This document shows positions 1 to 64,000 of a stretch of DNA of 64,000 nt, piece by piece (the first letter of the stretch is position 1; each line of letters starts with the position of its first letter). Source of the stretch: Kosakonia sacchari SP1 (GTDB taxonomy: Bacteria > Pseudomonadota > Gammaproteobacteria > Enterobacterales > Enterobacteriaceae); assembly GCF_000300455.3 (NCBI RefSeq), contig NZ_CP007215.2, forward strand, positions 3,286,001 through 3,350,000, written 5' to 3'. Both the position numbers and the translations under genes were made by a program. Below the pieces are notes generated by a model that saw only the letters and a program-made list of their open reading frames with translations, did no database searches and was not told where the DNA came from.

Positions 1-1
1 T

Positions 2-310
2 GTCGCCATCACTCGCGACCCGTACATCACCATTGTGCTGATTTCGATTGGCGGTTTTGGCCATCAGATCATCTCCTGCATGTTGAGCGCGCTGGTGGTG
101 GAGTCCTTCGATAAAGGCCAGATGGCAACAGTAAATGGCATGCGCGGCTCGGCGGCGTGGATCGCCAGCTTCCTCTTCTCACTGCTGATTGGCGTTACCG
201 CCGACAAAATTGGTTTCAACCCGCTGTTTATTGCCATGGGTTTCTTTGACCTGATTGGCGCTTGTTTCCTGGTGGCATTTATTGCTGAACGACGCGCAAA
301 ACGCGCCTGA
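2..310 (+). CDS. MFS transporter, C-terminal fragment
   Basis: This is the 3' end of a major facilitator superfamily sugar or acid transporter; the frame is open from base 2, so the gene begins upstream of the window. About 100 residues are visible. They contain the last membrane segments, including a Gly-rich helix (ISIGGFGHQIISCML), a helix ending before ADKIG, and a final helix closing with a basic tail (ERRAKRA). The GH31 glycosidase starts a few bases after its stop on the same strand, so the two probably form an operon in which this protein imports the oligosaccharide or glycoside that the enzyme cleaves. The substrate cannot be told from this fragment. MFS membership is likely, the subfamily unknown. 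Confidence 0.7.
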   Translation, partial: VAITRDPYITIVLISIGGFGHQIISCMLSALVVESFDKGQMATVNGMRGSAAWIASFLFSLLIGVTADKIGFNPLFIAMGFFDLIGACFLVAFIAERRAKRA

Positions 311-325
311 TTGTGGATGTCTGAT

Positions 326-2692
326 ATGAAAACCCTGAAGAACTGGACGTTACAAAAACAGGCAGCTCACCATGTTGAGCTGTTGGTGGACGGACAACAC
401 ACCTTGTGTCTGTATGTGCTGGAAGAAAACCTGTTTCGCGTGCTGCTCAAGCGTAAAGGCGAGCTGGCGCTGGACAGAACCTGGAGCATCGCGCCGAAAG
501 ATGATGTGCCGTGGGAAGGTCGCTCGCGTGACGATCTGTCGGGTTTTAGCCTGCCGCAATGGTCGTTAGCGCAACAGCACGAGACAGTAACCATTGAGAG
601 CGCAAAACTGCGCGTTACCGTGCATCAGCCGCTGTGGCTGGAGTGGCACTACCGCAACGACGCAGGTGAGTGGCAATGGCTGGCGAGCGATCGCCCGACC
701 AGCGCATATCTGGTTAACGCCCATGGCGACGGCGTGGCGCACTATCTCAGTCGTAAAAAAGAGGAGCGTTTCTACGGCCTCGGCGAAAAAGCGGGCAACC
801 TGCAACGCAATGGTCAACGCTATGAGATGCGCAACCTTGATGCGATGGGCTATAGCGCTGCCAGCACCGACCCGCTGTACAAGCATATTCCGTTTACCCT
901 CACCCGCCGCGACGATATCAGCTACGGGCTGTTTTATGACAACCTCAGCAGTTGCTGGCTGGATCTGGGTAACGAGATCGATAACTATCACACCGCCTAT
1001 CGCCGCTGGCAGGCGGAAGCGGGCGATATTGATTACTACATTTTTACCGGCGCGCGTGCGCTGGATGTCACCAAAGCGTTTGTACGCCTCACCGGGAAAA
1101 CGCTGTTCGGCCCGAAGTGGAGCCTCGGTTATAGCGGCTCCACCATGCATTACACCGATGCGCCGGATGCGCAAAACCAGCTGATGAATTTTATTCGTCT
1201 GTGCGAAGAACACGCCATTCCGTGCGATTCGTTCCAGCTCTCATCCGGCTACACCTCCATTAACGGCAAGCGCTACGTCTTTAACTGGAACTACGACAAA
1301 GTGCCGCAGCCGAAAGTGATGAGCCAGGCGTTTCACGATGCGGGCCTGAAACTGGCGGCAAATATCAAACCCTGTTTGTTGCAGGATCATCCGCGTTATA
1401 GCGAAGTGGCGGAGCGTGGTCTGTTTATTCGCGATTCCGAAACCGATGCGCCGGAACGTTCCAGTTTCTGGGATGACGAAGGCTCACACCTCGACTTTAC
1501 CAACCCGCAGACTGTCACCTGGTGGCAGGAAGGCGTGTCCACCCAGTTGCTGGAGATGGGGATCGATTCGACCTGGAACGATAACAACGAATTTGAAGTC
1601 TGGGACGGCGAAGCGCGCTGCCACGGTTTTGGCCAGGAAATAGCCATCAAGCATATTCGCCCGGTGATGCCGTTGCTCATGATGCGTGCCTCGATGGAAG
1701 CGCAGCAGCGATTTGCTCCGCACAAGCGCCCGTACCTGATTTCCCGTTCCGGCTGCGCCGGGATGCAGCGTTATGTGCAGACCTGGAGCGGCGATAACCG
1801 CACCAACTGGCAGACGTTGCGCTACAACATCCGCATGGGCGTAGGCATGAGTTTGTCTGGCCTGTATAACGTCGGTCACGATGTCGGTGGTTTTTCCGGC
1901 GATAAGCCGGATGCGGAGCTGTTTGTGCGTTGGGTGCAAAACGGGGTGATGCATCCGCGTTTCACCATCCATTCGTGGAACGACGATCACACGGTGAATG
2001 AGCCGTGGATGTACCCGGCGATCACACCGTCGATCCGCAGTGCGATTGAGCTGCGCTACCGCCTGCTGCCCTATCTCTATACGCTGCTGTGGCAGGCGCA
2101 TGTTGACGACGAACCGATGCTGCGTCCGACCTTCCTCGATCACGAACATGACGAGCAGACGTTTGAAGAGTGCGACGACTTCCTGCTTGGCCGCGACCTT
2201 CTGGTGGCAAGTGTCGTCGAACCCGGCCAGCGCGAGCGCCGCGTCTGGCTGCCTGCCAACGACACCGGCTGGTACGATTTTTACACCGGTTGCTGGTATG
2301 CGCCTGGCCAGTGGGTGACGCTGGATGCGCCACTGGAAACGCTGCCGCTGCTGGTGCGCGCCGGTGCCGGTCTGCCGCTCAGCGATCGCATCAGGCATGT
2401 GGATACCAACGCGGACACCACGCGTGAGCTGCAACTCTTCCCGATAAAAGGCACCGGGCGTTCAGGTGGCTTGCTGTTTGAGGACGATGGTGAATCCTGG
2501 GGTTATAAAGAGGGCAACGCGCTGTGGCTGGAGTGGGAAATGGTCTGCACGGGCAGCACCATTGATTTGCAGGTACAAACACGCGGCGACTATCGCCCGG
2601 CCTGGCAGGCGCTGAAAGTGACGCTGCCTACAGGTGAAAAACGCCAGCTGTTAATTAATGGCGTTGCGGCCAGCGAGTGGACCTTTGCTTAA
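326..2692 (+). CDS. Glycoside hydrolase family 31 (alpha-glucosidase/alpha-xylosidase type)
   Basis: A cytoplasmic GH31 enzyme of about 788 residues with no signal peptide. The order is N-terminal beta-sandwich, catalytic barrel (about 250-600) and C-terminal beta domains. The catalytic nucleophile should be the Asp of STWNDNNEFE (about residue 419). The acid/base should be the Asp of WSGDNRTNW (about residue 490). Family enzymes hydrolyse alpha-glucosides or alpha-xylosides with retention. The nucleophile loop reads WNDNNE rather than the commoner WNDMNE, so the substrate is uncertain. It follows the MFS gene by a few bases, suggesting an uptake-and-cleavage pair. ATG at 326 is preferred for its natural N-terminus (MKTLKNW); ATG at 317 is in frame, and neither has a strong ribosome site. 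Confidence 0.85.
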   Translation: MKTLKNWTLQKQAAHHVELLVDGQHTLCLYVLEENLFRVLLKRKGELALDRTWSIAPKDDVPWEGRSRDDLSGFSLPQWSLAQQHETVTIESAKLRVTVHQPLWLEWHYRNDAGEWQWLASDRPTSAYLVNAHGDGVAHYLSRKKEERFYGLGEKAGNLQRNGQRYEMRNLDAMGYSAASTDPLYKHIPFTLTRRDDISYGLFYDNLSSCWLDLGNEIDNYHTAYRRWQAEAGDIDYYIFTGARALDVTKAFVRLTGKTLFGPKWSLGYSGSTMHYTDAPDAQNQLMNFIRLCEEHAIPCDSFQLSSGYTSINGKRYVFNWNYDKVPQPKVMSQAFHDAGLKLAANIKPCLLQDHPRYSEVAERGLFIRDSETDAPERSSFWDDEGSHLDFTNPQTVTWWQEGVSTQLLEMGIDSTWNDNNEFEVWDGEARCHGFGQEIAIKHIRPVMPLLMMRASMEAQQRFAPHKRPYLISRSGCAGMQRYVQTWSGDNRTNWQTLRYNIRMGVGMSLSGLYNVGHDVGGFSGDKPDAELFVRWVQNGVMHPRFTIHSWNDDHTVNEPWMYPAITPSIRSAIELRYRLLPYLYTLLWQAHVDDEPMLRPTFLDHEHDEQTFEECDDFLLGRDLLVASVVEPGQRERRVWLPANDTGWYDFYTGCWYAPGQWVTLDAPLETLPLLVRAGAGLPLSDRIRHVDTNADTTRELQLFPIKGTGRSGGLLFEDDGESWGYKEGNALWLEWEMVCTGSTIDLQVQTRGDYRPAWQALKVTLPTGEKRQLLINGVAASEWTFA

Positions 2693-2698
2693 TGTGAA

Positions 2699-2735
2699 AA
2701 GCCCGGTAGCCATGTGCTTACCGGGCTTGCTTCAC
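2699..2735 (+). terminator. Rho-independent terminator after the GH31 gene
   Basis: A 10-bp perfect stem (AAGCCCGGTA / TACCGGGCTT, arms 2699-2708 and 2719-2728) starts seven bases after the GH31 stop and is followed by a weak T-rich stretch. Confidence 0.75.
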
Positions 2736-2750
2736 TTATTTACCGGGCCA

Positions 2751-3120
2751 TTTCGCGCAACAGGAAGGCGGCAAACCAGAGTAGCCCCGGGAGCTTACAC
2801 AAGTAAGTGACCGGGGGACGAAGGTGCAGCCAACACACCTGTGACGTGGGGGAGGACGGTAAAGCATTTACCTAAGTATTTCGCGCGACAGGAAGGCGGT
2901 AAACCTGAGTTGCCCCGGGAGCTTACACAAGTAAGTGACCGGGGGACGAAGGTGCAGCCAACACACCTGTGACGTGGGGGAGGACGGTAAATGATTTACC
3001 TAAGTATTTCGCACTACAGGAAGGCGGCAAACCTGAGTATCCCCGGGAGCTTACACAAGTAAGTGACTGGGGGATGAGGGTGCAGCCAACGCACCTGTCG
3101 CGTGAAAGACGACGGTAAAT
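2751..3120. repeat. Three tandem ERIC-type intergenic repeats
   Basis: Three near-identical units begin at about 2751, 2879 and 3007, with a spacing of exactly 128 bp measured at the shared CAGGAAGGCGG. Each carries a central imperfect palindrome around GGGAGCTTACACAAGTAAG, which matches the core of the enterobacterial repetitive intergenic consensus (ERIC/IRU, about 127 bp). Copies 1 and 2 are nearly identical. Copy 3 has diverged (CTGGGGGATGAGG, GCACCTGTCGCG) and abuts the ybiT stop codon. The repeats fill the whole gap between two converging genes and would fold into hairpins in either transcript. No coding function is apparent. Confidence 0.85.
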
Positions 3121-4713
3121 TTATTCGATACCCTGACTACGCAGATAATCTTCATAGTTCCCGCTGAAGTCGATGACGCGCTGCGGCGTAATCTCAATCA
3201 CGCGGGTTGCCAGCGAGCTGACAAATTCACGGTCGTGGGAAACGAAGATCAGCGTGCCCTGGTACATCTCCAGTGCCATGTTCAGCGATTCGATGGATTC
3301 CATATCCAGGTGGTTGGTCGGTTCGTCCATAACGAGGATGTTCGGTTTTTGCATCATCAGCTTGCCGAACAGCATGCGGCCTTTTTCACCACCGGACAGC
3401 ACTTTCGCCGGTTTCTTGATATCGTCCTGGCTGAACAGCAGGCGACCGAGGATGCTGCGCACCGCTTGTTCGTCATCACCTTCCTGTTTCCACTGGCTCA
3501 TCCAGTCGAAGACGGTCAGATCGTTATCAAAATCTTCGGCGTGATCCTGCGCGTAGTAACCGATCTGGGCGTTTTCAGACCATTTCACCGTGCCGTTATC
3601 AGGCTCAAGCTCGCCCACCAGCGTTTTCAGCATGGTGGATTTACCCACGCCGTTCGCACCCAGAATGGCGATCTTCTCGCCCACTTCCAGCAGCATGTTG
3701 AAGTTTTTAAACAACGGGCCTTCATCAAAACCTTTAGTAAGGGCTTCCACTTCCAGCGCGTTGCGGAACAATTTCTTGTCCTGTTCGAAGCGGATAAACG
3801 GGTTCTGACGACTGGAAGCCTTAACTTCTTCCAGCTTGATTTTGTCAATTTGGCGCGCGCGTGACGTCGCCTGGCGAGATTTGGAGGCGTTCGCGCTAAA
3901 ACGGCTGACGAACGATTGCAGATCGGCGATCTGCGCTTTTTTCTTGGCGTTATCCGCCAGCAGACGTTCGCGCGCCTGGGTCGCCGCCGTCATGTATTCA
4001 TCGTAGTTGCCCGGATAAACGCGCAGCTCGCCGTAGTCGAGATCCGCCATGTGCGTACAGACCATGTTAAGGAAGTGGCGGTCGTGCGAAATGATGATCA
4101 TGGTGCTGTCACGTTCGTTCAGCACCTGCTCCAGCCAGCGGATGGTGTCGATGTCCAGGTTGTTGGTTGGTTCATCGAGCAGCAGAATGTCCGGATTGGC
4201 AAATAGCGCCTGCGCCAGTAACACACGCAGTTTCCAGCCGGGGGCGATTTCGCTCATTGGGCCGTAGTGCTGCTCAACCGGAATGCCGACGCCGAGCAGC
4301 AGTTCGCCCGCGCGCGCTTCCGCCGAGTAACCGTCCATTTCGCCGTACTGCACTTCGAGGTCGGCCACTTTGTAGCCGTCCTCTTCGCTCATTTCCGCGA
4401 GGCCATAAATACGGTCTCGTTCCTGTTTCACTTCCCACAGTTCTGCATGGCCCATGATCACCGTGTCGAGCACGCTGAACTCTTCAAAGGCGAACTGATC
4501 CTGGCGCAACTTACCGATACGCTCATTCGGATCGAGAGAGACGTTACCCAACGTCGGCTCTAAATCGCCGCCGAGGATTTTCATAAAGGTGGATTTACCA
4601 CTCCCGTTAGCCCCGATCAGGCCGTAACGGTTGCCGCCGCCAAATTTGACGGAGATATTTTCGAACAGCGGCTTGCTGCCGAATTGCATGGTGACGTTGC
4701 TGGTGACTAACAC
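3121..4713 (-). CDS. ybiT: ABC-F family ATPase YbiT
   Basis: A 530-residue soluble ABC-F protein with two nucleotide-binding domains and no membrane segments. ABC-F proteins bind the ribosomal E site and modulate translation. Both Walker A motifs are visible (GANGSGKST near residue 37, GANGVGKST near 355). So are the Walker B segments [11 protein letters not shown] and [11 protein letters not shown], and a signature LSGGEKGR. The basic linker with alternating Lys and Arg (about 240-310) is the P-site tRNA interaction motif region. Length and sequence match E. coli YbiT. It is transcribed away from ldtB, and its 3' end touches the ERIC repeats. Confidence 0.95.
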
Positions 4714-4921
4714 AGAGGTATCCTGAAATATGTGACAAACACCCTATTATGCCACAATTCCGAATTAGATTCCTGCCTGACGTCAGCCCACTAAACTGCA
4801 AGCAAAGGGAAAAAAGTGTGATTTCGTACACATCTGAATTCCCTGGACGGTGGAATGCACATATAATGCGCTTCCTGCATTCTCAACCCAACGGCCTGTG
4901 TGGCAATAAGTCTTGCATAAG
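4714..4921. promoter_or_regulatory. Divergent ybiT/ldtB promoter region
   Basis: This 208-bp gap separates divergent genes. For ldtB a perfect -10 hexamer TATAAT lies at 4862-4867, with no good -35. For ybiT a CATAAT hexamer lies on the minus strand at 4746-4751. No operator is obvious. Confidence 0.45.
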
Positions 4922-5842
4922 ATGAACATGAAATTAACAACCCTTTTAGCGGCGGCGTTTGCTGTCGTGGGATTTTGCAAAAGCGCGTCTGCTGTTACAT
5001 ATCCGCTGCCGACTGATGGCAGTCGTTTGATCGGTCAGAACCAGGTCGTCACTATTCCGGAAGGCAATAACCAGCCGCTGGAATATTTTGCGGCTGAATA
5101 CCAAATGGGTCTGTCCAACATGCTGGAAGCAAACCCGGGCATTGATGCCTACCTGCCGAAAGGCGGCACTGTGATGAACGTTCCACAGCAGCTGATCCTG
5201 CCGGATACGGTTCACGAAGGGATCGTGATCAACAGTGCGGAAATGCGCCTCTACTACTATCCGAAAGGCACCAACACGGTGATCGTGCTGCCAATCGGTA
5301 TCGGCCAGTTGGGTAAAGACACCCCGATTGCCTGGACCACCAAAGTAGAACGTAAAAAAGCGGGTCCGACATGGACGCCGACGGCGAAAATGCACGCGGA
5401 ATACGCGGCAATGGGTCAACCGCTGCCGCCGGTTGTGCCGGCAGGCCCGGATAACCCGATGGGTCTGTACGCGCTCTATATCGGCCGCCTGTACGCCATT
5501 CACGGCACCAACGCTAACTTCGGTATCGGCCTGCGCGTGAGCCACGGCTGTGTGCGTCTGCGTAACGACGACATCAAATTCCTGTTCGAAAACGTGCCGG
5601 TCGGTACGCGCGTACAGTTTATTGATGAGCCGGTAAAAGCGACCACCGAGCCGGATGGCAGCCGTTACATCGAAGTTCACAACCCGCTGTCCACCACGGA
5701 AGCGCAGTTCACTGGTGGTGAGATTGTGCCGATTGCGCTGACCAAAGCGGTGCAGGCCGTGACTAACCAGTCTGATGTTGATTCAAACGTGGTTGATCAG
5801 GCGATTCAGAACCGTTCCGGTATGCCGGTTCGTCTGAACTGA
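4922..5842 (+). CDS. ldtB: L,D-transpeptidase LdtB (YbiS)
   Basis: A periplasmic enzyme of 306 residues that attaches Braun lipoprotein (Lpp) to peptidoglycan meso-diaminopimelate. It has a signal peptide (about 1-24, cleavage after KSASA), a LysM-like N-terminal part (about 40-85) and a YkuD catalytic domain. The conserved HGT and SHGCVRLR motifs are present, the Cys being the acyl-enzyme nucleophile. It is nearly identical to E. coli YbiS over its whole length. ATG at 4922 gives the E. coli N-terminus (MNMKL). An in-frame TTG at 4913 is also possible but has no support. Confidence 0.96.
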
Positions 5843-5860
5843 TTACGGTTGATAGCATAG

Positions 5861-5889
5861 AAAAGCGGAGCAATGGCTCCGCTTTTTTT
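5861..5889. terminator. Bidirectional terminator between ldtB and the GntR gene
   Basis: A perfect stem AAAAGCGGAGC / GCTCCGCTTTT with a tetraloop (AATG) has an A-run upstream and a T-run downstream, so it can terminate both convergent transcripts. Confidence 0.9.
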
Positions 5890-6604
5890 ATCCGTGATTC
5901 ACCACAATAATGCCGCCGTGATCGTAGCGATAATGACAATGGGCATACTCCAGCGGTGTGCCATCTTCCAGATAAATTACCTGCTCCACTTCCAGCACCG
6001 GGTCGGTCTCTTCACAGTTCAGATACTGCTTATCTTCCGCCCAGGGTTTTAACGCGCGCACAATGCGGTATGAGCCCATGATCTTCAGCGCCAGATCGTC
6101 TTGCACGTAGCGAAACACCGAGCTTTCCAGATGCCCGCGGTTTAATCCCGGCACCAGATTCACCGGCATCAACGTAAATTCCAGCGACATCGGTTCACCT
6201 TCCAGCAACCGCAGGCGAATAAAGTCATACACCGGGTCATCCGGCCCCACCAGCAGCGAGGCCTGTTCCTTTTCCGTGGGGAAACGCAACTCAAAGCGGA
6301 TGATTTTACTGGTGACTTCGCCGACATTTTCCCAGGTCTTGGTCGCACCGAAATAGTCGCTGCCCGGCAGATCCCAGCGCGACAGTTGCAGGAAATTCTT
6401 ACGGATAAACGTGCCCTGGCCCTGACGGGTATAAACCAGCCCTTCAACAATCAGCTGGCGCATCGCCTGCTGAATGGTCATCCGGCTGGTGGCAAACTCT
6501 GCCGCGAGCGCGAACTGATCCGGCAGGGGCGCGCTGGCGGCGTACTGCTGGCTAAGAATGCGCCGCTTAATTTCCCGCGCGATAGTGATGTATTTTGCCG
6601 CCAT
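5888..6604 (-). CDS. GntR-family regulator with UTRA domain
   Basis: A 238-residue transcription factor of the GntR/HutC group. Residues 1-75 hold the winged helix-turn-helix (ATSRMTIQQAMRQLIVEGLVYTRQGQGTF, of which the recognition helix is the TIQQAMRQL part). The rest is a UTRA effector domain that usually binds a phosphorylated sugar or related ligand. It is the last gene of the GH1-EIIC-regulator operon, 15 bp after the EIIC stop, so it should autoregulate. Two identical 12-bp palindromes on the operon promoter are its probable operators. The inducer is probably a 6-phospho-beta-glucoside, by inference from neighbours only. Confidence 0.9.
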   Translation of the reverse strand: MAAKYITIAREIKRRILSQQYAASAPLPDQFALAAEFATSRMTIQQAMRQLIVEGLVYTRQGQGTFIRKNFLQLSRWDLPGSDYFGATKTWENVGEVTSKIIRFELRFPTEKEQASLLVGPDDPVYDFIRLRLLEGEPMSLEFTLMPVNLVPGLNRGHLESSVFRYVQDDLALKIMGSYRIVRALKPWAEDKQYLNCEETDPVLEVEQVIYLEDGTPLEYAHCHYRYDHGGIIVVNHG

Positions 6605-6619
6605 AGCCTTCCTTCATTT

Positions 6620-7939
6620 TTAGTCTATCCCGTTGTTTCTTAAGGCCACTCTCTCGGCTATTTTGAGGAAAGGCAGGTAGAAGAATACACCAAAGATGAT
6701 GATTATCAACTGAACCACCACCGCCCGCCAGTCGCCTGCGGTGGCCAGCCAGGCGCTTAAAATCGGCGGCGTTGTCCACGGGATCATCACCACACAGCGC
6801 GAAATCCAACCGAGCGAGGTACAAAGCCAGGCAAACCAGATACCCAGCGCCGGAAGCAGCACAAACGGGATCATCAGCGGCAGGTTAAAGACGATGGGCA
6901 GACCAAAAATCACCGGTTCATTAATATTGAATAAGCCAGGCGAGATGGCGAGCCGCGCCACCTGCTTCGCCGACTGCTGCTTCGCGAAGATAAAGATGGC
7001 GATAAGCAACGAGAGAGTGCTGCCGGTGCCGCCAATCATGCCGAACGTGGGCACAAAAATACTGTTGATGATATGCGGAATGGGCTGCCCGTTAGCAAAC
7101 GCCAACATGTTCTCGTTGGTGTTAATCAACAGCAGTGGTTCGAGGATCACGCCGTTAACCACCGTCTGGTGAATCCCGAGCGTAAACAGAAAGTTACCAA
7201 AACTGTAGATAAACAGTGTGCCCGGTAAACTGGTATTAATCTGCCGCAGCGGCTGCTGGATAAGTGTGGTGATGAGGTGGATCAAATCCGTATGCAACAG
7301 GTTCGCCAACAGCGCCGCGACAATGGCGAACAGCGATAACGTAATGATCGCCGGGATCAGCGAGGAGAAAGATTGCCCCACCGCCGAGGGCACATTTTCC
7401 CCGAGCGAAATAGCGAATCTCTTCACGCTGGCAACGCGGATAAACAGCTCCGTGGAGAGCAAGCCAATGATCACCCCGGCGAAAATCCCTGTCGTGCCAA
7501 TGTTGGTAAACGCCAGCATCTGCGTCACGCTCACCGTCGCTTTCCCGCCAACGGGCACCACATCCAGTTGCATCGGCATCATGATAATAAAGCTGGAGAG
7601 CGCAATGACCACCGCCGACACCGGGTTGTCAAAGTTCTTATTGCGCGCCAGCGACCAGGCGGTCATTGGCGCAATTAATAACGCGGCGATATTCAGCGTG
7701 CCGTTGATCACCGCCTCGCCCCAGACTTTAAAACGCGCCAGCGTCTCCCCTTCCAGCACCCAGGGGAAAACCACGTTATTAATCAATACCGCCAGCCCGG
7801 CGAGGATAAAAATCGGCATCACCGCCGCGAACGCGTCACGCAGCGATCGCAGATGCACCTGGTTTGCCAGCCGGGCGGAGAACTCGACAAATTTATCGAC
7901 GAATGACTGCATTTTCGGCGTGATGTTGCTGTCAGACAT
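6620..7939 (-). CDS. PTS EIIC component, lactose/cellobiose family
   Basis: A 439-residue inner-membrane permease subunit with about ten hydrophobic segments. The conserved loop NINEPVIFGLPIVFN (near residue 345) is the EIIC sugar-binding signature of the lactose/N,N'-diacetylchitobiose/cellobiose family. It should import a beta-glucoside while EIIB phosphorylates it. No EIIA or EIIB gene lies in this operon, so it must borrow them from another system. It starts 24 bp after the GH1 stop with a GAGAGGG ribosome site. Context points to a beta-glucoside; the exact sugar is unknown. Confidence 0.9.
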   Translation of the reverse strand: MSDSNITPKMQSFVDKFVEFSARLANQVHLRSLRDAFAAVMPIFILAGLAVLINNVVFPWVLEGETLARFKVWGEAVINGTLNIAALLIAPMTAWSLARNKNFDNPVSAVVIALSSFIIMMPMQLDVVPVGGKATVSVTQMLAFTNIGTTGIFAGVIIGLLSTELFIRVASVKRFAISLGENVPSAVGQSFSSLIPAIITLSLFAIVAALLANLLHTDLIHLITTLIQQPLRQINTSLPGTLFIYSFGNFLFTLGIHQTVVNGVILEPLLLINTNENMLAFANGQPIPHIINSIFVPTFGMIGGTGSTLSLLIAIFIFAKQQSAKQVARLAISPGLFNINEPVIFGLPIVFNLPLMIPFVLLPALGIWFAWLCTSLGWISRCVVMIPWTTPPILSAWLATAGDWRAVVVQLIIIIFGVFFYLPFLKIAERVALRNNGID

Positions 7940-7963
7940 TGCGGCTACCCTCTCAATCGTTAC

Positions 7964-9340
7964 TTACATGTCGCGGCCGTTGCTGCGAATCAGCTGTTGC
8001 AGCCAGCGATAGCTCTTTTTCGGTACGCGTTTTAAATCTTTCAGGTCGTGGTTTTCGCGATTGACGTACACCACGCCGTAGCGCTTACGCATATCGCCCT
8101 GGGAACTGAGAATGTCGATCAAGCCCCAGCCGAGGTAGCCCAACACCAGTGCGCCGTCCTCAAAGATGGCTTCCTGCATCGCCTGGATATGGTCGCGGTG
8201 ATAAGCAATGCGGTAATCGTCCTCGATCGGATTAACGCCGTCCCACGCTTCAATCACGCCGATGCCGTTTTCAATCGGGAACACCGGCAAACGCCAGTCG
8301 TTGTAATAGCGAGTAATAATGGCGCGGAAACCAAGCGGGTCGATTTGCCAGCCCCATTCGGTCGCCTCAAGATACGGGTTCGCTTTATCGCCCTGTTGCA
8401 GGAAATAATTGACCGGGGTTCCCGGCACAATGGCATCGCTGTCGAGGGTTTTGCTGGCGTAGTAACTAAACGCCATAAAGTCGTTTTTGACCCGCGCGAT
8501 TTCCGCCAAATCCTCATCACGGTAGATATCGCGAAAACCTTCCCTGTCGACCACCGCCATCACTTCCGGGCTGTAACCCTGCCCGGCATAGACTCGCAGC
8601 AGGTTCTGATTGAGGAATTCGTCATATTGCAGTGCGCAGAACACATCGCGCGGTTTGCAGGTCGCCGGGTAAACCAACTGGTGCGCCAGCATGCCGCCCA
8701 TTAATTTTCCGGGCTGGGTAGCGTGCAGGTAATGGGTCAGCAGCACATGCGCCATCATCACATGGTGCTGAATCTGATAAAGCTCGCGCAGGGTTTTCTC
8801 ACCTTGCAGATAGCCACCAACCTGAAAGGCGCCTGGCATGTGGTAAATATTCTGCTCGTTAAACGTCAGCCAGTACTTCACCCGGCTACCAAAGCAGTCG
8901 ATCATCTTTTTGCCGTAGCGCACAAAAGCATCCTGCACGCGCCGGTCGGCAAAACCGTTGTACTGCTCGGCCAACGCCAGCGGCATATCAAAGTGATAGA
9001 GGCAGATCATCGGTTCAATGCCGCGCGCCAGTAGATCGTCGATAAAGCGGTCATAAAAGGCGATGCCCTCGTCGTTGAACTCGCCATCGCCCTGCGGGCA
9101 AACGCGGCTCCAGGAAATCTGAAAGCGGTAGCAGTTCATGCCGAGATCCTGCATCAGGTCGAAATCTTCCTGATAGCGGTGGTACGAATCGGTGGCGACT
9201 TTCCAGTCGGAGGCAAATTCGCTGGCTTCGCGAATATCGTAGACCGACATCCCCTTCCCGCCCTCATTCCACGCGCCTTCGGTCTGCATGCTGGATACAG
9301 AGTTGCCCCATAAAAAGCCGCCCGGTAACGTTTTGTTCAT
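7964..9340 (-). CDS. 6-phospho-beta-glucosidase, GH1
   Basis: A 458-residue cytoplasmic GH1 barrel, first gene of the operon. The acid/base Glu is in LTFNEQN (about residue 175). The nucleophile Glu is in PIENGIG (about 360). The C-terminal pattern with SSQGDMRKRYG carries the Lys and Tyr that bind the 6-phosphate in phospho-glucosidases, so the substrate is a glucoside phosphorylated by a PTS. It pairs with the EIIC gene downstream. It has a GGAGAAGCGAG ribosome site, and its promoter is overlapped by the putative GntR operators. Confidence 0.92.
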   Translation of the reverse strand: MNKTLPGGFLWGNSVSSMQTEGAWNEGGKGMSVYDIREASEFASDWKVATDSYHRYQEDFDLMQDLGMNCYRFQISWSRVCPQGDGEFNDEGIAFYDRFIDDLLARGIEPMICLYHFDMPLALAEQYNGFADRRVQDAFVRYGKKMIDCFGSRVKYWLTFNEQNIYHMPGAFQVGGYLQGEKTLRELYQIQHHVMMAHVLLTHYLHATQPGKLMGGMLAHQLVYPATCKPRDVFCALQYDEFLNQNLLRVYAGQGYSPEVMAVVDREGFRDIYRDEDLAEIARVKNDFMAFSYYASKTLDSDAIVPGTPVNYFLQQGDKANPYLEATEWGWQIDPLGFRAIITRYYNDWRLPVFPIENGIGVIEAWDGVNPIEDDYRIAYHRDHIQAMQEAIFEDGALVLGYLGWGLIDILSSQGDMRKRYGVVYVNRENHDLKDLKRVPKKSYRWLQQLIRSNGRDM

Positions 9341-9351
9341 CTCGCTTCTCC

Positions 9352-9443
9352 ATGACTAGTCATTTTTAATATATGACTAGTCATATAGATAACGGTGAAA
9401 AAATGGGCAAAAGGGACGATGCGATTTTGTGACGCTATTCGAA
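9352..9443 (-). promoter_or_regulatory. Promoter and twin operators of the GH1-EIIC-gntR operon
   Basis: Two perfect identical palindromes, ATGACTAGTCAT, lie at 9352-9363 and 9373-9384, 21 bp centre to centre (two DNA turns). On the minus strand a promoter can be drawn: -35 TTGCCC (9410-9405), 17-bp spacer, -10 TATATG (9387-9382). The upstream palindrome overlaps the -10 and the other lies in the leader. A TGTGA half-site of CRP type (9428-9432) sits about 60 bp upstream of the expected start. The operator call is an inference from symmetry and position; GntR/HutC factors are known to bind such palindromes. Confidence 0.75.
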
Positions 9444-9446
9444 AGA

Positions 9447-9479
9447 AAAGAAAAACGCGACGGGGTGAGCGTCGCGTTT
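9447..9479 (-). terminator. Terminator of the aldo/keto reductase gene
   Basis: A 9-bp stem AAACGCGAC / GTCGCGTTT (9453-9461 with 9471-9479) is followed on the minus strand by a T-rich tract (TTTTTCTTTTC). Confidence 0.85.
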
Positions 9480-9493
9480 GAGAGGCAGGATAA

Positions 9494-10540
9494 TTACTGT
9501 TGTTTTAACTGGTTACGGCGATATTCACCCTGGCGCTCAAACATCCAGCCGGGATATTCTCGCGGCAGGGCGCTCACCGCATCCAGCTGTTGCAGTTCGT
9601 CATCACTCAGGCGAATCGCCGTCGCCGCAATGTTATCGTCCAGTTGTTCCGGGCGTTTCGCGCCGATAATCACGCTGCTGACTACCGGTTGATGCAGCAG
9701 CCAGGCCAGCGCGATCTGCGCCACGGAAACCCCTTTGCTGTCGGCGATGGTGCGCATAACGTCCACGCAATCAAAGGCGCGGTCTTTATTCACCGGCGGG
9801 AAATCGAACGCCAGGCGGCGTCCACCGGCTTGTGCCTGACCGTCGCGGCTATATTTACCGCTCAGCAAGCCGCCCGCCAGCGGGCTCCAGACCATCAGCC
9901 CCACGCCTTCGCTCTGCATCATCGGCACCAGTTCACGTTCCAGATCGCGACCGGCAATGGTGTAGTAAGCCTGTAGCGAGGCGAAACGCGCCAGCCCAAG
10001 ACGCTCCGAAATTCCCAGCGCTTTGGCGATTTGCCATGCCGCCCAGTTAGAGACGCCGATATAGCGCACATGCCCGTGCTGAACGAGGTTATCCAGCGCG
10101 TAAAGCGTCTCCTCGATGGGTGTGGCCGGATCAAAGCCGTGCAACTGGTAGAGATCAATATGATCCAGTTGCATGCGCTTGAGGCTCTCTTTCACGCTAT
10201 TCATGATGTGATAACGCGAACTGCCACGCGAGTTCACCCCGGCGGTGCCGGTTTCGCCAAACACTTTGGTGGCGACGATGACATTTTCTCGCGGCACTTT
10301 CAGGTTTTTCAGCGCCTGGCCGGTGATCTCCTCCGAACGCCCGTCGGAATAGACGTTCGCGGTGTCGATAAAGTTAATGCCGGCATCGAGCGCGCTGCCG
10401 ACCAGTTGCTCGGCTTGCGCCTGTTGCAACTGGCCGATTTTGCTCCACATGCTCTCGCTGTCGTCACCGCCAAATGTCATGGTGCCGAGGCACAGTTCAG
10501 AAACAAACAGTCCGGTATTGCCCAGTTTTTTGTAGCGCAT
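9494..10540 (-). CDS. Aldo/keto reductase
   Basis: A 348-residue NADPH-dependent oxidoreductase of the aldo/keto reductase superfamily. The catalytic tetrad can be placed: Asp and Tyr in FIDTANVYSDG, Lys in VATKVFG, and His in YQLHGFDP. The C-terminal VSSVIIGAKRPEQLDDN matches the cofactor-binding end of the barrel. It is a single-gene unit with its own terminator, lying between the beta-glucoside operon and the efflux operon. The physiological substrate is not predictable; many relatives reduce aldehydes or ketones. Confidence 0.88.
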   Translation of the reverse strand: MRYKKLGNTGLFVSELCLGTMTFGGDDSESMWSKIGQLQQAQAEQLVGSALDAGINFIDTANVYSDGRSEEITGQALKNLKVPRENVIVATKVFGETGTAGVNSRGSSRYHIMNSVKESLKRMQLDHIDLYQLHGFDPATPIEETLYALDNLVQHGHVRYIGVSNWAAWQIAKALGISERLGLARFASLQAYYTIAGRDLERELVPMMQSEGVGLMVWSPLAGGLLSGKYSRDGQAQAGGRRLAFDFPPVNKDRAFDCVDVMRTIADSKGVSVAQIALAWLLHQPVVSSVIIGAKRPEQLDDNIAATAIRLSDDELQQLDAVSALPREYPGWMFERQGEYRRNQLKQQ

Positions 10541-10641
10541 GATGGCGTCTCCTCATCTGTTTAGTTGACGCAGACAGTTATACGCAATCCTCTGCGGCGG
10601 CGAATGTGAGGATCCTGCCTGTTTCTTGCCCAATTCTCTGA

Positions 10642-12165
10642 CTATCCGCGCGGTGCATCACCAAACACTTTGTAATCAGGGAGTTGCACATTCTGATACG
10701 GTTCCCAACCGCCGCCGAGCGCTTTATACAATGCCACCAGATCGAGGCTACTTTGCACCCGCGCCTGCTCACGCTGCTGGCTGGCCTGCGCCAGCTGGCG
10801 CTGGGCATCCAGCACATCGATAAAGCTGGCAATTCCCTGACGATAGCTGTCGGTGGCAAGTGAGAAGGCGTTTTGCAGCGCACTGAGCGTTTTATCCAGC
10901 CCCGCTTCCCGCTGCTGATCGGCGCGGTAACTGACCAGCGCATTTTCCACATCGCCCAGTGCGCTGAGCACCGTCTGGCGGTAGTTCAGCACCGCAGCGC
11001 CCTGCTCTGCGCGCGCCAGCTTGACGCTCGATACCAGCCGCCCGCCCTGGAAAATGGGAATCGAAATCTGCGGGCCGAAGCTATAAAAATGGCTGCTCCA
11101 GTCGGTAAGCCAGTTGGTTTCGCTGTTGCGCAGACCAAACTGGCCGCTCAATGACAAGCTGGGGAACAACTGCGCAACCGAAACGCCAATCTGTGCCGTC
11201 GCTGCATGCAGGCTGGCTTCCGCTTCGCGAACGTCGGGGCGACGGCGCGCCAGCGTCGACGGAATTCCGGTTGGAATAATGTCCGGCAGCGCGGGTAACG
11301 GCTGCGCATTACGCAATTCGCTGTCCAGCGCACCGGGCGGTTTACCGAGCAGGATCGCTAACGCGTTCATCGCCTGACGCTCCTGCGCTTCATATTGCGG
11401 GAGTTGCGCTTCCAGATTGCCGACCTGCGCGCGGGCGTTTTCCACATCCAGTTGAGGTGAAAGGCCGCCTTTTTGCCTGTTTTCGGTCAGCGTAAATGTC
11501 TGCTGCGCGCTGTCGATTTGTGTTTTCAGTGTGCTGATGATGTTCTGCGCACCGCGCAGTTGCAGCCACGCGCGCGCCACTTCGGCTTCCAGCGATACCA
11601 GCGCATCGTTACGTTGTTCAATTGCCTGCTGCTGCTGCGCCGATGCCGCTTCTACCTGGCGTCGCACTTTACCCCACAGATCCAGTTCCCACTGGGCGTC
11701 AAAACTGCCCTGATAGAGGTTCACCGGTTGGGTAAGCGCCCCGAGGGCCCCGCTGATCGCCGGGTCGGCGTCCTGCAACTGGCCATCCACGTTATGGGAT
11801 TTCAGCTCGCCTTCAATACCCAGTTGCTGGCGAGTCGCTTTCAGCGAACCGTTAACCGCTGGCAGAAACGCGCCACCCGCCTGATTAATCTGCTCGCGCG
11901 CACCGGCAATGCGCAGGACGGTTTGCTGGAGCGAGAGATTATCTTTAATCGCCCGCTCAATCAGGCTGTTCAACTGCGGCGACTGGAAGGTTGTCCACCA
12001 GCGCGGATTCACCGCCTGCGAAGAGGTCTGCGATTTAACCGCTTTGTCACCCGGATCGTTCCAGCGCGCAGGCGTTTGCGGTTTGGGCGCCTGGTAATCC
12101 GGCCCGACAGCACAGCCTGCAAGCCACAGCGACAACAGGGTTACGGGAAAACGACACCACGTCAT
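10642..12165 (-). CDS. Outer-membrane efflux lipoprotein (TolC/NodT family)
   Basis: A 507-residue outer-membrane channel subunit of RND/MFS-type tripartite pumps. It has a lipoprotein signal with lipobox LAGC (Cys at about 18), then CAVGPDYQAP typical of NodT-type factors. Two OEP repeats form the coiled coils; the Ala/Gln-rich helices (around residues 170-260 and 390-470) are visible. It lies one base after the EmrB-like gene, completing a pump that needs no separate TolC. The exported compound is unknown. Confidence 0.92.
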   Translation of the reverse strand: MTWCRFPVTLLSLWLAGCAVGPDYQAPKPQTPARWNDPGDKAVKSQTSSQAVNPRWWTTFQSPQLNSLIERAIKDNLSLQQTVLRIAGAREQINQAGGAFLPAVNGSLKATRQQLGIEGELKSHNVDGQLQDADPAISGALGALTQPVNLYQGSFDAQWELDLWGKVRRQVEAASAQQQQAIEQRNDALVSLEAEVARAWLQLRGAQNIISTLKTQIDSAQQTFTLTENRQKGGLSPQLDVENARAQVGNLEAQLPQYEAQERQAMNALAILLGKPPGALDSELRNAQPLPALPDIIPTGIPSTLARRRPDVREAEASLHAATAQIGVSVAQLFPSLSLSGQFGLRNSETNWLTDWSSHFYSFGPQISIPIFQGGRLVSSVKLARAEQGAAVLNYRQTVLSALGDVENALVSYRADQQREAGLDKTLSALQNAFSLATDSYRQGIASFIDVLDAQRQLAQASQQREQARVQSSLDLVALYKALGGGWEPYQNVQLPDYKVFGDAPRG

Positions 12166-12166
12166 A

Positions 12167-13738
12167 TTAATGTGCTCCTGCGCTGCCTTCGCTTTTGATC
12201 GGCGAAAGCAATAAACAAAAGGGGATCAGCAACATCGCCACCAGGCTGAGCACGGTGAAAACGTCGATATAGGCCAGAAAACGCGACTGGGCGATCATCG
12301 CTTTGTACATCTGCCCGGTGGCGCTACTCAGCGGATCGCCGACAAGGCTGGTGAAGTTACGAATCGCCTCGGCAGACTCACGCAAAGCCTGCTGAAATTG
12401 CTCATTAAAGGGAGACGTATGCTCTGATAAGTGCGACATATGCGCCTGCGAGCGCTCGGTGATCGCCGCTGTTGACAGCGAAATACCAACCGAACCCGCC
12501 ACGTTACGGAACATGGTAAACAGCGCCGCCGCATCGGCATTAAGCTGGCGCGGGATCGAGATGAAGGCGATGGTCGTCAACGGTACGAACAGGAAACCCA
12601 GCCCAATCGACTGCGCACTGCGAAACAACATCAGCGTTTCAAAGTCGATATCCGGAGCCAGCGTACGCGACCACCAGAATGAGGCCGCCAGGCAGAAAAA
12701 GCCGAAGGCGATTATCCAGCGCGTCTGCACCACTGGCATCAGTTTCAGCACCAGCGGAATAGTCAGCACAATCAATACTGCGCCGGGCGACAGCACCAGC
12801 CCGGACCAGGTGGCGGTGTAGCCCAGATCCTGCTGCGCCAGCTGTGGGATCACCACCGAGCTGCCGTAGAGGATCATCGCCATGCCAGCCATCAGCAAGC
12901 TGGAAACCGTAAAGTTTTTATCCGCCATGCAGCGCAAGTCGACCACCGGTTTTTTCGCATACATCAGCCAGTAAATAGCGCCGACAATACCAATTGCGGT
13001 GAGAACGGCGAAAATACGGGTGAAATCAGAGTTGAACCAGTCTTCATCTTCACCGCGATCGAGCATCACTTGCAGGCAGCCCAGCCCCAGCGCAATCAGG
13101 CCAATGCCCGGCCAGTCGATAGACAATTTCTGCTTCGATTTGCGCTCCCAGGGCGGATCTTCCAGCAACTGGTAAATCGCCAGAACCGTGACAATACCCA
13201 CCGGAATATTGATAAAAAAGACCCAACGCCAGGAGTAGTTATCGGTTATCCAGCCGCCCAGCGTTGGCCCCAGCACCGGGGCAACAATAATGGCGATAGA
13301 GGACAAACCAAACGCTTTGCCGCGATCTTCCGGTTTGAAGTAATCCAGCAACACCGATTGCTGCGTGGGCTGCAAACCGCCGCCAAAAAAGCCCTGCAAA
13401 ATACGAAACAGGATGATTTGCCAAAGCTCAGTGGCGATGCCGCACAGAAATGAACAGACGGTAAACATCACAATGCAGATCAGGAAAAACTGCTTGCGCC
13501 CGAAGGTGCGGCTGAGAAAAGCCGAGATCGGCAGAACGATACCGTTCGCCACCAGGTAGCTGGTCAGCACCCATGTTGATTCGTCATAACTGGCGGAGAG
13601 CGAACCGGCGACGTGCGGCAGCGCCACGTTAACAATCGTGGTATCGAGGATCTCCATAAACACCGCGAGGGTGACGACCCACGCCACCGCCCACGGGTTA
13701 CTGGCGGGTTTCCAGTTCTCGTGGCTGTGATCTGTCAT
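12167..13738 (-). CDS. DHA2-family drug:H+ antiporter (EmrB-like)
   Basis: A 523-residue inner-membrane transporter with about 14 hydrophobic segments. Family signatures include LDTTIVNVALPHVAGSL in the first helix, FGRKQFF in the loop 2-3 motif A region, and GPTLGGWITDNYSWRWVFFIN for motif C. It expels toxic hydrophobic compounds using the proton gradient together with the EmrA-like adaptor. It overlaps the adaptor gene by 4 bp, so they are translationally coupled. The similarity is to the EmrB/EmrY group, but this locus is not the emrAB locus of E. coli, so no symbol is given. Confidence 0.93.
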   Translation of the reverse strand: MTDHSHENWKPASNPWAVAWVVTLAVFMEILDTTIVNVALPHVAGSLSASYDESTWVLTSYLVANGIVLPISAFLSRTFGRKQFFLICIVMFTVCSFLCGIATELWQIILFRILQGFFGGGLQPTQQSVLLDYFKPEDRGKAFGLSSIAIIVAPVLGPTLGGWITDNYSWRWVFFINIPVGIVTVLAIYQLLEDPPWERKSKQKLSIDWPGIGLIALGLGCLQVMLDRGEDEDWFNSDFTRIFAVLTAIGIVGAIYWLMYAKKPVVDLRCMADKNFTVSSLLMAGMAMILYGSSVVIPQLAQQDLGYTATWSGLVLSPGAVLIVLTIPLVLKLMPVVQTRWIIAFGFFCLAASFWWSRTLAPDIDFETLMLFRSAQSIGLGFLFVPLTTIAFISIPRQLNADAAALFTMFRNVAGSVGISLSTAAITERSQAHMSHLSEHTSPFNEQFQQALRESAEAIRNFTSLVGDPLSSATGQMYKAMIAQSRFLAYIDVFTVLSLVAMLLIPFCLLLSPIKSEGSAGAH

Positions 13739-14832
13739 TCCAGCGTCACCTTCGGTTCAACGGAAAGGCCTAACGGCAACGGTTTGTTGGGATCCAGACC
13801 TTTATCGATAACGATTTTCACCGGTACGCGCTGGACGATTTTGACAAAGTTGCCGGTCGCATTTTCTGAAGGAAACGCGGCGAACTTCGACCCGCTGCCC
13901 TGCTGGATACTATCGATATGCCCTTCCAGTTCCAGATCTGGCCACGCATCCACTTTGACGCTGACTTTATTCCCCGGACGCATACGCTCAAGCTGCGACT
14001 CTTTAAAGTTCGCCACCACCCACACGTCTGGTGAGACCAGCGAAAACAGCGCGGTGCCTGCCTGTACCAAGGTTCCGTTTTGCACATTGCGTTTGGTGAT
14101 AAAGCCATCGAATGGGGCGCGCACTTCCGTCCAGGATAAATTCAGATTCGCGGTTTCCAGCTGCGCTTTTGCCTGCGCCACTTGCTGCTGGCGCGCTTCG
14201 ACATTGGTTTCCTGCTGACGGATTTGCAACTGCACCTGGTCGGCGACTTCCAGCTGTGCCTGCGCGCTGGCAAGTTGTGCCTGCGCGCTACGCAACTGGG
14301 CATTAGCACTATCGATATTTTGCTGTGTGGTGGCGCGAGGATCGACACCACGCTGACGGCGATAAGCGGCTTCGGCGTTTGCCAGATCGGCTTTTGCTTT
14401 CAGCACCTGCGCGCGCGCTTCATCACGCTGTGCGGGATACTGCACTTTTGATAAGTCCAGTTGCGCCTGCGCCTGGTGAAGCTGTGCGATTGCCAGCCCC
14501 AGTTGCGCTTGCGCCTGATCGCGCTGCGCGGTGGCATCGCGCGGGTCAATCGTGACCAGCAAATCCCCTTTCTTGACGCGCTGGTTATCTTTCACCCGCA
14601 ACTCAGTGACATAACCTGCCACCTTCGGCGCAATCGTCACCGCGTCGCCATCGGTAAAAGCGTCGTCAGTGGTCTCTTCATTACGGGTTAAAAACCACCA
14701 CACCAGCGCAACAATCACCATCACGCCGACAACGATGGCGAGGATAATCAGTGGCTTCTTTCCGGGGCGTTTACGTGGATTTTGGTTGTTATCGTCCTGA
14801 ACATCGTCAGGATGCGTTGTGTTTTCTGCCAT
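13735..14832 (-). CDS. HlyD-family periplasmic adaptor (EmrA-like)
   Basis: A 365-residue membrane-fusion protein, first gene of the pump operon. One N-terminal membrane anchor (about 25-47, KPLIILAIVVGVMVIVALVW) follows an Asp/Asn-rich cytoplasmic tail. The biotinyl-lipoyl-like halves (AGYVTELRVKDNQRVKKGD and NGTLVQAGTALFSLV) flank a long helical hairpin rich in Gln and Ala (about 95-215). It links the EmrB-like antiporter to the outer-membrane channel. No local regulator gene is adjacent, and I saw no clear operator in the 101-bp upstream gap. Confidence 0.92.
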   Translation of the reverse strand: MAENTTHPDDVQDDNNQNPRKRPGKKPLIILAIVVGVMVIVALVWWFLTRNEETTDDAFTDGDAVTIAPKVAGYVTELRVKDNQRVKKGDLLVTIDPRDATAQRDQAQAQLGLAIAQLHQAQAQLDLSKVQYPAQRDEARAQVLKAKADLANAEAAYRRQRGVDPRATTQQNIDSANAQLRSAQAQLASAQAQLEVADQVQLQIRQQETNVEARQQQVAQAKAQLETANLNLSWTEVRAPFDGFITKRNVQNGTLVQAGTALFSLVSPDVWVVANFKESQLERMRPGNKVSVKVDAWPDLELEGHIDSIQQGSGSKFAAFPSENATGNFVKIVQRVPVKIVIDKGLDPNKPLPLGLSVEPKVTLE

Positions 14833-14933
14833 AGTTTCGCAACAGTCCTGTCAGGTAACGGCGCCAGGGATGCGCCGTTAACTAAAGTTAGGCGGTTGCT
14901 ATACATTTGCCAGGATAAACTGACAAATCAGCA

Positions 14934-16043
14934 CTATCTGAATAAGAGTAATCCGTATCCCACCAGCGCCGCCCACAGCAGCATCGGCATGGAATAAAGA
15001 TGAAAGCGCCACCAGATGCGGCGATCGTTTGCCATACGCAGCGCGATAAGATTGGCCAGCGAACCGGGCAGCAAACCAAAGCCGCCAACGTTCACCGCCC
15101 ATGCCAGCAGCGTATCCGGCGGTACATAATTGAGTAGCAAAATGGTCGCGGGCACATTACTGATAAATTGCGACAGGCCAATGGCCGTCAACCACAACCC
15201 TGAAGGTGACAACTGGCTGGCACTGTTCAACACCGAATGCAGCGCAGGCAACTGAATCAGCAGGTGGACATCAATAAACATGGCGATAAAGACCAGCAAC
15301 AGCGTCCAGTCCACGCTAAGCACTACCCGCCACGCCAGCAGCAAGAACCCGATGGCGACAATTGCCAGCCCCCACAGCTCCTGTTTCAACTCCAGCGCGG
15401 TAATAAAGATTACGTAGAAACCGAGGCAGCTCCACACCAAACGGGGTTGCCAGTCCGGCGTTTGTACACCGCTGTGATAGTTAAGCGCCTTTTTCGGAAA
15501 ACAGAACCAGCACACCACCAACAGCGTAACCATCATTGCCAGCGCCAGCGGCGCCATCTGCCAGATGAAAGCCGGGAAAGAGAGGCCAGAGCGTCCCCAG
15601 ATAAGAATGTTTTGTGGGTTTCCGATAGGCGTTAATAACGACCCGGCATTGACCGCCAGCGCTTCAAAAATGATCAGCCGGTTAACCGGGATTTCGCACA
15701 GTTTCTTCAGCGTGATGGTCAGCGGCACCACAATGAACAGCGCCACATCATTGGTGAGAAACGTGGAGAGGAGCGCCGCCGCCAGCACCATAAACATCGC
15801 CAGCCGACGCTGATGATGAAAACGGCGCACCATACGCCGCCCAATCACATCAAAATAACCGCTCAGCTCAACGCCTTTGGTCAGCAACATCAACCCGCTA
15901 AGGGTAATAATGGTGTGCCAGTCAATCGCACCCGGCCAGGTTTTGGGCGCAAACGGGACGAAAAAACACAGCATGACACCGATAATCAGTAACAGATGCA
16001 GGAAACGGTCGCGCGCCAGGGCGCGCATGAGGGGCATAGTCAT
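14934..16043 (-). CDS. ybiR: YbiR, ArsB/NhaD-like ion transporter
   Basis: A 369-residue inner-membrane protein with about ten segments, of the SLC13/ArsB-like ion transporter superfamily. The repeated motifs ([15 protein letters not shown], and [11 protein letters not shown] in the second half) are the typical anion-transport loops. It matches E. coli YbiR in length and position. The ATG overlaps the mntR stop by 4 bp, so it is coupled to the manganese regulator. A role linked to manganese is suggested by context but not shown by sequence. Confidence 0.9.
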
Positions 16044-16510
16044 TCAGATGGTTGCTCGTGTTGCAGAGTAAAGCGACGGAAACAGTCGAGCGTCTCCTGG
16101 CTAACGTGATGTTCCATACCTTCGGCGTCGCGGCGCGCAATCTCCGGACTCACGCCCAGCACCAGCAGGAAGCTCTCTACGATTTGATGACGCTCGCGGC
16201 TCTCCTGCGCCAGCCTCTCACCTTCCGCAGTCAAAAAAACGCCGCGCCAGGGGATCTGTTCAATTAAGCCGACTGTCGCCAGTCTTTTTAACATTTTCGC
16301 AACCGTCGGTTGTGAAACGCCAAGACGGGCGGCCATATCCACCTGGCGGGCTTCGCCCACTTCGCGGATCAAATCCGAAATCAGTTCAACATAGTCATCA
16401 ATCAGCTCGCGACGATGCGCTTCACGCACCTGACGAAAGCCTTCAACGTGCTCTTCTACATTTACCAGCGTCACTTTTTTTATTGTTTGCTTACCTGCGC
16501 GACGGTTCAT
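16040..16510 (-). CDS. mntR: Manganese-responsive regulator MntR
   Basis: A 156-residue DtxR/MntR-family metalloregulator. The winged helix domain contains [22 protein letters not shown]. The metal-binding and dimerisation part holds the Glu/His-rich region ([24 protein letters not shown]). With Mn2+ it represses mntH and mntS in E. coli. ATG at 16510 gives the E. coli-like N-terminus MNRRAG, with AGAGGAAG upstream. It forms an operon with ybiR and is divergent from mntS. Confidence 0.95.
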
Positions 16511-16619
16511 TGTGCTTCCTCTGAAGGTGTGACACCTGTGCAGCATCATATAAGAGAAGCGCCATTGTAAACCATCCGTGAATCAGCACAAAAAATTAAC
16601 GTCTTAGCCATAGCTATAG

Positions 16620-16639
16620 AACATAGCCTGTGCTATATC
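16620..16639 (+). promoter_or_regulatory. MntR box upstream of mntS
   Basis: AACATAGC-CTGT-GCTATATC is an imperfect inverted repeat closely matching the E. coli MntR operator (AACATAGC-N4-GCTATGTT). It lies 60 bp before mntS, as expected for Mn-dependent repression. Confidence 0.85.
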
Positions 16640-16698
16640 TGTATGTAATGCGTTCACCCTTCATGGAACGAAGGGCCTGAAAATGGCAGGAGGTAACG

Positions 16699-16830
16699 AT
16701 GAATGAGTTCAAGAGGTGTATGCGCGTGTTTAGTCACTCTCCCTTTAAAGTCCGTTTAATGCTGCTGAATATGTTGTCCGATATCATTACCGGCAAACCT
16801 CAGCAGGACTCCGACAAATCTTCTCACTAA
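16699..16830 (+). CDS. mntS: Small manganese-response protein MntS
   Basis: A 43-residue protein beginning MNEFKRCMRVFSHSPFKVR, nearly identical to the start of E. coli MntS (42 residues). In E. coli MntS raises available intracellular manganese, apparently by inhibiting the exporter MntP, and is repressed by MntR. It has an excellent ribosome site (AGGAGGTAACG) and an MntR box upstream. The C-terminus (GKPQQDSDKSSH) is the variable part. The same locus in E. coli was first annotated as the RNA gene rybA. It is short enough to be missed by length-filtered gene finding. Confidence 0.95.
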   Translation: MNEFKRCMRVFSHSPFKVRLMLLNMLSDIITGKPQQDSDKSSH

Positions 16831-16831
16831 T

Positions 16832-16860
16832 GCGGCGTCGCGGTACGCCGCTTCATTTTT
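16832..16860 (+). terminator. Terminator of mntS
   Basis: The hairpin GCGGCG / CGCCGC (16832-16837 with 16846-16851) is followed by TTCATTTTT, immediately after the mntS stop. Confidence 0.75.
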
Positions 16861-17111
16861 CTGTCACAATCCCCCGTCATACTGAACAGTTAGTCTAAAA
16901 ATCAGCGTATTTTTGCTGGATTTGCAATCATTCTCTCAAAACAACCGCTTAGCCCCTGTTGACCTTCGACGCGCCTCGCTCTATCTTTGCGCTGCCCTGC
17001 ACAAATTGCGGCTCGCAGATGCGGACCCCCTCCCCTCTTCACACGCACTGTCCGGCAGGTTTTGACCCTTAACGCCAGGGTGAGCACATGGCGTTTTCAT
17101 GACAGTAATCT

Positions 17112-18701
17112 ATGAGCTTAATCCTTAAAGAATCCGTTGCCTTTCGCAGCCAGACGCTCAACCCGTGGACGGGTTTCTACTTTTTACAATCGATGTTGAT
17201 TAACTTCGCTCTGGGTTATGAATTTAGCGTGATGTATGCGGTACTTTTAACCTGCGCGCTGCTGATCCTCTGGCGTCATGCGCCTCGCGCGCAGAAAACC
17301 GTTCTCGGGATTATCTCGCTGGTTGCCGCCTGTTATTTCCCCTTTGGCCGGGCATACGGCGCGCCGAACTTCAACACGCTGCTGGCACTGCTGTCGACCA
17401 ATATGGAAGAGTCGACGGAAATTCTGACTATCTTCCCGTGGTATCACTACGCTATTGGCGTATTCATTTTTGCACTGGGCGTGATTTCGCTGCGCCGTCG
17501 GATTATCGTGCGTTCCACGCCATGGCTGAAATGGGACACGCTGGGCACGATTGTGTGCATCGCTTCTTATTTTATTGGCCCGGTGCAAAACCACTTCAAA
17601 GGTTACGAATTCAGGATCATTGATACCGGTGTTCCGGTGCTTCGTTTCGTGCGCGACGTGGCGTTTAACTACTATGTAGTCAAAGAAGAACAGAAAAATA
17701 TGGCCGCGCTCGCCAGTGTGAAAGACACATGGACTGTGCTGGCGGTGAAACCGAAATACCATACTTACGTGGTGGTGATTGGCGAAAGTGCACGTCGCGA
17801 CGCGCTGGGCGCCTTTGGCGGCCACTGGAACAATACCCCGTTTGCCAGCCAGGTAAACGGCACGCTGTTTACGGATTACATTTCCGCAAGCGGTTCAACA
17901 CAAAAATCCCTTGGGCTGACGTTAAATCGCGTGGTGGAAGACCAACCGCAGTATCAGGATAATTTTGTCACGCTGGCTAACCGTGCCGGTTTCCAGACGT
18001 GGTGGTTTTCTAATCAGGGACAGATTGGTGAATACGACACAGCCATCGCCAGTATCGCTAAGCGTGCCGATGAAGTGCAGTTTTTGAAACGTGGTGACTT
18101 CGAAGCAGATAAGAATACGCGCGACGAGGATCTGTTAAAACTCACTAACCAGGTGCTGAGCACTAAACGCACCCAGCCGCAGCTGATTGTGCTGCATTTG
18201 ATGGGCTCGCACCCGCAGGCCTGCGATCGCACCGGCGGCAAATACAACGAGTTTGTACAGTCAAAAGAGACCTCCTGCTACCTCTATTCCATCACGCAGA
18301 CCGATGATTTCCTGGGAAAAATGTATTCGCAGCTGGTCAATACCGGCGAAAGTTTCTCGATGGTTTATTTCTCGGATCACGGGCTGGCGATTAAAGAACG
18401 CGGAAAAGAAGTGCAGTACCTGGCACATGCCGATACTTTTCAACAGGACTTCCAGGTGCCGTTTATGGTGCTTTCCAGCGACGATACTAAACATCGGGTA
18501 ATTAAAGCGCGCCGTTCAGCGAACGACTTTTTGAGCTTCTTTTCGCAGTGGACGGGGATCAGCGCAGAGCAGATTAAAAATCCTTACCGTTTTATGTCCG
18601 AGCAAAAAGCCGGGCCAGCGTACATTACCAACTTTAAGTTACAGAAAGTTGACTACAACCATCTCGGCACGGATCTCTTCGATACGCGTAGTACGCGGTA
18701 A
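17112..18701 (+). CDS. opgE: Phosphoethanolamine transferase OpgE (YbiP)
   Basis: A 529-residue inner-membrane protein of the alkaline-phosphatase-like (EptA/sulfatase) superfamily. Four or five N-terminal membrane segments (to about residue 165) precede a periplasmic catalytic domain. Metal-site motifs are VVIGESARRDALG, the nucleophile region ASGSTQKSLGLTL, and VYFSDHG. It matches E. coli YbiP throughout. That protein was reported to add phosphoethanolamine to osmoregulated periplasmic glucans. It is a monocistronic gene between mntS and ompX, as in E. coli. It differs clearly from the EptA found further along this window. Confidence 0.92.
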   Translation: MSLILKESVAFRSQTLNPWTGFYFLQSMLINFALGYEFSVMYAVLLTCALLILWRHAPRAQKTVLGIISLVAACYFPFGRAYGAPNFNTLLALLSTNMEESTEILTIFPWYHYAIGVFIFALGVISLRRRIIVRSTPWLKWDTLGTIVCIASYFIGPVQNHFKGYEFRIIDTGVPVLRFVRDVAFNYYVVKEEQKNMAALASVKDTWTVLAVKPKYHTYVVVIGESARRDALGAFGGHWNNTPFASQVNGTLFTDYISASGSTQKSLGLTLNRVVEDQPQYQDNFVTLANRAGFQTWWFSNQGQIGEYDTAIASIAKRADEVQFLKRGDFEADKNTRDEDLLKLTNQVLSTKRTQPQLIVLHLMGSHPQACDRTGGKYNEFVQSKETSCYLYSITQTDDFLGKMYSQLVNTGESFSMVYFSDHGLAIKERGKEVQYLAHADTFQQDFQVPFMVLSSDDTKHRVIKARRSANDFLSFFSQWTGISAEQIKNPYRFMSEQKAGPAYITNFKLQKVDYNHLGTDLFDTRSTR

Positions 18702-18723
18702 TTTCTGAAGCAGATTGCAGGCA

Positions 18724-18752
18724 AAAAAAATCCGCCCAGTGGGCGGATTTTT
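18724..18752. terminator. Bidirectional terminator between opgE and ompX
   Basis: A perfect stem TCCGCC / GGCGGA with an A-run before and a T-run after (AAAAAATCCGCC-CAGT-GGGCGGATTTTTT) serves both convergent genes. Confidence 0.92.
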
Positions 18753-18769
18753 TATTATCGCCGAAGCGA

Positions 18770-19282
18770 TTAGAAGCGGTAACCAACGCCAGCAATCCAG
18801 GTGCCAACGTCTACGCTACGGATACGGCTCTGCTCGTAGGAGAAGTCCAGAGCAACGTTTTCCATCGGGTTGAACTGCAGACCGGCACCGTAAGAGAAAC
18901 CGTAGTCGCTGGTGTCAGACACTTTAGCGGTGTCTACAGTCTGCTGGAATTTACCGTAACCTACACCCACAACACCGTAGATGCTCGCCCAGTCGTTGAT
19001 GCGGTAAGCCGGACCTGCGGTGATGCCGTAGTACTGCGCTTTGTTATAAACGCTGCTTTCGGTGCGATCTTTTTCAGTGTAAGTAAAGGAACCGATAACA
19101 CCCAGCGGGTTGTTGTCCTGCTCGTAGCGATATTTCAGGTTGAAACCGTTAGTTTTGTTAGCAATACCCTGAGCGTCGCTCTGAGCATAGCCGCCAGTTA
19201 CGGTTGAAGTTGCTGCTACTGCGGAACCTGCAGAAACCGCCAGAAGTGCGGCCAGTGCTGAAAGACATGCAATTTTTTTCAT
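18770..19282 (-). CDS. ompX: Outer-membrane protein OmpX
   Basis: A 170-residue small beta-barrel of the OmpX/Ail/PagC family. A signal peptide (about 1-23, ending AVA) precedes eight predicted beta strands, with the terminal VDVGTWIAGVGYRF ending in Phe, the usual BAM recognition end. The mature part is very close to E. coli OmpX, differing mostly in the loops. ATG at 19282 gives MKKIACLSALAALLAVS with GAGGTGG upstream. A longer in-frame start would add MRWI and is less likely. The long upstream gap (19283-19645) suits a complex promoter. Confidence 0.96.
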   Translation of the reverse strand: MKKIACLSALAALLAVSAGSAVAATSTVTGGYAQSDAQGIANKTNGFNLKYRYEQDNNPLGVIGSFTYTEKDRTESSVYNKAQYYGITAGPAYRINDWASIYGVVGVGYGKFQQTVDTAKVSDTSDYGFSYGAGLQFNPMENVALDFSYEQSRIRSVDVGTWIAGVGYRF

Positions 19283-19645
19283 AATCCACCTCAAATGTGC
19301 TTCAAGTAAATCCTACGTCCTACGCATTTAAATATATCAAAATTAGTTAAGAAACTCTTTGCGGGAATTGGGGTCTAAAGCGCCATTTGATGTAACAGAA
19401 AGTTTCCGCTACTGACCAACCCTTTCAAAAAAAAGCAGTTTTCCCACACAACACACCATTATGCTGCGCATTTAATGGCACATTCATCCAGATAATTCTT
19501 AATTGGATAGGTTAATTAACCATCAGAGTGGCGCTATTCTACGGATTTTTCAGTTACTTTTTTTCAACAAACGCTCAACCAGCCGGGGGTAATTCAAGTA
19601 GACTGCCTCTTTTACTTTATTTGACAGAAATTGACGGGAGAAAGG
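19283..19645. promoter_or_regulatory. ompX/rhtA divergent intergenic region
   Basis: This 363-bp AT-rich gap has no convincing gene. A perfect 12-bp palindrome GGTTAATTAACC lies at 19510-19521, about 125 bp before rhtA and 230 bp from ompX. Its function is unknown. Confidence 0.4.
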
Positions 19646-20533
19646 ATGCCTGCGCAGTCTCGTAAATTGCCGGTGTGGTTGCCGGTATTAATATTGCTTG
19701 TCGCGATGATGTCCATTCAGGGAGGCGCGTCGCTGGCGAAATCACTGTTTCCGATTGTTGGCGCACCCGGCGTCACCGCGCTGCGTCTCGCACTTGGCAC
19801 CCTTATTTTGGTCGTAGTGTTCAAGCCCTGGCGTTTACGTTTTACCCGTGAACAACGCCTGCCGCTGCTGTTTTACGGCCTGTCGCTCGGCGCCATGAAC
19901 TATATGTTCTATTTATCGATCCAGACGATACCGCTCGGCGTTGCGGTGGCGCTGGAATTTACCGGCCCGCTGGCGGTGGCGCTTTTCGCCTCACGCCGCC
20001 CGGTGGATTTCATCTGGGTGATCCTGGCGGTACTTGGCCTCTGGTATCTGCTGCCGCTAGGCGAAAATGTCTCACATGTCGATCTCACTGGCGCGGCGTT
20101 TGCCCTTGGTGCCGGCGCGTGCTGGGCAATCTATATCCTTTCCGGGCAGCGCGCCGGGGAAGAGCATGGCCCGGCAACAGTAGCGCTGGGTTCATTAATT
20201 GCGGCGGTAGTTTTTGTGCCGCTTGGCGCGTTCCAGGCGGGCGAAGTGCTGTGGCACTGGTCTGTTCTGCCGCTGGGGATCGCCGTGGCGATTTTATCCA
20301 CCGCCCTGCCTTACTCGCTGGAGATGATCGCCCTGACGCGCTTACCGACTCGTACATTCGGCACATTGATGAGTATGGAACCGGCGATGGCGGCAATTTC
20401 CGGCATGATCTTCCTCGGTGAAACGCTCACCTTCCAGCAAGCGCTAGCGTTGGCGGCGATTATTATCGCGTCGATGGGCTCGACACTCACGCTGCGTCGG
20501 GAAGCGACAGTCAAAGAAATTGATATCGGCTAA
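19646..20533 (+). CDS. rhtA: Threonine/homoserine exporter RhtA
   Basis: A 295-residue inner-membrane exporter of the DMT/EamA family with ten hydrophobic helices in two EamA repeats (about 10-140 and 150-285). It matches E. coli RhtA, which exports threonine, homoserine and some amino-acid analogues. ATG at 19646 with GGGAGAAAGG just upstream is preferred over an upstream in-frame start. It keeps the E. coli position between ompX and dps. Confidence 0.95.
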   Translation: MPAQSRKLPVWLPVLILLVAMMSIQGGASLAKSLFPIVGAPGVTALRLALGTLILVVVFKPWRLRFTREQRLPLLFYGLSLGAMNYMFYLSIQTIPLGVAVALEFTGPLAVALFASRRPVDFIWVILAVLGLWYLLPLGENVSHVDLTGAAFALGAGACWAIYILSGQRAGEEHGPATVALGSLIAAVVFVPLGAFQAGEVLWHWSVLPLGIAVAILSTALPYSLEMIALTRLPTRTFGTLMSMEPAMAAISGMIFLGETLTFQQALALAAIIIASMGSTLTLRREATVKEIDIG

Positions 20534-20541
20534 ATAACTAT

Positions 20542-20573
20542 TATTTGGCATGAGATGCTTCTTATGCCAAATA
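20542..20573 (+). terminator. Hairpin after rhtA
   Basis: A perfect 10-bp inverted repeat TATTTGGCAT / ATGCCAAATA (20542-20551 with 20564-20573) lies nine bases after the rhtA stop. No strong T-run follows, so it may stabilise the transcript rather than terminate it. Confidence 0.5.
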
Positions 20574-20774
20574 TTCCCCCCACATAGCAGACATTATTTC
20601 TTACTTTTCCCAGCATCCTGCATTAAATAGAATCATTCGCATTTTAGAAATAATAAGTCATTAGAATTATCTTACATTTCATTTGATTAGTTGCGTCATC
20701 CTGAAATTCTTTCCTATATTTTATATTCGCTATCGAACTGATAGGCACAGCCAAGACTGGCAGCAAAAATCTGG

Positions 20775-20785
20775 TGCTATACTTA
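20775..20785 (+). promoter_or_regulatory. dps sigma-S-type promoter -10 element
   Basis: TGCTATACTTA matches the stationary-phase sigma factor -10 consensus (KCTATACTT) and sits about 45 bp before dps. E. coli dps is known to be transcribed by sigma-S, and by sigma-70 with OxyR and IHF. The rest of the 298-bp gap is AT-rich without a visible gene. Confidence 0.7.
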
Positions 20786-20795
20786 GTTTCGGTAA

Positions 20796-21335
<540 letters not shown>

Positions 21336-21356
21336 TCCATAAGTTTTGCCTATACG

Positions 21357-21381
21357 CCCTGCGCATCCCGCGCAGGGTTTT
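21357..21381 (+). terminator. Terminator of dps
   Basis: The stem CCCTGCGC / GCGCAGGG (21357-21364 with 21370-21377) is followed by TTTT. Confidence 0.9.
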
Positions 21382-21457
21382 GCACTATTACAGTGCGCAT
21401 TTTCTCCCCTCCCACGCACAAAGTTACCACTTCGTAATTATCTCATCACAAAATTGT

Positions 21458-22442
<985 letters not shown>

Positions 22443-22467
22443 TTATTAAAAAATAAAGCGTTACACC

Positions 22468-22497
22468 TCGGAGGCAGCTTTCGCCTCCGATGCTTTT
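22468..22497 (+). terminator. Intra-operon hairpin between glnH and glnP
   Basis: The stem TCGGAGGC / GCCTCCGA (22468-22475 with 22483-22490) is followed by TGCTTTTTG. It probably acts as a partial terminator or 3'-end stabiliser for glnH mRNA. Confidence 0.75.
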
Positions 22498-22527
22498 TGT
22501 TAAAACCACGGTATACAGGAACACATC

Positions 22528-23187
22528 ATGCAGTTTGACTGGAGCGCCATCTGGCCCGCCATTCCGCTTTTGCTTGACGGGGCCAAAATGACCTTATGGA
22601 TCTCGATCCTGGGTCTGGCTGGCGGCATCGTTATCGGCCTGCTGGCCGGTTTAGCCCGTACCTATGGCGGCTGGATTTCTAACCACATCGCACTGGTTTT
22701 CATCGAAGTTATTCGCGGTACGCCAATCGTCGTTCAGGTGATGTATATTTACTTCGCCTTGCCGATGGCCTTCCCCGATATCCGTATCGACACCTTCAGC
22801 GCCGCAGTGATCACCATCATGATCAACTCCGGGGCGTATATCGCCGAAATCACACGCGGCTCCGTGCTGTCCATCCATAAAGGTTTCAGCGAAGCGGGCC
22901 AGGCGCTGGGGCTTTCCCGCGTTGAAACTATCCGCCATGTGATCATGCCGCTGGCGCTGCGTCGCATGCTGCCGCCGCTGGGTAACCAGTTGATCATCAG
23001 CATCAAAGATACGTCGCTGTTTATTGTTATCGGCGCAGCCGAATTAACCCGTCAGGGCCAGGAAATCATTGCCGGTAACTTCCGTGCGCTGGAAATCTGG
23101 ACCGCCGTCGGGGTGATTTATCTGATCATTACCCAGGCGCTGAACATCGTGCTCCGCCGTCTTGAAAAAAGGATGAAAATCCTGTGA
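22528..23187 (+). CDS. glnP: Glutamine ABC permease GlnP
   Basis: A 219-residue inner-membrane permease of the polar amino acid (HisMQ) family with five predicted helices. The conserved EAA loop that contacts the ATPase reads [20 protein letters not shown] (about 130-150). It forms the channel of the glutamine transporter with GlnH and GlnQ. The 3' end overlaps glnQ by 4 bp. It matches E. coli GlnP over its full length. Confidence 0.97.
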
Positions 23188-23906
23188 TTGAATTTAAAAA
23201 CGTTTCCAAGCACTTCGGTCAAACCCAGGTGCTACACAATATCGACTTGAACATTACTCAGGGTGAAGTGGTGGTGATTATCGGGCCGTCCGGCTCCGGG
23301 AAATCGACGCTGCTGCGCTGTATTAACAAGCTGGAAGAGATCACCAGCGGCGATCTGATTGTCGACGGTCTGAAAGTTAACGATCCGAAAGTGGACGAAC
23401 GCCTGATCCGCCAGGAAGCGGGTATGGTGTTCCAGCAGTTTTACCTGTTCCCGCACCTGACCGCGCTGGAAAACGTCATGTTTGGTCCGATTCGTGTACG
23501 CGGCGCAAAGAAAGAAGACGCAGAAAAATTGGCGAAAGATCTGCTGGCGAAAGTCGGGCTCGCCGAGCGAGGCCACCACTATCCGTCTGAGCTTTCCGGC
23601 GGTCAGCAGCAGCGTGTGGCGATTGCCCGCGCGCTGGCAGTCAAACCGAAAATGATGCTGTTTGATGAGCCAACCTCTGCACTCGACCCGGAGCTGCGCC
23701 ATGAAGTGTTGAAAGTGATGCAGGACCTGGCCGAAGAAGGCATGACCATGGTGATCGTGACCCACGAAATCGGCTTCGCCGAGAAAGTGGCCTCACGTCT
23801 GATTTTCATCGATAAAGGCCGCATTGCCGAAGATGGCAACCCTCAGCAGCTGATCGAAAATCCGCCGAGCCAGCGCCTGCAGGAGTTCCTGCAACACGTC
23901 TCCTGA
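23184..23906 (+). CDS. glnQ: Glutamine ABC transporter ATPase GlnQ
   Basis: A 240-residue ATPase that powers glutamine import. Walker A is GPSGSGKST (about 33-41), the signature LSGGQQQR (about 134-141), Walker [13 protein letters not shown] and the H-loop VTHE. The start is GTG, overlapping the glnP stop, as in E. coli. It is the last gene of the operon, followed by a GC hairpin. Confidence 0.97.
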
Positions 23907-23914
23907 TTTACCCC

Positions 23915-23934
23915 GCCCCTCCTTGCGGAGGGGC
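23915..23934 (+). terminator. Hairpin at the end of glnHPQ
   Basis: A perfect 8-bp stem GCCCCTCC / GGAGGGGC with a TTGC loop lies just after the glnQ stop. No T-run follows. Confidence 0.55.
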
Positions 23935-23979
23935 ACTCCCCCAGATTCTTCTCAATTCATCGCGGCCGCGGTACGGCAT

Positions 23980-23988
23980 CTATACTTA
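23980..23988 (+). promoter_or_regulatory. Likely ybiO promoter -10
   Basis: CTATACTTA, a sigma-S/sigma-70-type -10 element, lies 34 bp before the chosen ybiO start and inside the longer open frame. This supports the shorter start. Confidence 0.5.
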
Positions 23989-24021
23989 TCATTTTGCTGG
24001 ACTTTCTCACCGGAGGAGCAC

Positions 24022-26259
24022 ATGCCGTGGATCCTGCTATTGATTGGGTTGTGGTGCGCACCGTTACAGGCTGCGACGATACCCGGCATTACCTCTGCGG
24101 CAACCACGCCTGCGCCTGCGACACAAACGAGTGAGCCTAATGTCGAGCAGAAAAAGGCCGCTTATGCCGCGCTTGCGGACGTGCTGGAAAACGATGAGTC
24201 GCGCAAGGAACTGATTGATCAGCTACGTAAAGTTGCCACAGAGCCAGCGCAGGAGCCTGTGCCGGAACTCACCCCGCCGGAGGTGAAAGAACAAAAAACG
24301 GTACTGGAAAACGTGACCGAGGTGAGTGAACATTATGGCAACGCACTGGCATCGCGTTTTGCTCAGCTGTATCGCAATATCACCGGTTCGCCTCACAAAG
24401 CTTTTAACCCGCAGACCTTCAGCAACGCCGCCAGCCATTTTCTGCTATTAGCCGCGCTGGTTTTTGCTTTCTGGTTTCTTGTTCGCTTAGCGGTATTGCC
24501 GCTGTATCGCAAAATGGGCGCCTGGGGACGGCGTAAAAACCGCGAACGCAGTAACTGGTTGCAACTGCCTTCAATGATTATCGGCGCGTTTATTATTGAC
24601 CTGATGCTGCTGGCGTTGACGATATTTGTCGGTCAGTTGCTTAGCGCCAACCTTAACGCTGGCAACAGCACCATTGCCTTCCAACAAAGCCTGTTTCTGA
24701 ATGCCTTTGCGCTGATTGAGTTTTTTAAAGCAATTTTGCGGCTGGTTTTCTGCCCGCGTATTGCAGATCTGCGTCCATTTCGTATTACCGACGAAACCGC
24801 CCGCTACTGGCATCTGCGCCTGAGTGCGCTGAGCAGCCTGATTGGTTACGGTTTGCTGGTTGCCGTACCGATTATTTCCAACCAGGTCAACGTGCAGTTT
24901 GGCGCACTAGCGAATGTGGTGATCATGCTCTGCATTACCGTATGGGCGCTGTACCTTATTTTTCATAATAAGCGACAAATTCAGCACAACTTGATTGTCC
25001 TGGCGGATCACTCGCTGGCCTTTTTTAGCTTGTTTATACGCGCCTTTGCGTTGATCTGGCACTGGCTCGCCAGCGCTTACTTTATTGTGTTGTTCTTCTT
25101 TTCACTGTTCGATCCCGGCAACAGCCTGAAATTCATGATGGGCGCCACGGTCAATAGTCTGGCGATCCTGAGCATTGCCGCATTTCTTTCTGGCGTGTTA
25201 TCGCGATGGTTGAATAAGACCATTACCCTGTCACCACCGGTACAACGCAACTATCCCGAACTGCAAAAACGGCTCAATGGTTGGCTCTCCGCGTCGTTAA
25301 AAGCCGCTCGTATTCTGGTGGTCTGCGCAACCATCATGCTGCTGCTGAACGCCTGGGGGCTGTTTGATGTCTGGCACTGGCTGAATTACGGCGCTGGGGA
25401 GAAAACCGTCGATATCCTGATCCGGATTGCCTTGATCCTCTTCTTCTCCGCCGTTGGCTGGACGCTGCTCGCCAGTATTATTGAAAACCGGCTGGCGTCG
25501 GATATTCACGGCCGCCCGCTGCCAAGCGCGCGCACCCGCACATTGCTGACGCTGTTTCGCAATGCGCTGGCAGTCGTGATAAGTACCATCACGGTGATGA
25601 TTGTGCTGTCGGAAATTGGCGTCAACATTGCGCCATTGCTGGCCGGGGCCGGGGCGCTCGGGCTGGCTATCTCCTTTGGTTCGCAGACGCTGGTGAAAGA
25701 TATTATCACCGGCATTTTTATCCAGTTTGAAAACGGTATGAATACCGGGGATTTGGTCACTATCGGCCCGCTAACCGGAACGGTAGAACGAATGTCGATT
25801 CGCTCCGTTGGCGTACGTCAGGATACCGGCGCGTACCACATCATTCCGTGGTCCTCGATAACCACTTTCGCCAACTTTGTGCGCGGCATTGGCTCCGTGG
25901 TAGCGAATTATGACGTGAATCGCCAGGAGGACACCGATAAAGCGAATCAGGCGTTAAAAGATGCCGTGGCGGAACTGATGGAGCAGGAGGAGATCCGCGG
26001 CTTGATTATTGGCGAACCATCGTTTGCCGGGCTGGTTGGGCTTACCAACACGGCCTTCACGCTTCGCGTCACCTGCACTACCCTGCCGCTGAAACAGTGG
26101 ACGGTGCGTTTTGCCCTCGACACGATGGTGAAAAAGCATTTCGACCGCGCGGGCGTGCGCCCGCCGGTGCAGACATACCAGATGTTACCGGCAGCGGAAA
26201 GTGCAGCACAGCCAGCGTCACCCGCCAGCCCGCCACCGCCGACAGAACCTACCCTTTAA
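24022..26259 (+). CDS. ybiO: Mechanosensitive channel YbiO (MscS family)
   Basis: A 745-residue inner-membrane channel of the large MscS group that opens on osmotic down-shock. A signal peptide (about 1-18, ending LQA) and a periplasmic region with acidic coiled-coil character precede about ten membrane segments. The MscS core follows, with the pore helix [29 protein letters not shown] (about 545-575). The C-terminus is Pro/Ala-rich. ATG at 24022 has a near-perfect GGAGGAG site and starts the signal peptide; the open frame runs further upstream but through the promoter. Its last 11 bases overlap the end of the convergent rlmF. Confidence 0.93.
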
Positions 26260-27184
26260 AACGCGTCTGCGCCCAGCGTTTACGCTGGGCCTCATCGAGA
26301 AACGTCCAGGCGATAAAACGGCTCTGCTTCTGGCCCTGCGCCATCTCTTTTTTCATTACTTTCACGGCGCCGACCTGGGTCAACGCGCGATACAGGTCGG
26401 GCAAGTTATCGCCACGAGACACCAGCGAGGTAAACCACAACACCTGGCGCGCAAACTGTTGGCTTTCAGCAATCATCTTGCTGATAAAAGTCACTTCGCC
26501 GCCTTCACACCACAACTCCTGTTGCTGACCGCCAAAGTTAGCGGCGTCGCTGGCTGATTGCCCGAGGTTGCGACGCTTACGCTCACTTCCGGCCTGCGCA
26601 CTTTGCGCGGAGTCGTGAAACGGCGGGTTGCAGAGCACCGCATCGTACTGCTCATTTTTATGAATAATGCCGGTGAGAACAGACGCCGGATCTTTCTGTC
26701 GACGCAACCGCACCGCGCGGCTCAACCCAGGGTTGGCGTTGATGATCGCCTGTGCGCTGGCAAAGGCCTGATCGTTAACTTCGCTACCGGTAAAACGCCA
26801 GCCGTATTCATGCGCACCAATCAGCGGATAGATACAGTTTGCACCAGTGCCAATATCCAGCACGCTGGCCTGCGTCGGCACCTTGCCGTCGTTGCTTTCC
26901 GCCAGCACATCCGCCAGATGGTGTACGTAATCTGCACGCCCTGGTACTGGTGGGCAGAGAAAACCGTCCGGGATATCCCACTCGCGCACGCCATAAAATT
27001 GCGCCAGCAACGCTTTATTCAGGGCTTTAACTGCCTGCGGCTCGGCAAAATTGATGGTCGTCTCACCATTCGGATTCGTGGTAAGAAACGCGCGCAGTGA
27101 CGGGTTCACGGCGCACAGCGCGTCGAGATCATAGCGGCTGTGATGGCGGTTACGCGGGTGCAGACCCGGCTTCTGGGCATTCAT
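26249..27184 (-). CDS. rlmF: 23S rRNA m6A1618 methyltransferase RlmF
   Basis: A 311-residue SAM-dependent methyltransferase that methylates N6 of A1618 in 23S rRNA. The SAM-binding motif is [18 protein letters not shown] (about 107-124), and the catalytic motif is CNPPFHDS (about 185). The N-terminus ([19 protein letters not shown]) is close to E. coli YbiN. It is convergent with ybiO, with an 11-bp overlap of the coding ends and no visible terminator between them. Confidence 0.95.
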
Positions 27185-27281
27185 GGCATTCTCCTGTTAG
27201 CAGCGGCGTAAGATACCCGTTGACGATGGTCGGGTAAATAAGTGAGGCTGAAGAATCTGTTTTTAACGACCGGAAAGCGCT

Positions 27282-27896
27282 ATGTATTTTTATGAACCTG
27301 CAAAAGGCCATGGTCTACCCCATGATCCACTAAATGCCATTATTGGCCCGCGCCCCATCGGCTGGATCGCCTCGCTGGATGGGCAGGGTCGACGGAATCT
27401 CGCCCCTTACAGCTTTTTTAACTGCTTCAATTATCGCCCGCCCATTATCGGCTTCGCCAGCAGCGGCTGGAAAGACAGCGTGCGCAATATTAGCGAAACC
27501 AAAGAGTTTGTCTGGAACCTGACAACGCGTGCGCTGGCGGTGCCAATGAACGAAACATCCGCCTCTTTGCCGCACGGCGAAGATGAGTTTGCTCGCGCAG
27601 GCCTGACGCCCGTCGCCAGCCGAATCATCAAGACGCCCCGCGTCGCGGAAAGCCCGGTCAACTTCGAATGCCGCCTCTCGCAGTGTATTCAACTGACCGC
27701 CGCAGACGGTACACCGGTCGATAGCTGGCTGGTGCTCGGTGAAGTGGTTGCCGTGCATATCGATGAAACGCTACTGGAAAACGGTATCTACCAGACAGCA
27801 AAGGCGCAGCCGGTGTTACGCGCAGGCGGCCCTTCAGCCTATTACGGCATTAGCGAAGCACAGCGTTTCGATTTGACGCGCCCGGATAACCGCTAG
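27282..27896 (+). CDS. Flavin reductase-like (FMN-binding split barrel) protein
   Basis: A 204-residue protein of the flavin reductase-like domain family. The hallmark N-terminal pattern is GPRPIGWIASLDGQGRRNLAPYSFFN (about 23-48), which in relatives binds FMN. The middle contains RNISETKEFVWNL. The domain fills the protein, so it is probably a dimeric flavoprotein. The exact reaction is unknown; relatives are NAD(P)H:FMN oxidoreductases or uncharacterised flavoproteins. It has no partner monooxygenase beside it and is not part of the K-12 order I know. Confidence 0.85.
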   Translation: MYFYEPAKGHGLPHDPLNAIIGPRPIGWIASLDGQGRRNLAPYSFFNCFNYRPPIIGFASSGWKDSVRNISETKEFVWNLTTRALAVPMNETSASLPHGEDEFARAGLTPVASRIIKTPRVAESPVNFECRLSQCIQLTAADGTPVDSWLVLGEVVAVHIDETLLENGIYQTAKAQPVLRAGGPSAYYGISEAQRFDLTRPDNR

Positions 27897-27995
27897 CCCT
27901 CTTCGCCGGGCAATAATTTTACCGTTTGCCCGGCCCGACATCAGCGCCGCCGGGCAGTTTACTATAATGATGGTTTTAGTCCGGGAGATCAGATT

Positions 27996-28262
27996 ATGGC
28001 TTCAGGTTGGGCAAATGATGGCGCAGTGCAGCAGCAAATCGACAGCACCATTGACGATGCCGTTGCGCGTGCACGCAGCAGCTTACCGTCCGGCGAAAGT
28101 TTGAAGGCTTGCGAAGAGTGCGGAGAACCGATCCCGGAAGCTCGGCGTAAAGCGATTCCCGGCGTACGCTTATGCATTATCTGCCAGCAGGAGAAAGATT
28201 TACATAACTCTACATTTACAGGATATAATCGCAGAGGATCGAAAGACAGCCAGCTACGTTGA
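27996..28262 (+). CDS. ybiI: DksA/TraR-type zinc-finger protein YbiI
   Basis: An 88-residue protein ending in a C4 zinc finger (CEECGEPIPEARRKAIPGVRLCIICQ, about 38-63), the DksA/TraR type. It lacks the long DksA coiled coil, so it is a small family member of unknown function. It matches E. coli YbiI, including the tail GYNRRGSKDSQLR. A moderate ribosome site (GGGAGATCAG) precedes the ATG. Confidence 0.93.
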   Translation: MASGWANDGAVQQQIDSTIDDAVARARSSLPSGESLKACEECGEPIPEARRKAIPGVRLCIICQQEKDLHNSTFTGYNRRGSKDSQLR

Positions 28263-28547
28263 CCTTTCCTGACGTATTCAACCAGCGCAAGCGGTTGCCT
28301 TTACATCCACAAAACCCCGCCCTGAACGTAGCAAAATGTGCCGCGAAAATGGGTGCCAGCCCGAGCGGCGGCAAATGGCATTAGTTTCGTCCTTAAAAAT
28401 ATTTAAATTCAATAAATTAGCCTTTATTCAATTTTTTAGAACAAGGCCGTCAATTCTCTTAGATTTTATCTCTCGCCAAAAACCGTGATACTCATCACAT
28501 CGACGGAACATTGTCACCTATACAGAATAACCTGCGAGAAATTAACC

Positions 28548-28808
28548 ATGAAAACCATCAAATATGCTGTTGCAGCTATCGCGCTGTCTACTCTCTCTTT
28601 CGGTACTTTCGCGGCACAATCAGTCACCGCTGCCGAGGCAGAGAATCTGAATAAAGTTGGTGTTGTTTCCGCTGAAGGCGCGACCACGCTGGACGGACTG
28701 GAAGCCAAACTGGCAGAGAAAGCACAAGCCGCTGGCGCAACGGGCTACAGCATCACGTCCGCGACAGGCAATAACAAACTGAGCGGCACCGCGGTTATCT
28801 ACAAATAA
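28548..28808 (+). CDS. ybiJ: YhcN/BhsA-family periplasmic protein YbiJ
   Basis: An 86-residue secreted protein (DUF1471, the BhsA/McbA/YhcN family of stress-response proteins). A signal peptide (about 1-22, ending TFA) is followed by a compact domain with VGVVSAEGATTLDGLEAKLAEKA and a C-terminal SGTAVIYK. It matches E. coli YbiJ in length and sequence. ATG at 28548 is the natural signal-peptide start; an upstream in-frame start is unlikely. The 285-bp gap upstream is AT-rich and shows no other gene. Confidence 0.93.
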   Translation: MKTIKYAVAAIALSTLSFGTFAAQSVTAAEAENLNKVGVVSAEGATTLDGLEAKLAEKAQAAGATGYSITSATGNNKLSGTAVIYK

Positions 28809-28890
28809 CCGAAACCCGTGTTTTACCCCCGGCAAATTAACCCTCTGCCTGGGTGCTCCACCCTCATTAACCCTGTTGTTACCCTGTTTT

Positions 28891-28922
28891 GCCCGTCCAG
28901 AAATGTGACGGGCTTTTTTTCG
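28891..28922. terminator. Terminator between ybiJ and ybiB
   Basis: The stem GCCCGTC / GACGGGC (28891-28897 with 28907-28913) is followed by a run of T on the plus strand, ending ybiJ. It sits directly against the ybiB stop. Confidence 0.85.
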
Positions 28923-29885
28923 TCAGAAACTTTGCGCCACCCGCGCCAGACCCTCTTCCAGTGTCGCCACTTCACCCGTCGCCACCAGACAGCAGGCGAT
29001 CTGAATTTTGAGCGACTCCGGCACCGCTTCACTTCCCGCAAGGCAGCGCTCTGTCCAGCGCGCAGTACTTTCCGCATCTTTCGCGGCCCCCTCACTTACC
29101 GGGGTTGCCGCATCGTCACGCGCATAGAGCACGCGCTCACCCTGCGCATCAATCAGGTTGATTTGCGGGCACCGTTGCGGGTTGGCATAAACTTCCCCTT
29201 CCGTGCCATGCATCAGCAAGCCGCGTCCGCCAATATCGGCAAAGAATTTCCCCACCCGCGTGATGTACTCCGGGTGCGAAACGCTGGACAAACGCAGCGC
29301 GGCGCCTTTTTCAAACGGCGTTGCCAGCTTCGCCAGCGTATGCGCGCTGTTACGCACCCCCATCCGCCAGCGCATCGCCAGCTGTTTTTCCAGCGGTGGG
29401 CAGAGTGCGCTCACAGGAATATAGACCGGGTGATGTCCCTCCAGCTTCGCCTGCGCCTGGCCGGCGTGCAGCGTGGCGTCAATCCCCAGCAATTTGAAAA
29501 TGCTCTCCGTCACCACGCGCGTCGGATCTTCAGTAACGCCATGGACCACGACCGGAAAACCGAGTTTGTTGAGCAAAATGGCCAGCAGTGGCGTCAGGTT
29601 CGCCTGCTTGCGCGCGCCGTTATAGCTGGGGATCACAATCGGCATCGGCTTCGCGACCGGCGGCGTCAGTTTCAGAGTGTGCTGCTGCATCGCTTCGTAA
29701 AAGCCGAGCATTTCCGCTTCCCCTTCACCTTTAATACGCAGGGCAATCAAAATGCCGCCCATCTCCAGATCCGGCACTTCCCCCTTCAGCATCTGCGAGT
29801 ACAGACCACGAGCGGTATCGAAATCCAGATCGCGGGCGTGGTTTTTCCCACGACCAATTTCTTTAATAATTTTGCGGTAATCCAT
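28923..29885 (-). CDS. ybiB: TrpD2-family nucleic-acid-binding protein YbiB
   Basis: A 320-residue homologue of anthranilate phosphoribosyltransferase (TrpD2 group). E. coli YbiB was reported to bind nucleic acids rather than act in tryptophan synthesis. Visible family pieces are the GEVPDLEMGGILIALRIKGEG N-terminal helices and PSYNGARKQANLTPLLA. The start at 29885 (MDYRKIIKEIG) matches E. coli; an earlier ATG would add seven residues. It is 25 bp after dinG and probably co-transcribed from the LexA-controlled dinG promoter. Confidence 0.92.
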   Translation of the reverse strand: MDYRKIIKEIGRGKNHARDLDFDTARGLYSQMLKGEVPDLEMGGILIALRIKGEGEAEMLGFYEAMQQHTLKLTPPVAKPMPIVIPSYNGARKQANLTPLLAILLNKLGFPVVVHGVTEDPTRVVTESIFKLLGIDATLHAGQAQAKLEGHHPVYIPVSALCPPLEKQLAMRWRMGVRNSAHTLAKLATPFEKGAALRLSSVSHPEYITRVGKFFADIGGRGLLMHGTEGEVYANPQRCPQINLIDAQGERVLYARDDAATPVSEGAAKDAESTARWTERCLAGSEAVPESLKIQIACCLVATGEVATLEEGLARVAQSF

Positions 29886-29910
29886 AGCGACTCCTTGCGG
29901 GCTCACATCG

Positions 29911-32064
29911 TTAACGGCGCTTGCGACGCTTCTGTTCTGCTTTTTTCACAGGTTTCTTCACTATAACGTCCGGCATTGCCGGTTGTGAAATAGGAAACAC
30001 AGGTAGCGCGTCGAGCAGCCGTTTACCGTAGTTTTTGGTCAGCAGCCGTTTATCGTAAATCACCACTTCGCCACGGCAACTGTGGCTACGAATAAGCCTT
30101 CCTACTTGCTGGATAAGGTTAAACGACGCGCTGGGCAGGCTCTGCACTTCAAAAGGATAGCGGTTCAGGCTTTTCAGCCACTCGCCTTCGGTGATCACCA
30201 CCGGACTGTCGATAGGTGGAAAAGCGATTTTATGGATGTGAACCTGCGTCAGGTAATCACCTTTGAGATCTAACCCTTCGGCGAATGACTGCAACCCCAC
30301 CAGCACGCTGCGCTCGCCGTTATCAATACGTTTGCGGTGCAGTTCCACCAACCGATAGCGCGGCTGATCGCCCTGCACCAGCAGCAATAAACGCAAGTCC
30401 GCGACATAAGTTAAAAACAGCTGCATCGCGCGCTGGCTGGCGAACAGCACCAGCATCCCGGGATGCGCTTTACTCTCAACCTGTTCGCGAAACCAGGTCG
30501 CCATTTCCGCAATGTGCTGCTCTTCGTTTTCCATCAGCGGCTCGTAGCGCATCTGCGGAATAACAATTTTTCCCTGCTCAACATGGTTGAACGGCGAATC
30601 AAGCGTGACAAAGCGATCCCCGGCTTTCTCTTTTAAACCGCTCATCTCTTGCAGACGATTAAAACTGTTCAGCGAACGTAGCGTCGCCGAGGTCACCACG
30701 ATGTGCGGAACGCTGCGCCAGAGCAGCTTTTCCAGTTGATCGCTCACGCGAATCCCCACGCAGTGGAACAGCAGATGCAACTGCCCGTCACGCGCCTCAC
30801 GGGTGACCCATTTGGTCACCGGCGCGCCGGACGCCTGCGCCATTGAAGCCAGCCGCCAGAGTTTGCTCTGGCTTTCGAACATGCCCAGCGCGCGGTTCAT
30901 CTGCAAAATAACCCGATGCAAACGCACGATGTCGTGGCTACCCGTCTTCTCGCTTAAATCATTCAGGAACAGTTCAGCCAGTCCGCGCAGCATCTCCGTC
31001 AGTTTTGCCAGCCGCTGGCAAATCTCCATCACTTCATTGGGCAGCTCACCCATCGCGAAGCGATATTCCGCTTCCTGACCCGCCGGAAGATAAAGGTTGA
31101 GAATGTTGTTAAGCGACGCGATAAGCGCGTAAAGCTCCTCGCAATGGGCGTTGAGCCGCTCCGGTGTCGCCAGCGGCGGCAGCGTTTTCGGGCGAAATTG
31201 CTCAAGGCAGGTCGCCACCAGTTTGGTGAACAGATCGAGCTGAAGCTGATACCAGGGGGCGGTGATTTCCGCCGTCATTTCCAGGGCATCACGTGCCACA
31301 TCCGGCAAATGGTGGCCTTCATCCAGCACCAGCAGCAGGTTTTTGGGCTCCGGCAGCACCGCCTCGCTCTCCATTGCCGCCATCACCAGCGCATGGTTGG
31401 CGACCACCACTTCCGCTTCCTGGATTTCGCGGCGCGCGACAAAAAAGGGACATTCGCGGTAGTAGTGGCAATTACGGTTCAGGCAACTGGCTTTATCGGT
31501 GCTGAGCCGTCGCCACAAATCATCGCTAATCGCCTTGTCGGTGTGATCGCGCAGGCCGTCCCACTTGTAGCTGTCGAGATCCGCTTTCAGCGCCGCGCAA
31601 CGTTTCTGCTCCTCCTGGTTACCCGGCGTCAGTTCATCGTCCAGAAATGCCAGTAGATCCTGCTGGTTCGGCTCGCTGCTTGCCAGCGCCGCCAGGTTGC
31701 GTGGACAGACATAGCGCCCGCGGCCAAACGCGGCGGTAAAGCGTAAATCCGGGATAATTTTGCGCAGCAGCGGCAGATCTTTACTGAAGATCTGATCCTG
31801 CAACGCCACGTTCGCGGTGCTGACTACCAGCGTTTTTTGCTCTTCACGCGCGATGGCGATGCCCGGAATTAAATAAGAGAGCGTTTTCCCCACGCCGGTT
31901 GGCGCTTCGATCGCCAGATGACGCCCTTCATCCCCCGCCAGCGTTTTCGCCACGTCAGCAATCATCTGCCGCTGCGGCGCGCGGGGAATAAAGTCCGGGA
32001 TCTGTTGTTGCAACGCCTTATACCAGGCGGCAATCTGCGCTTTTAGCGCGGCGGTAAGGGCCAT
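29911..32064 (-). CDS. dinG: SOS helicase DinG (XPD-like, Fe-S)
   Basis: A 717-residue 5'-3' superfamily 2 helicase that unwinds R-loops and other structures after DNA damage. Walker A is APTGVGKTLSYL (about 48-59), and the DEAH-type box reads DEGHH. Four Cys for the 4Fe-4S cluster are visible (YVCPRN, then CLNRNCHYYRECPF). The length matches E. coli (716). A LexA box lies just upstream, so it is SOS-regulated. It heads the dinG-ybiB unit. Confidence 0.96.
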   Translation of the reverse strand: MALTAALKAQIAAWYKALQQQIPDFIPRAPQRQMIADVAKTLAGDEGRHLAIEAPTGVGKTLSYLIPGIAIAREEQKTLVVSTANVALQDQIFSKDLPLLRKIIPDLRFTAAFGRGRYVCPRNLAALASSEPNQQDLLAFLDDELTPGNQEEQKRCAALKADLDSYKWDGLRDHTDKAISDDLWRRLSTDKASCLNRNCHYYRECPFFVARREIQEAEVVVANHALVMAAMESEAVLPEPKNLLLVLDEGHHLPDVARDALEMTAEITAPWYQLQLDLFTKLVATCLEQFRPKTLPPLATPERLNAHCEELYALIASLNNILNLYLPAGQEAEYRFAMGELPNEVMEICQRLAKLTEMLRGLAELFLNDLSEKTGSHDIVRLHRVILQMNRALGMFESQSKLWRLASMAQASGAPVTKWVTREARDGQLHLLFHCVGIRVSDQLEKLLWRSVPHIVVTSATLRSLNSFNRLQEMSGLKEKAGDRFVTLDSPFNHVEQGKIVIPQMRYEPLMENEEQHIAEMATWFREQVESKAHPGMLVLFASQRAMQLFLTYVADLRLLLLVQGDQPRYRLVELHRKRIDNGERSVLVGLQSFAEGLDLKGDYLTQVHIHKIAFPPIDSPVVITEGEWLKSLNRYPFEVQSLPSASFNLIQQVGRLIRSHSCRGEVVIYDKRLLTKNYGKRLLDALPVFPISQPAMPDVIVKKPVKKAEQKRRKRR

Positions 32065-32078
32065 GAGGAAACCTGAAA

Positions 32079-32098
32079 TACTGTATAAACAGCCACCA
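32079..32098 (-). promoter_or_regulatory. LexA box of dinG
   Basis: Read on the minus strand, TGGTGGCTGTTTATACAGTA differs little from the known E. coli dinG SOS box. It sits 15 bp upstream of the dinG start. Confidence 0.85.
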
Positions 32099-32290
32099 TT
32101 GTGGCATTTTTAGCGCCCGTAGGGTAACCCTTTTTGCCATGCCGGAAGCGCGCCCGCATATCCTGTGCGTCATCATTCTGATACAGGATATTTTTCATAA
32201 CGCCGATCACAAATTGGCAGATCCATTCACCATTGCCGTTCAGGCCGCGTTGAACATTTATTCAGGCAATGCTAGTTTTTACCTGCATTA

Positions 32291-32382
32291 CGCTTGTTAC
32301 CGAATATCGGGCAAAACCTAAATGCAGAGAATGAGGGCGACATCCGCTCGCTGCTGTATTTACGTTTTGCCCGTTTTTGTTT
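32291..32382 (+). promoter_or_regulatory. RAT antiterminator and terminator before bglG (leader 1)
   Basis: A 28-nt ribonucleic antiterminator (32291-32318) contains GCTTGTTACCG and GGGCAAAACC, matching the BglG/LicT-family target. Its 3' part (CGGGCAAAAC, 32308-32317) is also the left arm of a terminator. The right arm is GTTTTGCCCG (32364-32373), followed by TTTTTGTTT. Binding of the antiterminator protein to the RAT would therefore prevent the terminator. This shows the operon is controlled by substrate-dependent antitermination before its own regulator. Confidence 0.93.
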
Positions 32383-32395
32383 GCAGGAGTTGGCG

Positions 32396-33235
32396 ATGCT
32401 GGTCAAACAAATATTAAATAATAACGTTGTCAGCGCCATTGATGAGCATGGCTTTGAGGTTATTCTGACCGGGCGCGGCTTAGGGTTTAATACTCAAAGC
32501 GGTGCGCGCGTCGATGCGCAAGCCATCGAAAAAATATTCCATTTGCAGGACTCACAAGTCTCCGCACGTTTTAAAGATCTGGTCAGTGAAGTGCCGGTGG
32601 AAATAGTGCAACTCACCGCCGATATCGTCGCGCTTGCGCGTTCTACGCTTGCGCATAAATTAAGTGAAGGCCTGTACGTGACGCTGGCTGATCATTTGCA
32701 CTTTGCCCTGCAACGCACAGAAAAAAATGAAGTTTTACCCAATCCGTTAGAGTGGGAAGTGCGCCATTTCTATACCGACGAGTACGCCATTGGCCGCCAG
32801 GCTCTCGGTATGATTGTCGCGCGTACCGGCACACTATTACCCGACAGCGAAGCCTGTAGTATTGCGCTACATATTGTGAATGCCGGGCTGAACGATACGA
32901 TGGGTAAAACCACAAAAATCACACGGCTTATTTATCAGTTACAGAATATCGTTAAGTACTTTTTCACCCTGCCGCTCGACGAGCACAGTCTGAATTACCA
33001 GCGTTTCATTACCCATTTAAAGTTTTTTGCCCAACGGGTAATTGATGGCGTGGTGTTAAATAATGACGACGAAGAGTTATTCGCGATGGTGCAGCGTCGT
33101 TATCAAACCACCCTGAAATGCGTTGACGCGATTAACGAATTTGTCGGCAAAAATTATCACCACACGATGAGCAATTCGGAAAAACTCTACCTGACCGTGC
33201 ATATCGAAAATGTAGTGCAACGGATAGAGTCGTAA
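32396..33235 (+). CDS. BglG-family transcriptional antiterminator
   Basis: A 279-residue RNA-binding antiterminator. The N-terminal CAT domain (about 1-55, MLVKQILNNNVVSAIDEHGFEVILTGRGLGF) binds the RAT. Two PRD domains follow, with conserved His at LADHLHFAL and SIALHIVNAGL (PRD1/PRD2 region), phosphorylated by PTS proteins to sense beta-glucosides. Two RATs, one before this gene and one before EIIBCA, are its targets. ATG at 32396 follows CAGGAG, whereas earlier in-frame starts would lie inside the leader terminator. Confidence 0.94.
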   Translation: MLVKQILNNNVVSAIDEHGFEVILTGRGLGFNTQSGARVDAQAIEKIFHLQDSQVSARFKDLVSEVPVEIVQLTADIVALARSTLAHKLSEGLYVTLADHLHFALQRTEKNEVLPNPLEWEVRHFYTDEYAIGRQALGMIVARTGTLLPDSEACSIALHIVNAGLNDTMGKTTKITRLIYQLQNIVKYFFTLPLDEHSLNYQRFITHLKFFAQRVIDGVVLNNDDEELFAMVQRRYQTTLKCVDAINEFVGKNYHHTMSNSEKLYLTVHIENVVQRIES

Positions 33236-33279
33236 GGTAACCACGTCGCACCTGCGACCCAAAGTATCAATTCTTTCCA

Positions 33280-33360
33280 GGCTTGTTACTGTTAAATCAG
33301 GCAAACCCCAGAAGAACAAAGCGCCGGTGGATAACCGGTAATTGTTATGGCGCCTGCCTC
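33280..33360 (+). promoter_or_regulatory. Second RAT antiterminator between bglG-like gene and EIIBCA
   Basis: GGCTTGTTACTG then TCAGGCAAACC (33280-33307) matches the BglG target, whose E. coli version starts GGATTGTTACTG. A possible overlapping stem pairs AGGCA (33299-33303) and GCGCC with GGCGC and TGCCT (33351-33359), but there is no T-run. The antitermination site is therefore clear and the terminator only likely. Confidence 0.85.
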
Positions 33361-33386
33361 GCAGGTGTCAGTCTGGAGGAATGACC

Positions 33387-38110
<4,724 letters not shown>

Positions 38111-38122
38111 GGTTAAAACCGG

Positions 38123-38149
38123 GAAGCGCTGCGGCGCTTCTCTTATTTT
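38123..38149 (+). terminator. Terminator after the GH1 pair
   Basis: The stem GAAGCGC / GCGCTTC (38123-38129 with 38134-38140), loop TGCG, is followed by TCTTATTTT. It would end or weaken transcription before the esterase gene. Confidence 0.7.
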
Positions 38150-38174
38150 GGCCTGTTGACGATAAGGTTTACGC

Positions 38175-39128
38175 ATGAGTACATGGCATCTGGTTGACCC
38201 CGAGCTTCGCCCCGCCCTGCAATCCTGGACACCTTCCACGCTGAACGCCGACGCACTTCCCGCCATCCGCGAGCAGCGCCAGCAAGCCGCGCTGCAGGCC
38301 ATGCATCTGGATGATGGGCTTTCACTGATGATGCACGAAAAGCACATTGCGGGTGCCAGCGGTGAACCCGCCGTGCGCGTAGTCGTGATCGCCCCAACGA
38401 CACGTCGCGCCAACCGGATGGGAATTTTGCATCTGCACGGCGGCGGTCATCTGTTTGGCAGCCCCGAACAATCTTTGTCGCTCACCCGCCCGACAGCCGC
38501 GCGCCATGACTGCGTCGTGGTCTCTGTCGATTACCGCTTGTCGCCGGAAACCCGCTTTCCCGGTTCGCTTAATGACGGCTATGCCGCGCTGGTGTGGATG
38601 GCGGAAAACGCGGCGCAATTAGGCATTGATGTCAACAATATCGGCCTGATGGGCGACAGCGCAGGCGCAGGTGTGGCTGCCGCGCTGGCGCTGCTGGCGC
38701 GCGATCGCGGTGGGCCGCAACTGGCGTTTCAGAACCTGATGTTCCCGATGCTCGATGATCGTACGGTGGTGGAGGCGGAACGAAACCCGGTAACAGGCGA
38801 ATTTATCTGGACGCGGGAAAACAATGCGTTTGGCTGGCGTGCGCTGCTTGGGTGTGAACCCGGAAGCGTTGACGTATCGGCGTATGCCGCTCCGGCGCGC
38901 GCCGATGACCTGGCAGGGCTACCGCCGACATGGATTGGCGTTGGTACGCTGGATCTGTTTCTTGATGAAGATATGGTGTACGCGCAGCGGTTAATACGTG
39001 CGGGAGTCGAGGTGGAGCTGAATGTCTGGCCGGGGGCGTATCACGGTTTTAATTCCGACCCGCAGGCGAGCATCGCACAGCGGGCCAGAGAGACGCGCCA
39101 GAACTGGCTGGCGCGTTTTAACCGCTAA
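38175..39128 (+). CDS. Alpha/beta hydrolase, HSL-type esterase
   Basis: A 317-residue cytoplasmic esterase of the hormone-sensitive-lipase group. The oxyanion motif is LHGGGHLFG, the nucleophile Ser in GDSAGAG, the acid Asp in LDLFLDEDMVYAQ, and the His in GAYHGFN. Such enzymes hydrolyse short acyl esters. It sits behind the GH1 pair across a terminator, so it could trim acetylated or acylated glucosides, which is inference. Its stop directly abuts the convergent rhlE. Confidence 0.88.
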   Translation: MSTWHLVDPELRPALQSWTPSTLNADALPAIREQRQQAALQAMHLDDGLSLMMHEKHIAGASGEPAVRVVVIAPTTRRANRMGILHLHGGGHLFGSPEQSLSLTRPTAARHDCVVVSVDYRLSPETRFPGSLNDGYAALVWMAENAAQLGIDVNNIGLMGDSAGAGVAAALALLARDRGGPQLAFQNLMFPMLDDRTVVEAERNPVTGEFIWTRENNAFGWRALLGCEPGSVDVSAYAAPARADDLAGLPPTWIGVGTLDLFLDEDMVYAQRLIRAGVEVELNVWPGAYHGFNSDPQASIAQRARETRQNWLARFNR

Positions 39129-40604
39129 TTACTCGGCGGCGGAAGGTTTGCGCGGGCGACGACGGCGAGACGGGTTGCCCGCCGGCGCCGCGCCGCCATC
39201 AAGACGGCGTCCACTGGTTGGTTTCGCAGCGCCGCCATCAAGACGACGACCACCGGTCGGCTTCGCGCCGCCTTCAGCACGGCGTCCACCCTCTTGCTTC
39301 GCAGTGCCACCTTCGGCGCGGCGCGGGGAGCGCGGTTTTTGTCCTTCGCCTTCACTGCGGCGCGGCGCAGACTGACCACGACCACTGCCGCCCTGCCCGC
39401 GACCACTGCCCTGACGGCCGCCACCCTGGCCACGACCATTCTGAATCGGCTCGGCTTTGATCGACGGATCCGGCTCATAACCGTCAAGGGCAATGCGCGG
39501 GATCTCTTTTTTCAGCAGGCGTTCGATATCGCGCAGCAGTTTATGTTCGTCAACGCATACCAGTGACAGCGCTTCGCCAGTCGCCGCTGCCCGGCCGGTA
39601 CGGCCAATACGGTGCACGTAATCTTCCGGCACGTTCGGCAGTTCATAGTTCACCACATGCGGCAACTCTTCGATGTCGAGCCCACGCGCAGCAATGTCGG
39701 TCGCTACCAGCACACGAATGTCGCCAGATTTGAAATCTGCCAGCGCACGCGTACGCGCCCCCTGGCTCTTATTACCGTGGATCGCCGCGCTGGTGATGCC
39801 GTCTTTATTCAGTTGCTCCGCCAGGTGGTTAGCCCCGTGTTTCGTACGGGTGAAAACCAGCACCTGCTGCCAGTTGCCCTCGCCAATCATCTGCGACAGC
39901 AGTTCCCGTTTGCGTTTTTTATCGACAAAATGCACATGCTGGGTGACCTGCTCAGAGGCGGTATTGCGGCGCGCCACTTCGATCTCCAGCGGATTACGCA
40001 GCAGCTTTTCTGCCAGCTGTTTGATCTCATCGGAAAAGGTCGCGGAGAACAGCAGGTTCTGACGCTTCGGCGGCAGTTTTGCCAGCACGCGGCGAATATC
40101 GTGGATAAAGCCCATATCCAGCATGCGGTCGGCTTCGTCCAGCACCAGGATTTCCACGCTATCGAGTTTCAGCGCGTTCTGGTGTTCCAGATCCAGCAGA
40201 CGTCCCGGTGTCGCCACCAGGATATCCACGCCGCCGCGCAGCTTCATCATCTGCGGATTGATACTGACGCCACCGAACACCACCAGTGAGCGGATATTCA
40301 GGTATTTGCTGTACGCCTGAACGTTTTCACCCACCTGCGCCGCCAGCTCACGGGTTGGCGTTAAGATCAGCGCACGGATCGGGCGACGGCCTTTGGCGTG
40401 CGGCTCGTTTTGAATCAGGCGTTGCAACAGCGGCAGCGTAAAACCGGCCGTTTTACCGGTGCCGGTCTGGGCGCTTGCCATCAGATCGCGGCCTTGCAGC
40501 ACCGCCGGGATAGCCTGCTGCTGAATAGGGGTCGGCTGAAGATAACCCTGCTCGGCAACAGCGCGCAGGATTTCCGGGTTCAGGCCAAGGGCATCAAAAG
40601 ACAT
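39129..40604 (-). CDS. rhlE: DEAD-box RNA helicase RhlE
   Basis: A 491-residue ATP-dependent RNA helicase involved in ribosome maturation and RNA decay. The core motifs are all present: AQTGTGKT (I), PTRELA (Ia), DEAD (II), SAT (III), [18 protein letters not shown] (V) and HRIGRTGR (VI). The C-terminal 110 residues are a basic Gly/Arg tail longer than in E. coli (454 residues). It is built of imperfect repeats with RRAEGG and RRLDGG cores. ATG at 40604 (MSFDALGL) is the conserved start; the upstream extension is not. Confidence 0.95.
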
Positions 40605-40801
40605 AACAACTCCACACCGCCCCGACCTGTGAACAGGTGTAGTTTTCGAGGAGATAATAATTTGGCTGATGACAAAAACCACAATGTCATGAAGGGGCGG
40701 AGTGTATCAGCTTTTGTGATCACACGCATAAAATATCCCTTCGGGAGCGGAATGCGCGATATTAACGCACCGCTAACTGGACAAGCCTAAATTTTAGCCA
40801 T

Positions 40802-40829
40802 AAAGTTAATCAATCGATTGATTAACTTT
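40802..40829. promoter_or_regulatory. 28-bp perfect palindrome, probable CecR operator
   Basis: AAAGTTAATCAATC is followed directly by its exact reverse complement. It lies 10 bp before cecR and about 200 bp from the divergent rhlE start. E. coli CecR is reported to control its own operon and rhlE, so this is a very likely operator. Confidence 0.85.
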
Positions 40830-40839
40830 CATCACCGCC

Positions 40840-41514
40840 ATGCATACAACACCGACCACCAGCCGGGGTGAACAGGCCCGAAACCAGCTGATTGCCGCCG
40901 CGCTGGCACAGTTTGGTGAATATGGCTTGCATGCCACCACGCGGGATATCGCCGCACAAGCCGGGCAGAACATCGCCGCGATCACTTACTATTTTGGCTC
41001 AAAAGAGGATTTATATCTTGCCTGCGCACAGTGGATTGCCGATTTTATCAGCGACAATTTTCGCCCGCATGTGCAGGCCGCCGAAGAGTTATTCGCCCAG
41101 CCCACGCCGGATAAAGCCGCCATTCGCGAGCTGATCCACCGCGCCTGTAAAAATATGATTGTGCTGCTCACCCATGACGAGACGCTCAACCTAAGCAAAT
41201 TTATCTCCCGCGAGCAGCTTTCTCCGACGCGCGCTTACCAGTTGGTGCATGACCAGGTGATTGCGCCGCTGCACAGCCACTTTACGGCGCTGCTCGCGGC
41301 CTACACCGGGCGCGACGCCAAAGATATACAAACCATTATTCATACCCATGCGCTTATCGGTCAGATCCTCGCCTTTCGCCTCGGGCGGGAAACCATTTTG
41401 CTGCGCGCAGGATGGACGCAGTTTGATGAAGAGAAAGCGACACAGATTTATCAGGTCATCACCTGTCATATCGATCTTATCTTGCAAGGATTAACGAACA
41501 GGAGTTCAACGTGA
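40840..41514 (+). CDS. cecR: TetR-family regulator CecR
   Basis: A 224-residue repressor. The N-terminal DNA-binding domain (about 10-60) has [36 protein letters not shown], the typical TetR helix-turn-helix. The rest is a helical ligand-binding part. It matches E. coli CecR (YbiH), which affects sensitivity to cefoperazone and chloramphenicol. It heads cecR-ybhGFSR; its stop overlaps ybhG. The operator palindrome is immediately upstream. No clear ribosome site is seen before this ATG, so low translation is possible. Confidence 0.94.
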
Positions 41515-42509
41515 TGAAAAAACCCATCGTCGTGGTAGTGATAGTTGTGGTGGTACTGGCCGCGCTGGGCGGCGGCTGGCTGTGGTATCAAAGCAAACAA
41601 GACCGCACGCTCACCCTGTACGGGAATGTCGACATCCGCACGGTGAATTTAAGTTTCCGCGTTGGCGGGCGGCTCTCTGCGCTGAATGTGGATGAAGGGG
41701 ATGCGATCCGCGCCGGGCAAACGCTGGGCGAAATAGACAAAGCGCCGTATGAAAACGCGCTGTTGCAGGCACAAGCCAATGTCGCCACCGCGCAGGCAAA
41801 ATACTCGCTGGCGACCGCCGGTTACCGCGATGAAGAGATAGCCCAGGCCGTCGCCGCCGTGCGTCAGGCACAAGCGGCGTACGATTACGCGCAGAACTTC
41901 TTTCAGCGCCAGCAGGGGCTGATGAAAAGCCGGGCGATTTCGGCAAACGATCTGGAAAATGCCCGCTCGTCACGGGATCAGGCCCAGGCCACGCTGAAAT
42001 CGGCACAAGATAAATTGAGCCAGTACCGTGCCGGTAATCGCCCGCAGGAAATCGCCCAGGCAAAAGCCAGCCTTGAGCAGGCCGAAGCCGCGCTGGCACA
42101 GGCACAACTGGATCTGCATGACACCACGCTTATCGCGCCAAGTAATGGCACAGTGCTGACGCGCGCCGTCGAACCCGGCAGCATGCTCAACGCCGGAAGC
42201 ACCGTATTAACCCTTTCTCTGACGCGCCCGGTATGGGTTCGCGCCTATGTGGGTGAGCGCAATTTGCACCAGGCGCAGCCGGGGCAAGAAATTTTGCTGT
42301 ATACCGATGGCCGCCCGGATAAGCCTTATCACGGTAAAATTGGCTTTGTTTCACCCACCGCCGAATTTACGCCAAAAACCGTCGAAACCCCGGATTTGCG
42401 TACCGATCTGGTCTATCGCCTGCGCATTATTGTGACCGATGCCGATGACAGCCTGCGCCAGGGCATGCCCGTTACGCTGCGCTTTAGCGGCGAGGCGCGC
42501 CATGAGTGA
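41511..42509 (+). CDS. ybhG: HlyD-family membrane-fusion protein YbhG
   Basis: A 332-residue periplasmic adaptor anchored by one N-terminal helix (about 5-25). It has a biotinyl-lipoyl half ([29 protein letters not shown]), a long helical hairpin (about 85-195, rich in Gln/Ala) and the second half [21 protein letters not shown]. It works with the YbhFSR ABC exporter in the same operon. The start is GTG at 41511, as in E. coli, or ATG at 41514; a GGAG motif suits either. Confidence 0.93.
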
Positions 42510-44241
42510 AGCGGCTATCCACCTGCACGGCCTAGTTAAGCGCTTTGCCGGCATGGAAAAACCCGCCGTCGCGCGACTGGATTGTGAGATCAAAGCGGGA
42601 TATGTCACCGGCCTTGTCGGGCCGGATGGCGCCGGAAAAACCACGTTGATGCGCATGCTCGCCGGGTTGATGCGCCCGGATGAAGGCAGCGCACAGGTGA
42701 TGGGTCTCGATCCTGTCGCCAATGACAGCGAACTGCATGCCATGCTCGGCTATATGCCGCAGAAGTTTGGCCTGTATGAAGATTTAACGGTCATGGAAAA
42801 CCTCAATCTGTATGCCGATTTGCGCAGCGTTACCGGTGAGCAGCGCCGCCAGACGTTTGCGCGGCTGCTGGAGTTCACCGCCCTCGGCCCGTTTACCGGG
42901 CGACTGGCCGGGAAACTCTCCGGCGGTATGAAACAGAAGCTGGGGCTGGCCTGCACGCTGGTGGGTGAACCGAAAGTGCTGTTGCTGGATGAGCCGGGCG
43001 TCGGTGTTGATCCCATTTCCCGCCGCGAACTGTGGCAGATGGTGCATGAGCTGGCAGGCGACGGCATGCTGATCCTCTGGAGCACCTCTTATCTTGATGA
43101 AGCCGAGCAGTGCCGCGATGTGTTGTTGATGAACGAAGGCGAACTGCTGTATCAGGGCGAGCCGAAAGCACTGACGCAAACCATGGCCGGGCGTAGCTTC
43201 CTCGTCACCAGTTCAGAGGAGAACAACCGCCGTCTGCTGCGGCGTATCCTGCGGCAGCCGCAGGTCAGCGACGGCATGATCCAGGGCCGCTCGGTGCGTA
43301 TGATCCTGAAAAAAGGGGCGCAGCCCGAGGATCTGCGACAGGCAGAAAAGATGCCCGCTCTGGAGATCGAGGAGACTGCGCCGCGCTTTGAAGATGCTTT
43401 TATCGACCTGCTTGGCGGCGCGGGCACCTCCGAATCACCGCTGGGGGCGATTCTGCATACGGTGGAAGGCAGCGCGCAAGAGACGGTAATTGAAGCCAAA
43501 TCTCTGACCAAAAAGTTTGGCGATTTCGCCGCGACCGATAATGTCAATTTCGCCGTCAAACGCGGAGAGATTTTTGGCCTGCTCGGCCCGAACGGGGCGG
43601 GGAAATCCACTACCTTCAAAATGATGTGCGGTTTACTGGTGCCGACTGATGGCCAGGCGCTGGTGTTGAATATGGATCTGAAAGTCAGCTCCGGCAAAGC
43701 GCGCCAGCACCTGGGGTATATGGCGCAGAAGTTCTCCCTTTACGGCAACCTGACGGTGGAACAAAACCTGCGCTTCTTTTCCGGCGTCTACGGCCTGCGC
43801 GGGCGGGCGCAGAACGAGAAAATCGACCGCATGAGCGAGGCTTTTGGGCTGAAAAGTATCGCCAGTCATGCCACCGACGAACTGCCGCTCGGCTTTAAGC
43901 AGCGGCTGGCGCTGGCCTGCTCGCTGATGCATGAACCGGACATTCTGTTTCTGGATGAGCCGACTTCCGGTGTTGATCCGCTAACGCGCCGCGAGTTCTG
44001 GCTGCATATCAACAGCATGGTGGAAAAAGGGGTCACCGTGATGGTGACCACCCACTTTATGGATGAAGCGGAGTATTGCGATCGCATTGGGCTGGTCTAT
44101 CGCGGGAAGTTAATCGCCAGCGGTACGCCGGACGCGCTGAAAGCGCAAACCGCCGATGCGGATCACCCGGACCCGACCATGGAGCACGCGTTTATCACGC
44201 TTATCCATAACTGGGATAAGGAGCATCACGATGAGCGTTAA
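42502..44241 (+). CDS. ybhF: ABC exporter ATPase YbhF (two domains)
   Basis: A 579-residue tandem ATPase with two nucleotide-binding domains. Domain 1 has GPDGAGKTT (about 38) and signature LSGGMKQKL. Domain 2 has [10 protein letters not shown] (about 361) with an atypical signature, LPLGFKQRL instead of LSGGQ. It energises the YbhSR permeases; in E. coli the system has been reported to expel tetracycline-type drugs and cations. It overlaps ybhG by 8 bp and ybhS by 11 bp. Confidence 0.94.
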
Positions 44242-45364
44242 AGCCCTCTCCTGGCGGCGCGTGCGCGCGTTATGCGTGAAAGAGACGCGCCAGATTGTGC
44301 GTGACCCGAGTAGCTGGTTGATTGCGGTGGTGATCCCGCTGCTGCTGCTATTTATTTTCGGGTACGGTATTAACCTCGATTCCAGCAAACTGCGCGTTGG
44401 CGTACTGCTTGAACAGCACAGCGAAGAGGCGCTGGATTTTACCCATACGCTGACCGGTTCGCCCTATATTGATGCCACCATCAGCGATAACCGCCAGCAA
44501 CTGATTCAGATGATGCAGGCCGGGCGCATTCGCGGGCTGGTGGTGATCCCGGCGAACTTCGCCGCGCAAATGGCACGCCCTGGCGACAGCGCGCCGGTTC
44601 AGGTGATAACCGATGGCAGCGAACCGAACACCGCCAACTTTGTGCAGGGGTATGTCGAAGGCATCTGGCAACTCTGGCAACAGCAACGCGCGGAAGATAA
44701 CGGAGAAACGTTTAAGCCGCTGATTGATGTGCAGACGCGCTACTGGTTTAACCCGGCGGCTATCAGCCAGCATTTTATTATCCCTGGTGCGGTGACCATT
44801 ATCATGACGGTGATTGGCGCGATCCTCACCTCGCTGGTGGTGGCGCGCGAATGGGAACGCGGCACCATGGAAGCGCTGCTCTCCACCGAGATCACCCGTG
44901 CGGAACTGCTGCTGTGCAAACTCATTCCCTATTACTTTCTTGGCATGCTGGCGATGGGGCTGTGCATGCTGGTGTCGGTGTTTATTCTCGGTGTGCCGTA
45001 TCGCGGCTCGCTGCTGATCCTCTTTTTAATTACCAGCCTGTTTTTGCTGAGCACCTTAGGCATGGGGCTGTTGATTTCCACCGTCACACGTAATCAATTT
45101 AACGCCGCGCAGGTGGCGCTTAACGCCGCGTTTTTACCGTCGATTATGCTGTCCGGTTTTATTTTCCAGATAGACAGCATGCCCGCCATTATTCGCGTGG
45201 TGACGTACATTATTCCGGCACGTTACTTTGTCAGCACCCTGCAAAGCCTGTTTCTGGCGGGCAATATCCCGATAGTGCTGGTAGTGAACGTGCTGTTTTT
45301 AGTTGCCTCGGCGGTGATGTTTATTGGCCTGACGTGGCTGAAAACCAAACGCAGACTGGATTAA
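44231..45364 (+). CDS. ybhS: ABC-2 permease YbhS
   Basis: A 377-residue inner-membrane permease of the ABC-2 type. A first helix (about 30-46) precedes a large periplasmic domain, then five helices from about 175. Family signatures are [30 protein letters not shown] and the [13 protein letters not shown] loop. It pairs with YbhR. ATG at 44231 follows AAGGAGCATCACG; the open frame extends further into ybhF but lacks a ribosome site there. Confidence 0.94.
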
Positions 45365-45373
45365 GGAAAAGCC

Positions 45374-46480
45374 ATGTTTTACCGTTTACTGACGCTTATC
45401 CGCAAAGAGTTGCAATCGCTGCTGCGCGAGCCGCAAACCCGCGCCATTTTGATCCTGCCGGTGCTGATTCAGGTGCTGCTGTTTCCTTTCGCCGCCACGC
45501 TGGAAGTGACCAACGCCACCATCGCTATCTACAACGAAGATAACGGCAAACACGCCGTCGAACTGACCCAGCGTTTTGCCCGTGCGAAAGCCTTTACCCA
45601 CGTTTTGTTGCTGAACAGCCCGCAAGAAATTCGCCCAATCATCGACACGCAAAAAGCGCTGTTACTGGTGCGCTTCCCGGCGGATTTCTCGCGCAATCTC
45701 GACAGCGGCGTTACCGCGCCGATGCAGTTGATTCTGGATGGGCGTAACTCGAACAGCGCGCAAATCGCCGCCAATTATTTGCAGCAGATCGTCAAAGATT
45801 ATCAACAGGAGCTGCTCAGCGGACGGGAAAAACCGAACAACAGCGAGCTGGTCGTGCGCAACTGGTATAACCCAAATCTCGACTACAAATGGTTTGTGGT
45901 GCCGTCGCTGATCGCGATGATTACCACCATTGGCGTGATGATTGTCACCTCGCTGTCGGTGGCGCGTGAACGTGAACAAGGTACGCTCGATCAACTGCTG
46001 GTTTCACCGCTGGCAACGTGGCAAATCTTTGTCGGTAAAGCGGTGCCGGCGCTGATTGTCGCCACATTCCAGGCAACGATTGTGCTTGGCGTGGGCATTC
46101 TGGCGTACAAAATCCCCTTTGCCGGTTCGCTGCTACTGTTCTATTTCACCATGCTGGTGTATGGCTTGTCGCTGGTCGGTTTTGGCTTGCTGATTTCGTC
46201 GCTCTGCTCGACCCAGCAGCAGGCGTTTATTGGCGTGTTTGTCTTTATGATGCCAGCGATTTTGCTCTCCGGTTATGTGTCGCCGGTGGAGAATATGCCG
46301 GTCTGGTTGCAGGATCTCACTTGGGCGAATCCGATCCGCCACTTTACCGATATTACCAAGCAGATTTACCTGAAGGACGCCAGCTTTACGATTGTCTGGC
46401 AGAGTTTGTGGCCACTACTGGTGATCGCGGCGACCACCGGTTCAGCGGCGTATGCGCTGTTCAGACGCAAAATCATGTGA
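45374..46480 (+). CDS. ybhR: ABC-2 permease YbhR
   Basis: A 368-residue partner of YbhS with the same architecture: first helix (about 22-42), periplasmic domain, then five helices. The family signature is [31 protein letters not shown], and the later loop is [13 protein letters not shown]. It is nine bases after ybhS with AAGGAAAAG before the ATG and closes the cecR-ybhGFSR operon. Confidence 0.94.
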
Positions 46481-46499
46481 TTCGTTTTTCGGCTGGCGT

Positions 46500-46521
46500 A
46501 CGGGCAGGTTTGTTTGCCCGT
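46500..46521. terminator. Hairpin between ybhR and ybhQ
   Basis: The stem ACGGGCA / TGCCCGT (46500-46506 with 46515-46521), followed by CTGTTTTA, lies between the convergent ends of ybhR and ybhQ. Confidence 0.6.
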
Positions 46522-46534
46522 CTGTTTTACTGCA

Positions 46535-46972
46535 TTAGCGGTGATCGTGCGGACTGGCTGCTCTGCTGCGTTGATGCAGACCGAAAGATTTAGCGGGAAG
46601 TTTTCTCTCTTTGGTGAGCAGCGACACCACCGCCGGTCCCGCAAGGATCGCCAGCCCGGCCACCGCCAGCAAATAGTTATTTTGCAATACGCGGGAGAGC
46701 AGCCAGATAACAATCAGCGAGGCGCCAAAATACCAGGTGGTGGTCAACTCCTCCAGTACATCGCCGAACTCGCGCCAGCGCGCTTCATGGTGACGCTGGA
46801 GAAACAGCATCAGCAACACGGAAATGCCATACAGTACGCACAGCCCTAAGCCAACACGCACCAGCGTGCCGCTCATCCAGCCCATCACCAGCAACGTTAC
46901 AATCAGTACGTGCAACATAATCTGCCAGCAACTCAGGCCAGTCGCGACACGAACACGTTGTTGCCACTTCAT
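46535..46972 (-). CDS. ybhQ: Inner-membrane protein YbhQ
   Basis: A 145-residue membrane protein of unknown function. There are four hydrophobic segments: about 15-35, 40-58, 76-94 and 98-115. It matches E. coli YbhQ (136 residues) well up to about residue 120. The C-terminal tail [20 protein letters not shown] is longer and different. An AGGAGAG ribosome site precedes the ATG. It is transcribed away from the ybhP operon. Confidence 0.92.
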
Positions 46973-47103
46973 GGTTTCTCTCCTGGAGGATTTTTATCTG
47001 TATGAAGCGTACTCGTATTTACGGAAAATTCCGTAACCCGCCCTTTTTTGTGACAGGGACTACAATTTATTTTCACGAGGAGAGTGACGCTGGCAGGAGA
47101 GTT

Positions 47104-47865
47104 ATGACCCAACACGCGCGAAATTTTTCATTAAAAGTACTCACCATTAATACCCATAAAGGCTTCACCGCGTTTAACCGCCGCTTTATTTTGCCCGAGC
47201 TGCGCGACGCAGTGCGCACCGTTAGCGCTGATATCGTCTGCCTGCAAGAGGTGATGGGCGCGCATGAAGTTCACCCGTTGCATGTGGAAAACTGGCCGGA
47301 CACCACCCATTACGAATTCCTTGCCGATACTATGTGGAGCGATTACGCCTACGGGCGCAATGCGGTTTATCCGGAAGGGCATCATGGTAATGCGGTGCTC
47401 TCCCGCTTTCCGATTGAGCACTATGAAAACCGCGATGTCTCCGTTGACGGCAGCGAAAAACGCGGCCTGCTCTACTGCCGGATTGTGCCGCCGGATCTCG
47501 GTCACGCTTTGCATGTGATTTGTGTCCACCTGGGGCTGCGGGAAGCGCACCGCCAGGCACAACTGACGATGCTGGCGGAGTGGGTCAATTCACTGCCGGA
47601 AAACGAACCGGTGGTGGTCGCTGGCGACTTTAACGACTGGCGGCAAAAAGCCAATCACCCGTTGAAAACGCAGGCCGGGCTGGAGGAGATCTTCACCCGC
47701 GCGCATGGCCGCCCTGCCCGTACGTTTCCGGTAAGCCTGCCGCTGCTGCGCCTCGATCGTATTTATGTGAAAAACGCGAACGCCAGCGCACCGACCGCGT
47801 TGCCGCTGCGTAACTGGCGTCATTTGTCCGATCATGCCCCACTGAGCGCGGAGATCCATCTATGA
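47104..47865 (+). CDS. ybhP: Endonuclease/exonuclease/phosphatase-family protein YbhP
   Basis: A 253-residue protein of the EEP superfamily (DNase I-like fold). Metal-site and catalytic motifs are visible: [27 protein letters not shown] and LSDHAPL. E. coli YbhP sits beside cardiolipin synthase B, so a phospholipid-related role is often suggested, but no activity is evident from sequence. ATG at 47104 gives the E. coli length. It overlaps clsB by 4 bp, showing translational coupling. Confidence 0.93.
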
Positions 47866-49106
47866 AATGTAGCTGGCGGGAAGGTAATCGCATTCAGTTG
47901 CTGGAAAACGGGGATAACTATTACCCCGCGCTGTTTGACGCCATCGATCATGCAAAACAGCGCGTTATTCTGGAAACCTTTATCTGGTTTGAAGACGATG
48001 TCGGGTGTCAGTTGCAGCAGGTATTGTTGCGCGCCGCCCAGCGCGGGATCAGCATCGAAGTGCTGCTGGACGGCTACGGTTCGCCGGATCTGAGCGAACC
48101 GTTTGTCAGTGCGTTGACCTCAGCCGGGGTAATTTTCCGTTACTACGATCCCGGCCCACGGCTGTTCGGTATGCGCACCAATCTCTTTAGACGTATGCAC
48201 CGCAAAATCGTGGTGATCGATAATACGGTGGCGTTTGTTGGCGGCATTAACTACTCGGCAGAGCACGTCACCAGCTACGGCCCGGAAGCGAAACAAGATT
48301 ACGCCGTGCGGGTTGAAGGCCCGGTGGTGCTCGATATTTTGCAATTTGAACTGGAGAACTTGCCGGATAACGCACCGGTTAAACGCTGGTGGCGCAAGCG
48401 TCGCCATCGCCCGGAGGAAAACCGCAAACCAGGCGAAGCGCAGGCGCTGTTTGTCTGGCGCGACAATGATGATCACCGCGACGACATTGAACGCCACTAC
48501 CTGAAAATGCTGGCGAACGCGCGCCGCGAAGTGATTATCGCCAATGCTTACTTTTTCCCCGGCTACCGTTTGCTGCACGCCATGCGCAGCGCCGCACGGC
48601 GGGGCGTCACGGTGAAACTGATTGTGCAGGGTGAACCGGATATGCCGATTGTGAAAGTCGGTGCGGAGCTGCTTTATAACTATCTTCTGAAGGGCGGGGT
48701 TCAGGTGTATGAATATCGCCGCCGCCCGCTGCATGGCAAAGTGGCGCTGATGGATGATCACTGGGCCACTATCGGCTCCAGCAATCTTGACCCGCTAAGT
48801 TTGTCACTCAATCTCGAAGCCAATCTGATTATTCATGACCGTGTGTTTAACCAGACGCTGCGCGACAATTTGCTGGGGCTGATTAATAACGACTGTGTGC
48901 GGGTAAATGAGTCAATGGCGCCGAAACGAACGTGGTGGAACCTCGGAAAAAGCGTGGTGGTGTTCCACTTTTTACGCCACTTCCCGGCAATGGTCGGCTG
49001 GTTACCGGCACACACGCCAAGGCTGGCCGAGGTGGAGCCGCCCGTTCAGCCCGAAATCGAAACCCAGGATCGGACTGAAGCGCAGCACTCAGGGGTGAAA
49101 CCATGA
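47862..49106 (+). CDS. clsB: Cardiolipin synthase B (ClsB)
   Basis: A 414-residue phospholipase D-superfamily enzyme that joins phosphatidyl groups to make cardiolipin and phosphatidylglycerol. Two HKD motifs are seen: [16 protein letters not shown] (about 113) and [21 protein letters not shown] (about 290). There is no strong N-terminal membrane helix, as in E. coli ClsB. It is flanked by overlaps with ybhP and ybhN (4 bp each), so all three are made together. Confidence 0.95.
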
Positions 49107-50071
49107 CATCACGCTCACATCCGCGCTGGCGGCTGGCCAAAAGGATCCTCACGGTACTGTTTTTTGTTGCTGTTGCAGTGCTGCTGGTGCTGTATGCACA
49201 AAAAGTGAATTGGGATGATGTCTGGAAAGTCATTCGCGACTATAACCGCACCGCGCTGCTTAGCGCCGTCGCACTGGTGGTGGTAAGTTACCTGTTATAC
49301 GGCTGCTATGACTTGCTCGGCCGCGCTTATTGCGGGCACAAGCTGGCAAAACGCCAGGTGATGCTGGTGTCATTTATCTGTTATGCCTTTAACCTGACGC
49401 TCAGTACATGGGTGGGCGGCATCGGTATGCGCTATCGGCTTTACTCACGTCTTGGTCTGCCGGGCAGCACGATTACGCGCATTTTCTCGCTGAGTATTAC
49501 CACCAACTGGCTGGGCTACATTTTGCTTGGCGGGGTGATTTTTACCTTCGGCGTGGTGCAGATCCCGGCGCACTGGTATATCGACGACACGACGCTGCGC
49601 ATCGTTGGCGTGGTGTTGCTGCTGGTGATTGCGGTCTACCTGTGGGGTTGCGCGTTCGCCAAACGCCGTCATCTGACGATTAAAGGCCACAAGCTGGTGC
49701 TGCCATCGTGGAAATTTGCCGTTGCACAGTTGGCTATTTCCAGCGCCAACTGGATAGCCATGGGGGCGATTATCTGGCTGCTGATGGGCATGCAGGCCGA
49801 TTTCTTCTTCGTGCTTGGCGTGTTGCTGGTCAGCAGTATCGCGGGCGTCATTGTGCATATTCCGGCGGGGATCGGCGTGCTCGAAGCGGTGTTCATCGCC
49901 CTGCTCGCCAGCGAACACGTTTCACAAGGCATGATTATCGCCGCCCTGCTCGCCTACCGTGTACTTTACTACTTCTTGCCACTGCTGCTGGCGCTGGTTT
50001 GCTACCTGTTGCTGGAAAGCCGGGCGAAAAAGCTGCGGGCGAAAAACGAAAAAGCGTTGGCGCAGCAGTAA
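49103..50071 (+). CDS. ybhN: UPF0104-family membrane protein YbhN
   Basis: A 322-residue inner-membrane protein with about eight helices, of the lysylphosphatidylglycerol-synthase-TM-like (UPF0104) family. A characteristic piece is SSIAGVIVHIPAGIGVLEAVFIALL (about 245-270). In E. coli it lies in the same three-gene unit. A lipid-related role fits the neighbours, but the function is unproven. The C-terminus is basic (ESRAKKLRAKNEK). Confidence 0.92.
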   Translation: MTSRSHPRWRLAKRILTVLFFVAVAVLLVLYAQKVNWDDVWKVIRDYNRTALLSAVALVVVSYLLYGCYDLLGRAYCGHKLAKRQVMLVSFICYAFNLTLSTWVGGIGMRYRLYSRLGLPGSTITRIFSLSITTNWLGYILLGGVIFTFGVVQIPAHWYIDDTTLRIVGVVLLLVIAVYLWGCAFAKRRHLTIKGHKLVLPSWKFAVAQLAISSANWIAMGAIIWLLMGMQADFFFVLGVLLVSSIAGVIVHIPAGIGVLEAVFIALLASEHVSQGMIIAALLAYRVLYYFLPLLLALVCYLLLESRAKKLRAKNEKALAQQ

Positions 50072-50075
50072 GTTT

Positions 50076-50777
50076 TTAGCGCGAGTTGGTGCCCGGCAAG
50101 AGATACGACAGCAGTTCCAGCGTTCTGAAAAAGGCGGTGATGACCCCAAGCCAGATAGCCAGTGCGCCACGGATCGCACTGCTCTGCACGGTGGTAAAGT
50201 CGCGGGCGTAGAGCTTACGCGCGCTCACAGCAATGGATTTGCTTTTGTAGGCGCTTACCGCGCTAAAGAACAGCACCGCCATTATGCTACCGAACCACAG
50301 CAGCGGACCGCTGTGACGCAGGCTGTTTACCGCTATCGCCAGTAACAGACCCGCCAGCGCCATCAGCCAGTAGTAACCGCTGCCGCGCAGGGATGAACCG
50401 GCAAAATGGGCAATCGCCGCGCCAAGTAGATACATGCCGTCGGTTATCGCCAGATGCACGACGATCCCGCCGAGTGGAAACAGGCTGGCGAGCAGCAAGC
50501 CCGAGAGGATACTCATCAGCGCCAGACCGGCTAACGCCGACCAAGTATTGAAGCGGTCAAAAAGAACGTTGAGCACCAGGGCGACGACAAACCAGAGGAT
50601 CGCCAGCAGCACAATGATCGCGCTGTGTTCGGTAAACGTGCGGAGCGCCATGACATCCAGCACCAGCCAGGCCGTTGCGATACTCAGCGCCATCCCTGCC
50701 GCCAGCCATAAGCAAATATTGACCATCAACTCGGCAGGCGCGACCTGTGCAGGCTGGATCCAGCCAAAGGGTTTCAC
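50076..50777 (-). CDS. ybhM: YbhM-like Bax inhibitor-1-family membrane protein
   Basis: A 233-residue inner-membrane protein with about seven helices, at the position of E. coli YbhM but much more diverged than its neighbours. GTG at 50777 has a GGAGGAA ribosome site at ideal distance. The longer open frame begins inside the ybhL terminator and is unlikely to be used. The function is unknown. The symbol is assigned mainly from synteny. Confidence 0.75.
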   Translation of the reverse strand: MKPFGWIQPAQVAPAELMVNICLWLAAGMALSIATAWLVLDVMALRTFTEHSAIIVLLAILWFVVALVLNVLFDRFNTWSALAGLALMSILSGLLLASLFPLGGIVVHLAITDGMYLLGAAIAHFAGSSLRGSGYYWLMALAGLLLAIAVNSLRHSGPLLWFGSIMAVLFFSAVSAYKSKSIAVSARKLYARDFTTVQSSAIRGALAIWLGVITAFFRTLELLSYLLPGTNSR

Positions 50778-50814
50778 CGGGTTCCTCCCTGAATAGCGGC
50801 TGTCCGCAAGGCAA

Positions 50815-50839
50815 AAAAATCCCGGCAAATGCCGGGATC
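50815..50839 (-). terminator. Terminator of ybhL
   Basis: The stem TCCCGGCA / TGCCGGGA is followed on the minus strand by a T-run (TTTTTTT), between ybhL and the ybhM start. Confidence 0.9.
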
Positions 50840-50852
50840 GTGAAGCGGGATA

Positions 50853-51560
50853 TTAACGGCGGTTGCCGAAAATACGCAACAGCATCAGGAACAGGTTGAT
50901 GAAGTCGAGGTACAGCGTCAGCGCGCCGAGAATGGAGGATTTACGCAGCTGCGACGCGTCGCGAACATCGATTTGCTGACCGATATTTTTCAGCTTCTGC
51001 GTGTCATAGGCGGTCAGACCAACAAAAATCACCACCCCGATATAGGTCACCGCCCACATCAGCGCTTCACTCTTCAGCCAGAAGTTGACCAGTGAGGCCA
51101 GCAGAATACCAATCAGCCCCATAAACAGCATGCTGCCGAGACCGCTGAGATCGCGTTTGGTAGTGTACCCATACAGGCTCATCGCGCCAAACATCCCGGC
51201 GGTGACAACAAAGGTGGCGGCGATAGATTGCGCGGTATAGACCAGCAAAATACTGGAAATCGTCAGCCCGGTTAGCGCCGAATAGAGCATAAACAGCGTG
51301 GTTGCCAGCCCGGCGCTCAGCTTATGAATTAGCCCGGAAAGCACAAATACCACCGCCAGTTGCGCAATCACCAGGCCAAAGAAGGTTATTTGGCTGGAAA
51401 ACACAAACGACATGATGGCTTCGCTGCGCGCGGCGTACCAGGCGACAAACGCCGTCAGCAGCAGGCCGCAGGTCATCCAGCCATAAACCTGCGCCATATA
51501 CGTTTGTAAGCCGGTACGGCTGTGCTGAACAATAGAATCAGAACGAGGGAAACGGTCCAT
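50853..51560 (-). CDS. ybhL: Bax inhibitor-1-family membrane protein YbhL
   Basis: A 235-residue inner-membrane protein with seven helices, of the BI-1/TMBIM (YccA-like) family. Conserved blocks are GAMSLYGYTTKRDLSG and VGLTAYDTQKLKNIGQQID, where the acidic residues form the calcium-linked pore region in relatives. It matches E. coli YbhL strongly. ATG at 51560 (MDRFPRSD) matches E. coli; an ATG two codons earlier also exists. Function in bacteria is unsettled. Confidence 0.94.
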   Translation of the reverse strand: MDRFPRSDSIVQHSRTGLQTYMAQVYGWMTCGLLLTAFVAWYAARSEAIMSFVFSSQITFFGLVIAQLAVVFVLSGLIHKLSAGLATTLFMLYSALTGLTISSILLVYTAQSIAATFVVTAGMFGAMSLYGYTTKRDLSGLGSMLFMGLIGILLASLVNFWLKSEALMWAVTYIGVVIFVGLTAYDTQKLKNIGQQIDVRDASQLRKSSILGALTLYLDFINLFLMLLRIFGNRR

Positions 51561-51617
51561 AATCACTCCAGATTGATGGGTTAGCCTTTTAAGGTTAACA
51601 CATCTCTGCTCAACGGA

Positions 51618-52070
51618 TTACCAACGTTCCGCCGCCTGCTTGTCGCTGTCGCGGGCTTCCACCCAACGATCGCCTTCCGGCGTCGCCTCGCGTTTCCAGA
51701 ACGGCGCGCGGGTTTTCAGGTAATCCATAATGAATTGCCCGGCGTCAAACGCGCTGCTACGGTGCGCGCTGGCTACGCCAACAAAGACAATTTCGTCACC
51801 TGGCCACAATTCGCCCACGCGGTGATAGACGGTGACGCGCCCGAGCGGCCAACGGCTGCGCGCTTCATCAACGATCTCCGCCAGCGATTTTTCCGTCATG
51901 CCCGGATAGTGCTCCAGCGTTAACGCACTGACGCTGTCACCTAAATTGTGATTACGCACTTTACCAGTAAACGTCACTACCGCGCCGTCTTCATCGCGCG
52001 CCGCCAGCCAGGCGTACTCATCACCGACGCAGAAGGTCGCATGATCGACGCAAATTCGCGTTTCGCTCAT
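51618..52070 (-). CDS. moaE: Molybdopterin synthase large subunit MoaE
   Basis: A 150-residue catalytic subunit that, with MoaD, inserts two sulfurs into cyclic pyranopterin to form molybdopterin. Conserved pieces are FTGKVRNHNLGDSV and the active region KTRAPFWKREATPEGDRW, including the essential Lys. It is the last gene of the moa operon. ATG at 52070 lies just after the moaD stop and gives E. coli length. Confidence 0.96.
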   Translation of the reverse strand: MSETRICVDHATFCVGDEYAWLAARDEDGAVVTFTGKVRNHNLGDSVSALTLEHYPGMTEKSLAEIVDEARSRWPLGRVTVYHRVGELWPGDEIVFVGVASAHRSSAFDAGQFIMDYLKTRAPFWKREATPEGDRWVEARDSDKQAAERW

Positions 52071-52071
52071 T

Positions 52072-52317
52072 TCAGCCCCCGGTGACCGGCGGGAAGAAAG
52101 CGACCTCATCGCCGCTTTGCAACGGATGATCAAAGCTGACCAGCGTCTGGTTGACCGCCGCCAGCAATTTGCCTTCTTCCAGCGCCAGCGCCCAGCGATC
52201 GCCCTGTGCGGTCAGATGCTGGCGTAGCGCCTCAACGGAAGGGAAAACGGTATCGATGGTAGTGCTGTCGCAGCCGACCAGCTCGCGCACCTGCGCGAAA
52301 AAAAGGACTTTAATCAT
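52072..52317 (-). CDS. moaD: Molybdopterin synthase sulfur carrier MoaD
   Basis: An 81-residue ubiquitin-like protein ending in the Gly-Gly that is adenylated by MoeB and thiocarboxylated (FFPPVTGG). It donates sulfur in MoaE. ATG at 52317 overlaps the moaC end by 8 bp and gives [15 protein letters not shown] as in E. coli. Confidence 0.96.
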
Positions 52318-52795
52318 TGCTATCCGCCCTGAAATCACCGGATTTGCCGCCGCTTTTCGCCAGCAAGCGCACCGGGCCAATCACCATATCTTTTTGTACC
52401 GCTTTGCACATATCGTAAATAGTTAACGCGGCCACCGAAGCGGCGGTCAGCGCTTCCATCTCCACGCCGGTTTTGCCGCTCAGGCGGCACACAGCTTCGA
52501 TGCGCACACGGTTATGTTCCGGCTCCGCCTGCAACAGCACTTCGACTTTACTCAACAATAGCGGGTGGCACAGGGGGATCAATTCCCAGGTGCGTTTCGC
52601 CGCCTGGATCCCGGCGATACGCGCGGTGGCAAAGACATCGCCTTTATGGTGGCTACCGTCGACGATCATCGCCAGCGTTTGCGGCAGCATGGTGACAAAC
52701 GCTTCAGCGCGTGCTTCACGGACGGTTTCCGCTTTGGCGGAGACATCCACCATGTGCGCTTCGCCGTCGGCGTTAATATGGGTCAGTTGTGACAT
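52310..52795 (-). CDS. moaC: Cyclic pyranopterin monophosphate synthase MoaC
   Basis: A 161-residue enzyme that converts the MoaA product (3',8-cyclo-GTP) into cyclic pyranopterin monophosphate. Conserved motifs are [30 protein letters not shown] and [26 protein letters not shown]. The position between moaB and moaD follows E. coli. Confidence 0.96.
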
Positions 52796-52798
52796 AAC

Positions 52799-53311
52799 TT
52801 ATTTCTTAAGATGGGGGTAGAAATTACACGGGCGCGTACGCGCATCCAGCTGCGGCGCAATAATATTTTCCCATGCGGTGCGACAGGCTTTGGTCGAACC
52901 GGGCATGGCAAAAATTAATGTCTTATTCGCTATACCGGCAACCGCGCGGGATTGCAGCGTCGCGGTGCCTATTTCTTCAAAAGAGAGCATGCGGAACACT
53001 TCGCCAAACCCTTCGACTTCGCGATCGAACAGCGGCAATAACGCTTCCGGTGCCTGATCGCCTTCCGTTAAACCGGTACCGCCGGTGATCAATACAACCT
53101 GCACATTATCGCTTGCGATCCACGCGGAAACCTGGGCGCGAATGGCGTAACGGTTCTCTTTGACGATGGCTTTATCGACCAGTTGGTGACCGGCTTCATG
53201 CGCGGCGTCGCGCAGCCAGTGACCGGAAGTATCGTCTTCTTCACCGCGACGGCTGGAGACCGTCAAAATAGCTAGCCTGACCGGAATAAACTCCGCGCTG
53301 ACCTGGCTCAT
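52799..53311 (-). CDS. moaB: Molybdenum cofactor protein MoaB
   Basis: A 170-residue MogA/MoaB-fold protein, implicated in molybdopterin adenylylation, though MogA does this in E. coli and MoaB may be redundant. Motifs are ILTVSSRRGEEDDTSGHWL and the nucleotide/pterin loop TGGTGLTEGDQAPEAL. It lies 17 bp after moaA. Confidence 0.95.
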   Translation of the reverse strand: MSQVSAEFIPVRLAILTVSSRRGEEDDTSGHWLRDAAHEAGHQLVDKAIVKENRYAIRAQVSAWIASDNVQVVLITGGTGLTEGDQAPEALLPLFDREVEGFGEVFRMLSFEEIGTATLQSRAVAGIANKTLIFAMPGSTKACRTAWENIIAPQLDARTRPCNFYPHLKK

Positions 53312-53328
53312 GTCATTCTCCTTGCGGT

Positions 53329-54318
53329 TTAACCGCCGATGTATGAAAGATTTTGCGTAATACCTGTATTGCCCTGATGCAGGAAGTGCGTCTGCTTTTT
53401 GTGCGTTAACGCTACTGCAATACGCTGTTCAAGCATCGCCTGCTGCGCATCGTCTTGCAGCAGATCGCGCAGATTCACGCCGCCATCGCCAAACAGGCAC
53501 AGATGCAGTTTACCGGTCGAGGAGACGCGCAGACGGTTGCAACTGGCGCAGAAATCTTTCTCATACGGCATGATAAGGCCGATTTCACCCTCGTAATCCG
53601 GGTGGCAAAAAACCTGTGCCGGACCGTCGCTGCGCTGGCGCAACTGGTGGATCCAGCCGCGTTTAAGCAGTTCATCGCGCAGCACCATGCCTGAGATATG
53701 GTGGTTGCGGAAAAGCTCGCTGCCCTCGCCGGTTTCCATCAATTCAATAAAGCGTAGCTGGATGGGGCGCGATTTGATCCACGCCAGAAAGGTGTCGAGC
53801 TGATGATGATTCACGTCACGCATCAGCACGGTGTTAACTTTGACTTTGGCAAACCCGGCGCTGAAGGCGGCATCAATGCCGTCCATCACCTGGCGGAATT
53901 TATCCTGCCCGGTAATAGCGTGAAACTGACGCGCATCGAGACTGTCGACGCTGACGTTGATGGCGGTAAGGCCAGCGTCGCGCCACTGTTTAGCGTCGCG
54001 CGCCAGGCGGTAGCCATTGGTGGTGACGGCAATCTGGCGGATGGCGCTGTTTTCACGCACTGCGGCGATGATGTCGGTGAAATCGCGGCGCAGGGAGGGT
54101 TCCCCGCCGGTCAGGCGCACTTTTTCTGTGCCCATGGCGCTAAACGCGCGCGTAACCCGGCGAATTTCTTCGACGCTCAGGAAGCCATTATTGTTGACGC
54201 CGCTCGGCTTGTAGCCGTCAGGCAGACAGTAAGTGCAACGGAAATTGCACACATCGGTGATCGATAAACGCAAGTAATAGAACTTACGCGCGAACGCATC
54301 GGTAAGTTGTGAGGCCAT
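53329..54318 (-). CDS. moaA: GTP 3',8-cyclase MoaA
   Basis: A 329-residue radical-SAM enzyme that starts molybdenum cofactor synthesis from GTP. The N-terminal 4Fe-4S cluster Cys are in CNFRCTYC (about 24-31), the C-terminal cluster in [18 protein letters not shown], and the protein ends in the functional Gly-Gly (SYIGG). ATG at 54318 gives MASQLTDAF as in E. coli; the longer open frame is translation of the riboswitch region. It is controlled by a Moco riboswitch and a ModE site. Confidence 0.97.
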
Positions 54319-54324
54319 GTACAC

Positions 54325-54412
54325 CTTTCCAAGTACGGGAGATGCAGTCATTTCTTCCTGCACCCTGGCAGCAGAACCGTTCGGTTTGCTACGGCCAAAG
54401 CACCATGTCGTG
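54325..54412 (-). ncRNA. Moco (molybdenum cofactor) riboswitch of moaA
   Basis: The moaA leader contains the conserved blocks of the E. coli moaA Moco RNA motif, including CAAACCGAACGGTTCTGCTG, CAGGGTGCAGGAAGAAATGA and TCTCCCGTACTTGG, ending just before the moaA ribosome site. By analogy, cofactor binding reduces moa expression. The boundaries are approximate. Confidence 0.88.
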
Positions 54413-54503
54413 AGAGTTAGGTTGCTTAGGCTTGAGTGTATGTTTTGTCAGTAACGCTAAAATTGCTTAAGCGATAGTAGCGCGAACGTCGGGCTTTCGC
54501 TAT

Positions 54504-54546
54504 CACGATCATCGCTATATAAACTCATACATAGCGACATGATCGT
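54504..54546. promoter_or_regulatory. ModE-type operator between moaA and yvcK
   Basis: TCGCTATATA-N6-TACATAGCGA (54511-54536) is an inverted repeat like the known ModE sites (CGCTATATA-type halves). It is extended outward by ACGATCA / TGATCGT arms. ModE-molybdate activates moaA in E. coli. The site lies between moaA and yvcK and could affect both. Confidence 0.75.
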
Positions 54547-54676
54547 GCACTTTCGCTACAGAGTACGTGAAAATCGCCTTTTTGCTTTGATATGTGTCAT
54601 TTTCCTCTCTGCGCGGCATCGTCTTTTGGTGGTATTTAGGCTAACGTAGCGCGGTAAATTTTCATAAGGAACCATT

Positions 54677-55585
54677 ATGCGTAATCGCACACTTGCAGAC
54701 CTGGATCGTGTTGTCGCCCTCGGCGGCGGGCATGGCCTCGGGCGAGTGATGTCTTCGCTGGCCTCGTTGGGATCGCGGCTTACCGGCATTGTCACCACCA
54801 CCGATAACGGCGGTTCAACCGGGCGTATTCGCCGCTCTGAAGGCGGGATCGCCTGGGGCGATATGCGTAATTGTTTAAACCAGCTCATTACCGAACCGAG
54901 CGTAGCCTCGGCGATGTTTGAGTACCGTTTTAGCGGTAATGGCGAACTTTCCGGGCATAACCTCGGAAATTTAATGTTAAAGGCGCTCGATCACCTCAGT
55001 GTGCGGCCTCTTGAAGCGATCAATTTAATTCGCAATTTATTAAAAGTGGACGCGTTTTTAATCCCGATGTCTGAGCAACCGGTCGATTTGATGGCTACCG
55101 ACAGCGAAGGGCATCAGGTTTATGGCGAGGTCAACATCGACCAGCTTCATGCACCAATCCAGGAATTAATGCTGTTTCCAAAGGTCCATGCCACTCGCGA
55201 AGCGGTACAGGCTATCGCAGAAGCGGATTTGATTATCATCGGTCCAGGCAGCTTTTACACCAGCCTGCTACCGTTACTGCTGCTGGACGATCTGGCGCAG
55301 GCATTACGCCGTACACCCGCACCGGTCGTTTACATTGGCAACCTCGGTAAAGAACTCAGCCCCGCCGCCGCCAGCCTGACGCTGGCAGACAAACTGGCGA
55401 TTATGGAGCAGTACGTCGGCAAAAAAATCATTGATGCCGCCATTGTTGGTCCGAAAGTCGATACGCGGGATGTTAGCGATCGGTTAATCATTCAGGAAGT
55501 GCTGGAAGCCAGCGATATTCCCTACCGCCACGACCGGCATCTGCTGCGCGTAGCGTTGGAAAAAGCGGTGCAACATCTGGGTTAA
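54677..55585 (+). CDS. ybhK: YvcK/CofD-like gluconeogenesis factor (YbhK)
   Basis: A 302-residue cytoplasmic protein of the CofD/YvcK family. The nucleotide-sugar-binding N-terminus is [15 protein letters not shown], followed by [12 protein letters not shown]. Bacterial YvcK proteins bind UDP-sugars and are needed for growth on gluconeogenic carbon and for envelope integrity. It is divergent from moaA, as in E. coli, and shows the usual length. The next gene, eptA, is not its E. coli neighbour. Confidence 0.95.
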
Positions 55586-55594
55586 AACGCAGGC

Positions 55595-55616
55595 GGCGGG
55601 AATTTTTTCTCCCGCC
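55595..55616 (+). terminator. Terminator-like hairpin after yvcK
   Basis: The stem GGCGGGA / TCCCGCC (55595-55601 with 55610-55616) with a T-rich loop lies just after the yvcK stop, before the PmrA box. Confidence 0.6.
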
Positions 55617-55633
55617 AGCACTTTGCTTAATTT

Positions 55634-55650
55634 CTTAAGGTTGTCTTAAA
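55634..55650 (+). promoter_or_regulatory. PmrA (BasR) box of the eptA operon
   Basis: CTTAAG-N5-CTTAAA fits the PmrA direct-repeat consensus (YTTAAK-N5-YTTAAK) and lies 45 bp before eptA. The operon product BasR/PmrA should bind here, giving positive autoregulation. Confidence 0.85.
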
Positions 55651-55694
55651 AATCGGCTGTCAGCATAGCGCTACTTTCATTGCTGGATCCGAGT

Positions 55695-57338
55695 ATGCGT
55701 ATGCTTCACCTTCGTCGGCCAACCTTAAGCCGCCTCCACTTTATTCTGCTCTTTGCCGCTTATATTGCGCTGGGCCTGAATATTACGTTTTATCACCAGG
55801 CATTCATTTTATTGCCGGTGAACTCATTGCATAACTGGCTGGTTTTTCTCTCCATGCCGCTGGTCGCTTTTAGCGTCATTAATATTGTGTTGTCTCTGGC
55901 GTCGTTTGTGCGTCTTGATCGCCTGGTTATCTCACTCTTTGTGCTGGTGAGTTCGGCGGCGCAATATTTCATTTCGACGTTTGGCATTATTATCGACCGT
56001 TCGATGATCACCAATATTCTGGACACCACCCCGGCAGAAAGTTTCGCCCTGTTGTCGACAAAATTAGTGCTGACGCTGCTGCTGACAGGCATTCTGGCGA
56101 TAGCTATCGCCTGGTGGATTAAAATAAAACCGGCCCGCTCCGCGTTACGCAGTGTAATGTTGCGCGTTGCCAGCATCGTAATTTCTGTGCTGGTTATCGT
56201 GGCGGTGGCGTTGCTGTTTTATAAAGATTACGCCTCGCTGTTTCGCAATAATAAAGAGCTGGTGAAATCACTCAGCCCGTCAAACTCAATTACCGCGTCA
56301 CTTTCCTGGTATTCCCATAACCGCACCGCCAACCTGCCGCTGGTGAGAATTGGCGAAGATGCGCGTCAACGCCCGGAAATGCAGCACGGTCCGCACAAAA
56401 ATCTCACCATTCTGGTTCTGGGTGAAACCTCGCGTGCAGCGAACTTTTCGCTCGGCGGTTATGAGCGTGAAACCAACCCGTTGTTAAAACAGGATAATGT
56501 TATTTACTTCCCGAACACGGCTTCCTGTGGGACCGCGACCGCTGTCTCCGTACCGTGTATGTTCTCCGGCATGACGCGCGCCCATTATGACGATCAACTG
56601 GCGGCGCATCAGGAAGGGTTGCTGGATATTATCCAACGCGCCGGAATTAACGTGCTATGGAATGAGAACGACGGCGGCTGTAAAGGCGCGTGCGATCGTG
56701 TTCCGCATCAGGATATGACGCAATTAAACTTGCCGGATTACTGTATTAAAGGCGAATGCCAGGATGAGATCTTATTCCACGATCTCGCCAGTTATATCGA
56801 TAAATTGCAGGGCGACGGGATGATTGTATTACACACCATTGGCAGCCATGGGCCGACGTATTACAACCGCTATCCGGCGCAGTTCCGTAAATTTACACCG
56901 ACCTGCGATACCAATGAAATTCAGACCTGCTCACAGCAGCAGCTGATAAATACCTACGACAATACCATTTTGTATGTCGATTATATTGTTGATAAAGCGA
57001 TAAAATTGCTGCAATCGAAGCAGGATAAATTCACCACCAGCCTGGTTTATCTCTCCGATCACGGTGAGTCGCTTGGCGAAAATGGCGTTTATTTACACGG
57101 CCTGCCGTACTCCATCGCGCCGGAAACACAAAAACATGTTCCGCTGCTGATTTGGCTGTCGCAGGAGTATCAAGCGCGTTATGCCGTGAACAGCCAGTGT
57201 CTGCAAAAAAATGCGCGGGAGAAGGCGGTTTCACAGGACAACCTCTTCCCGACGATGTTGGGTATACTGGGTGTCAGCACGAAAGAGTACCGTGCTGAAG
57301 ACGATCTTTTAACCGCGTGCCGGGGGCAGTTGAAATGA
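55695..57338 (+). CDS. eptA: Lipid A phosphoethanolamine transferase EptA (PmrC)
   Basis: A 547-residue inner-membrane enzyme that adds phosphoethanolamine to lipid A, lowering affinity for polymyxins. Five N-terminal helices (to about residue 180) precede the periplasmic catalytic domain. The metal-site motifs are [18 protein letters not shown], the nucleophile Thr280 in [14 protein letters not shown], and [18 protein letters not shown]. Cys pairs for disulfides are conserved. ATG at 55695 gives the expected length; ATG at 55701 is an alternative. It overlaps basR and is preceded by a PmrA box. Confidence 0.95.
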
Positions 57339-58006
57339 AGATTCTGGTGGTTGAGGATGATGCTCTGCTGTTGCAGGGGTTGATTCTGGCGATGCAAAGC
57401 GAAGGGTACGCCTGCGATGGCGTTTCTACCGCACATGAAGCTGCGCTGTGTCTGGCGAACGGTCATTACAGCCTGCTGGTGCTCGATTTGGGTCTGCCGG
57501 ATGAAGACGGTTTACATCTGCTCACCCGATTGCGCCGCGAAAAATATACGCTGCCGGTATTGATCCTCACCGCCCGCGATACGCTTGAAGATCGCGTTGC
57601 GGGGCTGGATACCGGTGCAGACGACTACCTGGTTAAACCCTTTGCGCTGGACGAGCTGAACGCCCGCATTCGCGCGCTGCTGCGCCGCCATAATAATCAG
57701 GGCGATAACGAAATCAGCCACGGTAATCTGACGCTGAATGTAACACGCCGCCAGGCGTGGCTGGATGAACAGTTGCTGGAGCTGACGCCAAAAGAGTACG
57801 CCCTGCTGTCGCGCCTGATGCTGAAAGCCGAAAGCCCGGTACACCGGGAGATCCTCTATAACGATATTTACAACTGGGATAACGAACCGTCGACGAACAC
57901 GCTGGAAGTGCATATCCATAATTTGCGCGACAAAATCGGCAAATCGCGTATCCGCACAGTGCGTGGGTTTGGTTATATGCTGGTGCAACCGCAGGAACGG
58001 AGCTGA
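57335..58006 (+). CDS. basR: Response regulator BasR (PmrA)
   Basis: A 223-residue OmpR-type regulator activated by BasS in response to Fe3+, Al3+ or low pH. The receiver has the phosphorylation site Asp51 in [12 protein letters not shown] and Lys at LVKPF. The winged-helix output domain contains [36 protein letters not shown]. The start ATG at 57335 overlaps the eptA TGA (ATGA), so it is coupled. Two matching PmrA boxes in the window are its likely targets. Confidence 0.96.
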
Positions 58007-58009
58007 TTG

Positions 58010-59095
58010 ATGGCGCTCTTCAACTTCAGGCGCTGGAGTATGCGCCGCCGTTTGTTACTCACCATTGGTGGCATTCTGGTGTTTTGCCAGCTGGTCAGCG
58101 TGTTCTGGCTGTGGCATGAAAGCGAAGAGCAAATACAGCTGCTGGTGCAGGCAGCCATTCATAACCACAACAATCGCAAACATATCGAGCATGAAGTCCG
58201 CGAAGCGGTGGCCAGCCTGCTGGTACCAAGCCTGCTGATCATCGGACTGGCGCTGCTGCTCTGTATGCAGGCGGTAAAAACCATTACCCGTCCGCTGCTT
58301 GAGTTGCAGGAAGAACTGAATAAACGCACGCCGAACAACCTGCAACCCATCACGCTGAACAATAGCGTCAGCGAAGTGGAAGCTGTGACCTCATCGATTA
58401 ACGAGCTGGTCTCCCGCCTGACGCTAACCCTCGACAGGGAGCGATTGTTTACCGCCGACGTTGCCCATGAGCTGCGTACGCCGCTGGCCGGGTTACGTCT
58501 GCATCTGGAATTGATGGCGAAAACCAGCGGTATCAACGTCGACCCACTGGTGCAACGACTTGAGCAAATGACGGAAAACATTGCTCAATTGTTGCTGCTG
58601 GCACGCGTCGGGCAGTCATTCTCCGCCGGTAGTTACCAGCAGGTGATGCTGTTGCAGGATGTGGTGCAACCCATTCGCAGTGAACTGGAACAGATGCTGA
58701 CCGCGCGCCAACAGATGCTGGAAATTGCAGAGCCAGAAAAGGACATTGCGGTCGCCGGTGATGCCACGCTGCTGCGGTTACTGGTGAGAAACCTGGTCGA
58801 AAACGCCCACCGCTATAGCCCGACAGGATCGACCATTACCGTACGTATCGAAAACGCTGCAACACCGGTACTGGCGGTGGAAGATGAAGGGCCGGGTATT
58901 GATGAAAGCCGCAGCGGAGAGCTCAGTAAAGCCTTCGTGCGTATGGACAGCCGCTACGGCGGCGCAGGCCTGGGATTAAGCATTGTGTCGCGTATCGCAC
59001 AACTGCATGACGCGCAGTTCTTTTTGCACAACCGGCTGACGCAATCTGGCGTACGGGCGTGGGTAAAATTTCTCCCCGGTGCCCGCCAGGCGTAA
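58010..59095 (+). CDS. basS: Sensor histidine kinase BasS (PmrB)
   Basis: A 361-residue two-helix sensor kinase. The first helix is about 15-38. A short periplasmic loop follows, with HESEEQIQLL and acidic residues, then the second helix about 65-85. HAMP and dimerisation regions come next, with phospho-His153 in ADVAHELRTPLAGLRL. The ATPase domain has NLVENAHRYSP, DEGPGI and GGAGLGLSI boxes. It senses metal ions and acid through the short loop in its Salmonella relative. ATG at 58010 follows GGAGC and the basR stop closely. Confidence 0.95.
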   Translation: MALFNFRRWSMRRRLLLTIGGILVFCQLVSVFWLWHESEEQIQLLVQAAIHNHNNRKHIEHEVREAVASLLVPSLLIIGLALLLCMQAVKTITRPLLELQEELNKRTPNNLQPITLNNSVSEVEAVTSSINELVSRLTLTLDRERLFTADVAHELRTPLAGLRLHLELMAKTSGINVDPLVQRLEQMTENIAQLLLLARVGQSFSAGSYQQVMLLQDVVQPIRSELEQMLTARQQMLEIAEPEKDIAVAGDATLLRLLVRNLVENAHRYSPTGSTITVRIENAATPVLAVEDEGPGIDESRSGELSKAFVRMDSRYGGAGLGLSIVSRIAQLHDAQFFLHNRLTQSGVRAWVKFLPGARQA

Positions 59096-59096
59096 A

Positions 59097-59189
59097 TCAG
59101 TAAGTCAGCACCCACAGACGGGCAAAACCAATCACTAGCGCCAGCACGAAAGCGACAGCGAAAAACTCACGAACCTTAAATTGTTGCAT
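59097..59189 (-). CDS. 30-residue membrane peptide, PmrR-like candidate
   Basis: A complete small open frame on the strand opposite basS encodes a 30-residue peptide. It starts MQQFKVREFF, continues as one hydrophobic helix (AVAFVLALVIGF), and ends ARLWVLTY. An excellent ribosome site (GGAGGG) lies eight bases before the ATG, and a PmrA box lies further upstream. In Salmonella, PmrR is a 30-residue-class, PmrA-activated membrane peptide that inhibits LpxT and closes a feedback loop on lipid A modification. Size, topology, regulation and neighbourhood agree with that role. I cannot confirm sequence homology, so I give no symbol. It is too short for most gene finders. Confidence 0.75.
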   Translation of the reverse strand: MQQFKVREFFAVAFVLALVIGFARLWVLTY

Positions 59190-59233
59190 CAGATTGCCCT
59201 CCAGAATACCGGTGGGCAGTGTGTCAGGCGTAG

Positions 59234-59250
59234 GTTAAGCCAACATTAAG
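59234..59250 (-). promoter_or_regulatory. PmrA (BasR) box upstream of the 30-residue peptide
   Basis: On the minus strand CTTAAT-N5-CTTAAC matches the PmrA consensus at nearly every position. It lies 45 bp before the peptide ATG, the same distance as the eptA box from eptA. Confidence 0.8.
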
Positions 59251-59275
59251 AGAGCCCGGACAGGCTCTCTTTTTT
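59248..59275 (+). terminator. Terminator downstream of basS
   Basis: The stem AAGAGAGCC / GGCTCTCTT (59248-59256 with 59263-59271) is followed by TTTT. It ends the eptA-basR-basS transcript, and its left arm overlaps the PmrA box of the opposite-strand peptide gene. Confidence 0.88.
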
Positions 59276-59308
59276 GCTATTTTGTGCGGTCATATCACCG
59301 CGCTGATT

Positions 59309-61330
59309 TCAGGATGCGGCAATAAACAGATCGCGCAGCTGGTGCAACTGGTCGCGTACTTTCGCCGCCTCTTCGAACTCCAGGTTCTGCGCATGCTGCA
59401 TCATCTGGCCTTCGAGTTCGTGGATTTTCTGCTGCAGCGCTTTTGGTGTGAGCGCCAGTTCAGCCGCTTCCACCTGAGCAGGTGTACGCGTTTTACCACG
59501 CCCTTTCGCGCGCGTCTTCGCTAGCCCTTCGCCAAGCGCCAGAATATCCACCACTTTCTTGTTCAGGCCCTGCGGGGTAATGCCGTGCTCTTCGTTATAG
59601 CGTTGCTGTTTCTCACGACGACGCTCGGTTTCGCCAATCGCTTTCGCCATCGACGGTGTGATCTTGTCGCCATACAGAATCGCTTTACCGTTGATGTTAC
59701 GTGCCGCGCGGCCAATCGTCTGGATAAGTGAGCGTTCAGAACGCAAGAAGCCCTCTTTGTCGGCATCCAGAATCGCCACCAGCGAGACTTCCGGCATATC
59801 CAGCCCTTCACGCAGCAAGTTGATGCCGACCAGCACATCGAACTCGCCAAGGCGCAAATCGCGGATAATTTCCATACGTTCAACCGTGTCGATATCCGAG
59901 TGCAGATAACGCACCCGTTCGCCGTGCTCTTCCAGATACTCCGTGAGATCTTCCGCCATGCGTTTGGTCAGCGTCGTCACCAGCACACGTTCGTTAATGG
60001 CGGCGCGCTGGCGAATTTCAGAGAGCAAATCGTCCACCTGGGTCGCCACCGGGCGCACTTCAATCACCGGATCGAGCAGACCGGTCGGGCGCACCACCTG
60101 ATCAATCACTTCGCTGCCCGATTTCTCCAGCTCGTAATTGCCCGGCGTTGCCGAAACATAAATTGACTGCGGTGCCAGCGCTTCAAACTCTTCAAATTTT
60201 AACGGTCGGTTATCCAGCGCCGACGGCAGACGGAAACCATACTCCACCAGCGTCTCTTTACGCGCGCGGTCACCACGATACATCCCGCCGATCTGCGGAA
60301 TAGTCACGTGTGATTCGTCGATTACCAGCAGACCATCGGCGGGCAGGTAGTCGAACAGCGTCGGCGGCGGCTCGCCCGGCCCGCGCCCGGAAAGATAGCG
60401 CGAGTAGTTTTCAATCCCCGAGCAGTAGCCCAGCTCGTTCATCATTTCCAGGTCGAACTGGGTACGCTGGCTGAGCCGCTGCTCTTCCAGCAGTTTATTA
60501 TTTTCCAGCAGCGACTTACGGCGTTCTGCCAGCTCAACTTTGATCTCTTCCATCGCCTGCACGATCCGCTCGCGCGGCGTCACGTAGTGCGTTTTCGGGT
60601 AGATGGTGAAGCGTTGAATGCCCGACTCAATATGACCGGTCAGAGGGTCGAACAACGACAGGCGCTCGACTTCTTCATCGAATAATTCGATACGCAGCGC
60701 CAGATCGTCAGATTCTGCCGGGAACACATCAATAACTTCGCCGCGTACGCGGAAAGTGCCGCGCTGGAATGCCTGATCGTTGCGGGTATATTGCAGCTCC
60801 GCCAGGCGGCGCAGGATCGCGCGTTGATCGATGATCATGCCCTTAGTCAGGTGCAGCATCATTTTCAGGTAGAGATCCGGATCGCCCAGACCGTAGATCG
60901 CGGAAACGGAGGCCACCACAATTACATCGCGACGCTCCAGCAGCGCCTTCGTCGCTGACAGACGCATCTGCTCAATATGTTCGTTCACCGAGGCATCTTT
61001 CTCAATGAAAGTGTCAGAGCTTGGTACATACGCTTCCGGCTGGTAGTAATCGTAGTAAGAGACAAAATACTCCACCGCGTTATCCGGGAAGAACTCTTTC
61101 ATTTCACCATACAGCTGCGCGGCCAGCGTTTTGTTCGGTGCCAGCACCATTGTCGGGCGCTGGAGATCGGCAATCACATTGGCGACGGTGAAAGTCTTCC
61201 CTGAACCCGTCACCCCGAGCAGCGTCTGGTGCGCCAGGCCGTCTTCCAGACCTTCCTTGAGGCGGCGGATAGCTTCAGGCTGATCGCCGGAAGGACGAAA
61301 AGCGGAATTCAGTTTGAACGGTTTACTCAT
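59309..61330 (-). CDS. uvrB: Excinuclease ABC subunit B (UvrB)
   Basis: A 673-residue helicase-like damage-verification subunit of nucleotide excision repair. Walker A is [13 protein letters not shown] (about 39-51). The beta-hairpin that clamps DNA is [21 protein letters not shown]. Helicase motifs III-VI run to QTIGRAARN. The C-terminal UVR domain ([26 protein letters not shown]) contacts UvrA and UvrC. It is identical in length to E. coli UvrB, with a LexA box upstream. Confidence 0.98.
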
Positions 61331-62082
61331 GAACGGCTACCTGATGAAGGAATGAGCGGGCAGGTAACACATTTTACTCACCCTGTTCACTTTTGCCAAT
61401 AAATAACACTGGATGAAAAAACAGTAGCGAAACAGGCAATCTGTACTACTCCCCGTTAGGGCACCGCTTCTCCCCTCAAATTTCTGCGCGGACAAGATAA
61501 AACACTAACCCTTTCAGGTTATCCCCAAAATTTTTCCTCTTTTAACATTTGTCAAGCAAGCCTTTGAAAGTTTTGTGGCAGCGGGTGACACTTTTCTTAC
61601 AGGCATTGCTTTTATATAACCAATTGATTATTAAAGTTAATATCAAAAAGACGTGTTTAACACCAATTCAGGCGCAACCCGCGTCCTCTCTCGCTTGCCG
61701 CATGTTTTCTAACTCTAATACACAAGGTTATCCACAGGAATAGTGGATAACTGCCGCCAGGCCGGATGCCTAGCCTTCCCGCCAAATCCCATTTTGTCCC
61801 AGGCGGGTGGCGCTAAAAATTTATTATCTTTTCTTTTTGATAATTATCGGCAAACGAAACGCAGGATCCGCATGAGATCATTCTCACAGATCCAGCGATT
61901 GCTGCACCACAACTCAACACTGCAAGCACTGGCAAAGTGCAGAATTTTTACCTGGCTTCTTCCCTCCTCACGTTTTAAAAGCCACTTTTCTCAGCGGCAT
62001 CCGAAAAAAAAGCCTTTTTTATGTTCTGGCAAGCCTTTTGCAGAATCATCGTGGTCATCAGATCCGAAACAAGGAGCGGACA
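61331..62082. other. Long AT-rich gap between uvrB and the ABC gene, with DnaA-box-like sites
   Basis: These 752 bases hold no open frame I would support. Besides the LexA box, a perfect DnaA box TTATCCACA (61728-61736) forms an inverted repeat with GTGGATAA (61743-61750). A near-match TTATCCCCA lies at 61520-61528. E. coli uvrB has a distal promoter linked to a DnaA box, so these may belong to uvrB. The stretch from about 61800 to 62040 is AT-rich with poly-A and poly-T tracts and no recognised motif. Confidence 0.6.
61407..61426 (-). promoter_or_regulatory. LexA box of uvrB
   Basis: On the minus strand TACTGTTTTTTCATCCAGTG is nearly the known E. coli uvrB SOS box, 77 bp before the start. 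Confidence 0.9.
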
Positions 62083-62805
62083 ATGTTGAGCTTACGGGCA
62101 GTAAACCAGTATTACGGTAATCAGCATACATTGTGGAATGTCGACCTCGATTTATCCCCCGGGGTCTGCACATCAGTTATTGGGTTGCCAGGCATGGGCA
62201 AGACGACACTGGTGAATTGCATCACTGGCTATTTACCTATTGAAAGCGGCAGCATGATTTGGCAGGACGTGGGCGCACCGCCGCGCGATTTGCTCTCTTT
62301 GCAAGCTGAACACCGCAGCGCCATCGGCATCAGCTATGTGCCGCAGGACAGGCGGATTTTTTCGCAACTTACCATTGAGGAAAATCTGCACGTCGCGATG
62401 CGCGCCGGCAGTGAACCGGGCAGCGCAGTGCGGCGGGATATTTACGATTTGTTCCCCGAACTGTATGAGCTGCGCCAGGTACGTGGCGCGGAGTTGTCAG
62501 AGGATAATCAACAACAGTTAGCGATGGCGCGGGCGCTGGTTACGCACCCACGGCTGTTGATCCTCGATGAGCCAACGCGCGGTCTGGGGCAGGCTTTTAT
62601 TCATAAACTTGGCAATTTGATCGTGCGGCTCAACCAGGAGTTTGGCATGACCATTCTGCTGGCTGAACAGCACTTGTCATTTATTCGCCGGGTCGCCGAC
62701 CGTTTCTGCCTGCTGCACCGCGGGCGCAATGTCGCGCAGGGCGACGTTAAACTGCTTGATGATCCGCTGCTCTCAAAGTGGATGACACCGGAGTCAGGAC
62801 ACTGA
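62083..62805 (+). CDS. Orphan UrtE/LivF-like ABC ATPase
   Basis: A 240-residue single ATPase domain closest in pattern to UrtE (urea) and LivF (branched-chain amino acid) subunits, e.g. the start LRAVNQYYGNQHTLWNV and YVPQDRRIFSQLTIEENLHVAM. Walker A is GLPGMGKTT (34-42), Walker B LLILDEPTRGLG (about 158-169), the H-loop region LLAEQHLSF. The signature, normally LSGGQ, reads LSEDN (138-142), replacing both Gly residues. No permease or binding-protein gene is nearby. AAGGAGCGGACA precedes the ATG. Its last 59 bases overlap the 3' end of the convergent bioD. It could be an inactive or repurposed ATPase. Confidence 0.85.
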   Translation: MLSLRAVNQYYGNQHTLWNVDLDLSPGVCTSVIGLPGMGKTTLVNCITGYLPIESGSMIWQDVGAPPRDLLSLQAEHRSAIGISYVPQDRRIFSQLTIEENLHVAMRAGSEPGSAVRRDIYDLFPELYELRQVRGAELSEDNQQQLAMARALVTHPRLLILDEPTRGLGQAFIHKLGNLIVRLNQEFGMTILLAEQHLSFIRRVADRFCLLHRGRNVAQGDVKLLDDPLLSKWMTPESGH

Positions 62806-63469
62806 GATCAAGATAATGACCCGTTTTTTCTTTTTCCGGTGCGTGGGCAAACCAGGGAATTTCGCCAATCAGCGGAGCCTGCATCACGCGCCGAAGCGTT
62901 GCCAGATACTCCGGGTGTCGTCTGCCTGGCTGCACCACATCGTTGGCAATCCAGCCCGCCAGCCGTAACCCCGCCTGGCGAACCGCTTGCGCGGTTAACA
63001 TGGCATGGTTGATACAGCCAAGTTTTACGCCAACGACCAGAATCACCGGCAGCTGTTCCTGCACCACCCAATCGGCGAAAGTGAACGTCTCTGAAAGCGG
63101 CGTAAACCAGCCCCCTGCACCTTCAACCAGCAGCCACTCCGCTTGTACTTCCAGCGTGCGCAGCCCGGCGGACATTACCTGTGCGTCAATGGGCTCACCC
63201 ACATCTGCACTCACAATATGCGGTGATGTGGGTTCTGCGAAGGTATACGGATTGACGGTCTTATACGCCATCGGCAGGCTGCTGTGGTGTTGCAGTGCCA
63301 GCGCATCGCTGTTGCGCAGCCCCTCTGCGGTCATCTCACTCCCGGAGGCCACCGGTTTATAACCCGCGCTGCGTAAACCACGCAGATTTGCCGCCTGCAA
63401 AAGCGCGCAACTGGCGACAGTTTTCCCGACTTCCGTATCCGTACCGGTCACAAAATAGCGTTCAATCAC
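62747..63469 (-). CDS. bioD: Dethiobiotin synthetase BioD
   Basis: A 240-residue ATP-dependent enzyme forming the ureido ring of dethiobiotin. The P-loop is GTDTEVGKT (about 8-16), and other motifs are [19 protein letters not shown] and NDV. It matches E. coli BioD1 (225 residues) closely up to about residue 222. The last 15 or so residues ([18 protein letters not shown]) are extra and are read from DNA that also encodes the end of the ABC ATPase. It overlaps the bioC end by 8 bp, as part of the bio operon. Confidence 0.95.
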
Positions 63470-64000
63470 GGACGATCACTCCCCAAAAAAGATGGTATGT
63501 CAGCGGGCATTTGCCCTGCTGCTGCGGCCAGGCCAGCTGCAAGCGTTGCAGTTTGCCGCGTGTCAGCCCCTGCTGCCTGCCCACATGTAAATGTGTTGCG
63601 CCAATACCTTTTAGCGAACGCAGCGCGGCGGTCGCATCGTCAAAATGCAAGGTTATGGTCTCGACGCCACTACGCAGACGCCAGCCGTGCAAAGCCTGTT
63701 TGATGGTTGGCAAGGTTAAGAAACGGTTGGCGTGCGGATGGTCATCAATCGCGCGCCACGCTTCGTTCAGCTCCGGCAGTGAGGCCGCGACCAGTGTCGT
63801 AAAGGCAACACAACCGCCGGGTTGGGTGACGCGATACAACTCACCGACAGCCTGGCGCAAATCATCGCACCACTGCACCGCCAGGTTGCTCCAGACCAGT
63901 GAAAATTGCGCATCCGCCAGCGGCATGGCTTCAATATCGCCCCTGACATAGCGTTGCGCGCTGTGCTGACGGCGCGCTTCATCAAGCATATTCGCTGAGA
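63462..64000 (-). CDS. bioC: Malonyl-ACP O-methyltransferase BioC, 3' part
   Basis: The C-terminal 178 residues of BioC are in the window; the start lies beyond base 64000. BioC methylates malonyl-ACP to disguise it for pimeloyl synthesis. Visible pieces are [13 protein letters not shown] at the end of the SAM site, [25 protein letters not shown], and the C-terminal [13 protein letters not shown]-like block (here [15 protein letters not shown]) and [22 protein letters not shown]. It agrees with E. coli BioC throughout. Confidence 0.94.

Follow-up and report, generated by a model that had tools for sequence, protein, structure and literature searches.

A probable Kosakonia orthologue of the membrane peptide PmrR with its own PmrA box and a predicted leader hairpin at its ribosome site

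Introduction

What does the short reading frame that points into the tail of basS in Kosakonia encode, and which transcripts lead to its translation? The frame lies in Kosakonia sacchari SP1, within a 64,000-nucleotide stretch of contig NZ_CP007215.2 (positions 3,286,001 to 3,350,000) that was analysed as a whole and is called the window here. Enteric bacteria adjust the charge of their outer surface with the help of the known membrane peptide PmrR. For E. coli and Salmonella, the literature, as far as its text was available, states that PmrR binds and inhibits LpxT. An initial annotation of the window had read the frame either as a PmrR-type feedback peptide or as a new peptide in the same circuit. 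Our analysis leads us to a reading that we hold with high confidence: pmrR of the Kosakonia species would be expressed from a PmrA-started mRNA and yield an inner-membrane helix that holds back LpxT, so that the 1-phosphate is left for EptA.

Results

A short frame under purifying selection converges on basS

Three genes of the circuit are encoded on the plus strand of the window: eptA (pmrC, 55695-57338, with an alternative start at 55701), the response regulator gene basR (pmrA, 57335-58006), which has a DNA match to E. coli basR, and the sensor kinase gene basS (pmrB, 58007-59095), which is 63% identical to its E. coli counterpart. BasS of the window is 98% identical to that of Kosakonia pseudosacchari, the nearest named locus among the matches listed. 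An intrinsic-terminator-like site follows the eptA-basRS genes at 59248-59275 (plus strand). The block is flanked by a minus-strand gene at 59309-61330, which we take to be uvrB, and by a gene at its other side that is presumably ybhK.

The pmrR coding frame occupies 59097-59189 on the minus strand, stop codon included (ATG at 59189, stop at 59099-59097), and encodes 30 amino acids, MQQFKVREFFAVAFVLALVIGFARLWVLTY. As read from the sequence, a peptide of about 30 residues with one hydrophobic stretch would form a putative single membrane helix. The Shine-Dalgarno sequence GGAGGG lies at 59197-59202 (minus strand), 7 nt before the ATG, and its AGG is nearly invariant among aligned pmrR leaders. 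The minus-strand frame for a single-helix peptide with a GGAGGG ribosome site was thus correctly called in the initial annotation. Its position opposite basS is likewise borne out: the two genes are convergent and stand tail-to-tail without overlap, one base apart, with the basS stop ending at 59095 and the pmrR stop beginning at 59097.

In close relatives, frame and exact PmrA box are intact in 15 of 15 Kosakonia genomes searched. For 15 distinct sequences from the genus and from L003, a row that bears another genus code, dN/dS of the pmrR frame is 0.17, while the other two reading frames give 1.5 and 4.1 (13 distinct sequences). Three further groups yield 0.15, 0.21 and 0.30 for pmrR; values of 0.15-0.30 in four groups indicate that the frame is under purifying selection.

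The PmrA box and the spacing of the promoter

The PmrA box claimed for the peptide gene (CTTAATGTTGGCTTAA) is found at 59250-59235 on the minus strand, 45 nt before the ATG, and a putative -10 element, CACACT, follows 11 nt after it at 59218-59223 (minus strand) with A-11 and T-7 in place. The box of eptA, CTTAAGGTTGTCTTAA, lies at 55634-55649 on the plus strand. That it stands at the same 45-bp distance from its gene holds if eptA starts at the ATG at 55695 (45 nt) and fails for the ATG at 55701 (51 nt); since eptA has these two candidate start codons, the equality depends on the start chosen. The annotated start of E. coli eptA is 47 nt from its box. Positions 59248-59250, with which the pmrR box begins, belong on the opposite strand to the 5' end of the terminator-like stem that follows basS.

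Within the window, CTTAA-N6-CTTAA is matched at exactly two sites, before pmrR and before eptA, where 0.07 would be expected, and none of 100 shuffles reached two. Across the 4.9-Mb genome there are 11 such sites and 7 for the reversed-pattern control; among the 11, only the pmrR and eptA boxes read CTTAA[T/G]GTT on the matched strand. A third genomic site, before a ybjG-like gene, gives CTTAA[T/G]GTT when read on the other strand. This third PmrA-box-like site, TTAAGGTTCACTTAAG, lies in locus L018, about 101 nt before a PAP2 reading frame at 1264-1926, which we take to be the ybjG-like gene. In the available text of one study, E. coli ybjG is named as a PmrAB target (PMC7559476).

The geometry is conserved well beyond the genus. 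In 84 loci the pmrR box stands 41-46 nt before the ATG, 68 of these boxes being exact and 16 carrying one mismatch. Of 81 pmrR leaders, 80 keep A-11 together with T-7 at 11 nt from the box, as do 97% of 99 eptA leaders, and the spacing is retained also in Pantoea-type leaders that have no stem.

Profile homology links the peptide to PmrR

Aligned directly, the Kosakonia peptide is 31% identical to E. coli PmrR. Because this identity is so low, we tested homology with a profile from which E. coli was left out. This ten-row profile placed 13 of 13 PmrR frames of the E. coli, Citrobacter and Salmonella type above all other reading frames among 2,772, with E values of 6e-8 to 4e-4 and the next frame at 3.4; compared in this way, the peptides of Salmonella and E. 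coli rank first. Intermediate sequences link the Kosakonia and E. coli peptides, with F and W invariant throughout. Searches with the Kosakonia peptide as a single sequence recovered no E. coli-type pmrR; across the family they gave matches in 15 of 149 genomes at E<=1, five of which (L010, L011, L014, L015 and L016) were dropped as chance matches in which no box was shown. The peptide has no match in Pfam or NCBIfam, Rfam returned nothing within 55000-62000, and a plasmid search gave no match.

At the equivalent place, the annotation of the E. coli locus carries an 'LpxT activity modulator PmrR' with its box 45 nt from the ATG. In E. coli (WP_000797657.1) and Salmonella, as in Kosakonia, pmrR converges with the 3' end of pmrB, has its own PmrA box 45 nt before the ATG, a -10 element at equal spacing and a leader hairpin, and encodes one hydrophobic stretch with a C-terminal W-x-x-[TS]-[YFW]. 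The E. coli peptide has 29 residues and that of Kosakonia 30; E. coli pmrR overlaps pmrB (basS) by 25 bp, whereas the Kosakonia genes do not overlap; and the Kosakonia locus lies between ybhK and uvrB, that of E. coli and Salmonella between adiC and proP. E. coli pmrR, its overlap with pmrB and its PmrA box are described in the accessible part of PMC8129183, and according to an excerpt of PMC13405929, E. coli B populations that had undergone selection with iron(III) showed raised pmrR RNA together with that of eptA and of arn genes.

Because gene position, a PmrA box of its own 41-46 nt before the ATG, and homology by profile coincide, the frame at 59097-59189 (minus strand) is, on well-supported sequence grounds, the Kosakonia orthologue of E. 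coli and Salmonella PmrR and adds a member to this known family. Of the two readings in the initial annotation, locus, box, spacing and profile homology speak for the PmrR-type peptide; the new peptide in the same circuit was not borne out, the peptide being PmrR by locus, box and profile.

LpxT and competing readings of the peptide

The genome holds four PAP2 genes, one of which is the lpxT candidate (70.5% DNA identity to E. coli lpxT over 93%), flanked by what we take to be yeiR-like and mepS-like genes. At E<=1e-20, 240 of the 392 family genomes gave an lpxT match. Among 80 basS genomes, taken from 211, all 42 that bear pmrR have lpxT, and the three in which lpxT was not found (G084, G213 and G145) have no pmrR. 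Among the loci that lack pmrR, L080 and L081 come from genomes with no lpxT match. This co-occurrence reflects one or two events, a number too small for a test, and is only consistent with LpxT as the target.

A different small membrane peptide might occupy the same place under a PmrA promoter and act on another target, such as BasS, EptA or another lipid A enzyme. The low identity to E. coli PmrR and the silence of the Pfam and NCBIfam models would fit this, as would the retention of lpxT in many genomes without pmrR (among them those of L077, L078, L090 and L113). We nevertheless consider it very unlikely, given that a profile built without E. coli recovers the E. coli-, Citrobacter- and Salmonella-type peptides, that the series of intermediates keeps F and W invariant, and that leader hairpin and promoter geometry are common to both groups. 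That reading frame and box are both products of chance has a practically negligible probability: conservation in 15 of 15 genomes, dN/dS and a box count above expectation refute it, and we found no point in its favour.

Distribution of pmrR and mobility of the block

We examined 161 basS loci, composed of 80 of the 211 basS genomes, the best 80 further loci and one from E. coli; some genomes are present under two identifiers, and one false match (L134) was dropped. Box and reading frame are present in 84 of these 161 loci and in 79 of the 102 in which BasS is at least 60% identical. Named loci with PmrR belong to Kosakonia, the Klebsiella oxytoca group, Kluyvera, Phytobacter, Pseudocitrobacter, Trabulsiella, Pluralibacter, Pantoea and Tatumella. 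Despite a close BasS, pmrR and box are absent between basS and uvrB in L077/L078/L082/L157 (Superficieibacter type), L080/L081, L086 and L090/L091/L095, probably owing to loss. PmrR is thereby extended beyond E. coli and Salmonella, with absence found in several sister genera, and the profile can find a peptide that is too short for the Pfam and NCBIfam libraries used.

In most loci of the Kosakonia, Klebsiella and Kluyvera type, the eptA-basRS-pmrR block lies between ybhK and uvrB; in L087/L162, L094, L098 and L102 ybhK is present and uvrB is further off or unseen. The block adjoins proP in loci of the E. coli, Salmonella and Citrobacter type, most of which have adiC at the other side. The block (55634-59250 in the window), peptide included, has moved as one unit between uvrB-type and proP-type sites. 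PmrR-like frames with a PmrA box were also seen in the 3-kb Pantoea-type loci L255, L265, L276 and L278, where no basS was found, that of L265 standing beside an eptA-like frame, and second PmrR-like matches occur in genomes G318, G481, G490, G448 and G252. These Pantoea-type frames and second matches are possible copies of pmrR away from pmrAB.

A leader hairpin that contains the ribosome site

Between box and start codon, a hairpin that the initial annotation does not mention is predicted, with its 5' arm at 59209-59218 (minus strand), overlapping the last base of the -10 element, and its 3' arm at 59195-59204 (minus strand), which contains the Shine-Dalgarno sequence. Folding energies of the pmrR leaders have z < -2 in 64 of 81 distinct leaders (median -3.3). 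The window's leader, which L025 shares, is among the weaker ones, with a z of -2.55 and a stem score of 7.5 (p 0.023). A stem score >=7 is reached in 60 of 81 pmrR leaders versus 4 of 73 eptA leaders that served as control; these 73 were the leaders among 99 with a start 36-60 nt from the box, and 26 were left out. The pmrR leader sets used for (i) folding and covariation and (ii) stem score and eptA control both have n=81 and differ in part.

In the register of the E. coli stem, 77.9% of alignment cells pair, and 108 cells are changed on both sides of the stem versus 53.9 (sd 5.0) in shuffles, a number reached in 0 of 500, figures for pairing and both-side change that are inflated by relatedness; slid registers give 14-54 such cells. 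Two of five covariation measures, those least inflated by relatedness, are not clearly above shuffles: pairs with a double change (9 versus 7.0; 33 of 500 as high) and pair types (27 versus 24.6; 68 of 500 as high). RNAalifold on the whole leader alignment kept only 6 pairs at -0.4 kcal/mol, probably because the Phytobacter rows are out of register and the Pantoea-type rows have no stem. In view of these unclear measures and the weak consensus fold, we counted pair-keeping changes on a tree. On the BasS tree, 11 branches carry a pair-keeping double change versus a mean of 3.4 for re-paired columns (2 of 2,000 as high), and slid registers give 0-5 such branches; single changes in the stem break the pair in 89 cases and keep it in 48. 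Folding, eptA control and tree count together support conserved base pairing in the leader.

Which transcripts would carry the full stem

Across the leaders, the 5' arm either overlaps the -10 element or lies directly beside it. The conserved A-11 and T-7 at 11 nt after the box would put the transcript start within the end of the 5' arm or 3' to it; in the window it is predicted at about 59210-59211 (minus strand), inside the 3' end of that arm. We infer that the PmrA-started transcript begins near the loop, and likewise the start, strand and function of the hairpin. With a start near the loop, most of the 5' arm would be missing, so that the full stem would form only in RNA that enters from upstream. 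The predicted probability that the ribosome site is unpaired has a median of 0.00 in the long RNA versus 0.34 in the short RNA (81 leaders); for the window's leader the change is smaller, from 0.17 to 0.34.

These features suggest the following sequence of events, in which PmrA activation, binding and inhibition of LpxT, and feedback are carried over to Kosakonia by analogy with E. coli and Salmonella. BasS (PmrB) would phosphorylate BasR (PmrA), which would occupy the box at 59235-59250, and a short mRNA would start from the -10 element eleven bases on. Devoid of most of the 5' arm, this RNA would be translated, and the 30-residue peptide would place one helix in the inner membrane and hold back LpxT, leaving the lipid A 1-phosphate free for EptA; the lower surface charge would in turn lower the Fe3+ signal. 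Read-through RNA from uvrB would carry both arms of the hairpin, hide the ribosome site and be poorly translated. The chances appear to us evenly balanced that pmrR is insulated by its own leader in this way, with only PmrA-begun transcripts translated and read-through from uvrB, proP and other neighbours silent.

uvrB reads towards pmrR and is a possible source of read-through: on the minus strand of 58900-59500 the consensus scan found no terminator, and it placed terminators in the plus direction only. With a looser script, the stem of the basS terminator, which in the minus direction is followed by TTAATGTTG, scored as possibly a weak terminator of uvrB; a hairpin followed by TTAATGTTG could be such a terminator and would count against the read-through layer. 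For E. coli pmrR, SEnd-seq showed that transcription of the upstream gene terminates inside the frame (PMC10687069, available text); by gene order, the upstream gene is taken to be proP.

A rule by which the hairpin accompanies an upstream gene that reads into pmrR was formulated once the leaders had been seen, inspected in 28 loci and then counted on all leaders with enough flanking sequence. From 83 rows, two false matches (L134 and one row of L152) were dropped. In the remaining 81, hairpin and a codirectional neighbour coincide in 61, a hairpin faces an opposite neighbour in 2 (L102 and L237), neither hairpin nor codirectional neighbour is present in 10, and 8 have a codirectional neighbour and no hairpin (L088, L093/L158, L130, L228, L229, L232, L239 and L187); the direction of L187 is probably miscalled, as it is 93% identical to L185. 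On a BasS tree of 73 rows, orientation changes three times, which leaves 2-3 independent pairs and therefore no significance for the rule. A further 30 rows, many from repeat genomes, comprise 3 with hairpin and codirectional neighbour, 3 with hairpin and opposite neighbour, 4 with no hairpin and a codirectional neighbour, and 20 with no hairpin and an opposite neighbour; L250, L252 and L265 (the locus of L237) combine a hairpin with an opposite neighbour and are counterexamples. Lacking tree significance and faced with these counterexamples, the rule was set aside as proof of a read-through role.

Other roles for the hairpin

The structure could instead serve the convergent basS (pmrB) mRNA as a 3'-end element, its overlap with the pmrR ribosome site being secondary, a reading that we regard as somewhat unlikely and that draws on experiments in E. 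coli (PMC8004244, available text). Inserts that extended 34 or 86 bp past pmrB conferred no colistin resistance there, 103 bp conferred partial and 126 bp full resistance; lipid A carried the modification at 103 and 126 bp and lacked it at 86 bp, and the level of pmrB mRNA at 86 bp was about 315-fold below that at 126 bp. Mapped onto the leader, the primer ends of that study fall at the loop and first base of the 5' arm (+87), beyond both arms and the -10 element, which are taken in (+104), and at the distal border of the PmrA box (+126), and its authors predicted stem-loops in the pmrB sense. Against this reading stand the unchanged half-life of pmrB mRNA and its highest level from the pmrB reading frame alone in the same study, a stem that in the basS sense has no following T tract in the leader profile, and the terminator-like site of the window, which lies further on than the stem. 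A strand test on wobble pairs (G-U versus A-C) counted left-side transitions in 43 of 284 cases opposite G and in 18 of 127 opposite A. Increased pmrB expression from constructs in E. coli BL21 required the pmrR region, a result that the authors found to misfit the feedback model; they mention PmrR, and the text available links no stem to its ribosome site (PMC8004244). Their data suggest that the element matters and do not indicate the strand.

Alternatively, PmrA-started mRNA might begin further upstream and itself contain the hairpin, which would control pmrR translation as an RNA thermometer or as a sensor of ions. The strong stems in which the ribosome site is hidden would suit such a role, and a mapped pmrR start was not found in the parts of the literature searched; the A-11/T-7 spacing, kept in pmrR, eptA and stemless Pantoea-type leaders alike, argues against the earlier start, and we consider this reading quite improbable. 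The literature searched, as far as its text was available, gave no account of a pmrR leader hairpin; an account of the start site or of the stem may be contained in Kato 2012, the principal paper on Salmonella.

Discussion

If the hairpin works as proposed, the silencing of read-through would explain why a gene of 30 codons, located about 110-120 bp downstream of proP (in E. coli) or uvrB, stays silent where no strong terminator intervenes. It would also provide a testable interpretation of the finding in E. coli that lipid A modification is controlled by the sequence just past pmrB.

Such a mechanism has relatives. For I-TevI of phage T4, the available text of PMC2988022 describes a ribosome site that is hidden in RNA started upstream, while a late promoter leaves out part of the structure; sequestration of the ribosome site is named there also for T4 soc and e. 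The T4 genes are phage genes timed by early and late transcription, whereas pmrR belongs to a bacterial two-component regulon and the effect on it is a proposed one. If true, it would place a T4-type start-site switch in such a regulon, across a range that takes in E. coli, Salmonella, Kosakonia, Klebsiella and Tatumella. B. subtilis sigG is the closer case in being chromosomal: as far as the accessible text goes, a proposed large hairpin blocks translation of read-through RNA and cannot form from the gene's own promoter (PMC5942855). It differs in encoding a sporulation sigma factor, in a stem of at least 20 pairs and in an upstream operon that belongs to the same programme (PMC5942855), whereas uvrB and proP, the genes upstream of pmrR, are unrelated to it.
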